Shown here piece by piece: positions 1 through 58,876 of a stretch of 58,876 bases of DNA. The position numbers and the translations under genes are program-made. The first letter of the stretch is position 1; each line of letters starts with the position of its first letter. The notes under the pieces are model-generated. The model had not been told where the DNA came from. It was given only the letters and a program-made list of their open reading frames with translations, and searched no databases. Origin of the DNA: Chitinivibrionales bacterium (GTDB lineage: Bacteria > Fibrobacterota > Chitinivibrionia > Chitinivibrionales > WJKA01); assembly GCA_014728215.1 (NCBI GenBank), contig WJLZ01000140.1:1-58876 (forward strand), in the 5' to 3' direction.

Positions 1-2541
1 GTTTTTCTTTTCAGGAATTCACTCTATTTGCTGGAACCGAACACCGAGCAGTGGGAACGGATACCACTGGCGGGTTCCGGACACGGTCGGAGCCCTTTCC
101 GATGGAATGAAGAAGGGCTTCGTGTCAAAACATTCGGCACTACCAAAACGAGCCTGAGCGGCAAAATCGGCAGGATTAAATATCCTCTGCGGTTTGGTTA
201 TCAATACGATACCCTTGGCATGCAGATCGATTCATCGAGCGGCGATACCACTTTTATTCTCGATTCTCTTGGACGGGAGGCTGCGCTTTTCGTGCCGGCG
301 TCCGTGGATATTCCCGCCGACCTGACCCTGCATACCGAGTTGCGCGGCAACCGGTACATGGACCTGTTTTTCGACAACTCACGGCGGAACAGAAAAACCA
401 GGCGGGGGCTCTCATATCGCGGCAACCGCACCGATAATATCGAAACCGTCGAAGCCGGTACTGGTGACACCAGACGTCTCTCATCGGAGCTTATCCCCCT
501 TACCCGCTATGAAGGGGGCGGCATGGCGGTCCAGAGCAGGAAGAGGCTTGCCGATCGCGATCTCCCGGTGATTACCGGTGCTGCCGGAGGCGGGTTTGCC
601 GTATCCCGGGTCAGCTGGACTACCATGGAATATTCTTCGTCGGGCATTTACCTCCTGAAAGAGGATACGGATACTGTTATGATCGTCCCGGGTTCGGTGA
701 GGATCTGGGTTGACGGTGAAGAGCTGGACAAGGGCGCTTTTCAGTTTATCGCCGAAACCGGCACGATTTCGATGCAGCGAACCGCGCGCGACATTATCGA
801 TCCTGCATCGGTTATCCTGATATCCTATGAAACAGAGACGATACCGGACGGCGATATCGAGCAACCCGAGCTGATACCCCGGAATCATTTCGGGACAACA
901 GCATACGCTGTCGGCGAGGTCGCGCCGTCCGAATGGGTCCGATTGCGCTCATCGTACCTTGCCCGCGATGATACGGCATTGACCCACACGGTTAATTTCG
1001 GGGCCCCGATAGAATATCGCTTGAAGAAAAATAAATCGGTCTTCAAATTCCATCCAGAGGGGGCCTGGAACTCTCTAAACGGCGCCGGCGCCGGACATGT
1101 TTCTTCACGAAATCGCATTGGCGGCCGGCTGGGCCTTTCTTTCGACGCCTTTCTGGTCGATACTGCATATGAATCTACCCGGCCCATGGAAAAAGGTTTC
1201 GGGCTGCTCGAAAATGCAGTCAACGCCGCAGCTGCTTTCGATTTCACCCCCGATATCACCGCCGGCTATTCCGTAAATTCCATCAATTCAAGCGGCGGCA
1301 CGCGACATCGACATGCTTTGACCGGCCATATCCACGTTCCCGGCCTCCCATTTTTCGATGTCACGGCAGCGCGCTATACCATTGACGCAAGGGATAAAAC
1401 CGACTCCCTCGCTTCTTCGGGCTTCTCCGATACTACGGCCGATTCCATGAAAAATATCGACATGCTGAAAGATAAAGTGCGTCTGACGGTCTATGAAGCC
1501 CAATCCGATTTTGTCAGTCGTTTTCTCCGTATACAAAAATTCAAATATTCTCTTTCCTATAATCATTTTCAGGGCGCCAATCGTCTTACCCGCGAAAAAA
1601 GCGCCGGTCACGGCGTCTCCGGATACGGAACAGCCACTATTACCAATTCGGTAGCGCTTACTGGTGAGGGGGCATACCGGATCTATCCGGGAACCTCGTT
1701 ATTAAGCCGTGAATGGACGCCATCACTGCAACTGTCTACTTTCAATGCCCCTCCCGGATGCGATCTAAACGGCAGGTACACCCTGGAGTTCAGGCGTTTC
1801 AGAAATTCGGCCGACACCCTCCGGATCGAACGTGAAATAATCGCTATCCTTAAACCCGGCGCCTGGTTTCCACCGCTGGGCCGGCTCTCACCCCGTACGG
1901 GCATTCGTGAAAGCGCCCGTCTCATTCCCGCTCCACAAGACAATGTGGCTGACGATATGGTAATGCTTACACATGCCGATTACCGCACCCTTTCACCGTT
2001 TTTCGGCTTCTACCTTTTTCCTTTTGACGGTTTTACGATTACCAACATGAATACCTGGACTTTCAGCGATACGGCCGACTTTTTCTCGACCGAAAATGAA
2101 GTGCAATGGTCGATGGGGCCTGCCGGACTCATGAAAACCGTGTGGGATTATTTCCTGATAAATAATGATACCGAGCAGCATGAAGGTTTTATCCGGTATG
2201 ATCGCTCGTGGCTGCCATGGCTTCGTACCAATATGGACGTGAAAGGAATGTATACGACTAAGGATTCGGGCTCCACGGGCAATGTGGGACCGCGAATAAA
2301 AATGTATGTTCGTAAACGAGACCTTTTTCTGCTAAAAGCAGTCAACACCGAAATGTCGTATGCTCCGTTGTGGCATTATGGCGGCGGATCATTCGAGCCC
2401 CATGCCGATCATTCGATTGCTTACTACCTGCGGCTTCATATCGTGCCGAATATCCATTTCGATACGCGGCATACAATAAACTGGATAAAGGGATCTTTTG
2501 GTGATTATGAAAGTGTTTTTCGAATGTCGATCTATTTTTAA
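1..2541 (+). CDS. Outer-membrane beta-barrel-like surface protein, 5' end cut by window
   Basis: The frame is open from base 1, so the N-terminus lies outside the window; the TTG at 28 is unlikely to be the true start. About 846 residues are visible, rich in alternating hydrophobic/polar stretches and aromatic residues, and the chain ends in SIYF with a terminal Phe, as outer-membrane barrels often do. Around bases 690-840 there is a unit with a VDGEEL turn, a GTISM strand and an ILISYE strand, reminiscent of the repeated beta units in very large outer-membrane proteins such as SprA; this likeness is an impression, not an alignment. No catalytic motif is seen. It is followed 33 bases later by a lipoprotein gene, suggesting co-transcription. 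Function unknown; envelope location is inferred. Confidence 0.7.
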   Translation, partial: VFLFRNSLYLLEPNTEQWERIPLAGSGHGRSPFRWNEEGLRVKTFGTTKTSLSGKIGRIKYPLRFGYQYDTLGMQIDSSSGDTTFILDSLGREAALFVPASVDIPADLTLHTELRGNRYMDLFFDNSRRNRKTRRGLSYRGNRTDNIETVEAGTGDTRRLSSELIPLTRYEGGGMAVQSRKRLADRDLPVITGAAGGGFAVSRVSWTTMEYSSSGIYLLKEDTDTVMIVPGSVRIWVDGEELDKGAFQFIAETGTISMQRTARDIIDPASVILISYETETIPDGDIEQPELIPRNHFGTTAYAVGEVAPSEWVRLRSSYLARDDTALTHTVNFGAPIEYRLKKNKSVFKFHPEGAWNSLNGAGAGHVSSRNRIGGRLGLSFDAFLVDTAYESTRPMEKGFGLLENAVNAAAAFDFTPDITAGYSVNSINSSGGTRHRHALTGHIHVPGLPFFDVTAARYTIDARDKTDSLASSGFSDTTADSMKNIDMLKDKVRLTVYEAQSDFVSRFLRIQKFKYSLSYNHFQGANRLTREKSAGHGVSGYGTATITNSVALTGEGAYRIYPGTSLLSREWTPSLQLSTFNAPPGCDLNGRYTLEFRRFRNSADTLRIEREIIAILKPGAWFPPLGRLSPRTGIRESARLIPAPQDNVADDMVMLTHADYRTLSPFFGFYLFPFDGFTITNMNTWTFSDTADFFSTENEVQWSMGPAGLMKTVWDYFLINNDTEQHEGFIRYDRSWLPWLRTNMDVKGMYTTKDSGSTGNVGPRIKMYVRKRDLFLLKAVNTEMSYAPLWHYGGGSFEPHADHSIAYYLRLHIVPNIHFDTRHTINWIKGSFGDYESVFRMSIYF

Positions 2542-2574
2542 CCAGAATCCACCCAATACGAAAGGAGATTTTTT

Positions 2575-3141
2575 ATGATTATGAAACTGTCGGTTTATGT
2601 TTCACTTTTAGTGTTCTTGTCGATAATCGCATGTAAAGTTGTCAAAGAGGAAGACAACAATAATGCGGCCGCCCTCAATGATTACAAACTGGAATCGGGG
2701 GATATTTCGCCGTGGACAAAAACCGCCGAAAAAGACTTCAGCGGTGTCGACCAGTTGGCCAATGATGCATTCAACGGCCGGGCTTATAGCTACGAGGACA
2801 ATTGGGGACTCGATATCACCGGAGCGTTCCTTCAGTCCTTTTCCGGAACAGACAACCGGGAAATAAGCGTATATTGTATCGAATTCTCCAACACCACGCA
2901 AGCACAAACCGCATTTGCCGAAGAAAAAACCGAAATGGTTAACAACGGTAATACTGCTTATGATATCAACGGGTTCGACAATACAACGGCCTCATTGTTG
3001 AAAACGGGGGGCGATTATAACTGCCTCGGTGTATTTGACCGGTTTTATGTTATTATGTTTATGTATGGTTTTCAGGAGGTCACCGATGCCCGGAGTACGG
3101 CATATTCGTTTCTCGCGTTGTACGAAAAGCGTTCCCGATAA
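2575..3141 (+). CDS. Small lipoprotein of unknown function
   Basis: This 188-residue protein begins with a hydrophobic segment ending in a lipobox (LSIIAC), so Cys20 is the likely lipidation site after Sec export. The mature part is acidic, with a short Asn-rich linker followed by about 150 residues of globular character; no family is recognised. The ATG at 2575 is preceded by a strong Shine-Dalgarno, AAAGGAG, at 2561-2567; an ATG two codons later is also possible. It sits between the barrel-like protein and the Tat-exported protein with gaps of about 30 bases on both sides, so the three probably form an operon and may act together in the envelope. Confidence 0.8.
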   Translation: MIMKLSVYVSLLVFLSIIACKVVKEEDNNNAAALNDYKLESGDISPWTKTAEKDFSGVDQLANDAFNGRAYSYEDNWGLDITGAFLQSFSGTDNREISVYCIEFSNTTQAQTAFAEEKTEMVNNGNTAYDINGFDNTTASLLKTGGDYNCLGVFDRFYVIMFMYGFQEVTDARSTAYSFLALYEKRSR

Positions 3142-3171
3142 TTTCATTAAACAAGGGAAAGGTGGTATTTG

Positions 3172-4617
3172 ATGAAAAATGGATGTCATTATTCACGACG
3201 GCGCTTCATTAAATCGACGGCGGCCGGGACCGCCGGTATAGGTCTGGCCGGTATCTCCGCCCCGGCGGCGGCAAAAACCGGCGGTTGGCAGAATGGGATG
3301 CAGATCAATCCCGATATCGATAATCTCCGGGTCGTCTGCTGCCATGACCCCGATATGGTAACCCTCGATTGCAACGATATAAGCAATTTTAATCAAATGG
3401 TTAATCAGAACACTTATGTCGACCGGGACACTATCCATGCCAATCTCGATGAGATGGCCAAGGAACTGGCTCAGGAACAAACACCGTCGACGGCGTGGGC
3501 CAAAATATTCAGGAAACCGGCAAATAAATCATGGGATGAGGTGGTCATTGCGATGAAAGTCAATTGCATAGCCGAAAACCACCCCCGCCTCGCAGTGGTC
3601 GAAAAGATATGCCTTGTTCTTGGTCCTTCGGGCCTCGGTGCGCGATACTCCAATATGATCGTGTATGACGGTAAACACAATGCGGCAGGTTTGTACACTC
3701 CGTTCGCCGGCTTAGACAACCTCCCACAGGGATATACCGGCGCATACCTTCCCGACGGGGTTGTGGTGAGCAATTACAGTTCATTGCTGGGTGGTACACA
3801 CGATGCGCCGACTCCGTCTCCCGATGAAGGCAATTATGAATGTACGAAACATATTGCCGACGGGAGAGTTGACATATTGGTCAATTTCGCGGTCAATAAA
3901 GGCCACGGTGACTCCCGGGGCGGGTGTACGCTGACTATGAAAAACCATTTCGGTACATTCACCCCGCAGCCCCACGGCCATGGCGATCTCGATTACCTGC
4001 TGGCAATTAACAAAAGCGATGCCGTTGTCGGCGGCAATCCGTCTCGTCAGCAATTATGTATTATCGACTCGCTCTGGTCGGCCAACGGCGGTCCAAGCGG
4101 GGCGCCCAATAAGAATACGCACCGTTTGATTATGGGAACATTCGGACCCGCGGTTGATTACGCAACCGTCTATAATCTCAGAAAACCGATTATGAACGAC
4201 ACTGTTACCGCACAGGCCGAAGCAGCGCTCGAACGGTTTGCCCTGGATTTCGGCTACAACGTCCAGGATTTCAATGGGATTGCCTTTTCAGATGTCACTC
4301 CGGCATCCCAGGTACGCCAAAATACCTCCCGGTTTCCGGCAGCGGGATTGCGACAATTACACTTTTCGCTCACTGGGCGATTTAAAGGAAAGGTTACCTT
4401 CTCCGTCTCTGGAAAAACCCCGGTAACCCGGATCGACATTCTCGATATTCGCGGCCGCATAATACAAACATTACCGGTTTCGCCCGATAGTTCAGTTGTG
4501 CACTGGGACGGTTTGAATCGGTATGGTAGTGATGTTGCATCGGGACGGTATATCATTGTAATCGGGGGAAATGAAGAACGGTATCAGTACCGCGTTTTGA
4601 ATCTTGCTGTCCGATAG
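3172..4617 (+). CDS. Tat-exported DUF362-like protein with C-terminal sorting tail
   Basis: The N-terminus carries a twin-arginine signal: SRRRFIKS matches the S-R-R-x-F-I-K consensus and is followed by a Gly/Ala-rich hydrophobic stretch ending near AAAK. The body (about residues 50-390) resembles DUF362 proteins in its order of strands and Gly/His-rich segments (NKGHGD, MKNHFG, HGHGDLDYL); no CxxCxxC ferredoxin motif is seen. The last 80 residues form a FlgD-Ig/type IX-like tail (IDILDIRGR, then WDGLNRYG, then ASGRYIIVI). The ATG at 3172 is preferred over the TTG at 3169 because the purine-rich AAAGGTGG lies just upstream. Tat export combined with such a tail is unusual. The substrate is unknown. 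Confidence 0.75.
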   Translation: MKNGCHYSRRRFIKSTAAGTAGIGLAGISAPAAAKTGGWQNGMQINPDIDNLRVVCCHDPDMVTLDCNDISNFNQMVNQNTYVDRDTIHANLDEMAKELAQEQTPSTAWAKIFRKPANKSWDEVVIAMKVNCIAENHPRLAVVEKICLVLGPSGLGARYSNMIVYDGKHNAAGLYTPFAGLDNLPQGYTGAYLPDGVVVSNYSSLLGGTHDAPTPSPDEGNYECTKHIADGRVDILVNFAVNKGHGDSRGGCTLTMKNHFGTFTPQPHGHGDLDYLLAINKSDAVVGGNPSRQQLCIIDSLWSANGGPSGAPNKNTHRLIMGTFGPAVDYATVYNLRKPIMNDTVTAQAEAALERFALDFGYNVQDFNGIAFSDVTPASQVRQNTSRFPAAGLRQLHFSLTGRFKGKVTFSVSGKTPVTRIDILDIRGRIIQTLPVSPDSSVVHWDGLNRYGSDVASGRYIIVIGGNEERYQYRVLNLAVR

Positions 4618-4815
4618 AGGAGGATGGGATACATGGCGTCTGAATCGAAGACAATAAAAACGCAGGCCGTGCTTTTCGATCCTGGCAGCACTTAGCTGTT
4701 TGAAGAGTATTACCGGCCTTTGCAGGGATGCGGCCGTCTCTCACACCTATAGAATCAAGGTCTCTGGAATGCGCTGTTTCAATAATCCGTCAAACGCCTG
4801 GAAACGTCAATCTTG
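4618..4815. other. Convergent intergenic region with a doubtful 20-codon ORF
   Basis: This gap separates the end of the Tat protein gene from the end of the exporter gene on the other strand. An AGGAGG-type site at about 4617-4622 lies ten bases before an ATG at 4633 that opens a 20-codon frame ending at 4695. The peptide is hydrophilic and unrecognised, and could equally be decayed sequence. No clear terminator hairpin with a T-tract is seen for either gene. Confidence 0.3.
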
Positions 4816-5601
4816 CTACCCAAATATATCCTCCCGCAACATCCCATATTCGCCAAACCCCACTCGGGTGCAGAGGGCAAGATTGAGCCAGGCGCCCAGG
4901 GCCACCGACACGAAAATCGCGACCATGATCGCCATCTGATATTTGATTGCCGTAAGGGGAGACGAGCCGCCAAGGATCTGGCCGGTCATCATGCCGGGCA
5001 GTGAGACGATTCCCATGGTGGCCATGGTGCTGATTGTGGGGGAGAGGGCGGCAGTGATCGAACGGCGGATCCAGGGGCGGATCGCCTCGGTTACTGTGGC
5101 GCCCATAAACAGGCTGCTCATGTATTCCTTGCGGTTATGCCGAATTCCCGAAAAGAACCGCTCGAGGCTGATCACATTGCCGCGCATGCAGTTGCCGAGA
5201 ATCATGCCGCCGATAGGGATAAGGTAGCGGGCATCGTACAAAGGGTCGGGGCGAAGTGCGGCGAAAACGAATACTGCAAGTACCGACAGGGTGCTGAGCG
5301 CGATGCCGCCAAGCAGCATGGGAAGTAGCTTACCGACACGTAATCCTGCAGAGCTCAGTACATTCGATGATGCAACGGTGATCATCACCAGAAGCCATGC
5401 GATATTGAGCCAGAGATTGTTGAATTCGAAAATAAATCTCAGATACAGGCCCACAAGCGCAAGCTGTAGTGACATCCGGACAATAGCAATCAGGGTCTTT
5501 CGTATCAGTCCGATTCGATACGCAGCCATTATCAGTATCGGCACTGCAAGCATTGCGTAAATAAGGGCAAGTTCCAAAAAATTCAAATCACGGGTTGTCA
5601 T
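4816..5601 (-). CDS. fetB: FetB-type (UPF0014) ABC exporter permease
   Basis: This 261-residue integral membrane protein has about six to seven hydrophobic segments and the hallmarks of the UPF0014/FetB family: a conserved central stretch with IPIGGMILGNCM, then ATVTEA, then TMGIVSLPGMMTGQILGG. Family members pair with an ATP-binding subunit; in E. coli FetAB has been linked to iron export and peroxide resistance. The ATG at 5601 overlaps the upstream ATPase stop by four bases (ATGA) and has GGAGGA just upstream, indicating translational coupling. Length matches the family. The substrate (iron or another metal) is assumed from family knowledge only. Confidence 0.9.
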   Translation of the reverse strand: MTTRDLNFLELALIYAMLAVPILIMAAYRIGLIRKTLIAIVRMSLQLALVGLYLRFIFEFNNLWLNIAWLLVMITVASSNVLSSAGLRVGKLLPMLLGGIALSTLSVLAVFVFAALRPDPLYDARYLIPIGGMILGNCMRGNVISLERFFSGIRHNRKEYMSSLFMGATVTEAIRPWIRRSITAALSPTISTMATMGIVSLPGMMTGQILGGSSPLTAIKYQMAIMVAIFVSVALGAWLNLALCTRVGFGEYGMLREDIFG

Positions 5602-6257
5602 GACTCATTCCTCCGGTTGCGGTGTACGCTTGTAATTGTTCCATGCTCCATTGTTATCACCTTGTCAAAGCGCTCCAGCCATTGCGGGTGGTGTGAGACG
5701 GCCAAAACCGTAAATTTGGGCTGAAGAAAAAGGTCGAGTACAATGCGGTTGCTGGTTTCATCGAGGGCCGAAGTGATTTCATCCACAATAAAAATGTCTT
5801 TACCGGCAAGAAGTGCACGGGCGATAGCGATCCGTTGCTTTTCTCCACCGGATACGAGCGCAGTATCGCGATCCAGGATTTCAAGCGGAAGCTTGAGCCG
5901 TTCCAGGATTTCACTGATTTGTTCGTTGGAGGGATACGCATGCTTGTTGGCCTTGAACGTAAAGGGCAGCAACAGGCCCTCACGAACGCTTCCTGTACCT
6001 AAAACCGGCTCCTGCGCAATAAAGGCGACCGCCTTGCGGACCGACGTCACGTTTTGTGCGGTTATTATTTCCCCGTTAAACAGCACGTGTCCGCTCGACG
6101 GCGCATAGGCGCCCATCAGGGTAAGCAGGATTGTCGATTTGCCTGAACCGGAGGGACCGCCGATTATCGTCTTTTCGCCGGTTTCGACAGTGAACCGTAT
6201 CTCTTTGAGTAGTATGGTATCTGAAACGTTGACTGTTACGTTGTCGAATGCAATCAA
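5598..6257 (-). CDS. fetA: FetA-type ABC transporter ATP-binding subunit
   Basis: A single ABC ATPase domain of 219 residues. Walker A is GGPSGSGKST (about residues 34-43), the Q-loop is in AFIAQEP, the signature is VSGGEKQR, Walker B is DIFIVDE followed by a D-loop TSALDE, and the switch His lies in AVSHH. It is translationally coupled to the FetB-like permease and would energise it at the inner membrane. The start is a TTG at 6257 with GAGGTG a few bases upstream; no ATG gives a better complete domain. This gene faces away from the giant vWA gene, so the region after it holds divergent promoters. Confidence 0.9.
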   Translation of the reverse strand: MIAFDNVTVNVSDTILLKEIRFTVETGEKTIIGGPSGSGKSTILLTLMGAYAPSSGHVLFNGEIITAQNVTSVRKAVAFIAQEPVLGTGSVREGLLLPFTFKANKHAYPSNEQISEILERLKLPLEILDRDTALVSGGEKQRIAIARALLAGKDIFIVDEITSALDETSNRIVLDLFLQPKFTVLAVSHHPQWLERFDKVITMEHGTITSVHRNRRNES

Positions 6258-6786
6258 TAATCACCTCGTGTGGTTTCTTCGGGAGTTGACTTCATACTAC
6301 CTGATATTCGCCGATCAGAAATATAAAAATATCAAAAAATCAGCGTTAATCAGCCAAATTGGCGTCATCGGCGTTCTATTTTGGACAGCTCTGTCCTCTT
6401 ATTATCAATTTAAAAATTTTCAGATCAGCGCGAATCCGTCGTATCCGTGTTCTATTCTTGAACAACGTGCATGAAATTAATATAGCACTATAATCCAGTG
6501 AAAGCAATTTAAAATATAAACCATAATACATAAACATGCGACCATAGGGGGAACGTATTAAGCCGGATATTCTGTTAGCAATGTAACAAAAAAGGGTGTC
6601 TCGTCAAGATCGGATAGCAAGGGGGGCTTATAATCCATATTTCCGGCGAATCCTCCTGCAGATATGATTTTATTGGTCAGGTTGATATATTTTATAGAAT
6701 ATAATCACGTTGCCGGGGGGCAGGACTGGTTGTATTCTCACTGTCTTCCTGCTTTCCCTTTGATTTCAGATAAGAAACTAGCCGCT
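6258..6786. promoter_or_regulatory. Divergent intergenic region between fetA and the vWA giant gene
   Basis: About 530 bases without a convincing gene. It should hold promoters for the exporter operon (-) and the vWA gene (+). AT-rich segments occur at 6470-6530 and 6670-6710, the latter containing a TATAAT, but no well-spaced -35/-10 pair could be assigned. A small perfect hairpin GGACA-GCTC-TGTCC lies at 6383-6396. Two related repeat copies are listed separately. No riboswitch consensus was recognised. Part of the right end (from 6664) is in frame with the vWA gene but precedes its signal peptide. Confidence 0.4.
6339..6463. repeat. Two diverged copies of an ATCAGCG...GTTCTATT repeat
   Basis: Two segments, about 6339-6385 and 6423-6463, share an ATCAGCG start, an AATC, a central GTC/GTA-TC, and a GTTCTATT end followed by TTGRACA. 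The second copy is shorter in the middle. This resembles the degenerate ATCAGCG/ATCTGTG intergenic repeats seen in many environmental bacterial genomes. No coding role is apparent. Confidence 0.45.
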
Positions 6787-9700
6787 ATGACTTTTTTGGC
6801 TCGCGTATTTCTATTACCGATACTGCCGCTCCTGCTTTTCGTTTCGACTATCCCTGCCCAAGACTCGATCTGTACCTATCAGTGGGACAATTGCACGCAT
6901 GATATCTGCCTTGACAGCACTATGATGAACGGCGCGGTCATTCAGGCGCCCGGGGATGTGACCCGGATTTCGCGGACCGGATTGCGATTGTGTCTGGAGG
7001 ATATTAGGATTCAGGCGGCGACCGATCTGATCGTTATCATGGATCTCTCCGGCAGCATGGAACCACAAGTCGCCGATATCAACGGCAATATAGGCTATCA
7101 TATCTCCGGAAGCCAGACGCCTCTCAGGGATACGACTATTGCATATCAATTTGGCACAATCAGCATTCCGGTTGTCGGGCAGCTTTACGGCGGGTGGAGG
7201 GCCGGGGATCCATTCGGCCGGCGGGCAATAGCGCTTCAGGCGGGTATCGATGAATTTGCTGCATCGGAGCATGCCGCTCAATCGACAATCGGCTATCTGG
7301 GGTTCTGCGGCCAGTTATACATAGCAGGTGAAGGACCTCTTTTTGGTGCTACACAGTATCTGGCTCCTGTGCCTCTTGATGCACAGGGTAAAGCCCTGTT
7401 TGATGTTCGGGTTGACGATCTCGAAAGGATTATCGATGCACGTAACGATGTCTGTGGAGGAACAAATTACCGGTTGCCGCTCGATACGGCTCTTGCATGG
7501 TTTTCCAACCAGACGCTGACTCCCAACGAATCCAAGGCGATTATTTTCTTTTCGGACGGGCGGGCCAAGGATGGTCCTGCGACCGCCGGGCAGATTGCTT
7601 TTCTGAACGGCAATAACCCGACCGGCGACACGATTCCGGTTTACGGTATCTTCTTAGGTGTCGGCGGCTCGGAAGGAGCGGATCTTCGGGCGCTTTCTAC
7701 CGATGCCCGCTATTACGAAATTCCCTACAATGCCCCCGACAGCCTCAGAAGCGTTGTCATGCAAATTATCGGTGAACTGGAGGCCGATTTTTCCGGCGGC
7801 TCGGTCACCGCACGCAACAACACCAACAGCATTGCCGTCAACAGCAGCGAGGTAACGGAATCATCGACACAAACCGGGATATTCGATGTCGCTTTTGATA
7901 ATATCATCGCACTCGAACCAGGTATCAACGGCATGGAGGTGACTGCAACGTTCACCTCATCGCAGGGGATCGATACTACCATACACTTTTCTTTCGCGCT
8001 CGATGTCTCGGGGGCGTCAAGCGCATGCTCGGTGTTTGTCTGCACACCGATGAGCAGGCTTGCGTTTGTCGAACCCGCCGATTCTTTGACAAACCAGGAT
8101 GGCTGGTATCGAATCAGGTTTACTACCTGGTCTTCCGATCTGACCGAAGTGACAATCTATGCACGAACCGGTAACGGGGATATCGAAGAAATTACCTTGT
8201 CGAATCCCCGTTTTCAGGGAAATGCAGCCATTTTCGAGGGTACGTATCCGTTTGTATCAGGAGCGAAAAGGGCCGAACATCAGAACGGGACCTCCGAAGC
8301 GAATTTCGATGATACGCTGTGGGTCGGATGGGAGCATCCGCATGACCATCGCGACACCGCCGGCGCATCGATGCCCGTGCGGGTTATTCCCGATGATATC
8401 CAGCTCTACAACTTTGCCGGAGCGATGCCGCCATCTGTCAATTATGCCGATCATCCCGCAATGGTCGTTTGTACCGCAGGAGTCAAATTTCCGCTTGTGG
8501 GAAAGCTCTTTGCCGGCAGTACATGGGTCGAAAAATTCGAAAATCCCGCATTCGATCATCGCTTTACCTGGGAGTATCTCAACACCGTCTCCGGGCTTGC
8601 AGGCGATACTGCGCTTGGTGTTTTGAACAGAACCATAGGCTATGTAGTCTCTTTTTACCCGAAACAGGCCCGCAAAACGGTCGATATGATCGTTTGTTTT
8701 GATAAGGATCAATATGGCGAGCTATCCGATACGGTCAGGCTTTTAATCGTTCCCGGCACACCCGATCACCTTGTCATAGAGGCATCATCCGATTCGACGG
8801 TAACAGATCTGTACGACAATAATCCGGTTGACACGATTATCATCGATGCATCCCATGTCTCTGATACCGCCTATGCGGTAGTGCGGGATATCGAGAGCAA
8901 TTATATCGGCCCGGCAGTTGGTGCATCGTGGGATGCTTTCGATACCAATGTCGTGAAAGCTACACCGGGAAACGCTTCTTCAGGAGAAGGGGTAATCACC
9001 AAAAATACCGGTGAAACCGATGAAACGTTTGTTTATGCAACCAGTGGCAACCAGTCCGATTCGGTGGTGGTTATCACGGCATCCTATTTTGTCACCGAGC
9101 TGAGGATCAAGATCGGTAGCGGGGGGCAGTTTATTGATGTCGATTCACTCTACATGCGCACCGGCAGCGGTGATACCACGCTTATCGTTGAGGGGCGTCG
9201 GTCGGACACCCGCAACTGGGTTATGGTTACCGGCGAATGGCGCTTTGACCCCACAACCGGGCAAATCCCTCTTGCAAACCAGCCATCCGGCCGTTATTCC
9301 ACATGGCAGTTCGAACCGATCGATACCGGGAGCGGGTATATAAAAGTTTCCTACGGCAATGCAGCGTCCGATTCGATTGCCTTCAGATTCGATCCGGGAT
9401 ACCCCTCCCGGGCCGAATTCAGGATTATCAGTCATCAGCCATCAGACAGTATCAAAGCGGGCGATACAGTAAGCGCTGTTATCCGCATTTCCAACGATCT
9501 CGGTCTTGTGCCGGGGGCATTCTGTTATCCGGGGCCGGGAGGCGATTCGGTTGTCTACCGGGAAGAACTCGGGCAGGGGAGTACAAGCCGTCCTGAGCCA
9601 ATTTTTATTGTCGACAGTTCCATGGGCGTTCTGAATACCGGCAACAACACCGGTAATAAAGTAGCGCAATGTTTTGAAAATGGCATTGACACAACCAAAT

Positions 9701-11289
9701 TCGTGCTCTACTATGCTCCTGCCCACGAAGATTCACGTAATCAATTGACTGTGCGGCTTGGCGGCCTGACCGTATCCACCCGGCAGTTCAGAGTATTTCC
9801 CGGTGAGCTTGCAGCCATAAAAATTGTCGATAAAACGAGCGAAACTGAAATCACCGACACCCTTGTTTTGGAACCGGGAGAATTTGTGGTTGCAGAAATT
9901 GAAGGATACGATATCTATGGGAATTACCGGGGCTGTGAAACAAGTGACTGGGATATCAGCGGCACGATTCATCCGGTCGGAACCGATTCGGTCTGCAGGA
10001 TCTACTACGAAGCGCCATTCACCAATGTTTACGATAAAGCCGGCAACATTATCGGAACTCCCCTGGCAAACAGCTCGTTGGCCGATTCTTTTTATGTGAA
10101 GCTGATCGCTCCCAAAGGGTCCTTTACCGCTGCAATCACGCAGGATATGGATGCCAACGGGTATCTTGATGGCATGCTTTTGGTGTTTTCGAGAAGAATA
10201 TCCGTTCCCGACACCGGCGGCATGAATATCGAAATCGGGAATTACGCCTTTGACATTACCGGTATCAGCCCGGTCTCCGGGAGTGAGCGTGACAGCCTCT
10301 TTTATGTTTCATTCAAAGAGGAGACAACATCGACGCCCCAGACCGCCTGGCTTCCGGAGGTACGGATCACCGGCCATGAGATGGTACTCGATACGCTGAT
10401 TGAGTCAACTGACGGCGCTGCTCCGGTGATCTGGGAAGTGGAAAAAACAATGTCCGATTACAATGACCGTCACAAGGATGAAATAACGATTACATTCAGC
10501 GAAAACCTAAAACGATCGCTGGGATCGCGGCAGACACACGAGCCGCAGCTCATGTTCTATGTCTGGTTCGTAACCGGGAGTGATACGATTCCGGTCGATA
10601 CGCTGCTTGAAGGGATCGATTTTTTTCATACATCAAAAAGAAAGGACCAGGCGATTTTTTTAATGACAAACGGCCGGGATCTTTCGTTCAATCATTTAAT
10701 GAATATCCGGGTGGGCGCCGAAAAAAAAGATATTATCGATGAATCGGAAAATATTCAGAAAGTGTATAAAAACAGGCTGGTTCCCATTGATATAACCGGT
10801 ATCGAATTGAGGATATCGGCTGGACCAAATCCATTTCCTCCCGCTGCAAATTCAGTGGGCATAAACGACGATCTTTTAGCGTACAGCCCTATGGTAGCTG
10901 CCAAGATGGCCCATGAAAACGGCGGTATAGCGATAATCCTCTCGGTTCCCCTTCCTTCCAACAGCGAGAATATCCGGAGAATGGATATTCGGGGGAATTT
11001 CAAAGTGTACGATGTCGCCGGCAACCTGGTATATGCCCAAAAAAGCTTGAGTAATTGTGTTCTGGATGATTGGCGATCACACTGGGCAGGCGATAAGAAA
11101 CTGGGATTTTACTGGAGCGGAGTCAATGACCGGGGCATGAAAAACGCCCCGGGTGTCTACCGGGCTATCGTGGTGATTACTATCGATTATATCGATGTCT
11201 ATGGTGATGAAAAATCAGATCAGATCGTTGAAGAGTTGAGCCTTGGAGTTGTACGGGGATTTGAATCGGCAAAAAAGGCAGGTTTTTAA
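6787..11289 (+). CDS. Giant secreted vWA-domain surface protein
   Basis: About 1,500 residues from the ATG at 6787; an in-frame ATG at 6664 would put 41 residues before the signal peptide (MTFLARVFLLPILPLLLF, cleavage near IPA), so the later start is preferred although its Shine-Dalgarno is weak. A von Willebrand A domain begins near residue 78, with the MIDAS motif DLSGS at 86-90, a later GGTNYRLPLD (metal-binding Thr) and FFSDGR. It is followed by several hundred residues of beta-sandwich-like repeats and a segment with ITQDMDANGYLDG resembling the module in the beta-helix and largest GH9 proteins. The tail has a GPNPFPP strand, VYDVAGNLVY and a GVYRAIVVI strand, FlgD-Ig-like. Probable surface adhesion or metal-dependent protein-binding role; ligand unknown. 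Confidence 0.8.
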   Translation: MTFLARVFLLPILPLLLFVSTIPAQDSICTYQWDNCTHDICLDSTMMNGAVIQAPGDVTRISRTGLRLCLEDIRIQAATDLIVIMDLSGSMEPQVADINGNIGYHISGSQTPLRDTTIAYQFGTISIPVVGQLYGGWRAGDPFGRRAIALQAGIDEFAASEHAAQSTIGYLGFCGQLYIAGEGPLFGATQYLAPVPLDAQGKALFDVRVDDLERIIDARNDVCGGTNYRLPLDTALAWFSNQTLTPNESKAIIFFSDGRAKDGPATAGQIAFLNGNNPTGDTIPVYGIFLGVGGSEGADLRALSTDARYYEIPYNAPDSLRSVVMQIIGELEADFSGGSVTARNNTNSIAVNSSEVTESSTQTGIFDVAFDNIIALEPGINGMEVTATFTSSQGIDTTIHFSFALDVSGASSACSVFVCTPMSRLAFVEPADSLTNQDGWYRIRFTTWSSDLTEVTIYARTGNGDIEEITLSNPRFQGNAAIFEGTYPFVSGAKRAEHQNGTSEANFDDTLWVGWEHPHDHRDTAGASMPVRVIPDDIQLYNFAGAMPPSVNYADHPAMVVCTAGVKFPLVGKLFAGSTWVEKFENPAFDHRFTWEYLNTVSGLAGDTALGVLNRTIGYVVSFYPKQARKTVDMIVCFDKDQYGELSDTVRLLIVPGTPDHLVIEASSDSTVTDLYDNNPVDTIIIDASHVSDTAYAVVRDIESNYIGPAVGASWDAFDTNVVKATPGNASSGEGVITKNTGETDETFVYATSGNQSDSVVVITASYFVTELRIKIGSGGQFIDVDSLYMRTGSGDTTLIVEGRRSDTRNWVMVTGEWRFDPTTGQIPLANQPSGRYSTWQFEPIDTGSGYIKVSYGNAASDSIAFRFDPGYPSRAEFRIISHQPSDSIKAGDTVSAVIRISNDLGLVPGAFCYPGPGGDSVVYREELGQGSTSRPEPIFIVDSSMGVLNTGNNTGNKVAQCFENGIDTTKFVLYYAPAHEDSRNQLTVRLGGLTVSTRQFRVFPGELAAIKIVDKTSETEITDTLVLEPGEFVVAEIEGYDIYGNYRGCETSDWDISGTIHPVGTDSVCRIYYEAPFTNVYDKAGNIIGTPLANSSLADSFYVKLIAPKGSFTAAITQDMDANGYLDGMLLVFSRRISVPDTGGMNIEIGNYAFDITGISPVSGSERDSLFYVSFKEETTSTPQTAWLPEVRITGHEMVLDTLIESTDGAAPVIWEVEKTMSDYNDRHKDEITITFSENLKRSLGSRQTHEPQLMFYVWFVTGSDTIPVDTLLEGIDFFHTSKRKDQAIFLMTNGRDLSFNHLMNIRVGAEKKDIIDESENIQKVYKNRLVPIDITGIELRISAGPNPFPPAANSVGINDDLLAYSPMVAAKMAHENGGIAIILSVPLPSNSENIRRMDIRGNFKVYDVAGNLVYAQKSLSNCVLDDWRSHWAGDKKLGFYWSGVNDRGMKNAPGVYRAIVVITIDYIDVYGDEKSDQIVEELSLGVVRGFESAKKAGF

Positions 11290-11437
11290 CAAATATTTAT
11301 GCGGTGAGAAGAGGGTGATTCATGAAAATTTATCCGGGTTACCGCGCTTATGGCGAAGAAATTATTTTATTGCCAAGTGTTATATAGTATGTTATTAAAG
11401 AAGGCGAAAACAGTTAAAAAGAGGAACGGACGCTGCT
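11290..11437 (+). other. Short intergenic region with a doubtful 21-codon ORF
   Basis: The gap between two giant genes of the same strand. A GAGGGTG site at about 11311-11317 precedes an ATG at 11322 that opens a 21-codon frame ending at 11387, with Ile/Leu-rich residues near its end. It may be a leader peptide or chance. No terminator hairpin is seen, so read-through from the vWA gene into the next gene is possible. Confidence 0.25.
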
Positions 11438-14400
11438 ATGAAATCCTTTCATCCGCTCGTTGAGCGAAAAGCAGAATGCGTTAAAAAAAGCGTTTTATTC
11501 TCAATTGACCGCCTAAGGACTTCTGTCGGACTTGTTGCGATTATAAGCCTCAGTCTTTTTGGCGCCGACTATCCCGATTCGGGATGGAGTGCCCAGGCTA
11601 AAATCTATCTCAACACAAGTTCATCAGGCGCCAATGTCGCAAATCCTGTTTATAATTTTCCGGTACTGATTCGTCTGGATTCATCAAATTTTAATTTCAG
11701 CGCCGCAAAATCACAGGGAGAAGATATCCGCTTTACCAAAAGCGACAGCACAAAGCCGCTTTATTATGAAATCGAAGAGTGGGATCAAACGGGCAAACGG
11801 GCGGTGCTATGGGTAAAAGTCGATACGATTCGCGGGGGTAATTCTTCGCAGTACATTCGCATGTACTGGGGTAACCCGAATGCATCGAGCGAATCGAATG
11901 GGGCATCGGTATTCGATTCATCAAACGGGTTTGCCGGAGTCTGGCATTTGAATGAAAGCGGCGCTCTCACAAAAAATGATGCCACCGGCAACGGTAACAA
12001 CGGCAAACCGGAGAACTACAACGGCAATGAGTCGATCCGTGGGGTGATCAACGGGGCCGACTCTCTGGGGAACGGTGAGTATATATCGATAGAGCAATCG
12101 TCATCACTTGCCCTTAGCGGTCAGCTTACCATTTCGGCATGGGTAAAAAGATCGGCAGTTCCCGGTGTTATTTTCGCCAAGGGGCTCGACTACAAGCTTT
12201 ATCATACCAGTAATCCGACCAGCGACGCTCTTGTCACCTTGTTTATCAATACCTCATCTGGAGAAAAATACCTTAATCTTACCTCACCGATTGACACCAC
12301 CGGTGGATGGTCGTATGTTACCGCTACTGTGGGACCTTCCGAAAGAACAATCTATTATAATGGCGCTTCCGCTAACGACATTGACGGCTCCGTAACAATT
12401 CCCACCACTTCGACAAACGCCTTTATCGGCGCCTGGAATTATAATGGAATGAATGAATTTCTTGAAGGGCCGGTTGATGAAGTCAGGGTATCTTCGGTGG
12501 CGCGCTCTGACGACTGGATCATGCTCTGCTACAAAAATCAGCACCCCGGCAACCAGAGTCTGGTGATAATGGAACAGGACATGGCAGCGCCTCAGGTAAC
12601 CACTCATCCCCAGTCGCAAAATGTCGATGCGGGTACATCGGTAACATTCACGGTGACGGCAACCGGTTTTCCGGCACCGCAGTATCAGTGGTTCAAGGGG
12701 ACAAGTTCTCTCAGCGGAGCTACCGGATCTACCTACCGCATAACTAATGTCCAGACCTCTGATGCCGGCGACTATAAAGTTGCTGTCTGGAATTCTCAGG
12801 GATCAGATACCTCGAACACTGCGACCCTACAGGTTACCAGTGCGGTTCCTTCAATTACGTCAAATCCCCAGGATTATACTGTTCTCGAAGGCGGCAATGC
12901 CGAATTTTCCCTCGCGGTCACCGGCTCGAGCCCCATGAACTATAAATGGTATCAGGAAGGCGGCGGGCTTGCGGGAGAACAGACTGCTCTCACGCTGAGC
13001 AATGTTCAGCAGTCGATGAGCGGCAACCGCTATTATTGCATAGTGAGTAACAGTGCCGGAAGCGACACCAGCGGCACGGCCGGCCTCACGGTCGTGCGAC
13101 CGGTACATGCATCGTTTGAAACCCAATACCAGCCATCAAAAAACGGCCTGACCGTGGTATTCACCGACAAGTCAACCGGGTCGATCAATTCGTGGGTGTG
13201 GCGATTCGGCGACGGTTCCGTGCAGCGAAGCTATTCATCGAAACGCGATACTATTCAGTATCTCTACACCTCCAAAGGCACCTATACCTGCACGCTTATC
13301 GTTGATGGCGGCAGTATAGCAGGAAACGACCGCTATACCTATGAGATCGAATATGCGGAAAGCGACAACCCGGTGACCATTACCGCCCGGAGCACCGGGG
13401 CATCGAAAGCGGAAATCGCTTTCAGCAATCTTTCCGATATCCCGACACAGAACAATCCAATATCCCAGGATCCGTGGGCAACACAGATCGGCGTGTGGTA
13501 TAACGCATCCGAAACTCCCTTCGTGCCCTCACCGAATCCACAATGGACTTTTTCCATAGACGATATGCTTGGAAACCTGAACAACGGCATATATTATGCA
13601 ACAGTCAACATTCCCCGGGACAGCCTGTCGGCCGATTCGGCATATTTCTGGACTTCGCCGCTCTGGGACAAGGGAATCAGCCCCTTTTCATCGTTGAATG
13701 CAGCGAAAACCCGCATGTTGCCGAATAACCGGCTGACCCTCAGCGCGGAGTATCTTGGTAATGAAGGAACGATCGATAATGTACAGTTGAATAACAACGC
13801 TCTGGATTCTGCGGTTATTTATATCAAAAACCTGACCGTTATCGATACTCCGGGTGTTGCCGAAATTGTCGTGTGGTACGGTCTGTCACAGGACGATACC
13901 ATTCAAACCCGGCGATTTTCTGTCGATGAGGTGCTTGGCGGCAGACAGGGGAGCCGGTATGAATGGCGGTTTGCCAACCCTGTTTTTCAGGGAGATACGC
14001 AGACCGTGTATGTTCATCAGGTGCTGGTCGGGAACAATGGAAATACCGACGAAACCGTTGCACAGACCAGCTTTATTGCAGGGTGGCCCAAGCCGCCCAC
14101 TGCAACAGCGCTATATGTCGATACGGTCAAGTCAACCAGTATCGGTGTCCGGTGGGATGCGGTGAATGCCGACAGTATTCGCATTCTGTATGTTGCCGAA
14201 CCGGGAGAAATCGAGTTGGGGAAGATTTCCGATCAGGATATCTTGTCGGTCGAGGTTGTCTCGCCGCCGTCGTCCTCGGATACACGCTTGCGAATCGGTG
14301 GCCTGGATGGAGAAACAAAGTACACTATCGCCCTGCAGTACCTGCAATCTCATCAGTGGACGGAAATAACCTCGGATACACGACGGACCGCAACAACCGA

Positions 14401-16903
14401 TGCCGTCGATCCGTCAGAGACTGTCCAAAATAGCGCGGTTATCGATTCCGCCGGCTATGATCCTTTGTCAAATGGTATGGCTGTCGCCTGGAGAGTACAG
14501 ATGATTTCCGGTACAGAACTTGATCTGGCGGTAACATTCAGCACCGATTCTTTAGAAGCGGTTGCAACCAATCCCGACAATACTGCCAACAAGGTTGTCT
14601 CCACAATCGGTGAGGATTCCGGGGAGAAACAGGGGGTATTTACCATTGCGGTTGGTGGAAAACTGGAATTCGAGAAGAAATATTACTTTGCGCTCTGGCT
14701 GCGCAACACCAATGGCCCCTGGGCCGGGCCCGGCAACAACGGGGTCGATAACGCACTTACACCGTCGTTCACCTGGGAACTCGTGCGGTATTTCGCCCAG
14801 GATACAATCAAGACATTTAATGGTAAGGCCGTGATGTTCAAAGATGACAGTTATACCATGTCGAATATTTTTACCGATACCGCTTATTCATATACTCCGG
14901 AGAATGTTTCCGACAATTTTATTCCGGTAAGTATCGGCTTTTCTCTGGGCGCCGACGCCTTTCAGCCCTTCAATGTGGGAATCTATTACGATTCGATTCC
15001 AAAAGGATACAGTGCTTCCGATCTGGGATTGTTCAGGGATAGCGTGGGGGTAATTATCGCCGATTACAATTTCACGGTCGACAGCGCTCATCAGATGGTG
15101 TACACAAAAACAAAAAAATTCGTGACATCCGATAAAAGGCGCATGTCCTTTATCGTGATGGCGGACAGCAAAAAGCCGGAGATCTCTTTTGAGAACGATA
15201 TCGATGATGCGATTGACCCGGATGAAGAGCTGGTTGATGAAGTAACTATTGATGACAATATCGCCAATGTCAGGTGGCGAATGTCCTATGCGCGGAATGA
15301 TGATCCTTTTTCCGGGAGTACTACCGATACCGGCTTTTGTGACGGTACTGCTGAAGAGAAAATCCGTCTGGTGATCCCTTCAAAAGCCATTACTCCCGAA
15401 ACCGGCGTCAGGGCCCTTCTGATTATCGAGGACGGTGTTCATCGGGATTCAATCAACATATCGCGCCGGGCATTGCGGGAGAACTCCGATGTCGCTACCA
15501 CCGAAGACATGCAATGGATTCCGGTTGCCGCGACTGCCACGCTAGATGATCCTTCTCCAGAAGCAGCGCTCAGAGATTTTGCCGAAAAGGACAAGGAGTG
15601 GAGGTATAATCCCGGCAAATTCCGTCTGTTCAGATGGGTCGAGCATGAAGGGAATGAAAACAGCGGCAATAAATGGGTGGAATATTCCGATGATAATGAC
15701 GCACTGTTTGAATTTACTCCCGGCAAGGTCGTGTGGCTCAAGGCGCGGGAAGCCATGCCGTTCGGACTCGGCAAAGGAAAAAGCGTTTCCCTGAAAGAGG
15801 CGTACGGGATCGAGCTTGCTCCACAACAGTGGACCGATTTTGCTCTTCCCTTCCTTTTCAATATTACGATCGGTGATATTCTCGAAGCGACCGGTGATGA
15901 CGCCGAATCGCTGGAATTCTATTCCTGGGTTCAAAATGAGATTCGTGAGGATTTTAATAATACCTCCCGGAATGTTTACATTTCGGAGGCGCTGTATATC
16001 GAAGATATTACGGGGCTTAATGATGCTGCTGAAGAATTGAAACCGCCACCGCTGACCGGTTATACCGTTTACAACAGAAGCTCTGATACGGTTACCTTGC
16101 GTATCCCGCCGGTTCCCTCTACGGTGTCTTCCTATAAAGATGGGGTGGCTAAATTGGGAAGAAAGCAGGGGTGGAATATCAAAATTGAGGGGGTGACCCA
16201 AAACGGCATGCCGGTGAGCCCGATTTACTGTGGCTACACCCCTGAAGAGGGACCGGCGACCTGGTATTCTCTTCCCCGGTCCTTTTCCGGTGTTTCACTG
16301 GGTGTTTATGACAGTGTTCGTAGCCGTGTGCGGGGGCATACGATGAAACATCAGGCCGACCGGGGTGTTTTTTCCTACATGCTCGCTCTGAAGAACGATT
16401 CGGAGCATGATGAAGCAGTAACCTGCTCATTCAATCCGGGCAAAACACTTCCGAATGGCTATCGGATAAAAATAATGGATCCATCCTCACAATCATGGAT
16501 ACCGGGTTCCGAAGAGCCGGTGGTCGAAGTTCCATCACAGAGTACCGAGTTCAGGATTCTGGCTGTTGGCGCCGAAGATGCTTTGAATGATTTTGCCCGA
16601 ATGAGCGTTACGCCGAAACTCGGTTTGGCGGGATGCTATCCAAATCCAGTTAACCGGGTAGCACGAATATATTATACGCTTCCCTGGACCGGGATCCGGA
16701 AAGTTGTTTTTGAGATATTTGACGTGAAAGGGCGCAAAATCTGGAGTTATACCCAGTCCCGCATTAAACCGGGAACCGGTATGATTGAGTGGGAGCCTTC
16801 CGAGACCGCTGCCGGCGGTGTATTTATGCTGACGATGAAAGCATGGAAAAGCACCGGGAAAGAGTGTGTTCAATTCAAAGATAAGCTGATGATTTTGCGA
16901 TAA
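11438..16903 (+). CDS. Giant DUF2341-LamG-Ig-PKD surface protein (paralogue 1)
   Basis: This 1,821-residue protein has a signal segment near residues 28-42 (SVGLVAIISLSLFGA). Order of domains: DUF2341 (about 50-165), a LamG/concanavalin-like jelly roll (about 170-365, with VWHLNESG and WVKRSAVPG), two Ig-like domains (about 385-555, with QYQWFKG and NYKWYQEG), a PKD domain with an intact WRFGDG motif (about 557-640), then about 1,150 residues of beta-rich, fibronectin-like segments shared with the next gene. The tail (GCYPNPVNR, FDVKGRKIW, GGVFMLTMK) is a sorting-type C-terminal domain. A possible upstream site is AGAGGA at about 11420. Likely a long surface stalk or carbohydrate-binding adhesin; no catalytic motif is seen. 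Confidence 0.8.
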   Translation: MKSFHPLVERKAECVKKSVLFSIDRLRTSVGLVAIISLSLFGADYPDSGWSAQAKIYLNTSSSGANVANPVYNFPVLIRLDSSNFNFSAAKSQGEDIRFTKSDSTKPLYYEIEEWDQTGKRAVLWVKVDTIRGGNSSQYIRMYWGNPNASSESNGASVFDSSNGFAGVWHLNESGALTKNDATGNGNNGKPENYNGNESIRGVINGADSLGNGEYISIEQSSSLALSGQLTISAWVKRSAVPGVIFAKGLDYKLYHTSNPTSDALVTLFINTSSGEKYLNLTSPIDTTGGWSYVTATVGPSERTIYYNGASANDIDGSVTIPTTSTNAFIGAWNYNGMNEFLEGPVDEVRVSSVARSDDWIMLCYKNQHPGNQSLVIMEQDMAAPQVTTHPQSQNVDAGTSVTFTVTATGFPAPQYQWFKGTSSLSGATGSTYRITNVQTSDAGDYKVAVWNSQGSDTSNTATLQVTSAVPSITSNPQDYTVLEGGNAEFSLAVTGSSPMNYKWYQEGGGLAGEQTALTLSNVQQSMSGNRYYCIVSNSAGSDTSGTAGLTVVRPVHASFETQYQPSKNGLTVVFTDKSTGSINSWVWRFGDGSVQRSYSSKRDTIQYLYTSKGTYTCTLIVDGGSIAGNDRYTYEIEYAESDNPVTITARSTGASKAEIAFSNLSDIPTQNNPISQDPWATQIGVWYNASETPFVPSPNPQWTFSIDDMLGNLNNGIYYATVNIPRDSLSADSAYFWTSPLWDKGISPFSSLNAAKTRMLPNNRLTLSAEYLGNEGTIDNVQLNNNALDSAVIYIKNLTVIDTPGVAEIVVWYGLSQDDTIQTRRFSVDEVLGGRQGSRYEWRFANPVFQGDTQTVYVHQVLVGNNGNTDETVAQTSFIAGWPKPPTATALYVDTVKSTSIGVRWDAVNADSIRILYVAEPGEIELGKISDQDILSVEVVSPPSSSDTRLRIGGLDGETKYTIALQYLQSHQWTEITSDTRRTATTDAVDPSETVQNSAVIDSAGYDPLSNGMAVAWRVQMISGTELDLAVTFSTDSLEAVATNPDNTANKVVSTIGEDSGEKQGVFTIAVGGKLEFEKKYYFALWLRNTNGPWAGPGNNGVDNALTPSFTWELVRYFAQDTIKTFNGKAVMFKDDSYTMSNIFTDTAYSYTPENVSDNFIPVSIGFSLGADAFQPFNVGIYYDSIPKGYSASDLGLFRDSVGVIIADYNFTVDSAHQMVYTKTKKFVTSDKRRMSFIVMADSKKPEISFENDIDDAIDPDEELVDEVTIDDNIANVRWRMSYARNDDPFSGSTTDTGFCDGTAEEKIRLVIPSKAITPETGVRALLIIEDGVHRDSINISRRALRENSDVATTEDMQWIPVAATATLDDPSPEAALRDFAEKDKEWRYNPGKFRLFRWVEHEGNENSGNKWVEYSDDNDALFEFTPGKVVWLKAREAMPFGLGKGKSVSLKEAYGIELAPQQWTDFALPFLFNITIGDILEATGDDAESLEFYSWVQNEIREDFNNTSRNVYISEALYIEDITGLNDAAEELKPPPLTGYTVYNRSSDTVTLRIPPVPSTVSSYKDGVAKLGRKQGWNIKIEGVTQNGMPVSPIYCGYTPEEGPATWYSLPRSFSGVSLGVYDSVRSRVRGHTMKHQADRGVFSYMLALKNDSEHDEAVTCSFNPGKTLPNGYRIKIMDPSSQSWIPGSEEPVVEVPSQSTEFRILAVGAEDALNDFARMSVTPKLGLAGCYPNPVNRVARIYYTLPWTGIRKVVFEIFDVKGRKIWSYTQSRIKPGTGMIEWEPSETAAGGVFMLTMKAWKSTGKECVQFKDKLMILR

Positions 16904-17372
16904 GCTGTTCCAGGGCTTTTACCCATAGGCTCTAATCCCTTCTGTACCGCTTTCGATACTGCAGCAAATTTAATGCTCCGGCATTATTTATGTGCCCGAA
17001 TCTGGCATTTTCAATTCCCATATTATAATTTATTACCGAAACCTGTGGACCTTATTCCGGGTGTAATTTTCGCCAAAAATGATCAAATTTGCCGATCTTT
17101 CATGCTGGTGCATGACATTGTGTCCGCAGGTAACAGATCCATGGTTTGAAATATGGTGCGATAGAGTCGTGCTGGAGCAACTCCGAAAGCACATTCTTTT
17201 CTTCCTGTTGTGAGCATACTTCGAGGATGTTCCACATTTTTACATCACCACAAAACGCTTTCGAATCGGCCTTTTTTCGAATAAATGCATTGGATATACC
17301 AGCAGGGAATCTTTTTATAGTTTTGAAACATACGTACTGTTTTTGCACACTATATCATACAAGGATAATCTT
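16904..17372. other. Intergenic region between the two paralogous giant genes
   Basis: About 470 bases. A TATTATAAT-type stretch near 17018-17030 is promoter-like but no matching -35 box is clear. On the minus strand a GTG-started frame of 82 codons (17348 to 17100) has a protein-like composition but no Shine-Dalgarno and no recognised family, so it is not called as a gene. No terminator hairpin was found for the upstream gene. The downstream ATG at 17373 is preceded by AAGGAT at 17361. Confidence 0.35.
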
Positions 17373-20300
17373 ATGACAACTCGTATGCTTCCGTTTTTTC
17401 AGAACAGCATGCGGCGAAAAGGGGTTTGGAACAGTTTTTTTGCGTGTATAGTATTCACGTTTTCATTGAGTGGCGCATGGGGCGCAACCTATGACGTTGG
17501 AGACGGCAAAGCCTTTGCAACGATTGCCGAGGCAATCACACAATGCAAAAACGATCATGGCGGCAATCTTTCGGGACAGGGGGAGCAACATATCCTTCTT
17601 TATCCCAACGATGGATCCGACGCGCCGTGGACCTATGATGAAAATATCGATTTGTCGGGGTTTTCCAATACCTCGGCCTCCGATTACATCCGGATCAGTG
17701 TCGCCGACGGGTACCGTCACAACGGCGTTGCCGGGTCGGGAGTAGTCCTCCATGGATATATATTTTTTAACGAATTAAATCCAGCCTATACGAAAATCGA
17801 ATGGCTTGAGATAACCGGCCCCGACGCTACCGGCAGTGATAACGACGCAGCTAAAATCGATGTTTCTGCAAACTGGACTATCGACCATTGTATTATTCAC
17901 GATGACGGCTCTTCGGATGTCCAGGGTGTGTTCATCGGGAGTGGGAGCGATAGTGTAACGGTAAAAAACTCGATTATTTATAATATGTCGGGTTGCGGCA
18001 TACAGACCGCTGGTGCAGAGGGACTGGAATTTTTAAATAATACCATTTATAATTGCATTTCCTATGGTGTCCGGATCACCAACAACTCAATTGCGCTTGT
18101 CCGGAATGTTATCGCTGTTGATAATGGTGGTGGGGAAGATCCTGATTTTTACGCCAATTCTTCAACATGGGAGTCCCAATGCAGTCACAATCTCAGTTCC
18201 GATGAGAGCGCGCCGGGCGACGACGCTACTGCTGTGTATGATGCGATTGCATCCGATCTCTTCCTGTCGACGGAATTGGGAAGCGAAGACCTGCATATTC
18301 AGGTCGGGTCTCCGGCACAAAATGCAGGGACGACCCTTTCCGGAGGGGGAACTGATATTGACGGTCAATCCAGGTCCGGGACCTGGGATATCGGGGCCGA
18401 TGAAATACCCGAATCGAATCAGCCCCCAGGTAACCTCAGTATAACCCCGAGCGATCCTCAGACAATAGCCCAGGGCGGGTCGGTTACCTTTACCGTGTCG
18501 GCCGACGGCGCCACTCCCTTTACGTATGAATGGACGAAGGGCGGGGAGGTTGTCGGGAATTCTGCTTCACTTCAAATAACCGACGCCGCTACCATCGATG
18601 AGGGTACCTACACTGTTACGGTCAGCAATAGTTGGGGCTCGGACCAGGCAACAACTTCCCAATTGACCGTAATCGACACGGTTGTTATTACCGTTCAACC
18701 ATCGCCGTCGGATACGGGGATTCCTGTCGGCGGATCGGTTACCTATTCGGTGACTGCTACCGGTGAAGGCGCCATCCAGTATGACTGGCGCAAAGACGGC
18801 GTTTCGACCGGTGAAACCAATTCGAATATTACCATTTCCAATGCGCAGGCCAGTGATGCGGGCGGTTACACCTGCCGGGCTTATAATAGCGTGAGCGAGC
18901 AAATATCCCAGACCGCCACACTCGCAGTGGCTGCTGATGCTCCGTCGAATGTAACAATTACCCCGGGTAATTCAACGATCGAAGTGGGGGAGAGTATCAC
19001 ATTTACAGCGTCTGCCGACGGCGCCACCCCGTTTACGTATCAATGGTATTTAAACGGCAATGCAATCGAAACAAACGGAACATCATCGAGCTACACCGTT
19101 CAGAACGCTACAACCGGCAATTCGGGAACCTACACCGTGACGGTCGGTAACTCGGCGGGGAGTGAGACATCCACGGGCGTCATCCTCAATGTCCTCAGTG
19201 CGCCGGACAATGTGGTGCTCAATCCCGGCAACAGCACCATTGCCGAAGGCGACTCTTTTCAGTTTACTACCAGCGTAACCGGCGGCACGCCCCCCTTTAC
19301 CTATACCTGGTATCGTGACGGCAATATGCTTTCGGGTGAGACCGCGCAGTCTCTCACCCTCGATGCCGCCTCCGTGAATGATAATGGCGTCTATCAGGTA
19401 CGGGGCGGCCCCGCTGGAATCAGCAGCGAGACAGCATCAAATACGGTCACCCTTACCGTGGTAGACACTATCGAGATAACTCAGCAGCCGCAATCGGCAA
19501 GCCGACTCGTTGGAGAATCACATACCCTCTCCGTCGTTGCATCGGGGGGCGGAACACTTGCCTATCAATGGTATAAAAACGGCAATGAACTGAGCGGTGA
19601 AACAGGATCGGACCTCTCTCTTTCCAGCCTGCAGCTTACCGATGCCGGCAATTACCACGTTCGGATAACCAACAGTGTCGATACGGCCCTGTCAAATACC
19701 GCAACAATCTCGGTTGGCACAATGGTCAATCCGCCGTCGATTACACAACATCCGCAACCGGCCACACGGGGAGTAGGATCAAGCGTGTCGCTCTATGCTC
19801 AGGTAAGCGGAACATCGGAACCCTTTACATTTCAATGGTTCAAAGGCAGTACGGCGATAACCACGGCCTCCAATCCCACCGCCGATGACTCGGTGTATGT
19901 GGATAACAATCTCACCAAATCCGATTCGGCCTCCTATTCGGTGCGGGTAGCCAACAGTGAAGGAATGGTTACTTCACAGGGTGCGCTCATTACCGTGCTC
20001 GATACGGTGCGGATTAGTTCTATTTCTCCCTCAAACGCAACAAGGGAGGTAACTGAGTCGGTTTCTTTTTCCGTCACTGCTTACGGTGACTCCTTGAGCT
20101 ACCAGTGGAGAAAAGACGGGACGCCCCTTTCCGGGGAAAACAGCGAAACGCTTCAACTGTCAAATCTTTCGGATACCGGTACGTTCACCTATACCTGCCG
20201 GGTGTACAATTCGGTAAGTGAAAAAATATCGGATGCGGCGCTATTAACCGTCAGTTCGTACATTGAACCTCCGCAGATTACCTCGCAACCGCAGAGTGAT

Positions 20301-23300
20301 TCGGTGGTGGAATTTTCAGCCGCCACATTCAGTGTTATCGCAACGGGAACATCTCCGAATTATCAATGGTTCAGGGGGGGCGATACCATTCCCGGAGCGA
20401 TGTCATCGACCTACACCGACAGTTTGGTCACCGCCTCGAAGGCCGGTCAGTATACGGTCCATGTCTGGAACAGTAAAGACACCGTTGTCTCTTCAGCCGC
20501 CACATTGACCGTTACCCCGAAGGCTCCCGAGATTACCCGGCAGCCGAATGATACCATGATTGCGGAATCAACCACCGCGGTATTCCGGGCAGACGCCGAT
20601 GGGTCTGCTCAGATTCTCTATACCTGGTACAAGGTGGGGGCCGGTGAAATTGCCGGCGGCAGCAAGGAGCTTACCCTCTCCAATGTTCCTGCTTCCGATA
20701 ACGAGGCAAAAATATATTGTATCCTTTCAAACAGCGCCGGAAGCGCTGTTACCGATACGGCAACGTTACGGGTGATAGAGAAAGCACGGGCCGGATTCAC
20801 GGTAAGCGACAGTGCGGGTTTCAAACCGGCGGTGATACACGTAACCGATAATTCCACCGGTGATATCGACAGCGTCAAATGGTATGCATCCTTTGAGGGC
20901 GTTGATATTGATTCGATTGTCTACCGGACGTCATCATCGATATCCGATACGAGTTTCACGTTCAGAGATTCGGGGGTTTATCGTGTCCGTCTGGTCGTTA
21001 TCGGCGCGCCGCTTGCCGGTAATGACACCGCCTATTCACCGGAGATATCGATCTATGGAGATATCGGTGAAAATCCGGTGACAATTTCCAATGCCCGCTA
21101 TGTTTCGTCAACAAGCATCGAACTGACATTTGATAATTTCGGCATTGACAGTGTTCGCCGTGGGTTCCCGCCTCCCTATGCAACCGGCCTCGGGGTCTGG
21201 TACGGTAAAAACGGGCGGTCTTCTATCGACACCGCGGAAGCATCAATGCTGACTTCATTCGAACTCAGCTCGCTCGATTCCGATCCGGTCCGGACGATTA
21301 CGGTCGAAGCGCCGTCCGGTCCCGCCGATACGGTTTACGGGTTCTGGGTTTCACCGTTATGGAACACCGGCCCAAGCAAATTCAATCTCTATAACACCGG
21401 GGCGTTAAAAATGGTCCCGGTCAACGATTTAAATGTTTCGGGCAGGTATGCGGGGAATATCGGGAGTGTTTCGGATGTTGTCCTCAATACCGACTCTCTT
21501 GACAATGCCGTTATTTCAATCGGTAACGCGGGATCGATTGACACGCCCGGAGTGACCGGCGTTGTGGTGAGGTATGCTTTCGGAGCCGACGTACAAGAGC
21601 AGGACACGGTGCCGTCGGACGATTTCCTTTCAAACAGTCCCGCCAACACCTATCGATGGACTCTAAAAAATCCGGGATTTTATAATGAAAATACGGGGAG
21701 TGACACTCAGACTGTTACAATTTCGGTCCGTCAGTTAAGCGCCAACGGGTATCTGAGTCCGGCAAAGGAGAGTTCCTTTATCGCGGGCTGGCCTCCTCCC
21801 CACAATCCCTACGAATTGGGGATCACAAAAGTCGATGCAGGAGGGATGACCCTCAAATGGAATGCGGTATCCTCGATGGACAGTGTCCGTCTGGTCTATC
21901 GAGCCGATACTGAGGTCCCTGAGGGGAGGATTCCTTATACACTTTCACAGGATGAGTATATCGTTGTCGGGCTCTCACCGTCGGATTCATTGCTTGACGT
22001 CGCCGTGGGGCCAGCAACCCGCTATTATTTTGCAATTCAGGGAATGAAAAATCTGCTCTGGTCGGATATAACCTCACAGGCTACCGCCACAGACTCAACG
22101 CCCGATTATGATCCTCAGGCCTATGTGGAAAATACATCACAGATTGATTCGCTCCGGTTTGATTCGACAACAAACCACCTCATTGTCGACTGGAGCTGCC
22201 GTGATCTTTCCGAACAGATTACCTATCATCTGGGAATAACGGTCGGCGTCAATGAAGATACGGCGAATATCAAAGAGCCGGTCCCTCCGCAATACGGGAA
22301 ACTGATAATCCTTGAATCTTCAGTAATTGAGACCTCGGGCCGGGATACGATAAAGCTTGGCGATACGTTTGAATTCAATACGCTCTACTGGACCGCACTC
22401 TGGCTCAGAAGCAGTAACGGTCCCTGGTCGTCACCGACAAATAAGTCGGTGGCTTCAATAACCTCGCCCGATTTCAGCAGTCAGGAAATCGAATATTTTG
22501 TTACCGATACGGTATGGTTTTTCAACAATAAAGGCCTCTTTTTCAAGGATGAAAATTACAAGCTTGATAATGTGATTTTTACCGAAACAGTGGGTTATTA
22601 CAATACCGGAAGTATCGGAGCGGATTATGTTCCGGTTTCTATTGGTTTTACATTAAAAACCGATCATGACGCCTACCAGCCTTTTAATGTAGGATTCAAA
22701 ATCGATTCTCTTCCCGACGGTTATGGCTGGAATGATATCGGCATATATCGCGACAGCGGTGGTGTGCTTCTGGTCGAGTACGGGTTTGTTGTCAATCCGG
22801 CCGAAAGTCTGGTATATGTAAACACCGACAATTTCATCGATGATGTAAGCGGTGATCCTTTCTCCTTTGTTGCCATGGTTGACAAGGTCAAGCCCGCCGT
22901 GACGCTGCCGGAGTCTATTGACGACCCCGTCGATCCGTCAAAGGCGATTTACGATACGATACATGTCGAGGACAATGCCGCAAATGTCCGGTGGAAACTT
23001 ATCTATGCGACCGACGGCGATGTTTTTCTTGAGTCCTATTCGATAAGCGGCATTGTCGACGGCACGGTGAATGGAGAGGTGATCGATTCGATTCCCGCCA
23101 TGATCGTTTCCGAGGAAAACGGGGTCCGCGCTCTGTTTATTGTTACCGATGGCGTCCACAGCGATACGTTCAATGTGTCGCGGCGGGCGTTGCGGGATAA
23201 TTCCGATTTTGTTACCACCGAAACGATGCAATGGTCGCCCCTGTCGGTTACCGCCTATCTCGAAAACCCCGAAGCCGGAGATGCGCTTACCGATCTTACA

Positions 23301-24632
23301 GGCGATGCGAATGAATGGAAATACAACAAGTCTGATTTCAGGATATTTCGCTGGGTCCCCTACAAGGGTAACGCCGGAAGTGAAAAGAAATGGGTGGAAT
23401 ATTCGGCGGAACATGCATCCTTTTTCCGGTTTGAGCCCGGACGGCTTATCTGGGTGAAAACCCGCGAGGCACGACCGCTCGGATTCGGGTCGGGCGTGAC
23501 GGTGAGTCAGAAAGAACCTTTTGAGATCGTTTTGCCCCCTAATGAATGGACGGATTTTGCCCTCCCGTTTAAATACGATATTACCGTAGGTGATATTCTG
23601 GAAACAACGGGTAAGGATAATGACGAAGCGCTTGAGTTCTATTTTTGGAGTAAATTCGAGCTTAAAGATCTGAGAAACGCACGTGCGGAAATATACCGCT
23701 CCGAAGCACTTTACATTAAAGGGATTCCGGGCCTTGATGAACTTTCCGAGCGAATAGAAAAGCCGAATCTTACCGGTCATACCGTCTATAACAGAAGTGG
23801 TCAGGAGGTGATATTGAAAATACCACCTCTGCCTGTAGCCGCCTCGAATTACCGGGCAAATCCGACAAAAAAATTGAATTCCGATAAAGGGTGGAGTATC
23901 AGGGTTATACCCCAGACAAAGGAAGGGGTTCGTCTGAGTTCGGTTTATTGCGGGTACCGTGAAGGAAAGGGGGAAGTTACCTATCTTTCTATGCCTCCGT
24001 CCTTTTCAAATGTAAGCCTCGGGGTGGGGGATACGAAAGGAACGGGCGTTTATGGTCATTGTGTTGTTCATACCAAAAAGGACGGTGTTTGCACCTATCG
24101 GCTTGTGGTAAGAAATAAATCAGCGACAACAGATAAAATTACCGGCTCTCTGCACCCGCTGGGCGATATTCCAAATGGTTATCAGATGAAAATACTCAAC
24201 CCCGCATCCCGCACTTGGGAACAGAATGAGCAGAATGAATTTTCGGTTGATATTGGTGGAAACGCACATGAGTACCGAATACTGGCAGTGGGAAATGCAC
24301 AATCACTGGAAAAATTTCAAAAGAACTTCCCGGTGTTCAGGATGGGATTTATCGGCGCCTATCCCAATCCTTTCAAGCGCGCCGTAAAAATCGTGTTCTC
24401 CGTTCCCTATAAGGGGGTGAGTAAGCTTGAATTGAGGATGTTCAATGCTCAGGGGCGGCTTGTGTGGGGACATGATCTTACCCGTTTCAATCCCGGTATC
24501 AATACACATGTGTGGCGCCCCGGGCGTTCCAACGCTATCGGCGGAGGAGTTTACTTCCTGACCGTCAAAGCAATCGGCCCCGGAGGAAAGATTATCGGAA
24601 ATTTCAAAACCCCGATGACTTATTTGAAATAA
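17373..24632 (+). CDS. Giant beta-helix/nine-Ig/PKD surface protein (paralogue 2)
   Basis: About 2,419 residues from the ATG at 17373 (preferred over a TTG at 17343 because AAGGAT lies upstream and the signal peptide, cleaved near AWGA, fits). After the signal comes a right-handed parallel beta-helix of about 300 residues (repeats such as VTVKNSIIYN and LEFLNNTIYN), then nine tandem Ig-like domains, each with a YxWxxxG strand and a late G-x-Y-x-V/C strand, then a PKD-like domain with a degraded motif, then the ~1,150-residue region shared with the preceding gene, and a sorting-type tail (GAYPNPFKR, FNAQGRLVW, GGVYFLTVK). No catalytic residues are identified. Probable surface adhesin or polysaccharide-binding stalk, related to its neighbour by duplication. 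Confidence 0.8.
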   Translation: MTTRMLPFFQNSMRRKGVWNSFFACIVFTFSLSGAWGATYDVGDGKAFATIAEAITQCKNDHGGNLSGQGEQHILLYPNDGSDAPWTYDENIDLSGFSNTSASDYIRISVADGYRHNGVAGSGVVLHGYIFFNELNPAYTKIEWLEITGPDATGSDNDAAKIDVSANWTIDHCIIHDDGSSDVQGVFIGSGSDSVTVKNSIIYNMSGCGIQTAGAEGLEFLNNTIYNCISYGVRITNNSIALVRNVIAVDNGGGEDPDFYANSSTWESQCSHNLSSDESAPGDDATAVYDAIASDLFLSTELGSEDLHIQVGSPAQNAGTTLSGGGTDIDGQSRSGTWDIGADEIPESNQPPGNLSITPSDPQTIAQGGSVTFTVSADGATPFTYEWTKGGEVVGNSASLQITDAATIDEGTYTVTVSNSWGSDQATTSQLTVIDTVVITVQPSPSDTGIPVGGSVTYSVTATGEGAIQYDWRKDGVSTGETNSNITISNAQASDAGGYTCRAYNSVSEQISQTATLAVAADAPSNVTITPGNSTIEVGESITFTASADGATPFTYQWYLNGNAIETNGTSSSYTVQNATTGNSGTYTVTVGNSAGSETSTGVILNVLSAPDNVVLNPGNSTIAEGDSFQFTTSVTGGTPPFTYTWYRDGNMLSGETAQSLTLDAASVNDNGVYQVRGGPAGISSETASNTVTLTVVDTIEITQQPQSASRLVGESHTLSVVASGGGTLAYQWYKNGNELSGETGSDLSLSSLQLTDAGNYHVRITNSVDTALSNTATISVGTMVNPPSITQHPQPATRGVGSSVSLYAQVSGTSEPFTFQWFKGSTAITTASNPTADDSVYVDNNLTKSDSASYSVRVANSEGMVTSQGALITVLDTVRISSISPSNATREVTESVSFSVTAYGDSLSYQWRKDGTPLSGENSETLQLSNLSDTGTFTYTCRVYNSVSEKISDAALLTVSSYIEPPQITSQPQSDSVVEFSAATFSVIATGTSPNYQWFRGGDTIPGAMSSTYTDSLVTASKAGQYTVHVWNSKDTVVSSAATLTVTPKAPEITRQPNDTMIAESTTAVFRADADGSAQILYTWYKVGAGEIAGGSKELTLSNVPASDNEAKIYCILSNSAGSAVTDTATLRVIEKARAGFTVSDSAGFKPAVIHVTDNSTGDIDSVKWYASFEGVDIDSIVYRTSSSISDTSFTFRDSGVYRVRLVVIGAPLAGNDTAYSPEISIYGDIGENPVTISNARYVSSTSIELTFDNFGIDSVRRGFPPPYATGLGVWYGKNGRSSIDTAEASMLTSFELSSLDSDPVRTITVEAPSGPADTVYGFWVSPLWNTGPSKFNLYNTGALKMVPVNDLNVSGRYAGNIGSVSDVVLNTDSLDNAVISIGNAGSIDTPGVTGVVVRYAFGADVQEQDTVPSDDFLSNSPANTYRWTLKNPGFYNENTGSDTQTVTISVRQLSANGYLSPAKESSFIAGWPPPHNPYELGITKVDAGGMTLKWNAVSSMDSVRLVYRADTEVPEGRIPYTLSQDEYIVVGLSPSDSLLDVAVGPATRYYFAIQGMKNLLWSDITSQATATDSTPDYDPQAYVENTSQIDSLRFDSTTNHLIVDWSCRDLSEQITYHLGITVGVNEDTANIKEPVPPQYGKLIILESSVIETSGRDTIKLGDTFEFNTLYWTALWLRSSNGPWSSPTNKSVASITSPDFSSQEIEYFVTDTVWFFNNKGLFFKDENYKLDNVIFTETVGYYNTGSIGADYVPVSIGFTLKTDHDAYQPFNVGFKIDSLPDGYGWNDIGIYRDSGGVLLVEYGFVVNPAESLVYVNTDNFIDDVSGDPFSFVAMVDKVKPAVTLPESIDDPVDPSKAIYDTIHVEDNAANVRWKLIYATDGDVFLESYSISGIVDGTVNGEVIDSIPAMIVSEENGVRALFIVTDGVHSDTFNVSRRALRDNSDFVTTETMQWSPLSVTAYLENPEAGDALTDLTGDANEWKYNKSDFRIFRWVPYKGNAGSEKKWVEYSAEHASFFRFEPGRLIWVKTREARPLGFGSGVTVSQKEPFEIVLPPNEWTDFALPFKYDITVGDILETTGKDNDEALEFYFWSKFELKDLRNARAEIYRSEALYIKGIPGLDELSERIEKPNLTGHTVYNRSGQEVILKIPPLPVAASNYRANPTKKLNSDKGWSIRVIPQTKEGVRLSSVYCGYREGKGEVTYLSMPPSFSNVSLGVGDTKGTGVYGHCVVHTKKDGVCTYRLVVRNKSATTDKITGSLHPLGDIPNGYQMKILNPASRTWEQNEQNEFSVDIGGNAHEYRILAVGNAQSLEKFQKNFPVFRMGFIGAYPNPFKRAVKIVFSVPYKGVSKLELRMFNAQGRLVWGHDLTRFNPGINTHVWRPGRSNAIGGGVYFLTVKAIGPGGKIIGNFKTPMTYLK

Positions 24633-24674
24633 CCGATTATGGCACTGCCGTGCTGTGAGATATAACGTTGCTGT

Positions 24675-25740
24675 TCAAGCAGTTTTGTCCGCTCGTCCGC
24701 TCGTTCGCCGCTGAACGATCATCCCTTCAATTTCGATTGGTCTCCGCTGATACGTGCCAGGATAACTCCGGGTGTTGAGAATATAACCGATCATGGCGTT
24801 CATAATGCCGCGGATATTGAAATTGTAGCTGGTTATACCCTTTTCGAGGGCTTCATAGCTGTCGTCAAAACCGACAATTGAAAGTTTTCCGGGAATATCG
24901 ATTCCTCTCTCACGGCAATAATCATAGGCGGCAACCGCCACCTGATCATTTGCGCAGATCCAGGCGGTGATTTCCGTGTCGGTTAATGCTTTTTTGAATA
25001 GGGTGCGCAAAAAATAGTAGAGTTCCGCCAGGTAGAGGCTTCGATTGGGTATCATATCGGTGATTATCGGATCGAGTACCCGACGGTATTCTCTGGGCAT
25101 TCCCTTGCTCCATGATTCATGAAATGAAAGCAGGGCGTCGAGATTGGCTTTAATCCGGGCGTTGGAGCGGAAAAAGCGCGGTGGCTGGGTAAAAGTTACC
25201 GGCACGACTCCTTCGGCCAGACCTGCGCTCTTGTAAATGTCGACAATTCCCTGCAACCTGACATGCGACCAGTGGGCTTTATGGTAGGGGGAGATATAGG
25301 CGATACGCTTATGACCGAGCTCCAGAAGAAACCGTGCGACATCCCGGGCTGCGGAGGGAAGTACGGCTGCGGTAAACATGCGGATATCCGGCCAGTGGTA
25401 TTTCGGCGGAATACTCCATCCTCCGGCGAGATCCAGAAGGGCGAGCGGTTTCTTAATGTGATACAGTCGGCGGATAATTTCCTCTTTGTTCGGTCGTTGT
25501 TGGTGACAATCAAAAGATACCCCAGAACGTCATCGCCCGACGGAAGTTCGCATTCCTTGCCGTCATCCCTTATAAGTTTGAATGGATTCTCCTCGCCTCC
25601 GAGGTAGCCGATCGTCTTAAATTTTGCATGGGACGTCACGCAGACATCCTCGATAATTCTGAACCAGGATTCGTTTACCGAAGAGAGCAGGAGTTTTCCT
25701 CGATTATCACACTGGGCAATAAGAACAATTTCCAACTGCC
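24675..25740 (-). pseudogene. Sensor-type (LacI/GntR-like) regulator, N-terminus lost and frameshifted
   Basis: Two frames join into one periplasmic-binding-protein-like sensor domain. The downstream frame (25379 to 24675) shows classic features: RFLLELGHKRIAYIS, WICANDQVAVAAYDYC, and GIDIPGKLSIVGFDD. The upstream frame (from about 25740) begins with EIVLIAQCDN and runs to LGYLLIVTNNDRTK. They would read continuously if one G were added in the AAAGAGG at about 25482-25486 (minus strand), giving TKEEIIRRLYHIKKPLALLD. No helix-turn-helix precedes the domain; instead the sequence changes abruptly into an unrelated membrane-protein fragment. It is therefore a truncated, frameshifted remnant, unless the frameshift and junction are assembly errors. 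Its original role would be sugar-responsive transcription control. Confidence 0.75.
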
Positions 25741-26142
25741 CATGAATGCAGTGGGGATCATCAGGATCAGAAAACTGAACACCGGCTTGATTGCATTCAA
25801 TGCCCACGGAGCGCCTGAAAATTGACGGGAGAGCATGACATAAGCCGAATTGAGGCCCGACAGCAGCGAGGGGAATACAAAAGCAAACAGCCCGATTCCG
25901 ATTTCGAGACCGGCATAGATAAGTAATGGGCGGTTCAATCGATCCGAAAGCTTGCCGAACAGAAAACTTCCCAGCGCAAGGCCCCCCATAAACGATGCCA
26001 GCACTGCAGCGACTGAATTCACACTGCCGCCGAGTATCAAAAGAAGCATCCGTTCCCAGATGATTTCATACGCTAGCGCACAGGCGCCCGAAACAAAGAA
26101 GGTAACGAAAAAGAGACGATAGATTACTTTTTCAGAGTTCAT
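25735..26142 (-). pseudogene. N-terminal membrane fragment of a spermidine-synthase-like protein
   Basis: The first ~135 residues carry about four transmembrane segments and features of the membrane part of fused transporter/spermidine-synthase proteins: FVSGACALAYEIIWERML at the start, FMGGLALGSFLFGKLSDR, and MIPTAFMG, where homologues continue into further helices and then the aminopropyltransferase domain. Here homology ends at MIPTAFMG (around 25740) and the frame runs another ~20 residues through regulator sequence to a stop at 25675. The catalytic domain is absent. The ATG at 26142 has only a weak ribosome site. Likely non-functional; the junction with the regulator suggests a deletion or a misassembly. 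Confidence 0.75.
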
Positions 26143-26621
26143 TAATAGAAGGGCTCCCGGGTATTTTATTTGTTTCTGGGTAACTACTTACTTTAAAATA
26201 CAGTCGGTTAGCCGCTCAAGGGAAAAAAAACAGGTTGATTACAATAATTTATGCATAAATCTTGGGTGAAGTGCACAAAAGCGCATGGTGATGAATGAGG
26301 GGGCATCGTTAAACCAATAAAAAAGTCCGGGCAGATCAGCGTTACCTTTCTTGACTGATCTGTAAATTTCATTGTATATTTTTAGTCGTTAAATATGACG
26401 AATAAAGCATGGCTTTCAACATATTGCCCGCAACCAGGATGGCCATGTTAAAAATATTTCGTTTCTCATGAATAAAGCCGGACAGCGGCTCCATAAAACG
26501 GTTCAACCCATGAAATATTCTCAGTGCCTGCATGCGCGTTACATAAGGCAAAGAAAGCAAAGGAGTCAATTCAGGCAATCACATATAGTAGTGAAGTGTG
26601 TTGTTTTCGATATTTTTGTAT
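26143..26621. other. Intergenic region with one inverted repeat
   Basis: About 480 bases, AT-rich, without a convincing gene; small frames lack ribosome sites and recognisable content. A perfect 8-bp inverted repeat CAGATCAG/CTGATCTG lies at 26332-26339 and 26355-26362. Read on the minus strand it is followed, after seven bases, by a run of T, so it could be a weak terminator for the barrel-TPR gene, though 260 bases beyond its stop. It could equally be an operator. Confidence 0.35.
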
Positions 26622-28916
26622 TTACTCTTCCAGCTTCTCCATCTCTTCCTTCAGCCGCTCGATCTCTTCATCGAGTTTCTGCTGCTCCTTGAGCTGCTTC
26701 CTGACCGATTCTTCGGCGCCTTTTTGTCCGCTGAGATGAGTCGCTGTTGCCAGAGCGTATTCGATATCATCCTGTACCTGGTCGATATGGCGGGCGAAGA
26801 AACTCTGGCGGGTAAAATTATCCGAATAGGAGAGGAACTGGTCGATTTCGGTTTTGAGTCTCTTCTGTTGCGTATGCAGGCTGTCAATCATACCGATGAC
26901 AGTTTCATTCTGACGGGATGTTGTCAGTTCTCTGGCTGTTTGCGCAACAGATTCATAGGATTCTCGTGAATTTTGATATTGACGGCGCATCGATGACAGT
27001 GAACCTTCCGATGGTTTTTCGAGGCTTCTGATCATAGCGGATGCCGAACTCAAAATGGTTTGCGCATTGCCATACTGCTTTTGCATCATCAGGGCATACG
27101 CTTCAAGTAAAACTCCTTCAGCTTGAACTACGGGTTTATCGGAGGCTTTCTGAAGCTCCCTTGCGGCATTCAAGCAATCGGTCCACTGGCGGGATTTGAT
27201 TGCCGACCATCCGAGGCCCAGAAGGGCGTCTTCATAGTGTAAACTTCCAGGTTTTACCCGCCTGAGAGCCGAGACGGTTTTTGACAATTGTCCTTTTTCG
27301 TAAAAGAGATACCCTACCATCAAATAGGAACGATCGATTATTTCCTGCGCCGCTTTCGATTGCGGTCCATTCATGATTGAATTTTCGAAAGAAGCAACCG
27401 CACTTAACGTATCATTATTCATTATATGCGCTATAGCCGCGGAGTGCTGGGCAAAGGGGTAATCGGGATGGTCGATTGGAATTACTTCGAATATCTGAAG
27501 TGCAACGTCATAGTCCTGCTGTTGCATGAAAGTTTCGGCCATTAAATATGCAGCATGATATTTAAGTGAATCGGGTACACCCGGTTTCTGGAGTGCAGAA
27601 AATTGCTGTTCAACTTTGGTGTTGTCATTGTTACGATAGGCAATTCTCATCATGCCAAGATCGGCATAGGGCACTACCTCGCTTCCGGAATATCGCTGGA
27701 TCATCTGATCGTATCCCTCCTCAGCAGCTTCTCTCATATCGAGCTCTTCCTGACAGCTGTTAAGATAGTAGGAGACCCAGTCATTTTTGAAAAAGTCGGG
27801 ATAGAGAGAAAGTATTTGACCGAAAACAAAGAACGCATCCCAGTGTTTTCCGGCATGATAGAGTGAAAGGGCTTTGTTATACAGATCGTTAGGGGAGGAA
27901 TCGATCATGCGGGCCAGTTTCCGGGCATAGATTTCTTCTCGGTGTTTGCCGAAATCGGCGCGGGCATAGATCGTATGACTGAGTATTTTCTCTTTTTCGA
28001 GCATGTTGTTATACTGATACAAGATCTCGAGGTCTTTTCCCGCATTAACCATCGGTATATTGGCGCCACCGGCAAAGCCAAAATATTTGGAACCATTGTC
28101 CCCGACACCGAACTGACCGCAGATCTTGAATATTCTGAGTATCCATCCGGTAATTCGATAGTAAACATCATATTCAAGCGACATGGCATCATCAAGAAAA
28201 GATTCCTTATTGGCAAGAAAGTCCTTTACATCAACATCAATTGACTGTTCGATACGGTTTTCAAAATATTTGGAAAGCCAGGTCAACTTGAGATTTCTCG
28301 AATACACATCACCGTCGTATTTGTCGGTGTTACTTTTCAGCTCCGGAGCCATAAGATTCTGTACCGAAACACCTAAGACATGATTGCCAAATATCGGATG
28401 CCTTGCAAGGCGGTATGACAACCCTATATCAACACCGGGAGGAATACTCATGCGGGTTTCTTCATTGAACAGCTTTTCGTATGCCATGGCAAGGTTCAAT
28501 CCCAGACTGAGACGGCGCCAGGGGTTGACCGCATAGGAGAGCATGAAAAAATGGCTCTGGCTGCTGATTTCCCCGCCGTCAATGCTTACCTGCTGGTTGT
28601 CGTCCCAGTAACTTCCTTTATAAGAACCCGAGTTCTGTCCAACCCAGGTCACGCCGGCGGACTGGTAGAGCCCCAGCGGAAGGGTTACGCCCATTTCCCA
28701 CAGTTTGAATGCTGCCTGCATGGTGGGTGCAAACGCCGCCCTTACCGTGAAATAATCTTCTTCGGTAAGCAAGGCCGGATTGGTCAGCGGTGAATGAGGG
28801 GAAAGCATATCCCTCCATCGTTGCGTAATGAGATATTCACCCGGAAGACCTGCTGCATGAATCGGATGCGCGAGGAGCGATACCGCCAGAACAATAAACA
28901 GTGCCGTTTGCTTCAT
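26622..28916 (-). CDS. Outer-membrane barrel (PorV/UPF0164-like) fused to TPR and coiled coil
   Basis: 764 residues from the ATG at 28916, chosen because AGAAGG lies seven bases upstream and a clear signal peptide follows (MKQTALFIVLAVSLLAHPIHA). Residues ~25-325 look like a PorV/PorQ or UPF0164-type barrel: repeated strands such as GVTLPLGLYQSAGVTW, LSLGLNLAMAYE and HVLGVSVQNLM, ending in a strand with IYARADFG. Residues ~335-640 form TPR-like helical repeats (NKALSLYHAGKHWDAFFVF; AEGYDQMIQRYSGSE). The last ~120 residues are heptad-rich and end in a highly charged EE/LK coiled coil. It lies 50 bases after the beta-helix gene in the same direction. PorV-type barrels shuttle type IX cargo; such a role here is inference. 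Confidence 0.75.
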   Translation of the reverse strand: MKQTALFIVLAVSLLAHPIHAAGLPGEYLITQRWRDMLSPHSPLTNPALLTEEDYFTVRAAFAPTMQAAFKLWEMGVTLPLGLYQSAGVTWVGQNSGSYKGSYWDDNQQVSIDGGEISSQSHFFMLSYAVNPWRRLSLGLNLAMAYEKLFNEETRMSIPPGVDIGLSYRLARHPIFGNHVLGVSVQNLMAPELKSNTDKYDGDVYSRNLKLTWLSKYFENRIEQSIDVDVKDFLANKESFLDDAMSLEYDVYYRITGWILRIFKICGQFGVGDNGSKYFGFAGGANIPMVNAGKDLEILYQYNNMLEKEKILSHTIYARADFGKHREEIYARKLARMIDSSPNDLYNKALSLYHAGKHWDAFFVFGQILSLYPDFFKNDWVSYYLNSCQEELDMREAAEEGYDQMIQRYSGSEVVPYADLGMMRIAYRNNDNTKVEQQFSALQKPGVPDSLKYHAAYLMAETFMQQQDYDVALQIFEVIPIDHPDYPFAQHSAAIAHIMNNDTLSAVASFENSIMNGPQSKAAQEIIDRSYLMVGYLFYEKGQLSKTVSALRRVKPGSLHYEDALLGLGWSAIKSRQWTDCLNAARELQKASDKPVVQAEGVLLEAYALMMQKQYGNAQTILSSASAMIRSLEKPSEGSLSSMRRQYQNSRESYESVAQTARELTTSRQNETVIGMIDSLHTQQKRLKTEIDQFLSYSDNFTRQSFFARHIDQVQDDIEYALATATHLSGQKGAEESVRKQLKEQQKLDEEIERLKEEMEKLEE

Positions 28917-28966
28917 AAAATACCTTCTTGTGTATAACTTATTTGTCATAATAAACACCTCTGTTT

Positions 28967-31900
28967 TTATCGCAGCACGCCAATTTTGAGTTTTGTCAGT
29001 TTGCGATCATTATTATTGCTGATTGTTTCCACTATTGCCAGGTAGCTTCCGCTGCCGACATACCGTCCATTCATATTCCTGCCGTCCCAGATGAAATAGG
29101 ACTTATCCGAATTATCTTCTTTGACAAGCTTTGTCGAGGGGACAATCACATTACCGACAGCATCGAATACGGCTACAGTGCCCTCGAGTTCCGCATTCGG
29201 GTCCTTCGAGGATAGCTTGACAATAATGGCGGTACCATATCTGGATGCATTCTGTATGAATGATGGAAGGTTTGTTTTTCCGGGCTGGAATGGATTGTCG
29301 GACACGGAAACATCCAGCTTAACAGGACGCTTGCCTGTCTGCAGCAGAATCCGGCGGTTATTTTCGTTATCCTGTATGTTGCCGTAGATATCCTCCACAA
29401 AGTCTTTATGATTGATCCACATCGAATCCTGACTCGACGGATAATGAGCACCCTCGATTGATGAAACAATGTACCGATACTGTCGGCCGCCCCATGAGAG
29501 CGAATCCAGGACCATCGTGTATTCGGTTCCGGAGGATGTCTGGAGGAACAGGTAAGGACTCGATCCGTGGGAGGATGAAACGGTTTCGGAAAATTTCACA
29601 TCAAGGGTGTCGGGCATGGTTCCATCATTCTCATCTATTGCTCCCGGACGGAACGTTGCTTCGGCAAGAACCGGGGCAGCCGAATCTTCTACGGTTCCCT
29701 TTATTGTCGCGTTGTCAAAACCCGAATCGGTTACCGTTACATTCATTTCACCCGAGGTAATGCCGTCCACCGATTTCGTGAATGCTTCACGGAGATCCAC
29801 ACGGACCAGGCTGCTGTCATTTTTGGAATAGATGACTTTATCACCTCTCAGATCTAATGTATTATTGGTATTGGTCCAGGTGAAAGAGCACGACAGGGTT
29901 GACCAGTCTACGGCTTTGTTGAATGCAATCATGGCTGCATCAACGATTCCATCGGCATTCTCGTCGAGATACCAGGCTTTGCTGATGGATGCCGGAATCG
30001 GTTTCAGTGACAATTGCACCGGACGGTTCTCCGGATGAGCGCTGTTGCCGTAGGCATCGGTAAGCGGACCGTCGGAATTGATGCGAAGCTTGTCACCCGA
30101 CTCCGGAGCATTATCGCCTTCATCCTTGACAACAACCCGGATCGTCGTACCGATAATCTCGGTGTCGAAAACCGTCAGATCAACTTCAGATCCATCGGTG
30201 GCCTTTTCCAGTGTCAGCGATGCTCCCATCAGAAGTTCGAGTTTGATACTTTCGGTGAACGTGATAAAAAGCGTATCCGAACCGGGTTCAAGGCGTTCGA
30301 CCAGTTGGGCGCTTGCTAAAAGCGGTCCGACACCATCACGTACGGCAAAGGGACTCTGTTCCGCTTTGATCTCGGGTGTTGATGGATCGTACCAGTAGTG
30401 TACGCCGAGAATATCGGTAGCGGTAAAGGTGGTAAGATCGGCCGGGAACGGATCGGGGAGCTTGACCGTTATGTGGCGTTTGTTTGACGGGTCGAGAGTG
30501 ATACCGTATACAATCGTTTTCTTTGTGTCATCGCCCTTCGACGGCCAGTAGAGGACTATTGAGTCGGGTCTGGCCTGTAGTTCTTTAAGGTAATAGATAT
30601 CGAGACTGTCGACCTTGCCATAGCCGTTATTGGCATAAACTGTGGCTTTTTCTATTTCCGACGATTGCTTGCTGAAATAGATATTTTCCCGGTAGCCGCT
30701 TAAAATCGTGTTATCGGATACGGGTTCGACCGTAATATTTCCGTTGTTGACAATTCCCGTACCCCGCAGCCAGATCGTCGTCTCGCCGTTCAGGAGTGAG
30801 AAGGTGTAATCGGGAATTGTATCATCGGGTGAGGAAGATCCATAGACAGCAATTCCCGAGCTTACGTTCACGGAAAACTCTGTAGTTCGTTCGGTGAGTA
30901 TATCGCTTCCATCGGTGCCGGCACGAACAACAACCGGATACCGTTCGGGGCCTGCGGCTCCACGAAGCTCGACTGACGCATTGTACGATGCCGTATCGGA
31001 GTAGAATACCCAGAACTTATCACGGGCTTTTCCTACCTTGAGATCGGCCTGGTCGGTATGGCCGGTTGCAGCAAGCGTTGCGGTGAGCGTAAAGACTTCA
31101 TCGAGCCCGCCGTTGGTCACCTTGGCGTTAAACATGATAGCGCCGGTGGTATCGGTCAACCCCGATGATGGCCCATCGATATCGCCGATTGAGGGCTGCT
31201 CACTGGTAATGGAAACCTGGGTTTTCTGATCGATTTTATTGTCGAACCGGTCGTATACCTGAAGGGATACATCGTAAATCTGTCCCGGATCGATTACCGG
31301 CGGTTGAGAGCCGGCAACTGTTTTTGACGGCGGGTCTTCGAAGATGACCTTGTCCGGGTCGCCGGGAAGGATGCGTATTGCATCGGAAGCACCGAAAAAC
31401 GCCAGATTGTTGCCTTCACTGATATCAGTCCACAATCCTGATGCCATCACATACTCCAGGCCGCCGTCGGGTACTTTGGTAAACACAGCCGGTTTGGTAA
31501 CACTTATTTCGATACCCTCGGGAAGAGAAAACACTTCGAATTGATGGGTCAGTAAATCAAAGCCCGAATTGAGACTTACTTCGACAGGATCGATTTTAGA
31601 TGCGAAAGAGGTCCCATCAGCTTTTAATGCTTCTATTTTAAGTTTTACCGTGTCCCCGGCTTGTACTTCACTGAGCTGGGTCGTGCCGGCGATATCGAGT
31701 ACGGTCACTTTGAGCGAATAATCCATTTTCCGGTAAGGCATAAAGCCGACCGTCGAGGTCACCAGATTACCGTTTTCATCGGTGCCTTCAATAATAATTT
31801 CAAAGAAGGCATAGTATTCATCATCACTACGGCTGGGAACGGTAACGGTAAAAGTGTTTTGTCCGATTTTTACCGCTTTTGATGGGATTGAAGTTTCGAT

Positions 31901-33607
31901 AATATCCGATGCGGGGATGGGTTTTACATTGCCGCCGAAAGGATCAGCCTGAAACCCGACATTTTTGATAAAGCGGAAATATTTCACTTTCGGGTTATTG
32001 AATGTGCCTTCCATGACCTTTAGGTCGAAACGCATTGTTGCATCCGTTCCATTGATAATCAATGGTGCAAGTGGTTTGATAGTGGCAACAGTCGTCGGCG
32101 TGCCGCCAAAGGGGATCGCTCCCAGATCGGCAATGGTGCCGTCGGCATCCCGGACACCAGCTTCGGGCCACCCCTGATCGATTATAAATTGCTTGACCAG
32201 CGGATCATCCCAGTCGGGAACGAGAAAGTCGGGGCTTGCAGGATCGGTAGATTTGAACGGTGTTTCAAACCAGCGGATATTGGCTTCGGCTGGAAATGGC
32301 TTGCCGCTTTGGCCGATAATTTTATTGCCGGGAATCCTCATGCCCGTAACCGATTTCGTTACCGTGCCGGTGCTGAGGTCAAGATCGTGGCTGATAGTAA
32401 TCTGCTCAACCTCACCGAAATCGTTCATGATACGTACTTCGTAGGTAGTGAGAGTCTCCTTGACCATCGCCTGTATCCCCTGGTCATACTCCTGAACTTC
32501 GACAGTACGCGGGGTGGGTTTCCGGGTCTGCGCCGCATACACAGAATGCTTCATTCGATTGATAAATGCATGATCCAGTTTATGGAATGGATTCTGAAAG
32601 TTGGGATCGTCGCTCCAGTAGGTATGAGGTTTTCCGTATATATTGTTGAAAATCAGGTGCTGTGATCCCGGTCTCCAGTGACCGCTGAAAACGAGAAAGT
32701 TATGCCGGAATGTATTATTGTAAATCGCAAGCGGGCTCAATGCATGGTCCTTGAACCAGAGCGCACCACCGGGGTGGTTATTGCCGTCCGAGGTCAGACC
32801 TTTGACTTCTTTCGCAGTCGCGTTGTCGGGATGATGGTTTTCATAAATGAGGTTGTAGCGAAGTACCGAACCCAGGTCCCAGGTTGACTCGAAAAATATA
32901 CCCCATGAGTTATCGTGAATTCTGTTCTGCTCGATCAGGTGATTACCGCTCTTTGCAAAGCCGGAAAGGGGCACTACATTCCAGGGCTCGATATCGGCAG
33001 GATTGGCATTGGCAAAAATACCACCTTCATTACGGTCTTTAACGTTGATACCGATATAGGCATTGCTGATATCGCAATTGCGAATGATTATATCACCCGA
33101 AAGCCACAGATTAACTGCTGTATTTCCGTGCTGAAGAGGCCATTTACATTGTACACTACCTTCATCCCAGATCCCGTTTGCTCCAAAGGGATACACACCA
33201 CCACCGTCGATTTTGATACCATCGATAGTGATATTCCGCGTCCTGAGCGTGCGAAGCGCACCGTTCCGGTCGAAATCGATTGTTTCCTCGTTATGCGCTT
33301 CATTGCAAGTGGTCGGATGGACATGATCTGTATCCTGCCACTTAATGGTCGGCTTACTCTGCGATTCCGGGTTTTCCGATGTCAGCAGAAGTCCGGCTTT
33401 GGAGCTGTCGATCGTTACCTGCTCTTCGTAGACTGCATTGTCGAGGATTTTGACAATGTCATTCTTACCCGCAGCATCCACGGCATCCTGTATCGATGTA
33501 TATGCCCCGCGGCCGTCTTTTGAAACCGTAAATGTTTTCGCCACGAGGGTAGTGGAGAGGGCGAAAACCAGCAAAACTGCTGATAATTGTTTTGAGTATC
33601 GTTTCAT
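28967..33607 (-). CDS. Secreted parallel beta-helix protein with long C-terminal module
   Basis: 1,546 residues with a signal peptide (cleavage near TTLVA) and AGAGG upstream of the ATG at 33607. Residues ~25-330 form a right-handed beta-helix of the pectate-lyase-like type (AYTSIQDAVDAA; IIIRNCDISNAYIGINV; LIEQNRIHDNSWGIFFE; LAIYNNTFRHN). No catalytic Arg/Asp arrangement could be assigned. The middle contains Big/FN3-like domains. From about residue 1000 to the end it shares a module with the 1,916-residue GH9: a YGKVDSLDIYYLKE segment, a DENADGIVDAAMIAF Asp-rich (possibly calcium-binding) segment, and the tail GRYVGSGSYLAIVE...LKIGVLR. Probably a surface polysaccharide-binding protein or lyase. 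Confidence 0.75.
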   Translation of the reverse strand: MKRYSKQLSAVLLVFALSTTLVAKTFTVSKDGRGAYTSIQDAVDAAGKNDIVKILDNAVYEEQVTIDSSKAGLLLTSENPESQSKPTIKWQDTDHVHPTTCNEAHNEETIDFDRNGALRTLRTRNITIDGIKIDGGGVYPFGANGIWDEGSVQCKWPLQHGNTAVNLWLSGDIIIRNCDISNAYIGINVKDRNEGGIFANANPADIEPWNVVPLSGFAKSGNHLIEQNRIHDNSWGIFFESTWDLGSVLRYNLIYENHHPDNATAKEVKGLTSDGNNHPGGALWFKDHALSPLAIYNNTFRHNFLVFSGHWRPGSQHLIFNNIYGKPHTYWSDDPNFQNPFHKLDHAFINRMKHSVYAAQTRKPTPRTVEVQEYDQGIQAMVKETLTTYEVRIMNDFGEVEQITISHDLDLSTGTVTKSVTGMRIPGNKIIGQSGKPFPAEANIRWFETPFKSTDPASPDFLVPDWDDPLVKQFIIDQGWPEAGVRDADGTIADLGAIPFGGTPTTVATIKPLAPLIINGTDATMRFDLKVMEGTFNNPKVKYFRFIKNVGFQADPFGGNVKPIPASDIIETSIPSKAVKIGQNTFTVTVPSRSDDEYYAFFEIIIEGTDENGNLVTSTVGFMPYRKMDYSLKVTVLDIAGTTQLSEVQAGDTVKLKIEALKADGTSFASKIDPVEVSLNSGFDLLTHQFEVFSLPEGIEISVTKPAVFTKVPDGGLEYVMASGLWTDISEGNNLAFFGASDAIRILPGDPDKVIFEDPPSKTVAGSQPPVIDPGQIYDVSLQVYDRFDNKIDQKTQVSITSEQPSIGDIDGPSSGLTDTTGAIMFNAKVTNGGLDEVFTLTATLAATGHTDQADLKVGKARDKFWVFYSDTASYNASVELRGAAGPERYPVVVRAGTDGSDILTERTTEFSVNVSSGIAVYGSSSPDDTIPDYTFSLLNGETTIWLRGTGIVNNGNITVEPVSDNTILSGYRENIYFSKQSSEIEKATVYANNGYGKVDSLDIYYLKELQARPDSIVLYWPSKGDDTKKTIVYGITLDPSNKRHITVKLPDPFPADLTTFTATDILGVHYWYDPSTPEIKAEQSPFAVRDGVGPLLASAQLVERLEPGSDTLFITFTESIKLELLMGASLTLEKATDGSEVDLTVFDTEIIGTTIRVVVKDEGDNAPESGDKLRINSDGPLTDAYGNSAHPENRPVQLSLKPIPASISKAWYLDENADGIVDAAMIAFNKAVDWSTLSCSFTWTNTNNTLDLRGDKVIYSKNDSSLVRVDLREAFTKSVDGITSGEMNVTVTDSGFDNATIKGTVEDSAAPVLAEATFRPGAIDENDGTMPDTLDVKFSETVSSSHGSSPYLFLQTSSGTEYTMVLDSLSWGGRQYRYIVSSIEGAHYPSSQDSMWINHKDFVEDIYGNIQDNENNRRILLQTGKRPVKLDVSVSDNPFQPGKTNLPSFIQNASRYGTAIIVKLSSKDPNAELEGTVAVFDAVGNVIVPSTKLVKEDNSDKSYFIWDGRNMNGRYVGSGSYLAIVETISNNNDRKLTKLKIGVLR

Positions 33608-33873
33608 AAATGAGCCTCTGCTAAGTACTGGCGTAAAAAAAAGCGGATTTTGTGTTTTCTATTTTGTGGTAGTAAGTTTGCGAAAGGTTCAAAAGTTGGG
33701 AAAGATGGGGAGATTTGGAGTGATGGAGCGACGCACTGAGTTTATCGAAGTGTGTTGGAGTGTGATGGAGTGATGCACGGTGCAGCGCGGGGCAGGCTCA
33801 GTACAAGCCGCCCCAAACCGCTGCTTAAAAATTCTTTTATCCTCGTATAGTATCCTTCTTTTCCTCATCCCCC
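33608..33873. repeat. Intergenic region with GGAGTGATGG and CTGAG...TCGAAG repeats
   Basis: A gene-free stretch between two minus-strand genes. At 33716-33774 GGAGTGATGGAG units flank a CACTGAG-(N4)-TCGAAGTG element of the kind widely dispersed in bacterial intergenic DNA. At about 33792-33800 GGCAGGCTCAGT matches part of another copy at 41296-41341. The bases just after the GH8 stop codon carry TGAGGGGGATGAGGAAA, also found after the largest GH9 gene. Confidence 0.55.
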
Positions 33874-36333
33874 TCACCAGGCAATTTGCGTTGCCGCATG
33901 CGATCCAAGGCAATTGCCGGTATTATCGAATACTTTGACCGAAATAATCGCAAAATCAAGGCCCTCTGCGAACCGATTCAAAGGAATCGAATATTCCGGT
34001 TTTGGGCTGCGGAATCGGTACTTTTGCAGTAGTCTTCCCTGGACGGTAAACAGACCGGCTTCGATTATCGCTGCATTTGTATAATGAGGCGTGTGAATAA
34101 GAAGGCGTTTTCCGGTATTTTTGACGGCAAAGTCTGTATGATATGATGATTTCGGGTGGGGCTGATTAACTGGAGAAGGGCCATAGAGCGCCATGATATC
34201 GTCGCCGGGAACTTCAGCCGATTTGAATTTCACCTCCACATTATCGAGCCACAAGGTTCCACTGTTGCCGGTTTCGACCTGCCATTGGAATTTTTCTGTA
34301 ACGTGCGGATCCATGGTTGTCGAGGGCGACCAGGGTGGCGGTTGTAGAGCGGAAAGCAGTACGGCTTGCGTTTTCCATGATGATGATCCCGAAAGAGAAG
34401 TGAGATTATAGGCGTAATTGCTTATATTTGACGTTGCGAGCATGAATAACACATTGTTAATTCCCTCTGTTTTATAATCGAATGTTATGCTTTCAACATT
34501 GCTGAAATCCAGAGTTTCACCTTCCTTGGTAACGTTCAGGCCAACACCGGCGTATTGGTCGACAGTAAACTGGATCTGAATACCGTAGCCCGGGTTACCG
34601 ACATTCGGCTGGACCAGGTCGATGGCGTCGACAGGATTGGTTGTGGAAGTACCGTCGGTGCTTTTGTCATCGAACAGGTACCATGCGCCGTTCCATTCAC
34701 TGACAGTTGATCCGTTTTCGAGATCATGGACCATCAGTGTCGCACCCGGCTCAACCGAAGGTTTTTCGTGGGGCGTTACAATGGTGACCGTAGTGTTCAG
34801 ATTATCGGCAGGCGTTGTTTCATCGAGACCAACGACACTCAAGGCGGCCACAACCGATTCTTTGGTATAAAATCCCGCACCGTCCCATTGCGCGGATATC
34901 GTCATATCATTACCGCTGAAGGTTTCTGTTTTTCCGGATGTCTGGCTGGTCAGTTCGATACTCCATGATGCTGCTTTGTCGAGTTCGGCAGAAAAGGTAA
35001 CTGTTCCGGGAAAGGTCGCTTCAGTTGTATTTGCGCTCAGTGCGGAAACCAGCGTTACCGGCTCGGGCGGTTCGATCGATCCCTGCATATCGGCATAGAT
35101 ATTGGGGAATTGTCCTCCGACTGCGGCAAACCCCAGCAATGCAAGCGATTGTTTGTAATAGTATTTTTCATCCTGCAATGAACTCGATCCGAAAAAATCG
35201 CGTGATGTACCGACAATTTTTCCCATGACTTTAGGGTGAAGTCCTTTTGATGAATAGCCGATATCTTTAGAGCCAAGAATGGCACATGACCACATGGCAA
35301 CATTATCACACAAGCCTTTACTTTCCAGAACTGCCTGTCCGCTTTCGGTGTAGAGTGCCATCTGGGCGATCATGTAATTGATACTGGTTGTATTATTGTA
35401 TTCCGTCAGCGTGCCTTTGGAATTTTTACAATATGCTATGGCCCGGGGATCGTTGAACCACAAGGCATCCATAGCAATACGCCAGGGCGTACGAATAGCA
35501 TCGGGCCCCATACTCCGATCGCCGAAACTCGCATTTCCACCCGATGGCGTAATCCAGTTGGCGGCCTGACCATAATCATAACGGGGCATTTTATTGAGTA
35601 CCTGGTAGCATTTGTCGATAACGGGCGTAAAGTCGACTTCATTTTGATAGGCGTTAAAAACCTTGAGCCATGCAGTAGCAAAATAACTGGGATTGAGATT
35701 ATTGGTTCCATCTCCCCCCCAATTATCGCCCGGGAGAAGGTAATCATCCTGGGTCATGTTTGCCTTGATCGATTTGATTATTTCGAGGGCACGGGAGCCA
35801 TAGGTGACGCTGTTTTTGCTGTATGATTCCCACAATCCCTTTTTCTGAAGCTCATCGGCAAAAACCAGCGCGATGCCGATATCGAGATCGGCATCGGTTG
35901 CAGCACCCTGGGCGCCGGCGGGATAGTTCCAGATAAAATAAGATTGACGGCTATCGTTCCACATGTGTGTATTCGCCGCCTCAAATATTGTATTGAAAGT
36001 TTCCTGATCGTTATTGAGCAAAGCCAGAATCATTCCGTATCCCTGGCCCTCTGATACGGCTTCGTTTTGGCCGGTGAGTGAGTTGTTTTCCAGACGCTGA
36101 TGATTGACCAGGCCATTACTCATGAGAAATGTCGATTTGTAATAGGTCCACCCTTTTGCAATTTCACTTTTAAAAAAATCAGGATTGCCGTCCAGGTGAT
36201 CATTCAGCTCAGGCGAATAATATAGAGAATAATCATATGCTGCAGGACGGCTATAGGGGAGGTTCCAATTCGCCTGTGAAAGCGTAACGCCAGCAAGTAC
36301 CAGTATAATAATTGTATAGGTGCGGTGGTTCAT
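33874..36333 (-). CDS. GH8 endoglucanase-like enzyme with Ig-like and CBM11-like domains
   Basis: 819 residues; AGGAG lies six bases before the ATG at 36333 and a signal peptide ends near SQAN. The GH8 (alpha/alpha)6 domain spans ~25-400, with the family motif SEGQGYGMILAL holding the catalytic acid Glu95 and the TDADLDIGIAL motif (146-156). GH8 enzymes invert beta-1,4 or beta-1,3/1,4 glucans, xylan or chitosan; the exact specificity cannot be read here. A short Ig-like linker (~420-515) is followed by a CBM11/CIA30-like jelly roll (~525-705, MVHDLENGS start and TLWLDNVEVK end) and a degenerate sorting tail (LFTVQGRLLQ). It is transcribed away from the double-CBM gene, from a shared promoter region. 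Confidence 0.9.
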   Translation of the reverse strand: MNHRTYTIIILVLAGVTLSQANWNLPYSRPAAYDYSLYYSPELNDHLDGNPDFFKSEIAKGWTYYKSTFLMSNGLVNHQRLENNSLTGQNEAVSEGQGYGMILALLNNDQETFNTIFEAANTHMWNDSRQSYFIWNYPAGAQGAATDADLDIGIALVFADELQKKGLWESYSKNSVTYGSRALEIIKSIKANMTQDDYLLPGDNWGGDGTNNLNPSYFATAWLKVFNAYQNEVDFTPVIDKCYQVLNKMPRYDYGQAANWITPSGGNASFGDRSMGPDAIRTPWRIAMDALWFNDPRAIAYCKNSKGTLTEYNNTTSINYMIAQMALYTESGQAVLESKGLCDNVAMWSCAILGSKDIGYSSKGLHPKVMGKIVGTSRDFFGSSSLQDEKYYYKQSLALLGFAAVGGQFPNIYADMQGSIEPPEPVTLVSALSANTTEATFPGTVTFSAELDKAASWSIELTSQTSGKTETFSGNDMTISAQWDGAGFYTKESVVAALSVVGLDETTPADNLNTTVTIVTPHEKPSVEPGATLMVHDLENGSTVSEWNGAWYLFDDKSTDGTSTTNPVDAIDLVQPNVGNPGYGIQIQFTVDQYAGVGLNVTKEGETLDFSNVESITFDYKTEGINNVLFMLATSNISNYAYNLTSLSGSSSWKTQAVLLSALQPPPWSPSTTMDPHVTEKFQWQVETGNSGTLWLDNVEVKFKSAEVPGDDIMALYGPSPVNQPHPKSSYHTDFAVKNTGKRLLIHTPHYTNAAIIEAGLFTVQGRLLQKYRFRSPKPEYSIPLNRFAEGLDFAIISVKVFDNTGNCLGSHAATQIAW

Positions 36334-36535
36334 ATGTACTCCTGCATGGTTTAATGTGCCTTAGTGTGGATTTTTTTTGCCTTGAATTTTTAGTAGTCAA
36401 ATTTACCCGCATGGTTCGGATTGATTGTTTATCGGCTTTTTGTGAACCCTCCCTGAACAACTTGTCACTAATTTAACATGCGGCGAAAATTTTCGAATAA
36501 TCAAATATTCACTTATTGAAAGGAGCGGCCGAAGT
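36334..36535. promoter_or_regulatory. Shared divergent promoter region with a 12-bp palindrome
   Basis: These 202 bases separate the GH8 gene (-) and the double-CBM gene (+). A perfect palindrome CGAAAATTTTCG lies at 36484-36495, 40 bases before the + strand start, placed like an operator. A TTGTCA near 36459 could be a -35 box for the + gene but no matching -10 is clear. AGGAG at 36521-36525 serves the + gene. Co-regulation of both genes is plausible. Confidence 0.4.
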
Positions 36536-38218
36536 ATGATTACTATTCAGAAATGGCTCAAATGTTTTTCTATTGTCGGAGTTGTCCTGTGTTACGCAGG
36601 TGTGGCATTTGGACAGCAGTCGGTTATCGATGACCTTGAGGGAGGTACCAATCAGAACAAATTCCTCCAGTACTGGTACTATTATGATGATTGTGAGGAC
36701 GGCGGTGATTCAAAGATTACCAATGCTGCAAATTTCGATCCCACAATATGCGGTGCGGGCAAATATGAGTTTGCTCCAACTGAAACTGAAGGATATAACG
36801 GTACCAACGGTGCTAAAATAGAATATGAAATGGGAACTACCGAGCCGACCTGCGGACCTGCCTGTACATATGGTAATATGGTGGGTATGGGAACCATGCT
36901 TGCCGCTGAAGGCGATGTTCTTGATATTACCGGTGCAGAAACCATTACATTCATGGCAAAAGCATCAGCGCCCATGACCGTCATTGTCGAAGTCGCAAGC
37001 GCATCAGTTCTCGATTTTGCTTATCATTACAGTGAATTCGATATCGGTACCACTTGGGAAGAATACACAATCGACCTTACCGACCAGGGCATTACTTTCC
37101 GTCAATACGACTGGACCCAGGATCCCGTTGATTTCGATCCGGCAACAGTCGAAAAGATCCAGTGGAAAATTTCCATGGACTACCAGACAAACCCGACAAC
37201 AGGCTCACTTATTGTTGATGATGTCATCGTTGATGGATACGAGTTCAAGAGCCCCCTTGTATGCTGGGATTGTCTTGAGAGTGCCGGTTCCTGGGGAGCT
37301 ACCGTCGATGGCTTTACGCTTTCGGATTTTGACGGCAAAACTCCCAATAAAAACAGCGTAGGATATTACTGGTATTGTTACAATGACGCCGAAGGACGGG
37401 CTGTTTCCGATGCTACTGAATATTCAAATATTTTTGGTGGCGTTACTCCCAATGATACCGACCCGACCAAGCCGATCATCCTTATTGACGGGAACGGTCA
37501 GGTAGGTGATGGCGCATATGTTGAATTCGAGCTTGGACCATCATACGATCAAAACGGCCAGACAATCAAACCCTTTGTTGGAATCGGTACCATGCTCGCC
37601 GACAACCTGCTGACTTCATTTTATAATGCAGAGGCTGCAGGAGCCGATGGCATTTACTTTGATTATAAAACGTCCGGCGATGTCGACAATATTCGCTTTG
37701 AAATCAAAGCAAATAAAGATTACGGTAATGAAGGTATCGTTCATCAGACACTGCTTCCCGGCACCGACGGCGCCTGGCAGGGTGCACGGGTACTGTGGGA
37801 CGACCTTTACCTGCCCGCCTGGGATGATGTAGCGCTTCTTCCTGATAAGAGTCTGAAAATATCCGAACTCGAAAAGGCACAATGGGCTTTCCAGGGTTCA
37901 CCCAATGCATCAGGATCCATAGCGGTTGATAATGTTGGATTTATCGGTGCATCGGATGTCGGTGTGGTCAACTTTGCAAAATCGACCCACAAACAAGGAT
38001 TGACAATAGATCATACGCGGAATGAACTGCGCTTTGAAATGCCTGCAGGCGCCAAAGCGGCACATGTCGAACTGATATCGGCACAGGGCCGCCGGGTTGC
38101 TCAGGCTGGAAACGGCAGCTTCTCGATTCCTCTCGGTCTGGTCTCGAGCGGTATGTATGTACTTCGGGTACAATCGGACAATAACGTGAAAACAGTTCCG
38201 CTGTCAATTATTAAATAA
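36536..38218 (+). CDS. Secreted protein with two CBM11/CIA30-like domains and no catalytic domain
   Basis: 560 residues with a signal peptide cleaved near GVAFGQ. Two jelly-roll domains follow: ~28-235 (starts VIDDLEGGTNQNKFLQYWYY and ends SLIVDDVIVDGYEF) and ~255-480 (FTLSDFDGKT... ending GSIAVDNVGFIG). These start and end motifs are those of CBM11-like beta-glucan-binding and CIA30-like modules. No glycosidase domain is present. The last ~65 residues are a Por-type tail (AHVELISAQGRRVAQ; GLVSSGMYVLRVQ). A good ribosome site and a strong terminator bracket the gene, so it is a single transcription unit. Likely a surface cellulose/beta-glucan-binding or scaffolding protein. Confidence 0.8.
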   Translation: MITIQKWLKCFSIVGVVLCYAGVAFGQQSVIDDLEGGTNQNKFLQYWYYYDDCEDGGDSKITNAANFDPTICGAGKYEFAPTETEGYNGTNGAKIEYEMGTTEPTCGPACTYGNMVGMGTMLAAEGDVLDITGAETITFMAKASAPMTVIVEVASASVLDFAYHYSEFDIGTTWEEYTIDLTDQGITFRQYDWTQDPVDFDPATVEKIQWKISMDYQTNPTTGSLIVDDVIVDGYEFKSPLVCWDCLESAGSWGATVDGFTLSDFDGKTPNKNSVGYYWYCYNDAEGRAVSDATEYSNIFGGVTPNDTDPTKPIILIDGNGQVGDGAYVEFELGPSYDQNGQTIKPFVGIGTMLADNLLTSFYNAEAAGADGIYFDYKTSGDVDNIRFEIKANKDYGNEGIVHQTLLPGTDGAWQGARVLWDDLYLPAWDDVALLPDKSLKISELEKAQWAFQGSPNASGSIAVDNVGFIGASDVGVVNFAKSTHKQGLTIDHTRNELRFEMPAGAKAAHVELISAQGRRVAQAGNGSFSIPLGLVSSGMYVLRVQSDNNVKTVPLSIIK

Positions 38219-38245
38219 GCAAACTCACTGCTTTTACCCCCCCCA

Positions 38246-38289
38246 GCCTCTACGCTCAAAACCCCTTTGAGCGGAGAGGCTTTTTTTTT
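38246..38289 (+). terminator. Strong intrinsic terminator after the double-CBM gene
   Basis: A 15-bp stem (38246-38260 with 38266-38280, one A/G mismatch) closes a five-base ACCCC loop and is followed by nine T residues at 38281-38289. It starts 27 bases after the stop codon at 38218. This is a textbook rho-independent terminator on the plus strand. Confidence 0.95.
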
Positions 38290-38302
38290 ATGAAGAAAAG
38301 GA

Positions 38303-38365
38303 GTGGTGGAGTGATGGAATAGTGGAGTGATGGGGTTACACTACTCCAATACTCCAACACTCCAC
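38303..38365. repeat. GTGGAGTGATGG repeats forming an imperfect inverted repeat
   Basis: Direct GTGGAGTG-type units occur at about 38305-38315 and 38322-38333; the second is mirrored by CCAACACTCCAC at 38354-38365 with one mismatch, forming a hairpin-capable inverted repeat of 12 bp with a 20-base loop. The same GGAGTGATGG word occurs in the gene-free stretch at 33716-33774, so it is a dispersed intergenic repeat. Confidence 0.6.
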
Positions 38366-38456
38366 TCTTTATTTCCGATGAACCGGGGAGCTTCCGGCCG
38401 CCACTAAAATTATAAGGCACAATCTAAATCTCTTATTTAACCAGCACCGGATTATT

Positions 38457-41012
38457 ATGAAAAAACATTCTCTTCTGCAGGTATTCATTCTTGTTCTTGT
38501 CGTTACAATTGGTGCAGCCGACTATGGAAACCTTCACAACCTGCTGATCAAGTTCTATGGGTATCAGCGTTCGGGCATCCAGGGAAATCCACACAATCCT
38601 TTTTACGATCGGTCCCCTTATCCGCATAGTGGCGATAATTACAATGGAACAGATCTTTCCGGTGGATGGTATGATGCCGGCGATTATGTAAAATTCGGGC
38701 TGACTACCGGCTGGAGTGCCTATTGCCTTCTGAAAGGGTACGATGTCTTCCCCCGGGGCTATGATGACAACGATTCTTGGGATTATTCGGGAAATCCTGA
38801 CGGCATTCCCGATATCCTGGGTGAAGTCAAATTTGCTACTGATTATCTGATTAAGGCGGTAATTTCGGAGAATACCATTGTCACCGATGTGGGCAATGCC
38901 TTTCAGGACCATCAGCAGTGGGTGAGTGGCTATCAGAGTACCGCTGCCCGCACCGTCTATACCAATACCGGAGCGGACATAGCCGGTCTCTATGCTGCTG
39001 CGCTTGCGTTGATGTCAAATCTTTACAAAGAACATGATGCTTCCTATGCGCAGCAATGCCTGGACAAGGCAAAGAGCGCCTTTACATTCGGCCTCAGGAA
39101 TAATAAACTGTCCGAACAGCAGAGAGATCCCACACTGGGGGTGTTTTACGAGAACAACACCTGGAAAGACAAAATGGCGTGCGGCGCGATAGAGTTGTAC
39201 CGGGTCACTCAGGATGAATTCTATCTCGACTGGGCGAAAGTGCTCCAGGCTGAGGTGCCCTCGCATTATTATGTCATGGGAACCATGAATGCCGGCGACC
39301 TCTCCGCATTCGAGTTGTGGCGTCAGGGAGAGACCGGATTTACCAGCTCATGGATGACCGATGTCAATCTTGCACTTAATCGTGTTGTTACCGAAAGCAA
39401 TGCATCGGATTGTATCAAAGGTGCGTTTATCAATTCCGACTGGGGCGTTTGCCGTGATGCCGCCAATGCCGCATTTTCAGCCGCACTGGCATACATGGTA
39501 AAGGGAGACAGCCGGTACAAAGATTTCGCATTCCAGCAACTCAACTGGGTGGCCGGCATGTCGCCTTTTAACAAATCCTATGTTGTGGGCTCTAACGGCG
39601 GTCCCACTAACCCGCATCATCGGAATGCGAGCACACTCGGTATACAGGTTGACGGCGGTATTGTTTCGGGCCCGTCACCAAACGGCAGTTTCGATCCGAA
39701 TAAGCCGGAAAATTCGAGCTGGTCTTTCACCGACAGCCGGGATATATATAAAAACACCGAAGTGGCAATCGACTATAATGCCGGTGCGATTGGTGCGCTT
39801 GCGTTCATGCGGGATTATCTGAATCCTCCCGAAGACCTGGTCCGCATAGCAGAAGGTCTTCGTGGCACACCCGATCCGGCCGATCTCAATACGGGAAGTG
39901 TGAGCATTACCTGCAAACTCGAAAAGAGCATTTCCTGGAAAGTCGTCCTGACCGGCCGCAACAGCGGTGCGAAAAAATCCTATACCGGCACAGGATCATC
40001 GATATCACTTACCTGGGCGGGGGAGAGCGACAACGGTACCTTTGCTGCAGGAGAGTATGTCGATATTATTCTCGATATTTCCGGGATTGCACCGTACCAT
40101 CTCAGCCTTGCCCGGGGATCATTCTTTCTTTCCGCAACAAAAAAAGAGCCATTCAAGGCGACCGATATCCTTGTCGATGATTTCAATGACGGCGATATTA
40201 CCAATAAATTCGAAGGGACCTGGTCTGCATTCTCCGACAAAAGCGACGGCGGTTCTTCATACACCTATCCCGCAACATTGGGAGCGACATCCTTTACCGA
40301 CAATGGAGAAAGCGGTACCAAAGCCATCGTAGTACGCCTTATTGGTAAAGACGGCGCTGATCATCCACACGCAGGAATAAAATCAACATTCAACCCGGCC
40401 GGTACGGCAATCAGCCTCGGCTCGGCAAAGAGTATCGTATTTGATGTCCGCTTATCCTCAGACAGCGGTACGATCTGGGTAGAGCTTGAACAGCCCACGG
40501 TCACCGATCAGGCCTGGTATGCGCATAAATTAAAGCTCGCATCGAGCAACTGGACCCGTATCCGCCTCCCTCTGGTCGCATTCGAGCAGCACCCCTGGAA
40601 AAGCTCATCGATTCCGCTCGATATTTCATCGGTCAGCGCAATTCGATTCACTTACTATGGTACCAGTAACCTTCAAATCCTGCTCGATAACATTCGAATC
40701 GAAGATCTTGATATCGGCGGCGCACCGGTACGGGTCAAGCAGGTGGCTTTTGGCACTCTCGGTATTTCCGATGTCGAAATAAACACGTCAACACTCTCAT
40801 ACCGGATAAGCTCACCAGTGAAGAGCGGTAATCACCGTATTCAACTTTTCGGTTTGAACGGAAGAATTTATTTAAACCGGAACATGGAATCGCCCGGCGT
40901 TTCAGGGATCGTTCAAATCGGTGATATCACCCTCCCCAAAGGGATCTATTTCCTGCGATACGCTTTTGAAAACAGCGATTTTTCAGGTGATGCCATGATT
41001 TGTGTTCAGTAG
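38457..41012 (+). CDS. GH9 endoglucanase with CBM11-like domain and sorting tail
   Basis: 851 residues with a signal peptide ending near IGAA. The GH9 domain (~22-455) shows GGWYDAGDYVKF with catalytic-base Asp73/Asp76, NPHHRNA (385-391), and NTEVAIDYNAG with catalytic acid Glu435. There is no N-terminal CelD-type Ig domain. GH9 enzymes hydrolyse beta-1,4-glucans with inversion, usually as endo or processive endoglucanases. A short Ig-like segment (~460-565) links to a CBM11/CIA30-like domain (~570-755, ILVDDFNDGDITNKF to LQILLDNIRIED), followed by a Por-type tail (IQLFGLNGRIYLN; LPKGIYFLRYAF). The ribosome site before the ATG at 38457 is weak. Confidence 0.93.
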   Translation: MKKHSLLQVFILVLVVTIGAADYGNLHNLLIKFYGYQRSGIQGNPHNPFYDRSPYPHSGDNYNGTDLSGGWYDAGDYVKFGLTTGWSAYCLLKGYDVFPRGYDDNDSWDYSGNPDGIPDILGEVKFATDYLIKAVISENTIVTDVGNAFQDHQQWVSGYQSTAARTVYTNTGADIAGLYAAALALMSNLYKEHDASYAQQCLDKAKSAFTFGLRNNKLSEQQRDPTLGVFYENNTWKDKMACGAIELYRVTQDEFYLDWAKVLQAEVPSHYYVMGTMNAGDLSAFELWRQGETGFTSSWMTDVNLALNRVVTESNASDCIKGAFINSDWGVCRDAANAAFSAALAYMVKGDSRYKDFAFQQLNWVAGMSPFNKSYVVGSNGGPTNPHHRNASTLGIQVDGGIVSGPSPNGSFDPNKPENSSWSFTDSRDIYKNTEVAIDYNAGAIGALAFMRDYLNPPEDLVRIAEGLRGTPDPADLNTGSVSITCKLEKSISWKVVLTGRNSGAKKSYTGTGSSISLTWAGESDNGTFAAGEYVDIILDISGIAPYHLSLARGSFFLSATKKEPFKATDILVDDFNDGDITNKFEGTWSAFSDKSDGGSSYTYPATLGATSFTDNGESGTKAIVVRLIGKDGADHPHAGIKSTFNPAGTAISLGSAKSIVFDVRLSSDSGTIWVELEQPTVTDQAWYAHKLKLASSNWTRIRLPLVAFEQHPWKSSSIPLDISSVSAIRFTYYGTSNLQILLDNIRIEDLDIGGAPVRVKQVAFGTLGISDVEINTSTLSYRISSPVKSGNHRIQLFGLNGRIYLNRNMESPGVSGIVQIGDITLPKGIYFLRYAFENSDFSGDAMICVQ

Positions 41013-41050
41013 GGAAGGGGATATTTGATAAAAGGACTGAAATATCAATA

Positions 41051-41132
41051 TGTGGAAGGGGTTTCCACCCCTTAAACCCCATTAGGAAAATGCTTTTTGA
41101 TAGGTTATGCCGATTAAAATCGGCATAGGAAG
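41051..41132 (+). repeat. Two-hairpin intergenic element, copy A
   Basis: Hairpin 1 pairs AAGGGGT (41056-41062) with ACCCCTT (41067-41073) over a TTCC loop; hairpin 2 pairs TATGCCGAT (41106-41114) with ATCGGCATA (41119-41127) over TAAA. Between them lies a linker containing TAGGAAAATGCTT. A second copy in the opposite orientation lies at 49857-49938. The stems differ by compensating changes while the linker and loops are kept. Confidence 0.7.
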
Positions 41133-41388
41133 AGGCCCGACACGAAGTTTACTACCTGCAAAGCAGCAGCGGTTCCGTATCCCGCACAACTGCCGGCCGG
41201 ATTCGAGAAATTCACGCTCTTCAACCCTCGGAGAGGGGTGGCATTTGCCCATTTCAATAGTACGCAAAGCTGGAGCATCATTTGTAACGCTCATTTCGAC
41301 ACTTGGACACGCTCAGTGCAACGCAGGCTCAGTGTGTCACCGGGCGGCGCATCTTTCTTACCCGTAATCTTTCCCCATCCCCCTCATC
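41133..41388. repeat. Rest of the convergent gap with CTCAGTG repeats
   Basis: This part of the gap between a + strand and a - strand GH9 gene has no gene. At 41296-41341 TTCGACAC and two CTCAGTG words separated by CAACGCAGG match the dispersed CACTTCGA...CTCAGTG family, relating it to 33733-33800. Next to the GH9 stop, on the minus strand, the sequence TGAGGGGGATGGGGAAA repeats the post-stop motif of the GH8 gene. Confidence 0.5.
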
Positions 41389-44300
41389 TCATCGCATAAC
41401 CCCAATCTTCACCCGTTCCTTTTTCCCTTTACCTTCATCATCGGTAACGGTAATAATCGCAAGATAGGTGCCGCTTCCAACAGAGCGGTTCATAAGGTTC
41501 CTTCCGTTCCAGACATAATAGATGTTTGGAGAGTTCGATTCGGCGGAAAAGTCGCCCTCATTCACCCGGTTTCCCACCAAGTCGTAGATAACAATTTTTC
41601 CATCGAGCCTTACCCTGCTTTGTGTTTTTGCACGGGGAGTCACGGTAATAACAACGCCGTACCTGTATTCGGAGGTCAGGCTTTGAGGAATATGTCCCGG
41701 AACTTCACTGTTGCCGGGAGAAAAAGGATTCGGGGTGATCTGGATCACCAGTGAATAGGTCGATTGTACCGTTAACAGAGCCTGCCGGTTTTCGGCATGA
41801 CTCTGGCCGGCATTGCTACTGTCGGTAATTCCGGCGAGTGGATTGATTTGAATCGAATCATTATCCGATGGGTATTCGGTATCGATTATTTCTTTTACAA
41901 GGTATATCTGCTTCTCCGATAAGGTATTTGATGGCGGATCCAGGGAAAAACTGTAGGAATCGCCGTTTTTATCGGTGAGAGAGAAAGGTGAACCATAATT
42001 ACCGGGACGCACCGGCTCCGAGAACATAACCGTTAAGGTATCAGGATTTTCTTCACTATCCTGGGTAATGGTTCCCGGGGCATAGATTGCGGCGATAATG
42101 ACCGGCGCTGCACTGTCGTTTACCGCCGAGAGAATCGTATCGCCGGGAAACTGCTCAAACAGCGCTGCTACATTCATTGTCCCTGCAGTTGCGATCCCGG
42201 AAGAATCCGCTGCTGCTCCCCTAATATCGACCACAAGGATCGTACTGTCATCAGAGAGATCGATTATCCTTGAACCGCCGATCCATGGGCCCGAAGAGCC
42301 TTCCCATTCAAATTTCAAGGAGATTTTTCCGGGATTAACCGCTTTCTCAAAGGAAAGTATCGCCCGATCGATAATACCGTCACCATTGTTATCCTGATAC
42401 CAGGCCGATATAATTGACGGCGCCAGGAGCTTTTCCTCCACCGGAACCGCGCGGTTGTCACGATGCGCCTTGTTGCCGGGAAGATCGGTGATGAATCCTG
42501 AAAAATTGATAAGCAGTGAGTCGCCGTTACGCGGGGCGATCCCCGAGACAGTCATCGCTGTAACAGTAAAGTTTTGACCCTTTGTATCAGTGGCTTCAGC
42601 TTTTTCAACAGAAACAGGATAGAGTGAGCCGTTTCGCTTGAGCAGCAACGCCGTATCCTTGACTGAATACTCGGTAAGGGGTTCGGAAAAAGTGAGCGTG
42701 AAAACAAAAGAACCGCTCTCGGCTTTTTGCACCAGCGCCTTATCGGTCAGCACCGGTCCGGCACGATCGGCCATGGGAAAAGCATGCTCCCGAGCTGTTC
42801 CATGATAAGAAGACCAGGAGCGGCCTTCACCGGCACTCACCGAAGAAAATCCTGTGCGGGATGCTGCGAAGGGAGGATCAATCGCTATGTGCGTATTTTT
42901 ATCATCAGTAGTGAGAGCATTACCGTCAATAACTCTCTGTTCGCCCGGTGAGGGAAACCAGAGGAGCAGGGAGTCGGGAAGCTCATCCAGGGTCATGGAC
43001 CATGAGACGGATGCACTGTCGACCGCACCATCGCCATCGCTGTCGAAATAGGCGCCTGCCTGTGGTATGGGAAAGGATGCCCTGGTATAGAGAAACACCC
43101 GGGCGGTATCTGATGGATCGGTGGGATCCTGATAAAAAACAGTCAGCCAGTCGCCTTCATTCATAGTCATGCGCACCTCGCCTGTTGTATGCGATGAATT
43201 CACAATATCGACCGCGGATTGATTACGGAATGTGCCGCTTGTCGGCCCGGTCTCTACAAGCTTAACCATGAGTGTATCGCCGCTGCCGGGATTACGAACC
43301 AGTACCTCGAGCGTATCGATTGCATCCTTATCCGCATCGCCGTTCTTATCGGTGACAATGATATAAAAATCGGTCGTATCGATTGCAACCGTATCGGCGA
43401 GGGGAGAATCCGCAGTGTCGCGGAGGATCATGGTCGAGGGATGCTGTTCTGCGCCCGAAAATTCTACGAAAAAGTGATGATTCGAAAAGTCACAGCCGTA
43501 GCACCCGGTACAGAGCGAATCGGGGCCTCCGAATATGGTGATATCGACCACATTGGGTCCGTTTTCCACCGGCACCGGGATCGAAAGGTCCCATCGGTCA
43601 TTTCCGGCATTATAGGTGGCAATGTCGCTGATATTGTCGACCCGTCCGCCGTTTACCCAGATATCATTGATAACGCCGTCACCGGTAATCGTGGCCCATC
43701 CTTTAACATCCACAACCGGGACCGTCCGTTCAACAGCAACATACTCCTCTGAAGGGTTATTGAGCGGTGAGGTGATTTGTGCGGTCAGTTCGTAGTGGGT
43801 CTTTTTGGTTTTCCGTTCCTGTTCCGATGGCGAATATCCCCAGACATACTCACCTTTGCGGTAGACACAAATATACTGATTGACTTCCTGCGCCCAGTAA
43901 TCGCTGTCGACATCCTGCTTGCTCCGCTCCGGCACACCGCCATAATCCACGGGATCGCCATCGGCGCGGCTGTGGGGGCCGAAACTCCAGTCGTTATCGG
44001 TGATCTGATGTTCTGGCGGCTGATTCATGAGATCTTCATGGGGAGGCCAGGGACTTCGACGGTCAAAGATAACATCAAGCCGAATCCGGGAACCCGATTT
44101 CATCTCCACGCCGGTCAGGGGAATAGACAGATACCAGGCATAGGCTTCGGTTGACGGATCATACGTATCATCGAGTTTTACCGGTTTCCGGCTCGATATA
44201 GCCGTGCGAATCGTGGTGTTTTCGGAAAATTCCTGCTGAAACCCGGCTTCATCGTACATAATCCCGATATCGAGCCGGGCCGCAAGATCGTTCTCAAAAC

Positions 44301-47139
44301 CGTCCTTTGCCCGGAAATAGAGCCTGATATCCAGTGAATCGTACGCTTTGACATCCTGGTTGACAATGTTCATTCCCAGCGCGGGCATGTCACTCCATTC
44401 GTAGCGTATGGCCCGGATATCGAATTCCACATGTTCCACCGGTGTGCGGAAATGATAATAATTGCCGTTGTTATCATCGGTATGGCCGCCCGATTCCACA
44501 TAAAACCAGTAGTCGGTCTGCTCCTGCAGTCCGCCGATTTTTACATAATGAAATTCGGTCGGATGCCCGGCCACATCGCCTTCATGTACCGTCGACGGCG
44601 GCTTGGAGGACCCGTACACGACGTTGCTCCCTGAGGCTGCGCCCGGTGTGTACCAGAATATTTCTGCCGAGTCGGCAGTTACCCGGCATACCTTTACCGT
44701 ATGGATCGATTCAACATTCGTGCAATTCTGCGGCGTTGTGAAAGTGAAATACGATTCATTGCCGTCGGTATCGGTCTGCCTGATCACCGATTCATTGCCG
44801 AGAACATCATTGACAAGTACATCGAATGCATAGACTGTTCCTTTTAAGAGGCCCGAAAGCGTAATGGTATGCATCATCCCCGAAGAATCGGAAGTTATCC
44901 GGGTTGTTGACAATGATGATTCTTCTTTATAGCGTACCGTTGCGGTGCCGTAGCGCGACTGACGGACCTCGATAATAGCCGTGTCGCATCCCACATAGAC
45001 AATTCGCACTGTTGCCGACGGCGGCCCGGCGGGGTCATCGAGCGCAAGGCCCATCATGGGAAGAAAAATCGCAGTAACGGCATCGATAGAGACTTCGGTA
45101 TGATAATAGCCGTCCATACCTCCCATGAACTCATCATACACCGAGGTCATGGTTGGATTGTATCCGGCCGAGAGTGCCCCCACAGGGGGGCGATACTCGT
45201 AAAACGCGCCGGGGGTGTTCTGGAGTTCGGGGTTGGCTGCCCGATGGTGCGGATGGTTCAGATTTTTATGGCCTGTCCCCACAACCATGCTTATATCCCA
45301 GGGATTCATGCCCAGCATGAAATGCACCTGCTTGAGCAGCAGGTTTTTGACTTCATCGGTTTTCCAGTCGGTCGAGGCCGGTGAGTTGGGGAGATCCTTA
45401 CCTTCAATTTCGCTTGCGATATCCACGTAACAGAATAACTCGGTGATATTCCCCGACTGGTAGCGATTCGGCATCCAGTTATTATCCTGAATGTGCATCC
45501 ATCCCCAGAGTGGATCGCTCTTGACAGTTGAGCCTTTCCAGTTGAAATCGGAACGGGGAAGCTCGATTGTATAGCTGCCGGCACCGACATCGGCAATGTC
45601 GACAATGAGGCAGTAGAGGATATCTTCGATAAGACCGAGTCGATCCTTCTCGGTAAGGCCGTATGATTGAGCTGTGGACGCATCTTTGAGGATAAGCCGG
45701 TAGAGTCCCCAGAGCGCATAGACTTCGAGGTTGTCCCAGCAGGTATTGGCGAACGTTTTCTGCGGGCCTGGATTTTCTTTAACAAACCATCCGCCGTCAA
45801 AACCGCCTTTTTTATAGTATGCGGAATCTCCTTTGCTGCCCACCGAACGATCGTAGAGGAGATCGTTTTTATAGGTGGTTTCACCGGTAGCCCACCAGAG
45901 CCCGAGAGCCGCCAGCGCGAGTTCATCATAGGTCATTCCTCCCCCGTGCATGGCCGCGCTGTATGACGCAGCGGGGTTTGCTTTGCCGTAATCGTAGAGC
46001 TTTTTGGCGACCTCGATACATTGTGCAGCATAGATTGCATCGTAGGGTTCATAAAGCTTGCCCACAAATGCACATCCGGCAGCCATCGAGCCGGCGGTAT
46101 TGCCGCCAAGGCCGTGAGCAGTCGGACGGGGCGGGCCGCCGCGGCCGGGAGGGACGCCGTCCTGATACTCGGGACGGCCCCACCATTGATGGTCCGGGCC
46201 GTAACCACCGATTTCGGTCTGCATGGAGGCCACGCTTCCACCCGCGGCATCATAGGAGTTCAGCACAAAATCGGTCCCGATTTTTGCTTCATATAGAACA
46301 TCGGGGATGCCATCGGTATTCACCGTGTGCGCATGATTTTTTCCATACCGGTCGGTGTCCCGGTCGGGCAACGCGGCTGCACAGAGACCCAGCACCGCCA
46401 TAGTGTAGCCCATCGACTGGGGAACCTTGATATGATCGCCGGCATCATGCCAGCCACCGGTCACCGCATCCTTGAGATGACACCCCGGATGAAACCACGA
46501 GCCGGTAGGACCGCACCGGGCTACTCCGTAAAATTTGAGCAGAGCATCTTTTACCATGCCGTACACCGATCGATGGATTATAAAAGGTACGGAGATATCA
46601 TCGCCCACCTTGATTTTATAGGAACCTTCAGGAAGATCGGGGATATGGCCTTCGTACACAGTCCCGGAGATTTCATCGCTTTGAATGCTGTATTTCACCG
46701 CACCGCCCGATATCAGTTGCGCCTTATGGTAACACTGTATTTCAAGGGAGCCCGAAGAGCTTTGACCGGTAGTGGTGAGTGTTCCTGAAGCAACTTTTTC
46801 ATCGGTAGCAGCATCGAGCACATCAAAAGAAGCCCCGCTGCCGCCGACATAATAGAACAGTTTTTCATCATCGGGACGGTACCCCGCCTGATTGACCAAT
46901 ACCCGGCCGATTTGTAAGGTGATTGAATCACGGCTGAGCTGCGGCGTTGTGTCCGGAAGCGGATTGGCGATCGGTGCGTAGGGAAACGGGTCGGCTGTGC
47001 AGGGAAATGCAGCGATAAACGATGCAATCAGTGCCACGATAGCTGCATATTTGCCGATACGAGGAATAGGGGAATAACACCCAAAAGGCGAAAGATGTAT
47101 AAAATCCCGCCGGATCTCTTTTACGCAAAGGGCTGTCAT
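41389..47139 (-). CDS. Very large GH9 glycosidase with CelD-N, FN3 and C-terminal module
   Basis: 1,916 residues; the ATG at 47139 opens a long n-region before a hydrophobic signal (YAAIVALIASFIAAF) cleaved near TADP. A CelD-type N-terminal Ig domain (~75-190, LVNQAGYRPDDEK) precedes the GH9 barrel (~195-705) with GGWHDAGDHIKV (Asp232/Asp235), HPHHRAA (629-635) and YHTEVSIDAV (Glu682). Two FN3-like domains follow, then a region of Asp-rich beta domains. From ~1360 to the end it shares a module with the beta-helix protein: YFDSDGDGAVDSASV, YQDNNGDGIIDRAILSF, and the tail SVGSGTYLAIITV...VKIGVMR. At least three times the length of an ordinary GH9 enzyme. No strong ribosome site is seen before the start. 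Confidence 0.9.
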   Translation of the reverse strand: MTALCVKEIRRDFIHLSPFGCYSPIPRIGKYAAIVALIASFIAAFPCTADPFPYAPIANPLPDTTPQLSRDSITLQIGRVLVNQAGYRPDDEKLFYYVGGSGASFDVLDAATDEKVASGTLTTTGQSSSGSLEIQCYHKAQLISGGAVKYSIQSDEISGTVYEGHIPDLPEGSYKIKVGDDISVPFIIHRSVYGMVKDALLKFYGVARCGPTGSWFHPGCHLKDAVTGGWHDAGDHIKVPQSMGYTMAVLGLCAAALPDRDTDRYGKNHAHTVNTDGIPDVLYEAKIGTDFVLNSYDAAGGSVASMQTEIGGYGPDHQWWGRPEYQDGVPPGRGGPPRPTAHGLGGNTAGSMAAGCAFVGKLYEPYDAIYAAQCIEVAKKLYDYGKANPAASYSAAMHGGGMTYDELALAALGLWWATGETTYKNDLLYDRSVGSKGDSAYYKKGGFDGGWFVKENPGPQKTFANTCWDNLEVYALWGLYRLILKDASTAQSYGLTEKDRLGLIEDILYCLIVDIADVGAGSYTIELPRSDFNWKGSTVKSDPLWGWMHIQDNNWMPNRYQSGNITELFCYVDIASEIEGKDLPNSPASTDWKTDEVKNLLLKQVHFMLGMNPWDISMVVGTGHKNLNHPHHRAANPELQNTPGAFYEYRPPVGALSAGYNPTMTSVYDEFMGGMDGYYHTEVSIDAVTAIFLPMMGLALDDPAGPPSATVRIVYVGCDTAIIEVRQSRYGTATVRYKEESSLSTTRITSDSSGMMHTITLSGLLKGTVYAFDVLVNDVLGNESVIRQTDTDGNESYFTFTTPQNCTNVESIHTVKVCRVTADSAEIFWYTPGAASGSNVVYGSSKPPSTVHEGDVAGHPTEFHYVKIGGLQEQTDYWFYVESGGHTDDNNGNYYHFRTPVEHVEFDIRAIRYEWSDMPALGMNIVNQDVKAYDSLDIRLYFRAKDGFENDLAARLDIGIMYDEAGFQQEFSENTTIRTAISSRKPVKLDDTYDPSTEAYAWYLSIPLTGVEMKSGSRIRLDVIFDRRSPWPPHEDLMNQPPEHQITDNDWSFGPHSRADGDPVDYGGVPERSKQDVDSDYWAQEVNQYICVYRKGEYVWGYSPSEQERKTKKTHYELTAQITSPLNNPSEEYVAVERTVPVVDVKGWATITGDGVINDIWVNGGRVDNISDIATYNAGNDRWDLSIPVPVENGPNVVDITIFGGPDSLCTGCYGCDFSNHHFFVEFSGAEQHPSTMILRDTADSPLADTVAIDTTDFYIIVTDKNGDADKDAIDTLEVLVRNPGSGDTLMVKLVETGPTSGTFRNQSAVDIVNSSHTTGEVRMTMNEGDWLTVFYQDPTDPSDTARVFLYTRASFPIPQAGAYFDSDGDGAVDSASVSWSMTLDELPDSLLLWFPSPGEQRVIDGNALTTDDKNTHIAIDPPFAASRTGFSSVSAGEGRSWSSYHGTAREHAFPMADRAGPVLTDKALVQKAESGSFVFTLTFSEPLTEYSVKDTALLLKRNGSLYPVSVEKAEATDTKGQNFTVTAMTVSGIAPRNGDSLLINFSGFITDLPGNKAHRDNRAVPVEEKLLAPSIISAWYQDNNGDGIIDRAILSFEKAVNPGKISLKFEWEGSSGPWIGGSRIIDLSDDSTILVVDIRGAAADSSGIATAGTMNVAALFEQFPGDTILSAVNDSAAPVIIAAIYAPGTITQDSEENPDTLTVMFSEPVRPGNYGSPFSLTDKNGDSYSFSLDPPSNTLSEKQIYLVKEIIDTEYPSDNDSIQINPLAGITDSSNAGQSHAENRQALLTVQSTYSLVIQITPNPFSPGNSEVPGHIPQSLTSEYRYGVVITVTPRAKTQSRVRLDGKIVIYDLVGNRVNEGDFSAESNSPNIYYVWNGRNLMNRSVGSGTYLAIITVTDDEGKGKKERVKIGVMR

Positions 47140-47365
47140 ATATGGTTAGTGGAAAGGGGAGCGGAAGGGGTTCAGGAGAAGAATGAACGCACGAGATTAC
47201 GAGCGCAGGAACATGCCGGTAATGCCGGCATGCGTGGGCTGAGTGGAAAGCATTGAGCGATTTTTTATTGCAGTTGAGATGAAGGTTATAGTTTAAAAAC
47301 CATTATGTGCAAAAAACGGTGTTTTCCTTGGGGTTTTCAGGCTCGTAGTTTCTAAGGTAAAAATC
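47140..47365. other. Intergenic region with an ATGCCGG hairpin
   Basis: This stretch precedes the largest GH9 gene (minus strand) and follows the transposase 3' end. CATGCCGG (47212-47219) pairs with CCGGCATG (47225-47232) over a five-base loop, resembling hairpin 2 of the two-hairpin elements, but hairpin 1 and the linker are absent. A GH9 promoter should lie here but no clear boxes were found. Confidence 0.4.
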
Positions 47366-47375
47366 AAATGTTTTT

Positions 47376-48848
47376 TCATTTTTTTTCAACAACCGCCGCC
47401 ATTGCCTGTGCGAGTATCTCCCCGACACTCTGCGGCATGGCATTGATTTGCGCATGATCTGTACAAATATTACTTTTAATATGCGTGAGAGAAGGAATGA
47501 CCCCGCTCTTGTGAACACCGTTCACTTGGGGCTCCTTTCTCTCCTTTTCTCTCCTTGTTTTTGTCTGTCTCCTGGATATAGGTGCTTTTTCGTCCCTGCT
47601 CTGATAGCGCCGGTGCTTGTCCTCCTTCTTTTTGCTTGTAGATATCCTCTTAATCTTTCTGTTTTTTTCATCAACCACAGGATCAAACGGCTTATTGGTT
47701 TTAAGCATTCCATAGATAATTCGCAAGATTTTATGCATACAGACACCAAGCGCTGCCATTCGAGGCATACCGCTATCAATGCATCGATTATACAGCTCTT
47801 TTATAACAGGATTATACTGAGTTGCCGAAAATGAAACCATGAAAAGAACTGCCCGCGGCCGAGCATGACCTTGCTTGCTGATGTGATAGCCCCAGCTTCC
47901 ATCGCCACTTTGTTTATAAGCCGGATTCAGTCCAAAATAGGAAACAAGATGCTTCACGGTTGGGAAGCGTGCGACCGAGACTATATATATCAGCAAACCC
48001 AATGCGGAATAAGTACCTATTCCCGTAAAACTGCTGAGCAAATCAACCTCTGGCAAGTTACAAGTTTTTTCCAAATGATGTTTGTGTCTTTCTATCGATT
48101 CTGTAAGATTCTTTATCTGAATCACCGTTTCTCGCACCATAAACTCACTTGTTTCATCGATATGCGAGGCAACGGATTTTTTTGTTTCTTCGATAATTGT
48201 CTGGGCTTTGGCAATTGTCACCGATGGAATGCTCGTCAGTTTTTTTATCCGGGCATTAGCAAGCTTGCTGGCTGTGGGATAAGCGCTCAGAACCTCAAAT
48301 ACCCATTGAGGAACTCCATGCTTACAGTAACGGATAAGTTCTGGATGCGACAAATACATAAGAGATTCCAGATTGTTCAGAAGTTGAGAGCGCTGTTTTA
48401 CGAGCAACTGTGTTGTATTCCATTGTCTTCGCATGCTCTGAAAAGCCATATCCTCATTATAGCACACTTTTTCGGGATAAGAGATCATATACGAGGCGAT
48501 GTTGTGAGCTGCAATCGGATCGGTAATGTTGCTTTTCATGGTAGCCTCATGATGTTTTTTGACCCCCAACGGATTAAGCCGGGCAACCTTCAAAGGATAT
48601 ACCTCATGAAGTCTTACCAAAAGACTGTACCAGTTGTTTTCATATCCACCGGTACTCTCTACACCAAAATTGATCGTTGCACCTTTATGGCGCCGGAAAA
48701 AACTACTCAGAAATTCGGACAAAGCACCATGCCCTTCAAATGTATCGTCGAGTTGAAACGGCGCCTCGACGATTCGTTTTTGTTTGTCCAGGATTACAAA
48801 GTCCGCATATCCTTTGCTGACGTCGCACCCCATGAAATAATCTGTCAT
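47376..48848 (-). CDS. IS110-family transposase with altered DxxD and basic C-terminal tail
   Basis: 490 residues from the ATG at 48848, which has AAGGAG five bases upstream (a GTG at 48854 is less likely). The N-terminal RuvC-like DEDD domain shows GCDVSK (Asp9), GVESTGG (Glu64) and NITDPIAAHNIA (Asp110); the position of the usual fourth acidic residue, three beyond Asp110, is Ala113. The C-terminal IS116/IS110/IS902 domain has FTGIGTYSALGLL, FGLNPAYKQSG with the expected nucleophile Ser314, and a GxxR-like GHARPRAVL. Residues ~395-490 form a Lys/Arg-rich extension, making it longer than typical members of about 320-420 residues. IS110 recombinases use a bridge RNA to pair donor and target DNA. 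Confidence 0.92.
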   Translation of the reverse strand: MTDYFMGCDVSKGYADFVILDKQKRIVEAPFQLDDTFEGHGALSEFLSSFFRRHKGATINFGVESTGGYENNWYSLLVRLHEVYPLKVARLNPLGVKKHHEATMKSNITDPIAAHNIASYMISYPEKVCYNEDMAFQSMRRQWNTTQLLVKQRSQLLNNLESLMYLSHPELIRYCKHGVPQWVFEVLSAYPTASKLANARIKKLTSIPSVTIAKAQTIIEETKKSVASHIDETSEFMVRETVIQIKNLTESIERHKHHLEKTCNLPEVDLLSSFTGIGTYSALGLLIYIVSVARFPTVKHLVSYFGLNPAYKQSGDGSWGYHISKQGHARPRAVLFMVSFSATQYNPVIKELYNRCIDSGMPRMAALGVCMHKILRIIYGMLKTNKPFDPVVDEKNRKIKRISTSKKKEDKHRRYQSRDEKAPISRRQTKTRREKERKEPQVNGVHKSGVIPSLTHIKSNICTDHAQINAMPQSVGEILAQAMAAVVEKK

Positions 48849-48899
48849 GCGCACTCCTTGAATGAAGTAAAACAGTACCAGTCAACGGCGTAAAAAAAT

Positions 48900-49050
48900 G
48901 GACAGGCAAAATCACCCTTGTGTAATGCGGTCTCTCGGACCAAGTTTCTAACCGATCTTAGTCTGGCCGGAAGGGAGAAACTACGAGACGGGTTCAGGAC
49001 CCAAGAGCCGAGCCTCCTCTTCACGCCAAGCTTAATATGCTTTATCACTG
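48900..49050 (-). ncRNA. Candidate bridge RNA of the IS110 element
   Basis: Upstream of the transposase and in the same direction, about 140 bases can fold into a series of hairpins (minus-strand reading): AAGAG...CTCTT around a GC-rich loop; GGGT-cctga-ACCC; a larger stem-loop AGTTTCT...AGAAACT whose 26-base interior includes CCG...CGG; and GGTC-cgaga-GACC. Stem plus internal-loop arrangements in this position are characteristic of IS110 bridge RNAs. The guide loops cannot be matched to donor and target because the element ends are uncertain. Limits are approximate. Confidence 0.45.
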
Positions 49051-49096
49051 TCCAGGAATGCATGGGTTTTTTGAATGCTATTATTTTATACAGAGT

Positions 49097-49445
49097 TATC
49101 AACATTTCAACACTTATCCACAAAGAAGAAAGAAAAAGTAGCAAAAAGAAAGAAGAAATTACCAATACCATTTATATATATCACAAAAGAATTAATATAC
49201 AAGAGCCGGTATGTCTGTAGAAAAAACAAGAGAAAAACCCTCCTTGAATGATAAATATATTCGAATGAAATTGGAATACTATCATAATCATTAATATTTA
49301 GATCAAGAGGGCACTTAGATTTAGCAGAAATTATAGAGGTGCTTATGATAAAAAATGAAATAAAATGTTTTTTCATGTTCTTTTGCTTTCCCGCCGGCTA
49401 TAATATATTCTCTCTACCATTCAGCATAAAAAAACTTGTGCATAA
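49097..49445. promoter_or_regulatory. DnaA-box-like cluster flanking an AT-rich block
   Basis: TTATCCACA at 49115-49123 is an exact consensus DnaA box; TTATCAACA at 49097-49105 differs from it at one base; TGTGCATAA at 49437-49445 is an exact box (TTATGCACA) on the other strand. The sequence between is strongly AT-rich. Two exact boxes within 330 bases are not expected often by chance, but AT-richness raises the odds. No replication gene is nearby. Confidence 0.35.
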
Positions 49446-49620
49446 CTCCACATAGTCTGCAACCCATACCCTTCATTTACAGTAACCTCAAAGTGCCGGA
49501 TATATTCTTATGGGAACATAGTGTGAATATTTCCGTGATTTCTTGCGAGCTGTTGAATTAAAATGAGTTGCGTAGGCCCGACCCGGATTATCTTTTCGAG
49601 CAAAATGCAAAAAGAATAAT

Positions 49621-49680
49621 GTACGCTCAGCATCGAATTTGTACGCTCAGCATCAAATATTAACGCTCAAGTGAGAATTG
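49621..49680 (+). repeat. Three tandem 20-bp repeats
   Basis: Units start at 49621, 49641 and 49661 with an exact 20-base period. The first two share GTACGCTCAGCATC and AAT near their ends (17 of 20 identical); the third keeps ACGCTCA and AAT but is diverged elsewhere. There is no spacer between units, so it is not a CRISPR. It is iteron-like in length and arrangement. Confidence 0.65.
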
Positions 49681-49699
49681 CAAACGCATTAGATGGGGT

Positions 49700-49723
49700 T
49701 TCGAACGGTTCGAACGGGTTCGG
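49700..49723 (+). repeat. Tandem TTCGAACGG repeat
   Basis: TTCGAACGG occurs twice back to back (49700-49708 and 49709-49717), followed by GTTCGG, a partial third unit shifted by one base. It lies 20 bases after the 20-bp tandem repeats. Function unknown. Confidence 0.5.
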
Positions 49724-49856
49724 ACCACGTTTAACTCACTGAAAGCAAACAAATAACAACGAAAAACCTCAAAAATGCAACCTCTCCGAGTTAGAAGAAA
49801 GAAAACCCTGTCCTGTCGCAGAGGCTATTTACAAGCAAAAACATGGGGCACAATTT

Positions 49857-49938
49857 CTTCCTATGCCGGTCTGCCGGCATAGCATATAATCAAGCATTTT
49901 CCTACCAGGGTTTAAGGGCATGGAATGCCCTTCCATAT
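49857..49938 (-). repeat. Two-hairpin intergenic element, copy B
   Basis: Opposite in orientation to copy A at 41051-41132. In the minus-strand reading hairpin 1 is AAGGGCA-TTCCA-TGCCCTT (49932-49914) and hairpin 2 is TATGCCGG-CAGA-CCGGCATA (49881-49862), with AGGAAAATGCTT between them. Stem bases that differ from copy A are paired in both copies. Confidence 0.7.
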
Positions 49939-49990
49939 GCTTCTATTTAAATGCTATTATTCCAACCGGCTGCAAGGCAATCTGCTCACC

Positions 49991-50009
49991 CCGGAAGATG
50001 TGCTTCCGG
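49991..50009 (-). other. Hairpin downstream of the GH9 gene
   Basis: CCGGAAG (49991-49997) pairs with CTTCCGG (50003-50009) over five bases, about 35 bases beyond the stop of the minus-strand GH9 gene. There is no T-tract, so it is at best a weak or factor-aided terminator or an RNA-end-protecting structure. Confidence 0.4.
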
Positions 50010-50044
50010 TGTGTTTTGTGCTGATGGCAAATGAATTCGCATAA

Positions 50045-51724
50045 TCAGTGGTTGCTGATGTGCATTTTCCTGATCCCTTTTTTCATTCCATCAGGCAGAA
50101 GGATTATCGGGGTTGACGGGAGCCCGTGAATGTTTTTGTATATGGCTGGTACCATTTTACCGTTGATCGAGAACGCCCGCAAGCACTGATTATTCCTGAT
50201 ACGAAAAGATAATCCGTTTTCCCGAGATTCGGGGTAAGAACCATCGAGCACAACCGCACTTTCGCCGGTGTCAACCGGCGCAAGTTTCGAGATAATGTAT
50301 CCCAGTGCGCCCACCAGCCCGGAATTGTAATCGATACCGCCTTCGGTGTAGCTGTACTGATTGATATCATCGACAAATGATGATGCATCCAGCGTACCGC
50401 CAACCATCAAGCCGAACTGTTTGTTACGATCGGGGATCGTGAGCGAATTTTTAGCTCCGTCGGAAACATTGTTGTCGTTGAGAAAGACATTCCGGTGGTG
50501 AGGATGCTGCGGAGATTTATTGCCGAACCCGACCACAAAGGATTGTCCGGCAGCGTTTTCGCCGAGGATATAGTCGATCGTTGCATAGATGAAATTATCG
50601 ATATCGCTGTTCTCTTGCAGTTTGTCGTTGAGTGCGCAGGCGAATGCCTGGCCGGCGCTGTACCTGAGAATGCCCCATGATGCTCCGGTTGCGCCGACGC
50701 CCTCAGCGGTGACATTCGATTTATACCGGTTGACTATCTGATTGAGAAGGTTTTTCTTTCCGGCAACGCCGATCTTTGCCAGGTTGTAAACAGCGAGATC
50801 ATCGTTATTGGCGTAGCAAAGTGACCAGTTATGATCGTTAACCGAACCCGATTTACCGATGGCATCGTCGAGGTACTGCTGCTCGCCGGTAGTCCAGTAC
50901 AGCTCGGTGGTCATGATAACGAAATCATCTTCCCACCGCGCGTTTGCGGTATAAAAGCTGCCGTCACCGGCGCCCACTGTTCCCGGATGGGCTTTTGCAT
51001 ATTCGTAAGCGTGAAGCGCATGCCGGAGGCATTGATCCGCATACGGGGAGTTATATTTTTTATACACCCTGGCCATCAGGGCAAGGGTTGCACCGCAGAA
51101 GGAAGCCATGGATGCCCCACCGGGATTTTTATACACAGTCCGCGGCTGACCGCCGTCACTGGAAGAGAGTGTTGCCATATTGACAGAGGTCACCCATTTC
51201 TTATGATCCTTGGCGCCTTCACCAACCTGGTAATAGAATGTCGAATTGTCACGTGCGCACCTGATGAAATAATCGGTGGCATACTTGACCTCATCGAGAA
51301 TATCAGGAATACCGTTGGGACTGCCCCTGCCGCCTTCCCAGGAGAAATCACCCGATGACTGATAGCCGTGATAGTCAAACGAGTAATAATCACCGAATCC
51401 TTCCGGAAACTCGGCATATGCTTTCAGCAGTACATAGGCGCTGTAGAACTCGGTTTGACCGAACTTCACATGATCGCCGCAGTCATGCCACCCGCCTGCA
51501 AGGCTGTAGCTTCCGTCGGCATCTTCGGTGAAATCGACCCCCGCACCATGATCCATGATCAGCCAGTTCGGGCCATCGCCCGAGCGCTGACCGCCGTACA
51601 TGCGGGTGGTCATCCAGTGTGCTTTCTGATACTCTTCTACCGAGAGTTTCCCCGCTCCCTGCAGAACAGGGGCGAGAGACATAATTCCACAGAAAAGAAT
51701 GTTTGCCATGTTGCGAAATTTCAA
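50045..51724 (-). CDS. GH9 glycosidase with DCGD motif
   Basis: 559 residues from a TTG at 51724, chosen because AAAGGG lies eight bases upstream and a signal peptide follows (KFRNMANILFCGIMSLAPVLQG); starting at the in-frame 51850 would overlap the preceding gene by over 100 bases, and the ATG at 51709 lacks a ribosome site. The GH9 domain fills almost the whole protein: GGWHDCGDHVKF (Asp81/Asp84; Cys in place of Ala is a known bacterial variant), HPHHRNV (around 408-411) and YTEGGIDYNSG (catalytic acid Glu461). The last ~60 residues resemble a shortened sorting tail (LRAFSINGKMV). It follows the GH51-like gene by 19 bases, so the two probably share a transcript. Confidence 0.92.
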   Translation of the reverse strand: MKFRNMANILFCGIMSLAPVLQGAGKLSVEEYQKAHWMTTRMYGGQRSGDGPNWLIMDHGAGVDFTEDADGSYSLAGGWHDCGDHVKFGQTEFYSAYVLLKAYAEFPEGFGDYYSFDYHGYQSSGDFSWEGGRGSPNGIPDILDEVKYATDYFIRCARDNSTFYYQVGEGAKDHKKWVTSVNMATLSSSDGGQPRTVYKNPGGASMASFCGATLALMARVYKKYNSPYADQCLRHALHAYEYAKAHPGTVGAGDGSFYTANARWEDDFVIMTTELYWTTGEQQYLDDAIGKSGSVNDHNWSLCYANNDDLAVYNLAKIGVAGKKNLLNQIVNRYKSNVTAEGVGATGASWGILRYSAGQAFACALNDKLQENSDIDNFIYATIDYILGENAAGQSFVVGFGNKSPQHPHHRNVFLNDNNVSDGAKNSLTIPDRNKQFGLMVGGTLDASSFVDDINQYSYTEGGIDYNSGLVGALGYIISKLAPVDTGESAVVLDGSYPESRENGLSFRIRNNQCLRAFSINGKMVPAIYKNIHGLPSTPIILLPDGMKKGIRKMHISNH

Positions 51725-51743
51725 ATCGGTATCCCTTTCTTTT

Positions 51744-54700
51744 TTATCGTGCGCCGCCATGAAGCAGCAAGAGTGTGGTGTGTTTGTTTCCGAGAGTAAT
51801 TCTGCACGCGTACATGCCGGAAGCCAGACCGTTTTTTTTATCCCAGACATACCGTGCCTGACCGGGTTCGAGCTTTCCGGAGTTGTGAATGCATGTGCCC
51901 AGCATATCGAAAATCTCTATCCGTGGACGGGCATTGTCGGTGTTTATCCAGGTGAATTCCAGCGCTCCGTTGGGAAAACGACGGTGGAACAGCCCCTGAC
52001 GACGATGCAAAACACCATTCGCTTTCAGGGGCATGATGATCGAGTCGCCCGAATCGCTGAGAAAGACGACATTGTCGATCGCAAGGAACCCGTCTCCTTC
52101 TCCCACAGCCCTGAATTCGAGGTCGTAAATATCACCCGGCCCAATGCTTGCCACGGCCTCGCCCCATCCGTACTGACTTAAATCCTGCCAGGCAAAAGTC
52201 ATGGTTTTCCACATACCGCCCGTGTTGTCGAGAGGCATATTGAACTCATCGTAGTCGGTTACTTTCGTGCTGTTGACATGAAGGAAAAATGATTCTGCGC
52301 CCCCCGAATGGCTCGATGCATAATCGAACCGCATACCGGTGATTGTCGGTTGCATTGTATCCATGAAAAGTGTGTCGAGCGGGAGGTTTAATTTCGCAAA
52401 GTTGGAATATCCCAGATCCGCAGGCTGCACAACTGTAAAATCTGCCCTGAGGCTCAGGTTGTCGCCGGATCGACGGTCGATGGAAAGTGCTATTGATGAT
52501 TCATTCTTGCCGTGAGCATAGGAACGCCATCTGGCTGCATCCGGAAGACTGCTGACCAGATTGCTGTCCTGGAAATTGTCAATAAGAAGGACTGGACGCA
52601 AGCGGCCGGAAACGGAAAAGGGGAGACTGTCGATCGTTGATTCTCCAGATTCCGTCATCGCCTGTACATAGAGCACATGCTCACCCTTTGCAAAGAGATC
52701 CGGAGCCAATGCGAACATAAAGCTTTCCGAGGGACCGTCAAAGCCGCCGTCAACCGAAACCAGCGCAGAAAAGGAATCCTTCGAGTCGACACTGTAGCCG
52801 ATTCGGGTAACAACCGAACTGTTCCCGGTTGCCGTCCCCCATACTTTCAATGAATCACCACTCCGTAGACGTCCGGGCTCCGAACCCAGATGCACTATAT
52901 CGGGCTTTGTATCCGATGAAATACCGTTATGGTATGCGACAACCGCAACGGATACCGGAGGAAGCATTACCGCCTGAATCGAATCGAGGCTTATCCGTCT
53001 GGAAACCGGTCCGCAATTGGGTGCGGCATAGGCTCTTTTGTCAATGCCGTTCCAAGAAAACAGCTCCTCATTCCATTGATACCAGTCTGCTGAGGTATAG
53101 TTGGTTCCTTCAATCGATATAGTTACTGCAAGCGTATCGTTGCCGGTGTTGCACAAAAGAGTCCGGAACTGGTCTGCAGTGTGTATTCCGTAGGCCCGGA
53201 GACCGCTGTTGCGCTCGTAATTTCCGAGTACCGGCGCCTGACCGAAATCGCTGCCGATCCAGAGCGCGTTGCTCATATAACTCGACCACCAGGCAGCCGA
53301 GGGGGCGTGAGTAAATGATGAATAGACTGTCTCGCCGACAGGATTGAACAGGCTGAGACTTCCATGGGTGCCGTCAGGCCCCGAGCCGCCGCCTTCGTAG
53401 GAATCCCAGATCACGGTCATTCCCCGGTAGCCGAATTTTTCGACAAACCCGCCGAACATATTGGCCAGACATACCGTATTGACCGGTTCCATGAGAATAC
53501 CTGCCATCTGTACCGACATGTTGTATTCACTCATGAACACCAGCGTGCTTTCGGGCTGCAGAAGATACGCATCGATCATGTCTAAAAGCGTGTCGCTCTT
53601 TTCATAAACATAATCGGATTTTTCGAGCATCGATGACTCGTTTGGCCGTGATGAAAACCAGTAGGGGTAACAGTGAAAATCGACGCCATCGCAATACGAA
53701 ACGCCATCGGTTTTTTCGATTGCTCCCACATATTCCAGAAAAGTATGCATCCATGACTTGAGATTGAAATCGCCGCTTGCCTGTCGGTTGAAATCCGCGC
53801 CGGCTAAAACCGGGCCGAAAACTTTTATGGTCGGATCGACCGCTTTCATGGCTTTGCTGAATGCGATAAACTTTTCGGCATACATCGCGGCGGTTACCGG
53901 ACCACCTTCTTCCCAGTCGCCATCCATCTCATTACCCACCTGCCAGTAGCGAATATCATAGTCCTTGACTTTATTGGCATACCGAACCCATCGGGCAGCC
54001 TCCTGCGGGGTGCCGGTGCTGTAATTGACACAAATGACCGGTATGGCGCCATACTCGAAACTTTCAACATAGTCCATGAACGATTCAAAATCCCAGTCAA
54101 CCCATCCACCGGCAAAATCTTCGCGCATAATATTCGCAGGATGAGCCGAGAGGGCAATAACTTTTGTCTGATCGCCGGATTCCTTCCGGTAGCTTTTGAT
54201 ATTATTCGAGATCTGTTCGCCCCCGCTGTAAAGATAGACTTCCCTGACCTGAATATCCTTTGCACCCGAGGCACTCAAGGATGATTGTATCCGGAGATAG
54301 CTCGTGCGCCGTCCGGTATCGAGAGAGCAGGCGAACACCGTATCGGTATTGCCGGTCACTTCCTTTACCGTTTTCCACATGTTGCCGTTGGTCTGATGCG
54401 GTCCCGGATAGAAGGTCCCGGTGCCGGACCAGACGTCGATCGCAAAATCGACTCCATGGCGCTCTCCCCAGACAACAACAATCGAATCGATCTCATATGA
54501 TTTGTCCAGTTGAAGGTAGAACCATGGACTGGTTTGGGTGACATAAGGATCGCTCCACCACATTGTAGCAGTGTCACCGTCGGTGATATGTGATGACCCT
54601 TCAAAACCATAATGGTATTTCGAGGTTCCCCGGTGCTTTGTGTGGACCACGAATCCGGGGGTGTATTCGCCGGTATCGGAGATCCAGACGCCGATGCTGT

Positions 54701-54992
54701 CGTATTCACCGCTTCCGTTCCAGTGATAATCATTGGACATGGAGCCGTTGGGAAAACGAAACAAAGAGAACCGGGCTGTTTCCATACCGTGTTTGATTTC
54801 TTCGTACAAATGGTTGGAATTCCATATGGGAAGGCAGGTGCCGGTAAGACGGGAGGGATTAAGAACAGGTTTCTTTGCGGCTATATCGAATTGAACATCG
54901 ACCGGCTCTGCAGCAAAGGCAAAAAGAGAAAACAAAAAAATACAGGTGCTGATGAAGGGTATCATTTTCGTATTCTTTCTATTAACGAACAA
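51744..54992 (-). CDS. GH51-like clan GH-A glycosidase with discoidin domain inserted in barrel
   Basis: 1,082 residues including a signal peptide (cleavage near AFAA). The start is a TTG at 54992 giving a basic n-region; an ATG at 54965 is the alternative. The TIM barrel starts at ~45 with RFPNGSMSNDYHW, typical of GH51-type enzymes. It is interrupted at ~122-257 by an F5/8C (discoidin) domain (ITDGDTATMWWS; WFYLQLDKSYEIDSIVV; IQVREVYLY), then resumes with WQVGNEMDG (acid/base Glu355) and VFMSEYNMS (nucleophile Glu489). A beta-sandwich follows the barrel, then a linker, a CBM11/CIA30-like domain (~795-985, LLIDNFQDS to LAIDNVVFL) and a Por-type tail (IEIFDMLGTCI; LASGMYACRI). Likely acts on arabinoxylan or other hemicellulose, but the family assignment is by motif only. 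Confidence 0.82.
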   Translation of the reverse strand: MFVNRKNTKMIPFISTCIFLFSLFAFAAEPVDVQFDIAAKKPVLNPSRLTGTCLPIWNSNHLYEEIKHGMETARFSLFRFPNGSMSNDYHWNGSGEYDSIGVWISDTGEYTPGFVVHTKHRGTSKYHYGFEGSSHITDGDTATMWWSDPYVTQTSPWFYLQLDKSYEIDSIVVVWGERHGVDFAIDVWSGTGTFYPGPHQTNGNMWKTVKEVTGNTDTVFACSLDTGRRTSYLRIQSSLSASGAKDIQVREVYLYSGGEQISNNIKSYRKESGDQTKVIALSAHPANIMREDFAGGWVDWDFESFMDYVESFEYGAIPVICVNYSTGTPQEAARWVRYANKVKDYDIRYWQVGNEMDGDWEEGGPVTAAMYAEKFIAFSKAMKAVDPTIKVFGPVLAGADFNRQASGDFNLKSWMHTFLEYVGAIEKTDGVSYCDGVDFHCYPYWFSSRPNESSMLEKSDYVYEKSDTLLDMIDAYLLQPESTLVFMSEYNMSVQMAGILMEPVNTVCLANMFGGFVEKFGYRGMTVIWDSYEGGGSGPDGTHGSLSLFNPVGETVYSSFTHAPSAAWWSSYMSNALWIGSDFGQAPVLGNYERNSGLRAYGIHTADQFRTLLCNTGNDTLAVTISIEGTNYTSADWYQWNEELFSWNGIDKRAYAAPNCGPVSRRISLDSIQAVMLPPVSVAVVAYHNGISSDTKPDIVHLGSEPGRLRSGDSLKVWGTATGNSSVVTRIGYSVDSKDSFSALVSVDGGFDGPSESFMFALAPDLFAKGEHVLYVQAMTESGESTIDSLPFSVSGRLRPVLLIDNFQDSNLVSSLPDAARWRSYAHGKNESSIALSIDRRSGDNLSLRADFTVVQPADLGYSNFAKLNLPLDTLFMDTMQPTITGMRFDYASSHSGGAESFFLHVNSTKVTDYDEFNMPLDNTGGMWKTMTFAWQDLSQYGWGEAVASIGPGDIYDLEFRAVGEGDGFLAIDNVVFLSDSGDSIIMPLKANGVLHRRQGLFHRRFPNGALEFTWINTDNARPRIEIFDMLGTCIHNSGKLEPGQARYVWDKKNGLASGMYACRITLGNKHTTLLLLHGGAR

Positions 54993-55189
54993 GGTGATGC
55001 TTTTGCTTAAAGAGCAAAGCTATTTAAGCGTTTAGCCTGTGCTGCAATACAAAACCGGCGGGATTCGCCAGAGCGATACACCGATCCGGTACAGTGGCCC
55101 CGCCGGAGCACTGCCGGGCGGGGTTACGCGTGTTTATAACTCCTGAGCGCTTGCCTGAGCCCGCTTTTATTTTTGGGCTCTTGTTTCTC
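54993..55189 (-). other. Intergenic region with GAGCCC/GGGCTC hairpin
   Basis: A 197-base gap between two minus-strand genes. GAGCCC (55157-55162) pairs with GGGCTC (55175-55180) over an A/T-rich 12-base loop, just after the lipoprotein stop codon; no T-tract follows on the minus strand. A second GC-rich stretch at 55095-55125 contains a CCCCGCC/GGCGGGG inverted repeat. A promoter for the GH51-like gene may lie here. Confidence 0.4.
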
Positions 55190-56977
55190 CTACGGTGCGA
55201 AAACAAATGCAAAACTGCCGTCGGTAGCCACCCAGACCAGGCTTTCGCCGTCCATGGTAACATAGTATTCACCATCAAGACCATCGACTCCCGACCCGAC
55301 AAGAGAAAAATGCGCACCGGGTGAATTGAACGTCTGAGTTACCCTTCCATGGAGTGGCACATACCAGCTCGGATTGCCGTTGGTGGTATTGACTGCAAGC
55401 TCATAAAGTCCGCCGTATTCTCCGGATTGCCAGTTAATCTTTAAATTCGCCACTGTTGCAAGTGATGGACCATTGCCTTCGACAGTAATTGAAGGGAGTG
55501 TGGCTTCAATACTGGGCAGAGGCGATTGGGACGGCACCCCGTATTTCTCCAGAAGATTGTCGCTGGTACCGCTTCCGCTGGTATCCTTTGTCACTTCCAC
55601 CGTTCGTGTTGCCGATGACGTATTCCCTGCGGCATCTGTTGCCGAATAGGAGAGGAGATAGGTGCCGATCACTGAGGTATCCACCGAGCCGGTGATTTCT
55701 ATGCCCGATGAAATATCGCCATCGACATTGTCTACTGCCGTAGCACCGGGGTCGGACCAGGAATCGTCTTTGAGTATTGTTGCCGGATTATCGCCATTCA
55801 GGGTAATGACCGGGGCGACCGTGTCGGTGTTCGAAGGCCTTGCTTTGACTTCAACCATCCGTTCAATCGAAATCGAATTACCCGCATTATCGCTGACACT
55901 GTAGGTTATCGTATAGGCGCCTGCGGTTGAAGTATCCACCGAGCCGGTGATTACTATCCGTGAAGTAATGGCGCCGTCGATATTGTCACCGGCTGTTGCA
56001 CCGGGATCATTATAGGAATCGCCCGTATAGATCTCCAGCGGATTGTCGCCCTTTAAGGTGATAGTGGGCGGGACCGTATCCAGACCCACCGGTTTGTCTT
56101 CAACAATGACCGTCCGGTTTTTCACTGTTTTGTTTCCCGCGGCATCACTGACCGAATAGGTCACCACATAGGTGCCGACCCGAGAAGTAACGACCGAATC
56201 GGTTGTGATAATTTCGGAGGTGAGTTCGCCGTCAATATCATCGAGAGCCGTAGCGCCGGGATCATCAAAGGATGAATTGAGTGCGATCGTGTATGGATTA
56301 TCGCCGGTCAGCGTAATGACCGGTGCGATGGTATCGGTCAGGGGTGCATCAACAACTGAGACGGTTCTTGATTTACTCGTCTTGTTTCCGGCAGCATCCT
56401 GCACCGAGTAAGTGATTTCGTAGGCGCCTAAAATGTCGGTATTGACCGATCCGGCAATATCGATTGAATCCGAAATGTCACCATCGACGTCATCAACAGC
56501 CCGTGCACCGAATTCATAGTAAACGCCGCCTTTATAAACGGTAATCGTATTCGAGCCGTTGAGCGTCAGGGTCGGCGCCTGGGTATCGGGAAAATCGGCA
56601 ACAATGACCGTCCGGGAACGGGTTGCCTGGTTGCCTGCTTTGTCGAAAACCGTATAGGTGAGAGTATAAACGCCTTCGGTCTGCGTATCCACCGCACCAT
56701 TCCGGATGACTTCATGAGTAAGATCACCGTCAGTCTCATCGGTCGCGGTTGCACCAGGGTCGGTAAATGATGCTCCGATGGGGACTTCAATGGTATCTTT
56801 GCTGCTCAGTGTCAGTTCGGGCGCGGTTTCATCCTGACTGGTAACATTCTGATCGCCGTTTTGATAATTGGTACCGCGACTGTCGAGCGGGTTGTCAAAT
56901 TCTACTTTCGTGCAGCCGCCGACCAGCAGGGCTACCGTAAAGACTGCCATAATTCGTATCAATTTGTCCTTTGTCAT
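55190..56977 (-). CDS. Lipoprotein with five DUF5011 Ig-like repeats and unknown C-terminal domain
   Basis: 595 residues; GGAG lies five bases before the ATG at 56977. The lipobox LLVGGC puts the lipidated Cys at residue 22. Five DUF5011 (bacterial Ig-like) repeats of about 85 residues follow, from ~52 to ~460, each with a start like APVITLNGDNP, a DPGATAxDxxDGD stretch and an end like YSVSDAAGN. The final ~125 residues contain a Trp/Tyr-rich domain (LKINWQSGEYGGLYELAV; GEYYVTMDGESLVW) that I do not recognise. It lies 21 bases after the TPR gene, so they are co-transcribed. Likely a surface- or periplasm-anchored rod presenting the terminal domain; function unknown. Confidence 0.82.
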   Translation of the reverse strand: MTKDKLIRIMAVFTVALLVGGCTKVEFDNPLDSRGTNYQNGDQNVTSQDETAPELTLSSKDTIEVPIGASFTDPGATATDETDGDLTHEVIRNGAVDTQTEGVYTLTYTVFDKAGNQATRSRTVIVADFPDTQAPTLTLNGSNTITVYKGGVYYEFGARAVDDVDGDISDSIDIAGSVNTDILGAYEITYSVQDAAGNKTSKSRTVSVVDAPLTDTIAPVITLTGDNPYTIALNSSFDDPGATALDDIDGELTSEIITTDSVVTSRVGTYVVTYSVSDAAGNKTVKNRTVIVEDKPVGLDTVPPTITLKGDNPLEIYTGDSYNDPGATAGDNIDGAITSRIVITGSVDTSTAGAYTITYSVSDNAGNSISIERMVEVKARPSNTDTVAPVITLNGDNPATILKDDSWSDPGATAVDNVDGDISSGIEITGSVDTSVIGTYLLSYSATDAAGNTSSATRTVEVTKDTSGSGTSDNLLEKYGVPSQSPLPSIEATLPSITVEGNGPSLATVANLKINWQSGEYGGLYELAVNTTNGNPSWYVPLHGRVTQTFNSPGAHFSLVGSGVDGLDGEYYVTMDGESLVWVATDGSFAFVFAP

Positions 56978-56998
56978 GTATTCTCCACCACAAAAAGT

Positions 56999-58876
56999 TT
57001 ACCTGCGCATAATCGGAATGGTGACATTAAACGCAAGGCCGGTTGCCGACACACCGGCAACCGCATACAAAACGTTCCGTACCATTGTCAATTGTTCAAG
57101 CTCCTCGTGAAGGCGATCTATGTCACCCTCACCGGCTTTTTGATATTCATCGTAGGGTTCATCAATCAGCATATTTGTCGCCAGCCCGCCGGCAAATGCT
57201 CCGACAGCAAGGATTCCCGTCGTGATATTGACAAAATTGCTGAAACCCGATCGTTTTTCGGTATTTGTTTCGTTGAGCCCGAGAGAAATATCCCTTTGTG
57301 CATAGGCTTTTTCCTGCTCAGCCTGCTTTATGGCCATGCAATGATCCGTCATGGATTGCACATTCTCGGAGGTGCTCCAGGGCTGATTCAGAACACTCAG
57401 CAGTTCGAGTGTTCTTTCGCAATCATCGCTTTCGAATGCATACCCGGCAAGCGCTATGCTGGCCTCAGGATCGCCGGATCGCCACGTACGAATATCCTGA
57501 TAGACCTCAATCGCCATATCTCTGTTGCCGCTCTTTTCAAAGAGACGGGCTGCCTGCAATGCTTTGTCACGATAGGCGGCCCGGTCAAGCTCAAAAAGTT
57601 TCAGATAACTTGCCGCAGCCTCATTCATTTTTCCGGTCTTTTCCTGAATTTCACTCAGTGCCAGCCACCCGTCAACATAATCGGCCCATAATGCCACGCA
57701 ACTGGAATACGCGAGAATTGCAGACTGGTGGGACTTTTCAGCTTCGAGATCCTTTCCGATTCGAAGATATATTTCGCATTCAGATTTTCCCGAAAGCCCG
57801 GATACGTATTTAACAAATTCATCAGCCTGTTTTATCGTACCTTCCCGTACACTCAACCGTGCCAGAGCGATATATGCCTTGACATGGGAATTGTTTAGAG
57901 CCAGCAGGTCGGTAAATGACGACCGGGCCGATTCGATATTTTTCATTGCTTCGAGTGTCATTCCCTTTTCATACAAGACATCCTGCTTTATCGCCCCTTC
58001 GGAAGGAACAGTGTTGATAATTGCAGATGCTTTTTCGGGTCGCTTGCTTTTTCTGTAATAAGCAGATGCTTTGATATGAAGTCGCGGGTGGGCATCATCA
58101 AATTTGCCGATAAGACGGTTGAGAGGCTCCAGCGTTTCTTTGAAATTATCAGCCCGTGCATACAAATTGCTTGCCGAATAAAGTGCAAGCGCCATATCGG
58201 GATCATCTGCCGCTATCTTTGTGCACTGCTCGGCAATTTCATTCAGCGTGCTTTTTCCACTTTCGCCTGCAGCAATAAGGTTTTTGCCAAGGGCCCGTGA
58301 GCTTTTTGCTTTTGATCCCAGTATGCCGGATATGCGGAGCTGATTTTCACGATCTGCGGATGGAATTTCGAGTATGGCCAGAATGCTGTCAACACAAGCA
58401 TCCATGCCCGCATTAATGTTGTCCAGGTCGACTGTTTGAATGGCGTTTTCTTCAGATTGCCCTTTTTGTACAGGAAACATCTTTATATCAAGTTTGACCA
58501 TGGTTTCTCCGGTGGGCTCATATTCGATATACACAAGATGAGTCCCACTCACCGTCTGAGCGGCTTCGATGAGTGCCCGCTTTGAAACACGACGGGAATA
58601 ATCCCAGTAACGGGGGATCTGGGCACTTATATCCCCGGGATCTATAAGGCACAGTGAAGGAGCTGCGCTTATTTTAAAGTGAAGATATTCATGAAGCAAT
58701 GCCGCAAACCATTGTGTTTTTTTGTCGGTATCGTAGCCGTAGTAGGCAGGACGGCCTATTGCAAGATGGATTGTGGAATTCGACTGCGCCATTGGAACAG
58801 GTTCGATTTCTTCACTACTACTCTCCTCAATCACGTCATCCTGAGACGAATTGTTTAAAACCTCTTCATCCGGAGA
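56999..58876 (-). CDS. TPR protein with two C-terminal membrane segments, 5' end cut by window
   Basis: No stop separates the GTG at 58834 from the window edge, so the true start lies outside; about 625 residues are visible. The N-terminal region (ALIEAAQTVSGTHLVYIEY followed by KLDIKMFPVQ) resembles the TolB-N/FlgO-like domain found in TPR-containing sensor proteins. Residues ~190-520 form TPR-type helical repeats (DMALALYSASNLYARADNF; KAYIALARLSVREGTIKQA). Two hydrophobic segments near the end (ITTGILAVGAFAGGLATNML and LYAVAGVSATGLAFNV) flank a short acidic coiled stretch. It is followed 21 bases later by the lipoprotein. Possibly an envelope assembly or sensing protein; the role is not established. 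Confidence 0.75.
   Translation of the reverse strand, partial: SPDEEVLNNSSQDDVIEESSSEEIEPVPMAQSNSTIHLAIGRPAYYGYDTDKKTQWFAALLHEYLHFKISAAPSLCLIDPGDISAQIPRYWDYSRRVSKRALIEAAQTVSGTHLVYIEYEPTGETMVKLDIKMFPVQKGQSEENAIQTVDLDNINAGMDACVDSILAILEIPSADRENQLRISGILGSKAKSSRALGKNLIAAGESGKSTLNEIAEQCTKIAADDPDMALALYSASNLYARADNFKETLEPLNRLIGKFDDAHPRLHIKASAYYRKSKRPEKASAIINTVPSEGAIKQDVLYEKGMTLEAMKNIESARSSFTDLLALNNSHVKAYIALARLSVREGTIKQADEFVKYVSGLSGKSECEIYLRIGKDLEAEKSHQSAILAYSSCVALWADYVDGWLALSEIQEKTGKMNEAAASYLKLFELDRAAYRDKALQAARLFEKSGNRDMAIEVYQDIRTWRSGDPEASIALAGYAFESDDCERTLELLSVLNQPWSTSENVQSMTDHCMAIKQAEQEKAYAQRDISLGLNETNTEKRSGFSNFVNITTGILAVGAFAGGLATNMLIDEPYDEYQKAGEGDIDRLHEELEQLTMVRNVLYAVAGVSATGLAFNVTIPIMRR

Follow-up and report, generated by a model that had tools for sequence, protein, structure and literature searches.

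Two copies of a repeat between glycoside hydrolase genes

The window analysed here is a whole contig of 58,876 nucleotides (C140) from a genome of 5.0 Mb in 229 contigs, labelled G000. Three genes of glycoside hydrolase family 9 (positions 38457-41012, 41389-47139 and 50045-51850) flank the two copies of a short, non-coding repeat, one on each strand, of which the parts are listed in Table 1. The window also carries a gene for an IS110-family RNA-guided transposase (NF033542; 47376-48854, minus strand), the start of which is separated from copy 2 by approximately 1 kb of apparently non-coding DNA. This gene is the sole Transposase_20 match in the genome, and IS110 was rejected as the source of the approximately 55 copies of the repeat because only one such element is present, beside copy 2. 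Other short dispersed repeats, common to the same-genus genome G001 with the surrounding DNA unmatched, were observed at 38293-38365, 41295-41351 and 49713-49766.

Table 1. The two copies of the repeat and their parts, in window coordinates
Feature	Position	Strand	Basis
Copy 1: conserved module (hairpin 1, tail and linker) plus hairpin 2	41053-41127	+	
Copy 1, TGG, sharp left boundary of the family	41053-41055	+	pairwise homology between copies
Copy 1, hairpin 1, purine-rich 5' arm AAGGGGT	41056-41062	+	
Copy 1, hairpin 1, 3' arm ACCCCTT	41067-41073	+	
Copy 1, pyrimidine tail CCCC after AAA linker, candidate third strand	41077-41080	+	three-way covariation
Copy 1, conserved single-stranded linker GGAAAATGC	41085-41093	+	near-invariant in alignment A4
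Copy 1, hairpin 2, TATGCCGAT-TAAA-ATCGGCATA (subfamilies differ in sequence)	41106-41127	+	
Copy 2: layout as in copy 1	49861-49935	-	
Copy 2, hairpin 1, 5' arm AAGGGCAT	49925-49932	-	
Copy 2, hairpin 1, 3' arm ATGCCCTT	49914-49921	-	
Copy 2, pyrimidine tail CCCT, candidate third strand	49907-49910	-	
Copy 2, linker GGAAAATGC	49894-49902	-	
Copy 2, hairpin 2, TATGCCGG-CAGA-CCGGCATA	49862-49881	-	

The original prediction had located two copies of a two-hairpin element at these places, and both are real. They share 78% identity (E = 8e-9, comparison within the window), and no third match comparable to them was found in the self-comparison of the window. The predicted paired changes between the copies are correct both for stem 1 (AAGGGGT/ACCCCTT versus AAGGGCA/TGCCCTT) and for hairpin 2 (TATGCCGAT/ATCGGCATA versus TATGCCGG/CCGGCATA), as is the linker AGGAAAATGCTT common to both copies. 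The loops had also been described as shared; this fails for hairpin 2, with TAAA in copy 1 and CAGA in copy 2. A predicted alternative pairing of TGGAA with TTCCA occurs in the two window copies and is absent from all 39 listed copies of genomes G003, G004 and G010. Judged from the sequences compared, this pairing is not a feature of the family and fails outside close subfamilies.

Family size, spread and anatomy

Within its own genome, copy 1 gave 41 BLAST matches at E <= 10, including 24 at E < 0.01. The covariance model R1, which was built from 18 copies, gave 71 matches at E <= 10, 55 at E <= 0.03 and 53 at E < 0.01, and also detected relatives in the genomes of nine other members of the order Chitinivibrionales. 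A second model, R2, representing the left module alone and built from 52 sequences of several genomes, matched 67 of 168 Fibrobacterota genomes, although many of the Fibrobacter matches were single and weak. The further copies that the original prediction proposed to collect are thus abundant, with approximately 55 matches in the 5 Mb genome of origin and dozens in other Chitinivibrionales, and the prediction is not refuted by a lack of them. Fibrobacter carries a shorter form, in which the match spans hairpin 1 and the tail only, and its core TAGGGGCTCCGCCCCTAAAACCCCGTAAGG agrees letter for letter with Chitinivibrionales copies along almost its entire length. Searches of plasmids, phages and viral contigs gave no match to the family. 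Scattered pattern matches outside Fibrobacterota were mostly devoid of the hairpin, look like chance and were set aside. We conclude that this is a genuine phylum-wide structured repeat of Fibrobacterota, which is dispersed, non-coding and intergenic.

Comparison of the copies side by side gave the following order of parts: TGG, the 5' and 3' arms of a stem of approximately 7-8 pairs, separated by a loop of approximately 3-7 bases, then three bases and the tail. In Chitinivibrionales, the tail is followed by a short variable stretch, the linker GGAAAATGC, approximately ten A/T-rich bases and then, usually, hairpin 2. The consensus of the hairpin 1 5' arm is (A/T)A(G/A)GG(G/C/A)(C/T/A) and that of the tail is (C/T)CC(C/G..). 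Hairpin 2 takes the forms CTATGCCG..CGGCATAG, CTATGCGC..GCGCATAG, CATGCCGG..CCGGCATG or CCCAACCCCCC..TTGGGG in the genome of origin and differs again in other genomes, being C-rich in G003, G004 and G010. Many copies in genome G014 have no separate hairpin 2, and a second, inverted copy lies 63-116 bases off, the arms of such inverted pairs continuing as ATTATAGCTAAAAGA / TCTTTTAGCTATAAT. The left boundary is sharp, with homology starting at most approximately 5 bases from TGG in most pairs of copies, while the right boundary is variable, mostly at +50 to +150 and at most about +300.

Several loci have a more complex build. Composite repeats, 460 bases or longer and with a long shared tail, were observed at L131 1058-1584 (G000:C90), L130 and L132; they contain two direct copies of the element approximately 250 bases apart, and several stop at contig ends. 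A long imperfect palindrome, superficially like attC, lies at L131 1795-1960 (CATAATTC...GAATTATG within larger arms). At L088 of G014, a hairpin 2 (GTAGAGACGCACGGCCGTGCGTCTCTAC) resembling a REP of the GTAG type is joined to the left module. In Fibrobacter (L219 and other loci), the repeat is a component of larger intergenic mosaics, with a second pyrimidine tract (ACCCCCTCGCC) located 5' of the hairpin.

Genomic placement

Based on simple ORF calling, 120 of the 132 copies fall outside any ORF of at least 75 codons. By the same calling, the left neighbour gene is on the same strand in 55 cases and on the opposite strand in 54, indicating no strand preference. No recurrent gene was found in a search of the genes adjoining the copies. 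Each of the 13 inverted pairs in G014 is made up of two different hairpin types (permutation p about 0.01); close inverted pairs are few in G000.

One orthologous copy, with an unusual insertion, occupies the same site in G000 and G001, which belong to the same genus. Identity was 87% over 109 bases of this copy, 70-80% over most of the flanking gene and 39% over the adjoining spacer. This conservation, above that of the spacer and of most of the neighbouring gene, indicates that the copy has been kept. In this orthologous copy (L043 1235-1343 and L078), kept in two species, approximately 26 extra bases replace the 3' arm, and the 5' arm is able to pair only with the tail. Apart from this copy, comparison with G001 revealed no empty sites, the flanks being so diverged that only dispersed repeats matched. 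At one Fibrobacter site, the element-bearing genomes differ downstream, while five genomes without the element retain the same next gene; this single case is suggestive of site instability.

Covariation of the stem and the tail

The original prediction inferred selection on structure from two copies, and the wider family supports it. In alignment A4 (52 sequences), 94.5% of the cells of the hairpin 1 stem are paired, and double changes occur in 5 of 7 pairs. Stem-1 covariation in this alignment was 0.377, above every shuffled control (0.127 +/- 0.017) and every slid control (<= 0.129), these controls removing relatedness only in part. In alignment A1, double changes occur in 5 of 13 pairs over both hairpins; for hairpin 2, 100% of the counted cells are paired and three pairs are doubly changed. 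Because the stem types are so diverse across genomes (AAGGGG, TAGGGG, AAAGGG, GGGC/GCCC, GGTG/CACC and GGAA/TTCC), a purely inherited pattern of covariation is unlikely.

The tail also varies with the stem. When positions were ranked by APC-corrected mutual information (76 rows, including one chance hit, L112, dropped later), four stem pairs came first, followed by tail position d4 with both members of pair 3. In 73 distinct copies, the tail was read parallel to the purine arm, and in the expected register 262 of 311 positions (84%) matched the code of tail C opposite G and tail T opposite A, compared with 54-189 matching positions (at most 61%) in the other registers tested. Permutation of the tails within genomes gave 231 +/- 4 matching positions and never reached the observed value. 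A larger set of 114 distinct modules, picked by the stem alone, gave the same association at pair 3: a G-C pair was accompanied by tail C in 76 of 80 modules and an A-T pair by tail T in 28 of 32, the remaining four having A and never C. The Fisher probability was 6e-24 overall, 6e-8 within G000, 2e-8 within G014, 0.025 within G003 and 0.012 within G004. Both states of pair 3 and tail were found in six separate backgrounds, defined by genome and neighbouring pairs. On a rough tree of these short sequences, from which the pair-3 and tail columns were excluded, the number of changes is 16 for pair 3, 22 for the tail base and 22 for the joint state; the tail therefore changed along with each of the 16 stem changes. 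Matched examples are AGGAA with TCCTT (L137 and L148) and AGGGA with TCCCT (L046); within G003, TAAGGCC with ATCCGG occurs alongside TAGGGCC with ACCCGG.

The number of consecutive triads is 3 in 61 copies, 4 in 32 and 5 in 5. Positions 4-5 are invariant and carry no covariation information, while at positions 6-7 the tail is simply complementary in parallel (tail G at C-G pairs, tail A at T-A pairs), which is not the usual triplex code. Antiparallel Watson-Crick pairing between the 5' arm and the tail was rejected as the source of the covariation, its fit being 62% compared with 84%, and pair 3 having no covariation with its would-be partner. Pairing of the loop with the tail as a pseudoknot, for instance CTGGC with GCCAG, is good in some copies without a common register.

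The parallel C/T code corresponds to C+.G-C and T.A-T base triples of the pyrimidine motif, and on the complementary strand the same code reads as antiparallel G.G-C and A.A-T of the purine motif. From the aligned sequences we infer that the three-way covariation may reflect physical base triples. The repeated three-way compensatory changes make it plausible, though we put this forward tentatively, that a base-triple fold, beyond the hairpin, is under natural selection in this phylum-wide family of DNA repeats. If true, this would provide evidence from evolution for both the formation and the importance of short intrastrand triplexes in living bacteria. The repeat has an ordinary side, as another intergenic palindromic repeat family; the repeated co-variation of three strands is its unusual side.

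Proposed explanation and alternatives

We propose, with a probability of roughly one half, that the G-rich hairpin with its C/T tail is a non-autonomous structured element that acts as DNA and adopts a short third-strand fold. Hairpin 1 would form when the DNA is single-stranded, during lagging-strand replication, repair or transcription, and the tail would then turn back onto the purine arm of the hairpin, supplying a short third strand. The proposed triads would be C+.G-C and T.A-T on the strand shown, and G.G-C and A.A-T on the other. The repeat would be copied by some trans-acting or replication-linked process. The level of action is most likely DNA, in such single-stranded episodes. Against a triplex stands its length, 3-5 consecutive triads being short for a stable one. 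Triads with C+ require protonation and the purine triads of the other strand do not; the latter are equally few.

The same fold might instead work as RNA. Base triples next to a hairpin are common in RNA, and a structured element at the 3' ends or in the spacers of mRNAs could serve, for example, in stability or processing. Among copies at most 60 bases from the left-hand gene, 42 face a 3' end and 25 a 5' end (p = 0.05), as such a role would favour, but over all copies the orientation is unbiased (55:54) and no downstream gene recurs. No Rfam match was obtained at the gathering score, and copy 1 had none at a permissive threshold either. A terminator or promoter role was set aside, copy 1 offering no evidence of it in the form of a promoter-like site or a T-run terminator. 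We regard an RNA-level function as unlikely, though still the strongest of the alternatives to a DNA-acting element.

Two further readings appear distinctly less probable. Firstly, the repeat may be a dispersed binding site for a DNA-binding protein that recognises the stem and the adjoining tail as one unit, so that both change together without a triple helix. The strong conservation of the GGAAAATGC linker is consistent with such a site, and the heterotypic types (AAGGGG, TAGGGG and AAAGGG) could match variants of the protein. However, protein reading alone would not yield a parallel complementary code, and several types coexist within one genome.

Secondly, and with a similarly low probability, the repeat may be an element of the REP/BIME or PATE type, moved by a Y1 transposase (RAYT or IS200/IS605) that reads the folded single strand. 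The hairpin layout, the multicopy intergenic spread and the joining of unlike units into inverted pairs, a trait of Y/Z BIMEs, resemble such elements, and Y1 matches were present in all 10 Chitinivibrionales genomes checked. The search for Y1 genes took in the genome of origin, nine relatives and another 12 genomes and revealed no associated REP-type transposase, which the original prediction had suggested looking for: nothing convincing lay at most 1.5 kb from the 38 Y1 loci whose flanks were scanned in the first two of these sets, and 8 of the other 12 genomes (all Fibrobacter, near-complete ones included) have the short form and no Y1 gene. The GTAG or CGTC tag is also absent, the foot of the hairpin being TGG(A/T)A.

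Lastly, the copies could be inert relics of a MITE (miniature transposon) whose covariation arose when a few source elements were copied. This would account for the sharp left and variable right ends and for the subfamilies but is highly improbable, given that compensatory changes recur across several backgrounds, that the orthologous copy is conserved above most of the neighbouring gene and that there is no transposase neighbour. No transposase-bearing parent of the repeat was seen in flanks of a few kb.

Comparison with known systems

REP/BIME elements, which are defined by their tags and a RAYT partner (PMC3733652, PMC8266576), and REPINs are, like the Fibrobacterota repeat, palindromic intergenic repeats that occur singly or as inverted heterodimers with structured spacers. 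In contrast, the Fibrobacterota repeat has no GTAG/CGTC tag and no RAYT association, and its tail and linker, which lie beyond the palindrome, are conserved. MITEs and PATEs (derived from IS200/IS605) are likewise small non-coding repeats with terminal hairpins, whereas the subfamilies of the Fibrobacterota repeat have no common right end. Base-triple RNAs, such as the H-type pseudoknot riboswitches (e.g. SAM-V, PMC6061858), resemble it in placing a strand in the major groove of a helix; the Fibrobacterota repeat differs in that it does not occupy a regulatory position ahead of genes and has neither a ligand class nor an Rfam match.

The closest parallel is the intrastrand triplex motif, described in many bacteria (Holder et al. 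2015, PMC4666352; PIT elements, Hoyne et al. cited therein). The original prediction knew of no described family with this layout, which holds for Rfam but overlooks this published parallel in E. coli (PMC4666352). The E. coli motif TM_ECO is intergenic, without strand bias and without a transposase, and its close inverted pairs join type A with type B in 5/5 cases (PMC4666352). The Fibrobacterota repeat likewise consists of a short GC-rich hairpin and a third tract reached via a three-base connection, occurs in many intergenic copies without strand bias or an adjacent mobility gene, and forms heterotypic inverted pairs (13/13 in G014). As in the TM/PIT class, its three tracts are consecutive, and a parallel pyrimidine code in register is mirrored by a purine code on the other strand.

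The differences lie in order, length and diversity. TM_ECO has the order C-G-G (class II; C-C-G on the other strand), whereas the Fibrobacterota repeat has G-C-C (class IV; G-G-C, class I, on the other strand). The nearly invariant TM_ECO has 9 triads (PMC4666352), compared with 3-5 here. Unlike TM_ECO, the Fibrobacterota repeat has a conserved linker and a second hairpin and is diverse enough to exhibit three-way covariation. The ITxF criterion requires at least 6 triads and loops of 1-6 bases; the three-base loop of the Fibrobacterota repeat is within this range, but its triads are fewer than 6. The repeat therefore falls outside the published triplex class by the length cut-off, and looks like a shorter relative in kind.

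TM_ECO forms a stable triplex in vitro and was undetected by in vivo footprinting, and its sites are unusually variable (PMC4666352). The near-invariance of this best-studied triplex repeat leaves its sequence silent on the importance of the third strand, and footprinting in cells left the matter unsettled. The diversity of the Fibrobacterota family allows changes in the stem and the tail to be compared, so that selection on intrastrand triplexes becomes testable with simple mutants. Triplex-like repeats would thereby be extended to a phylum for which the papers we found contain no description of them.
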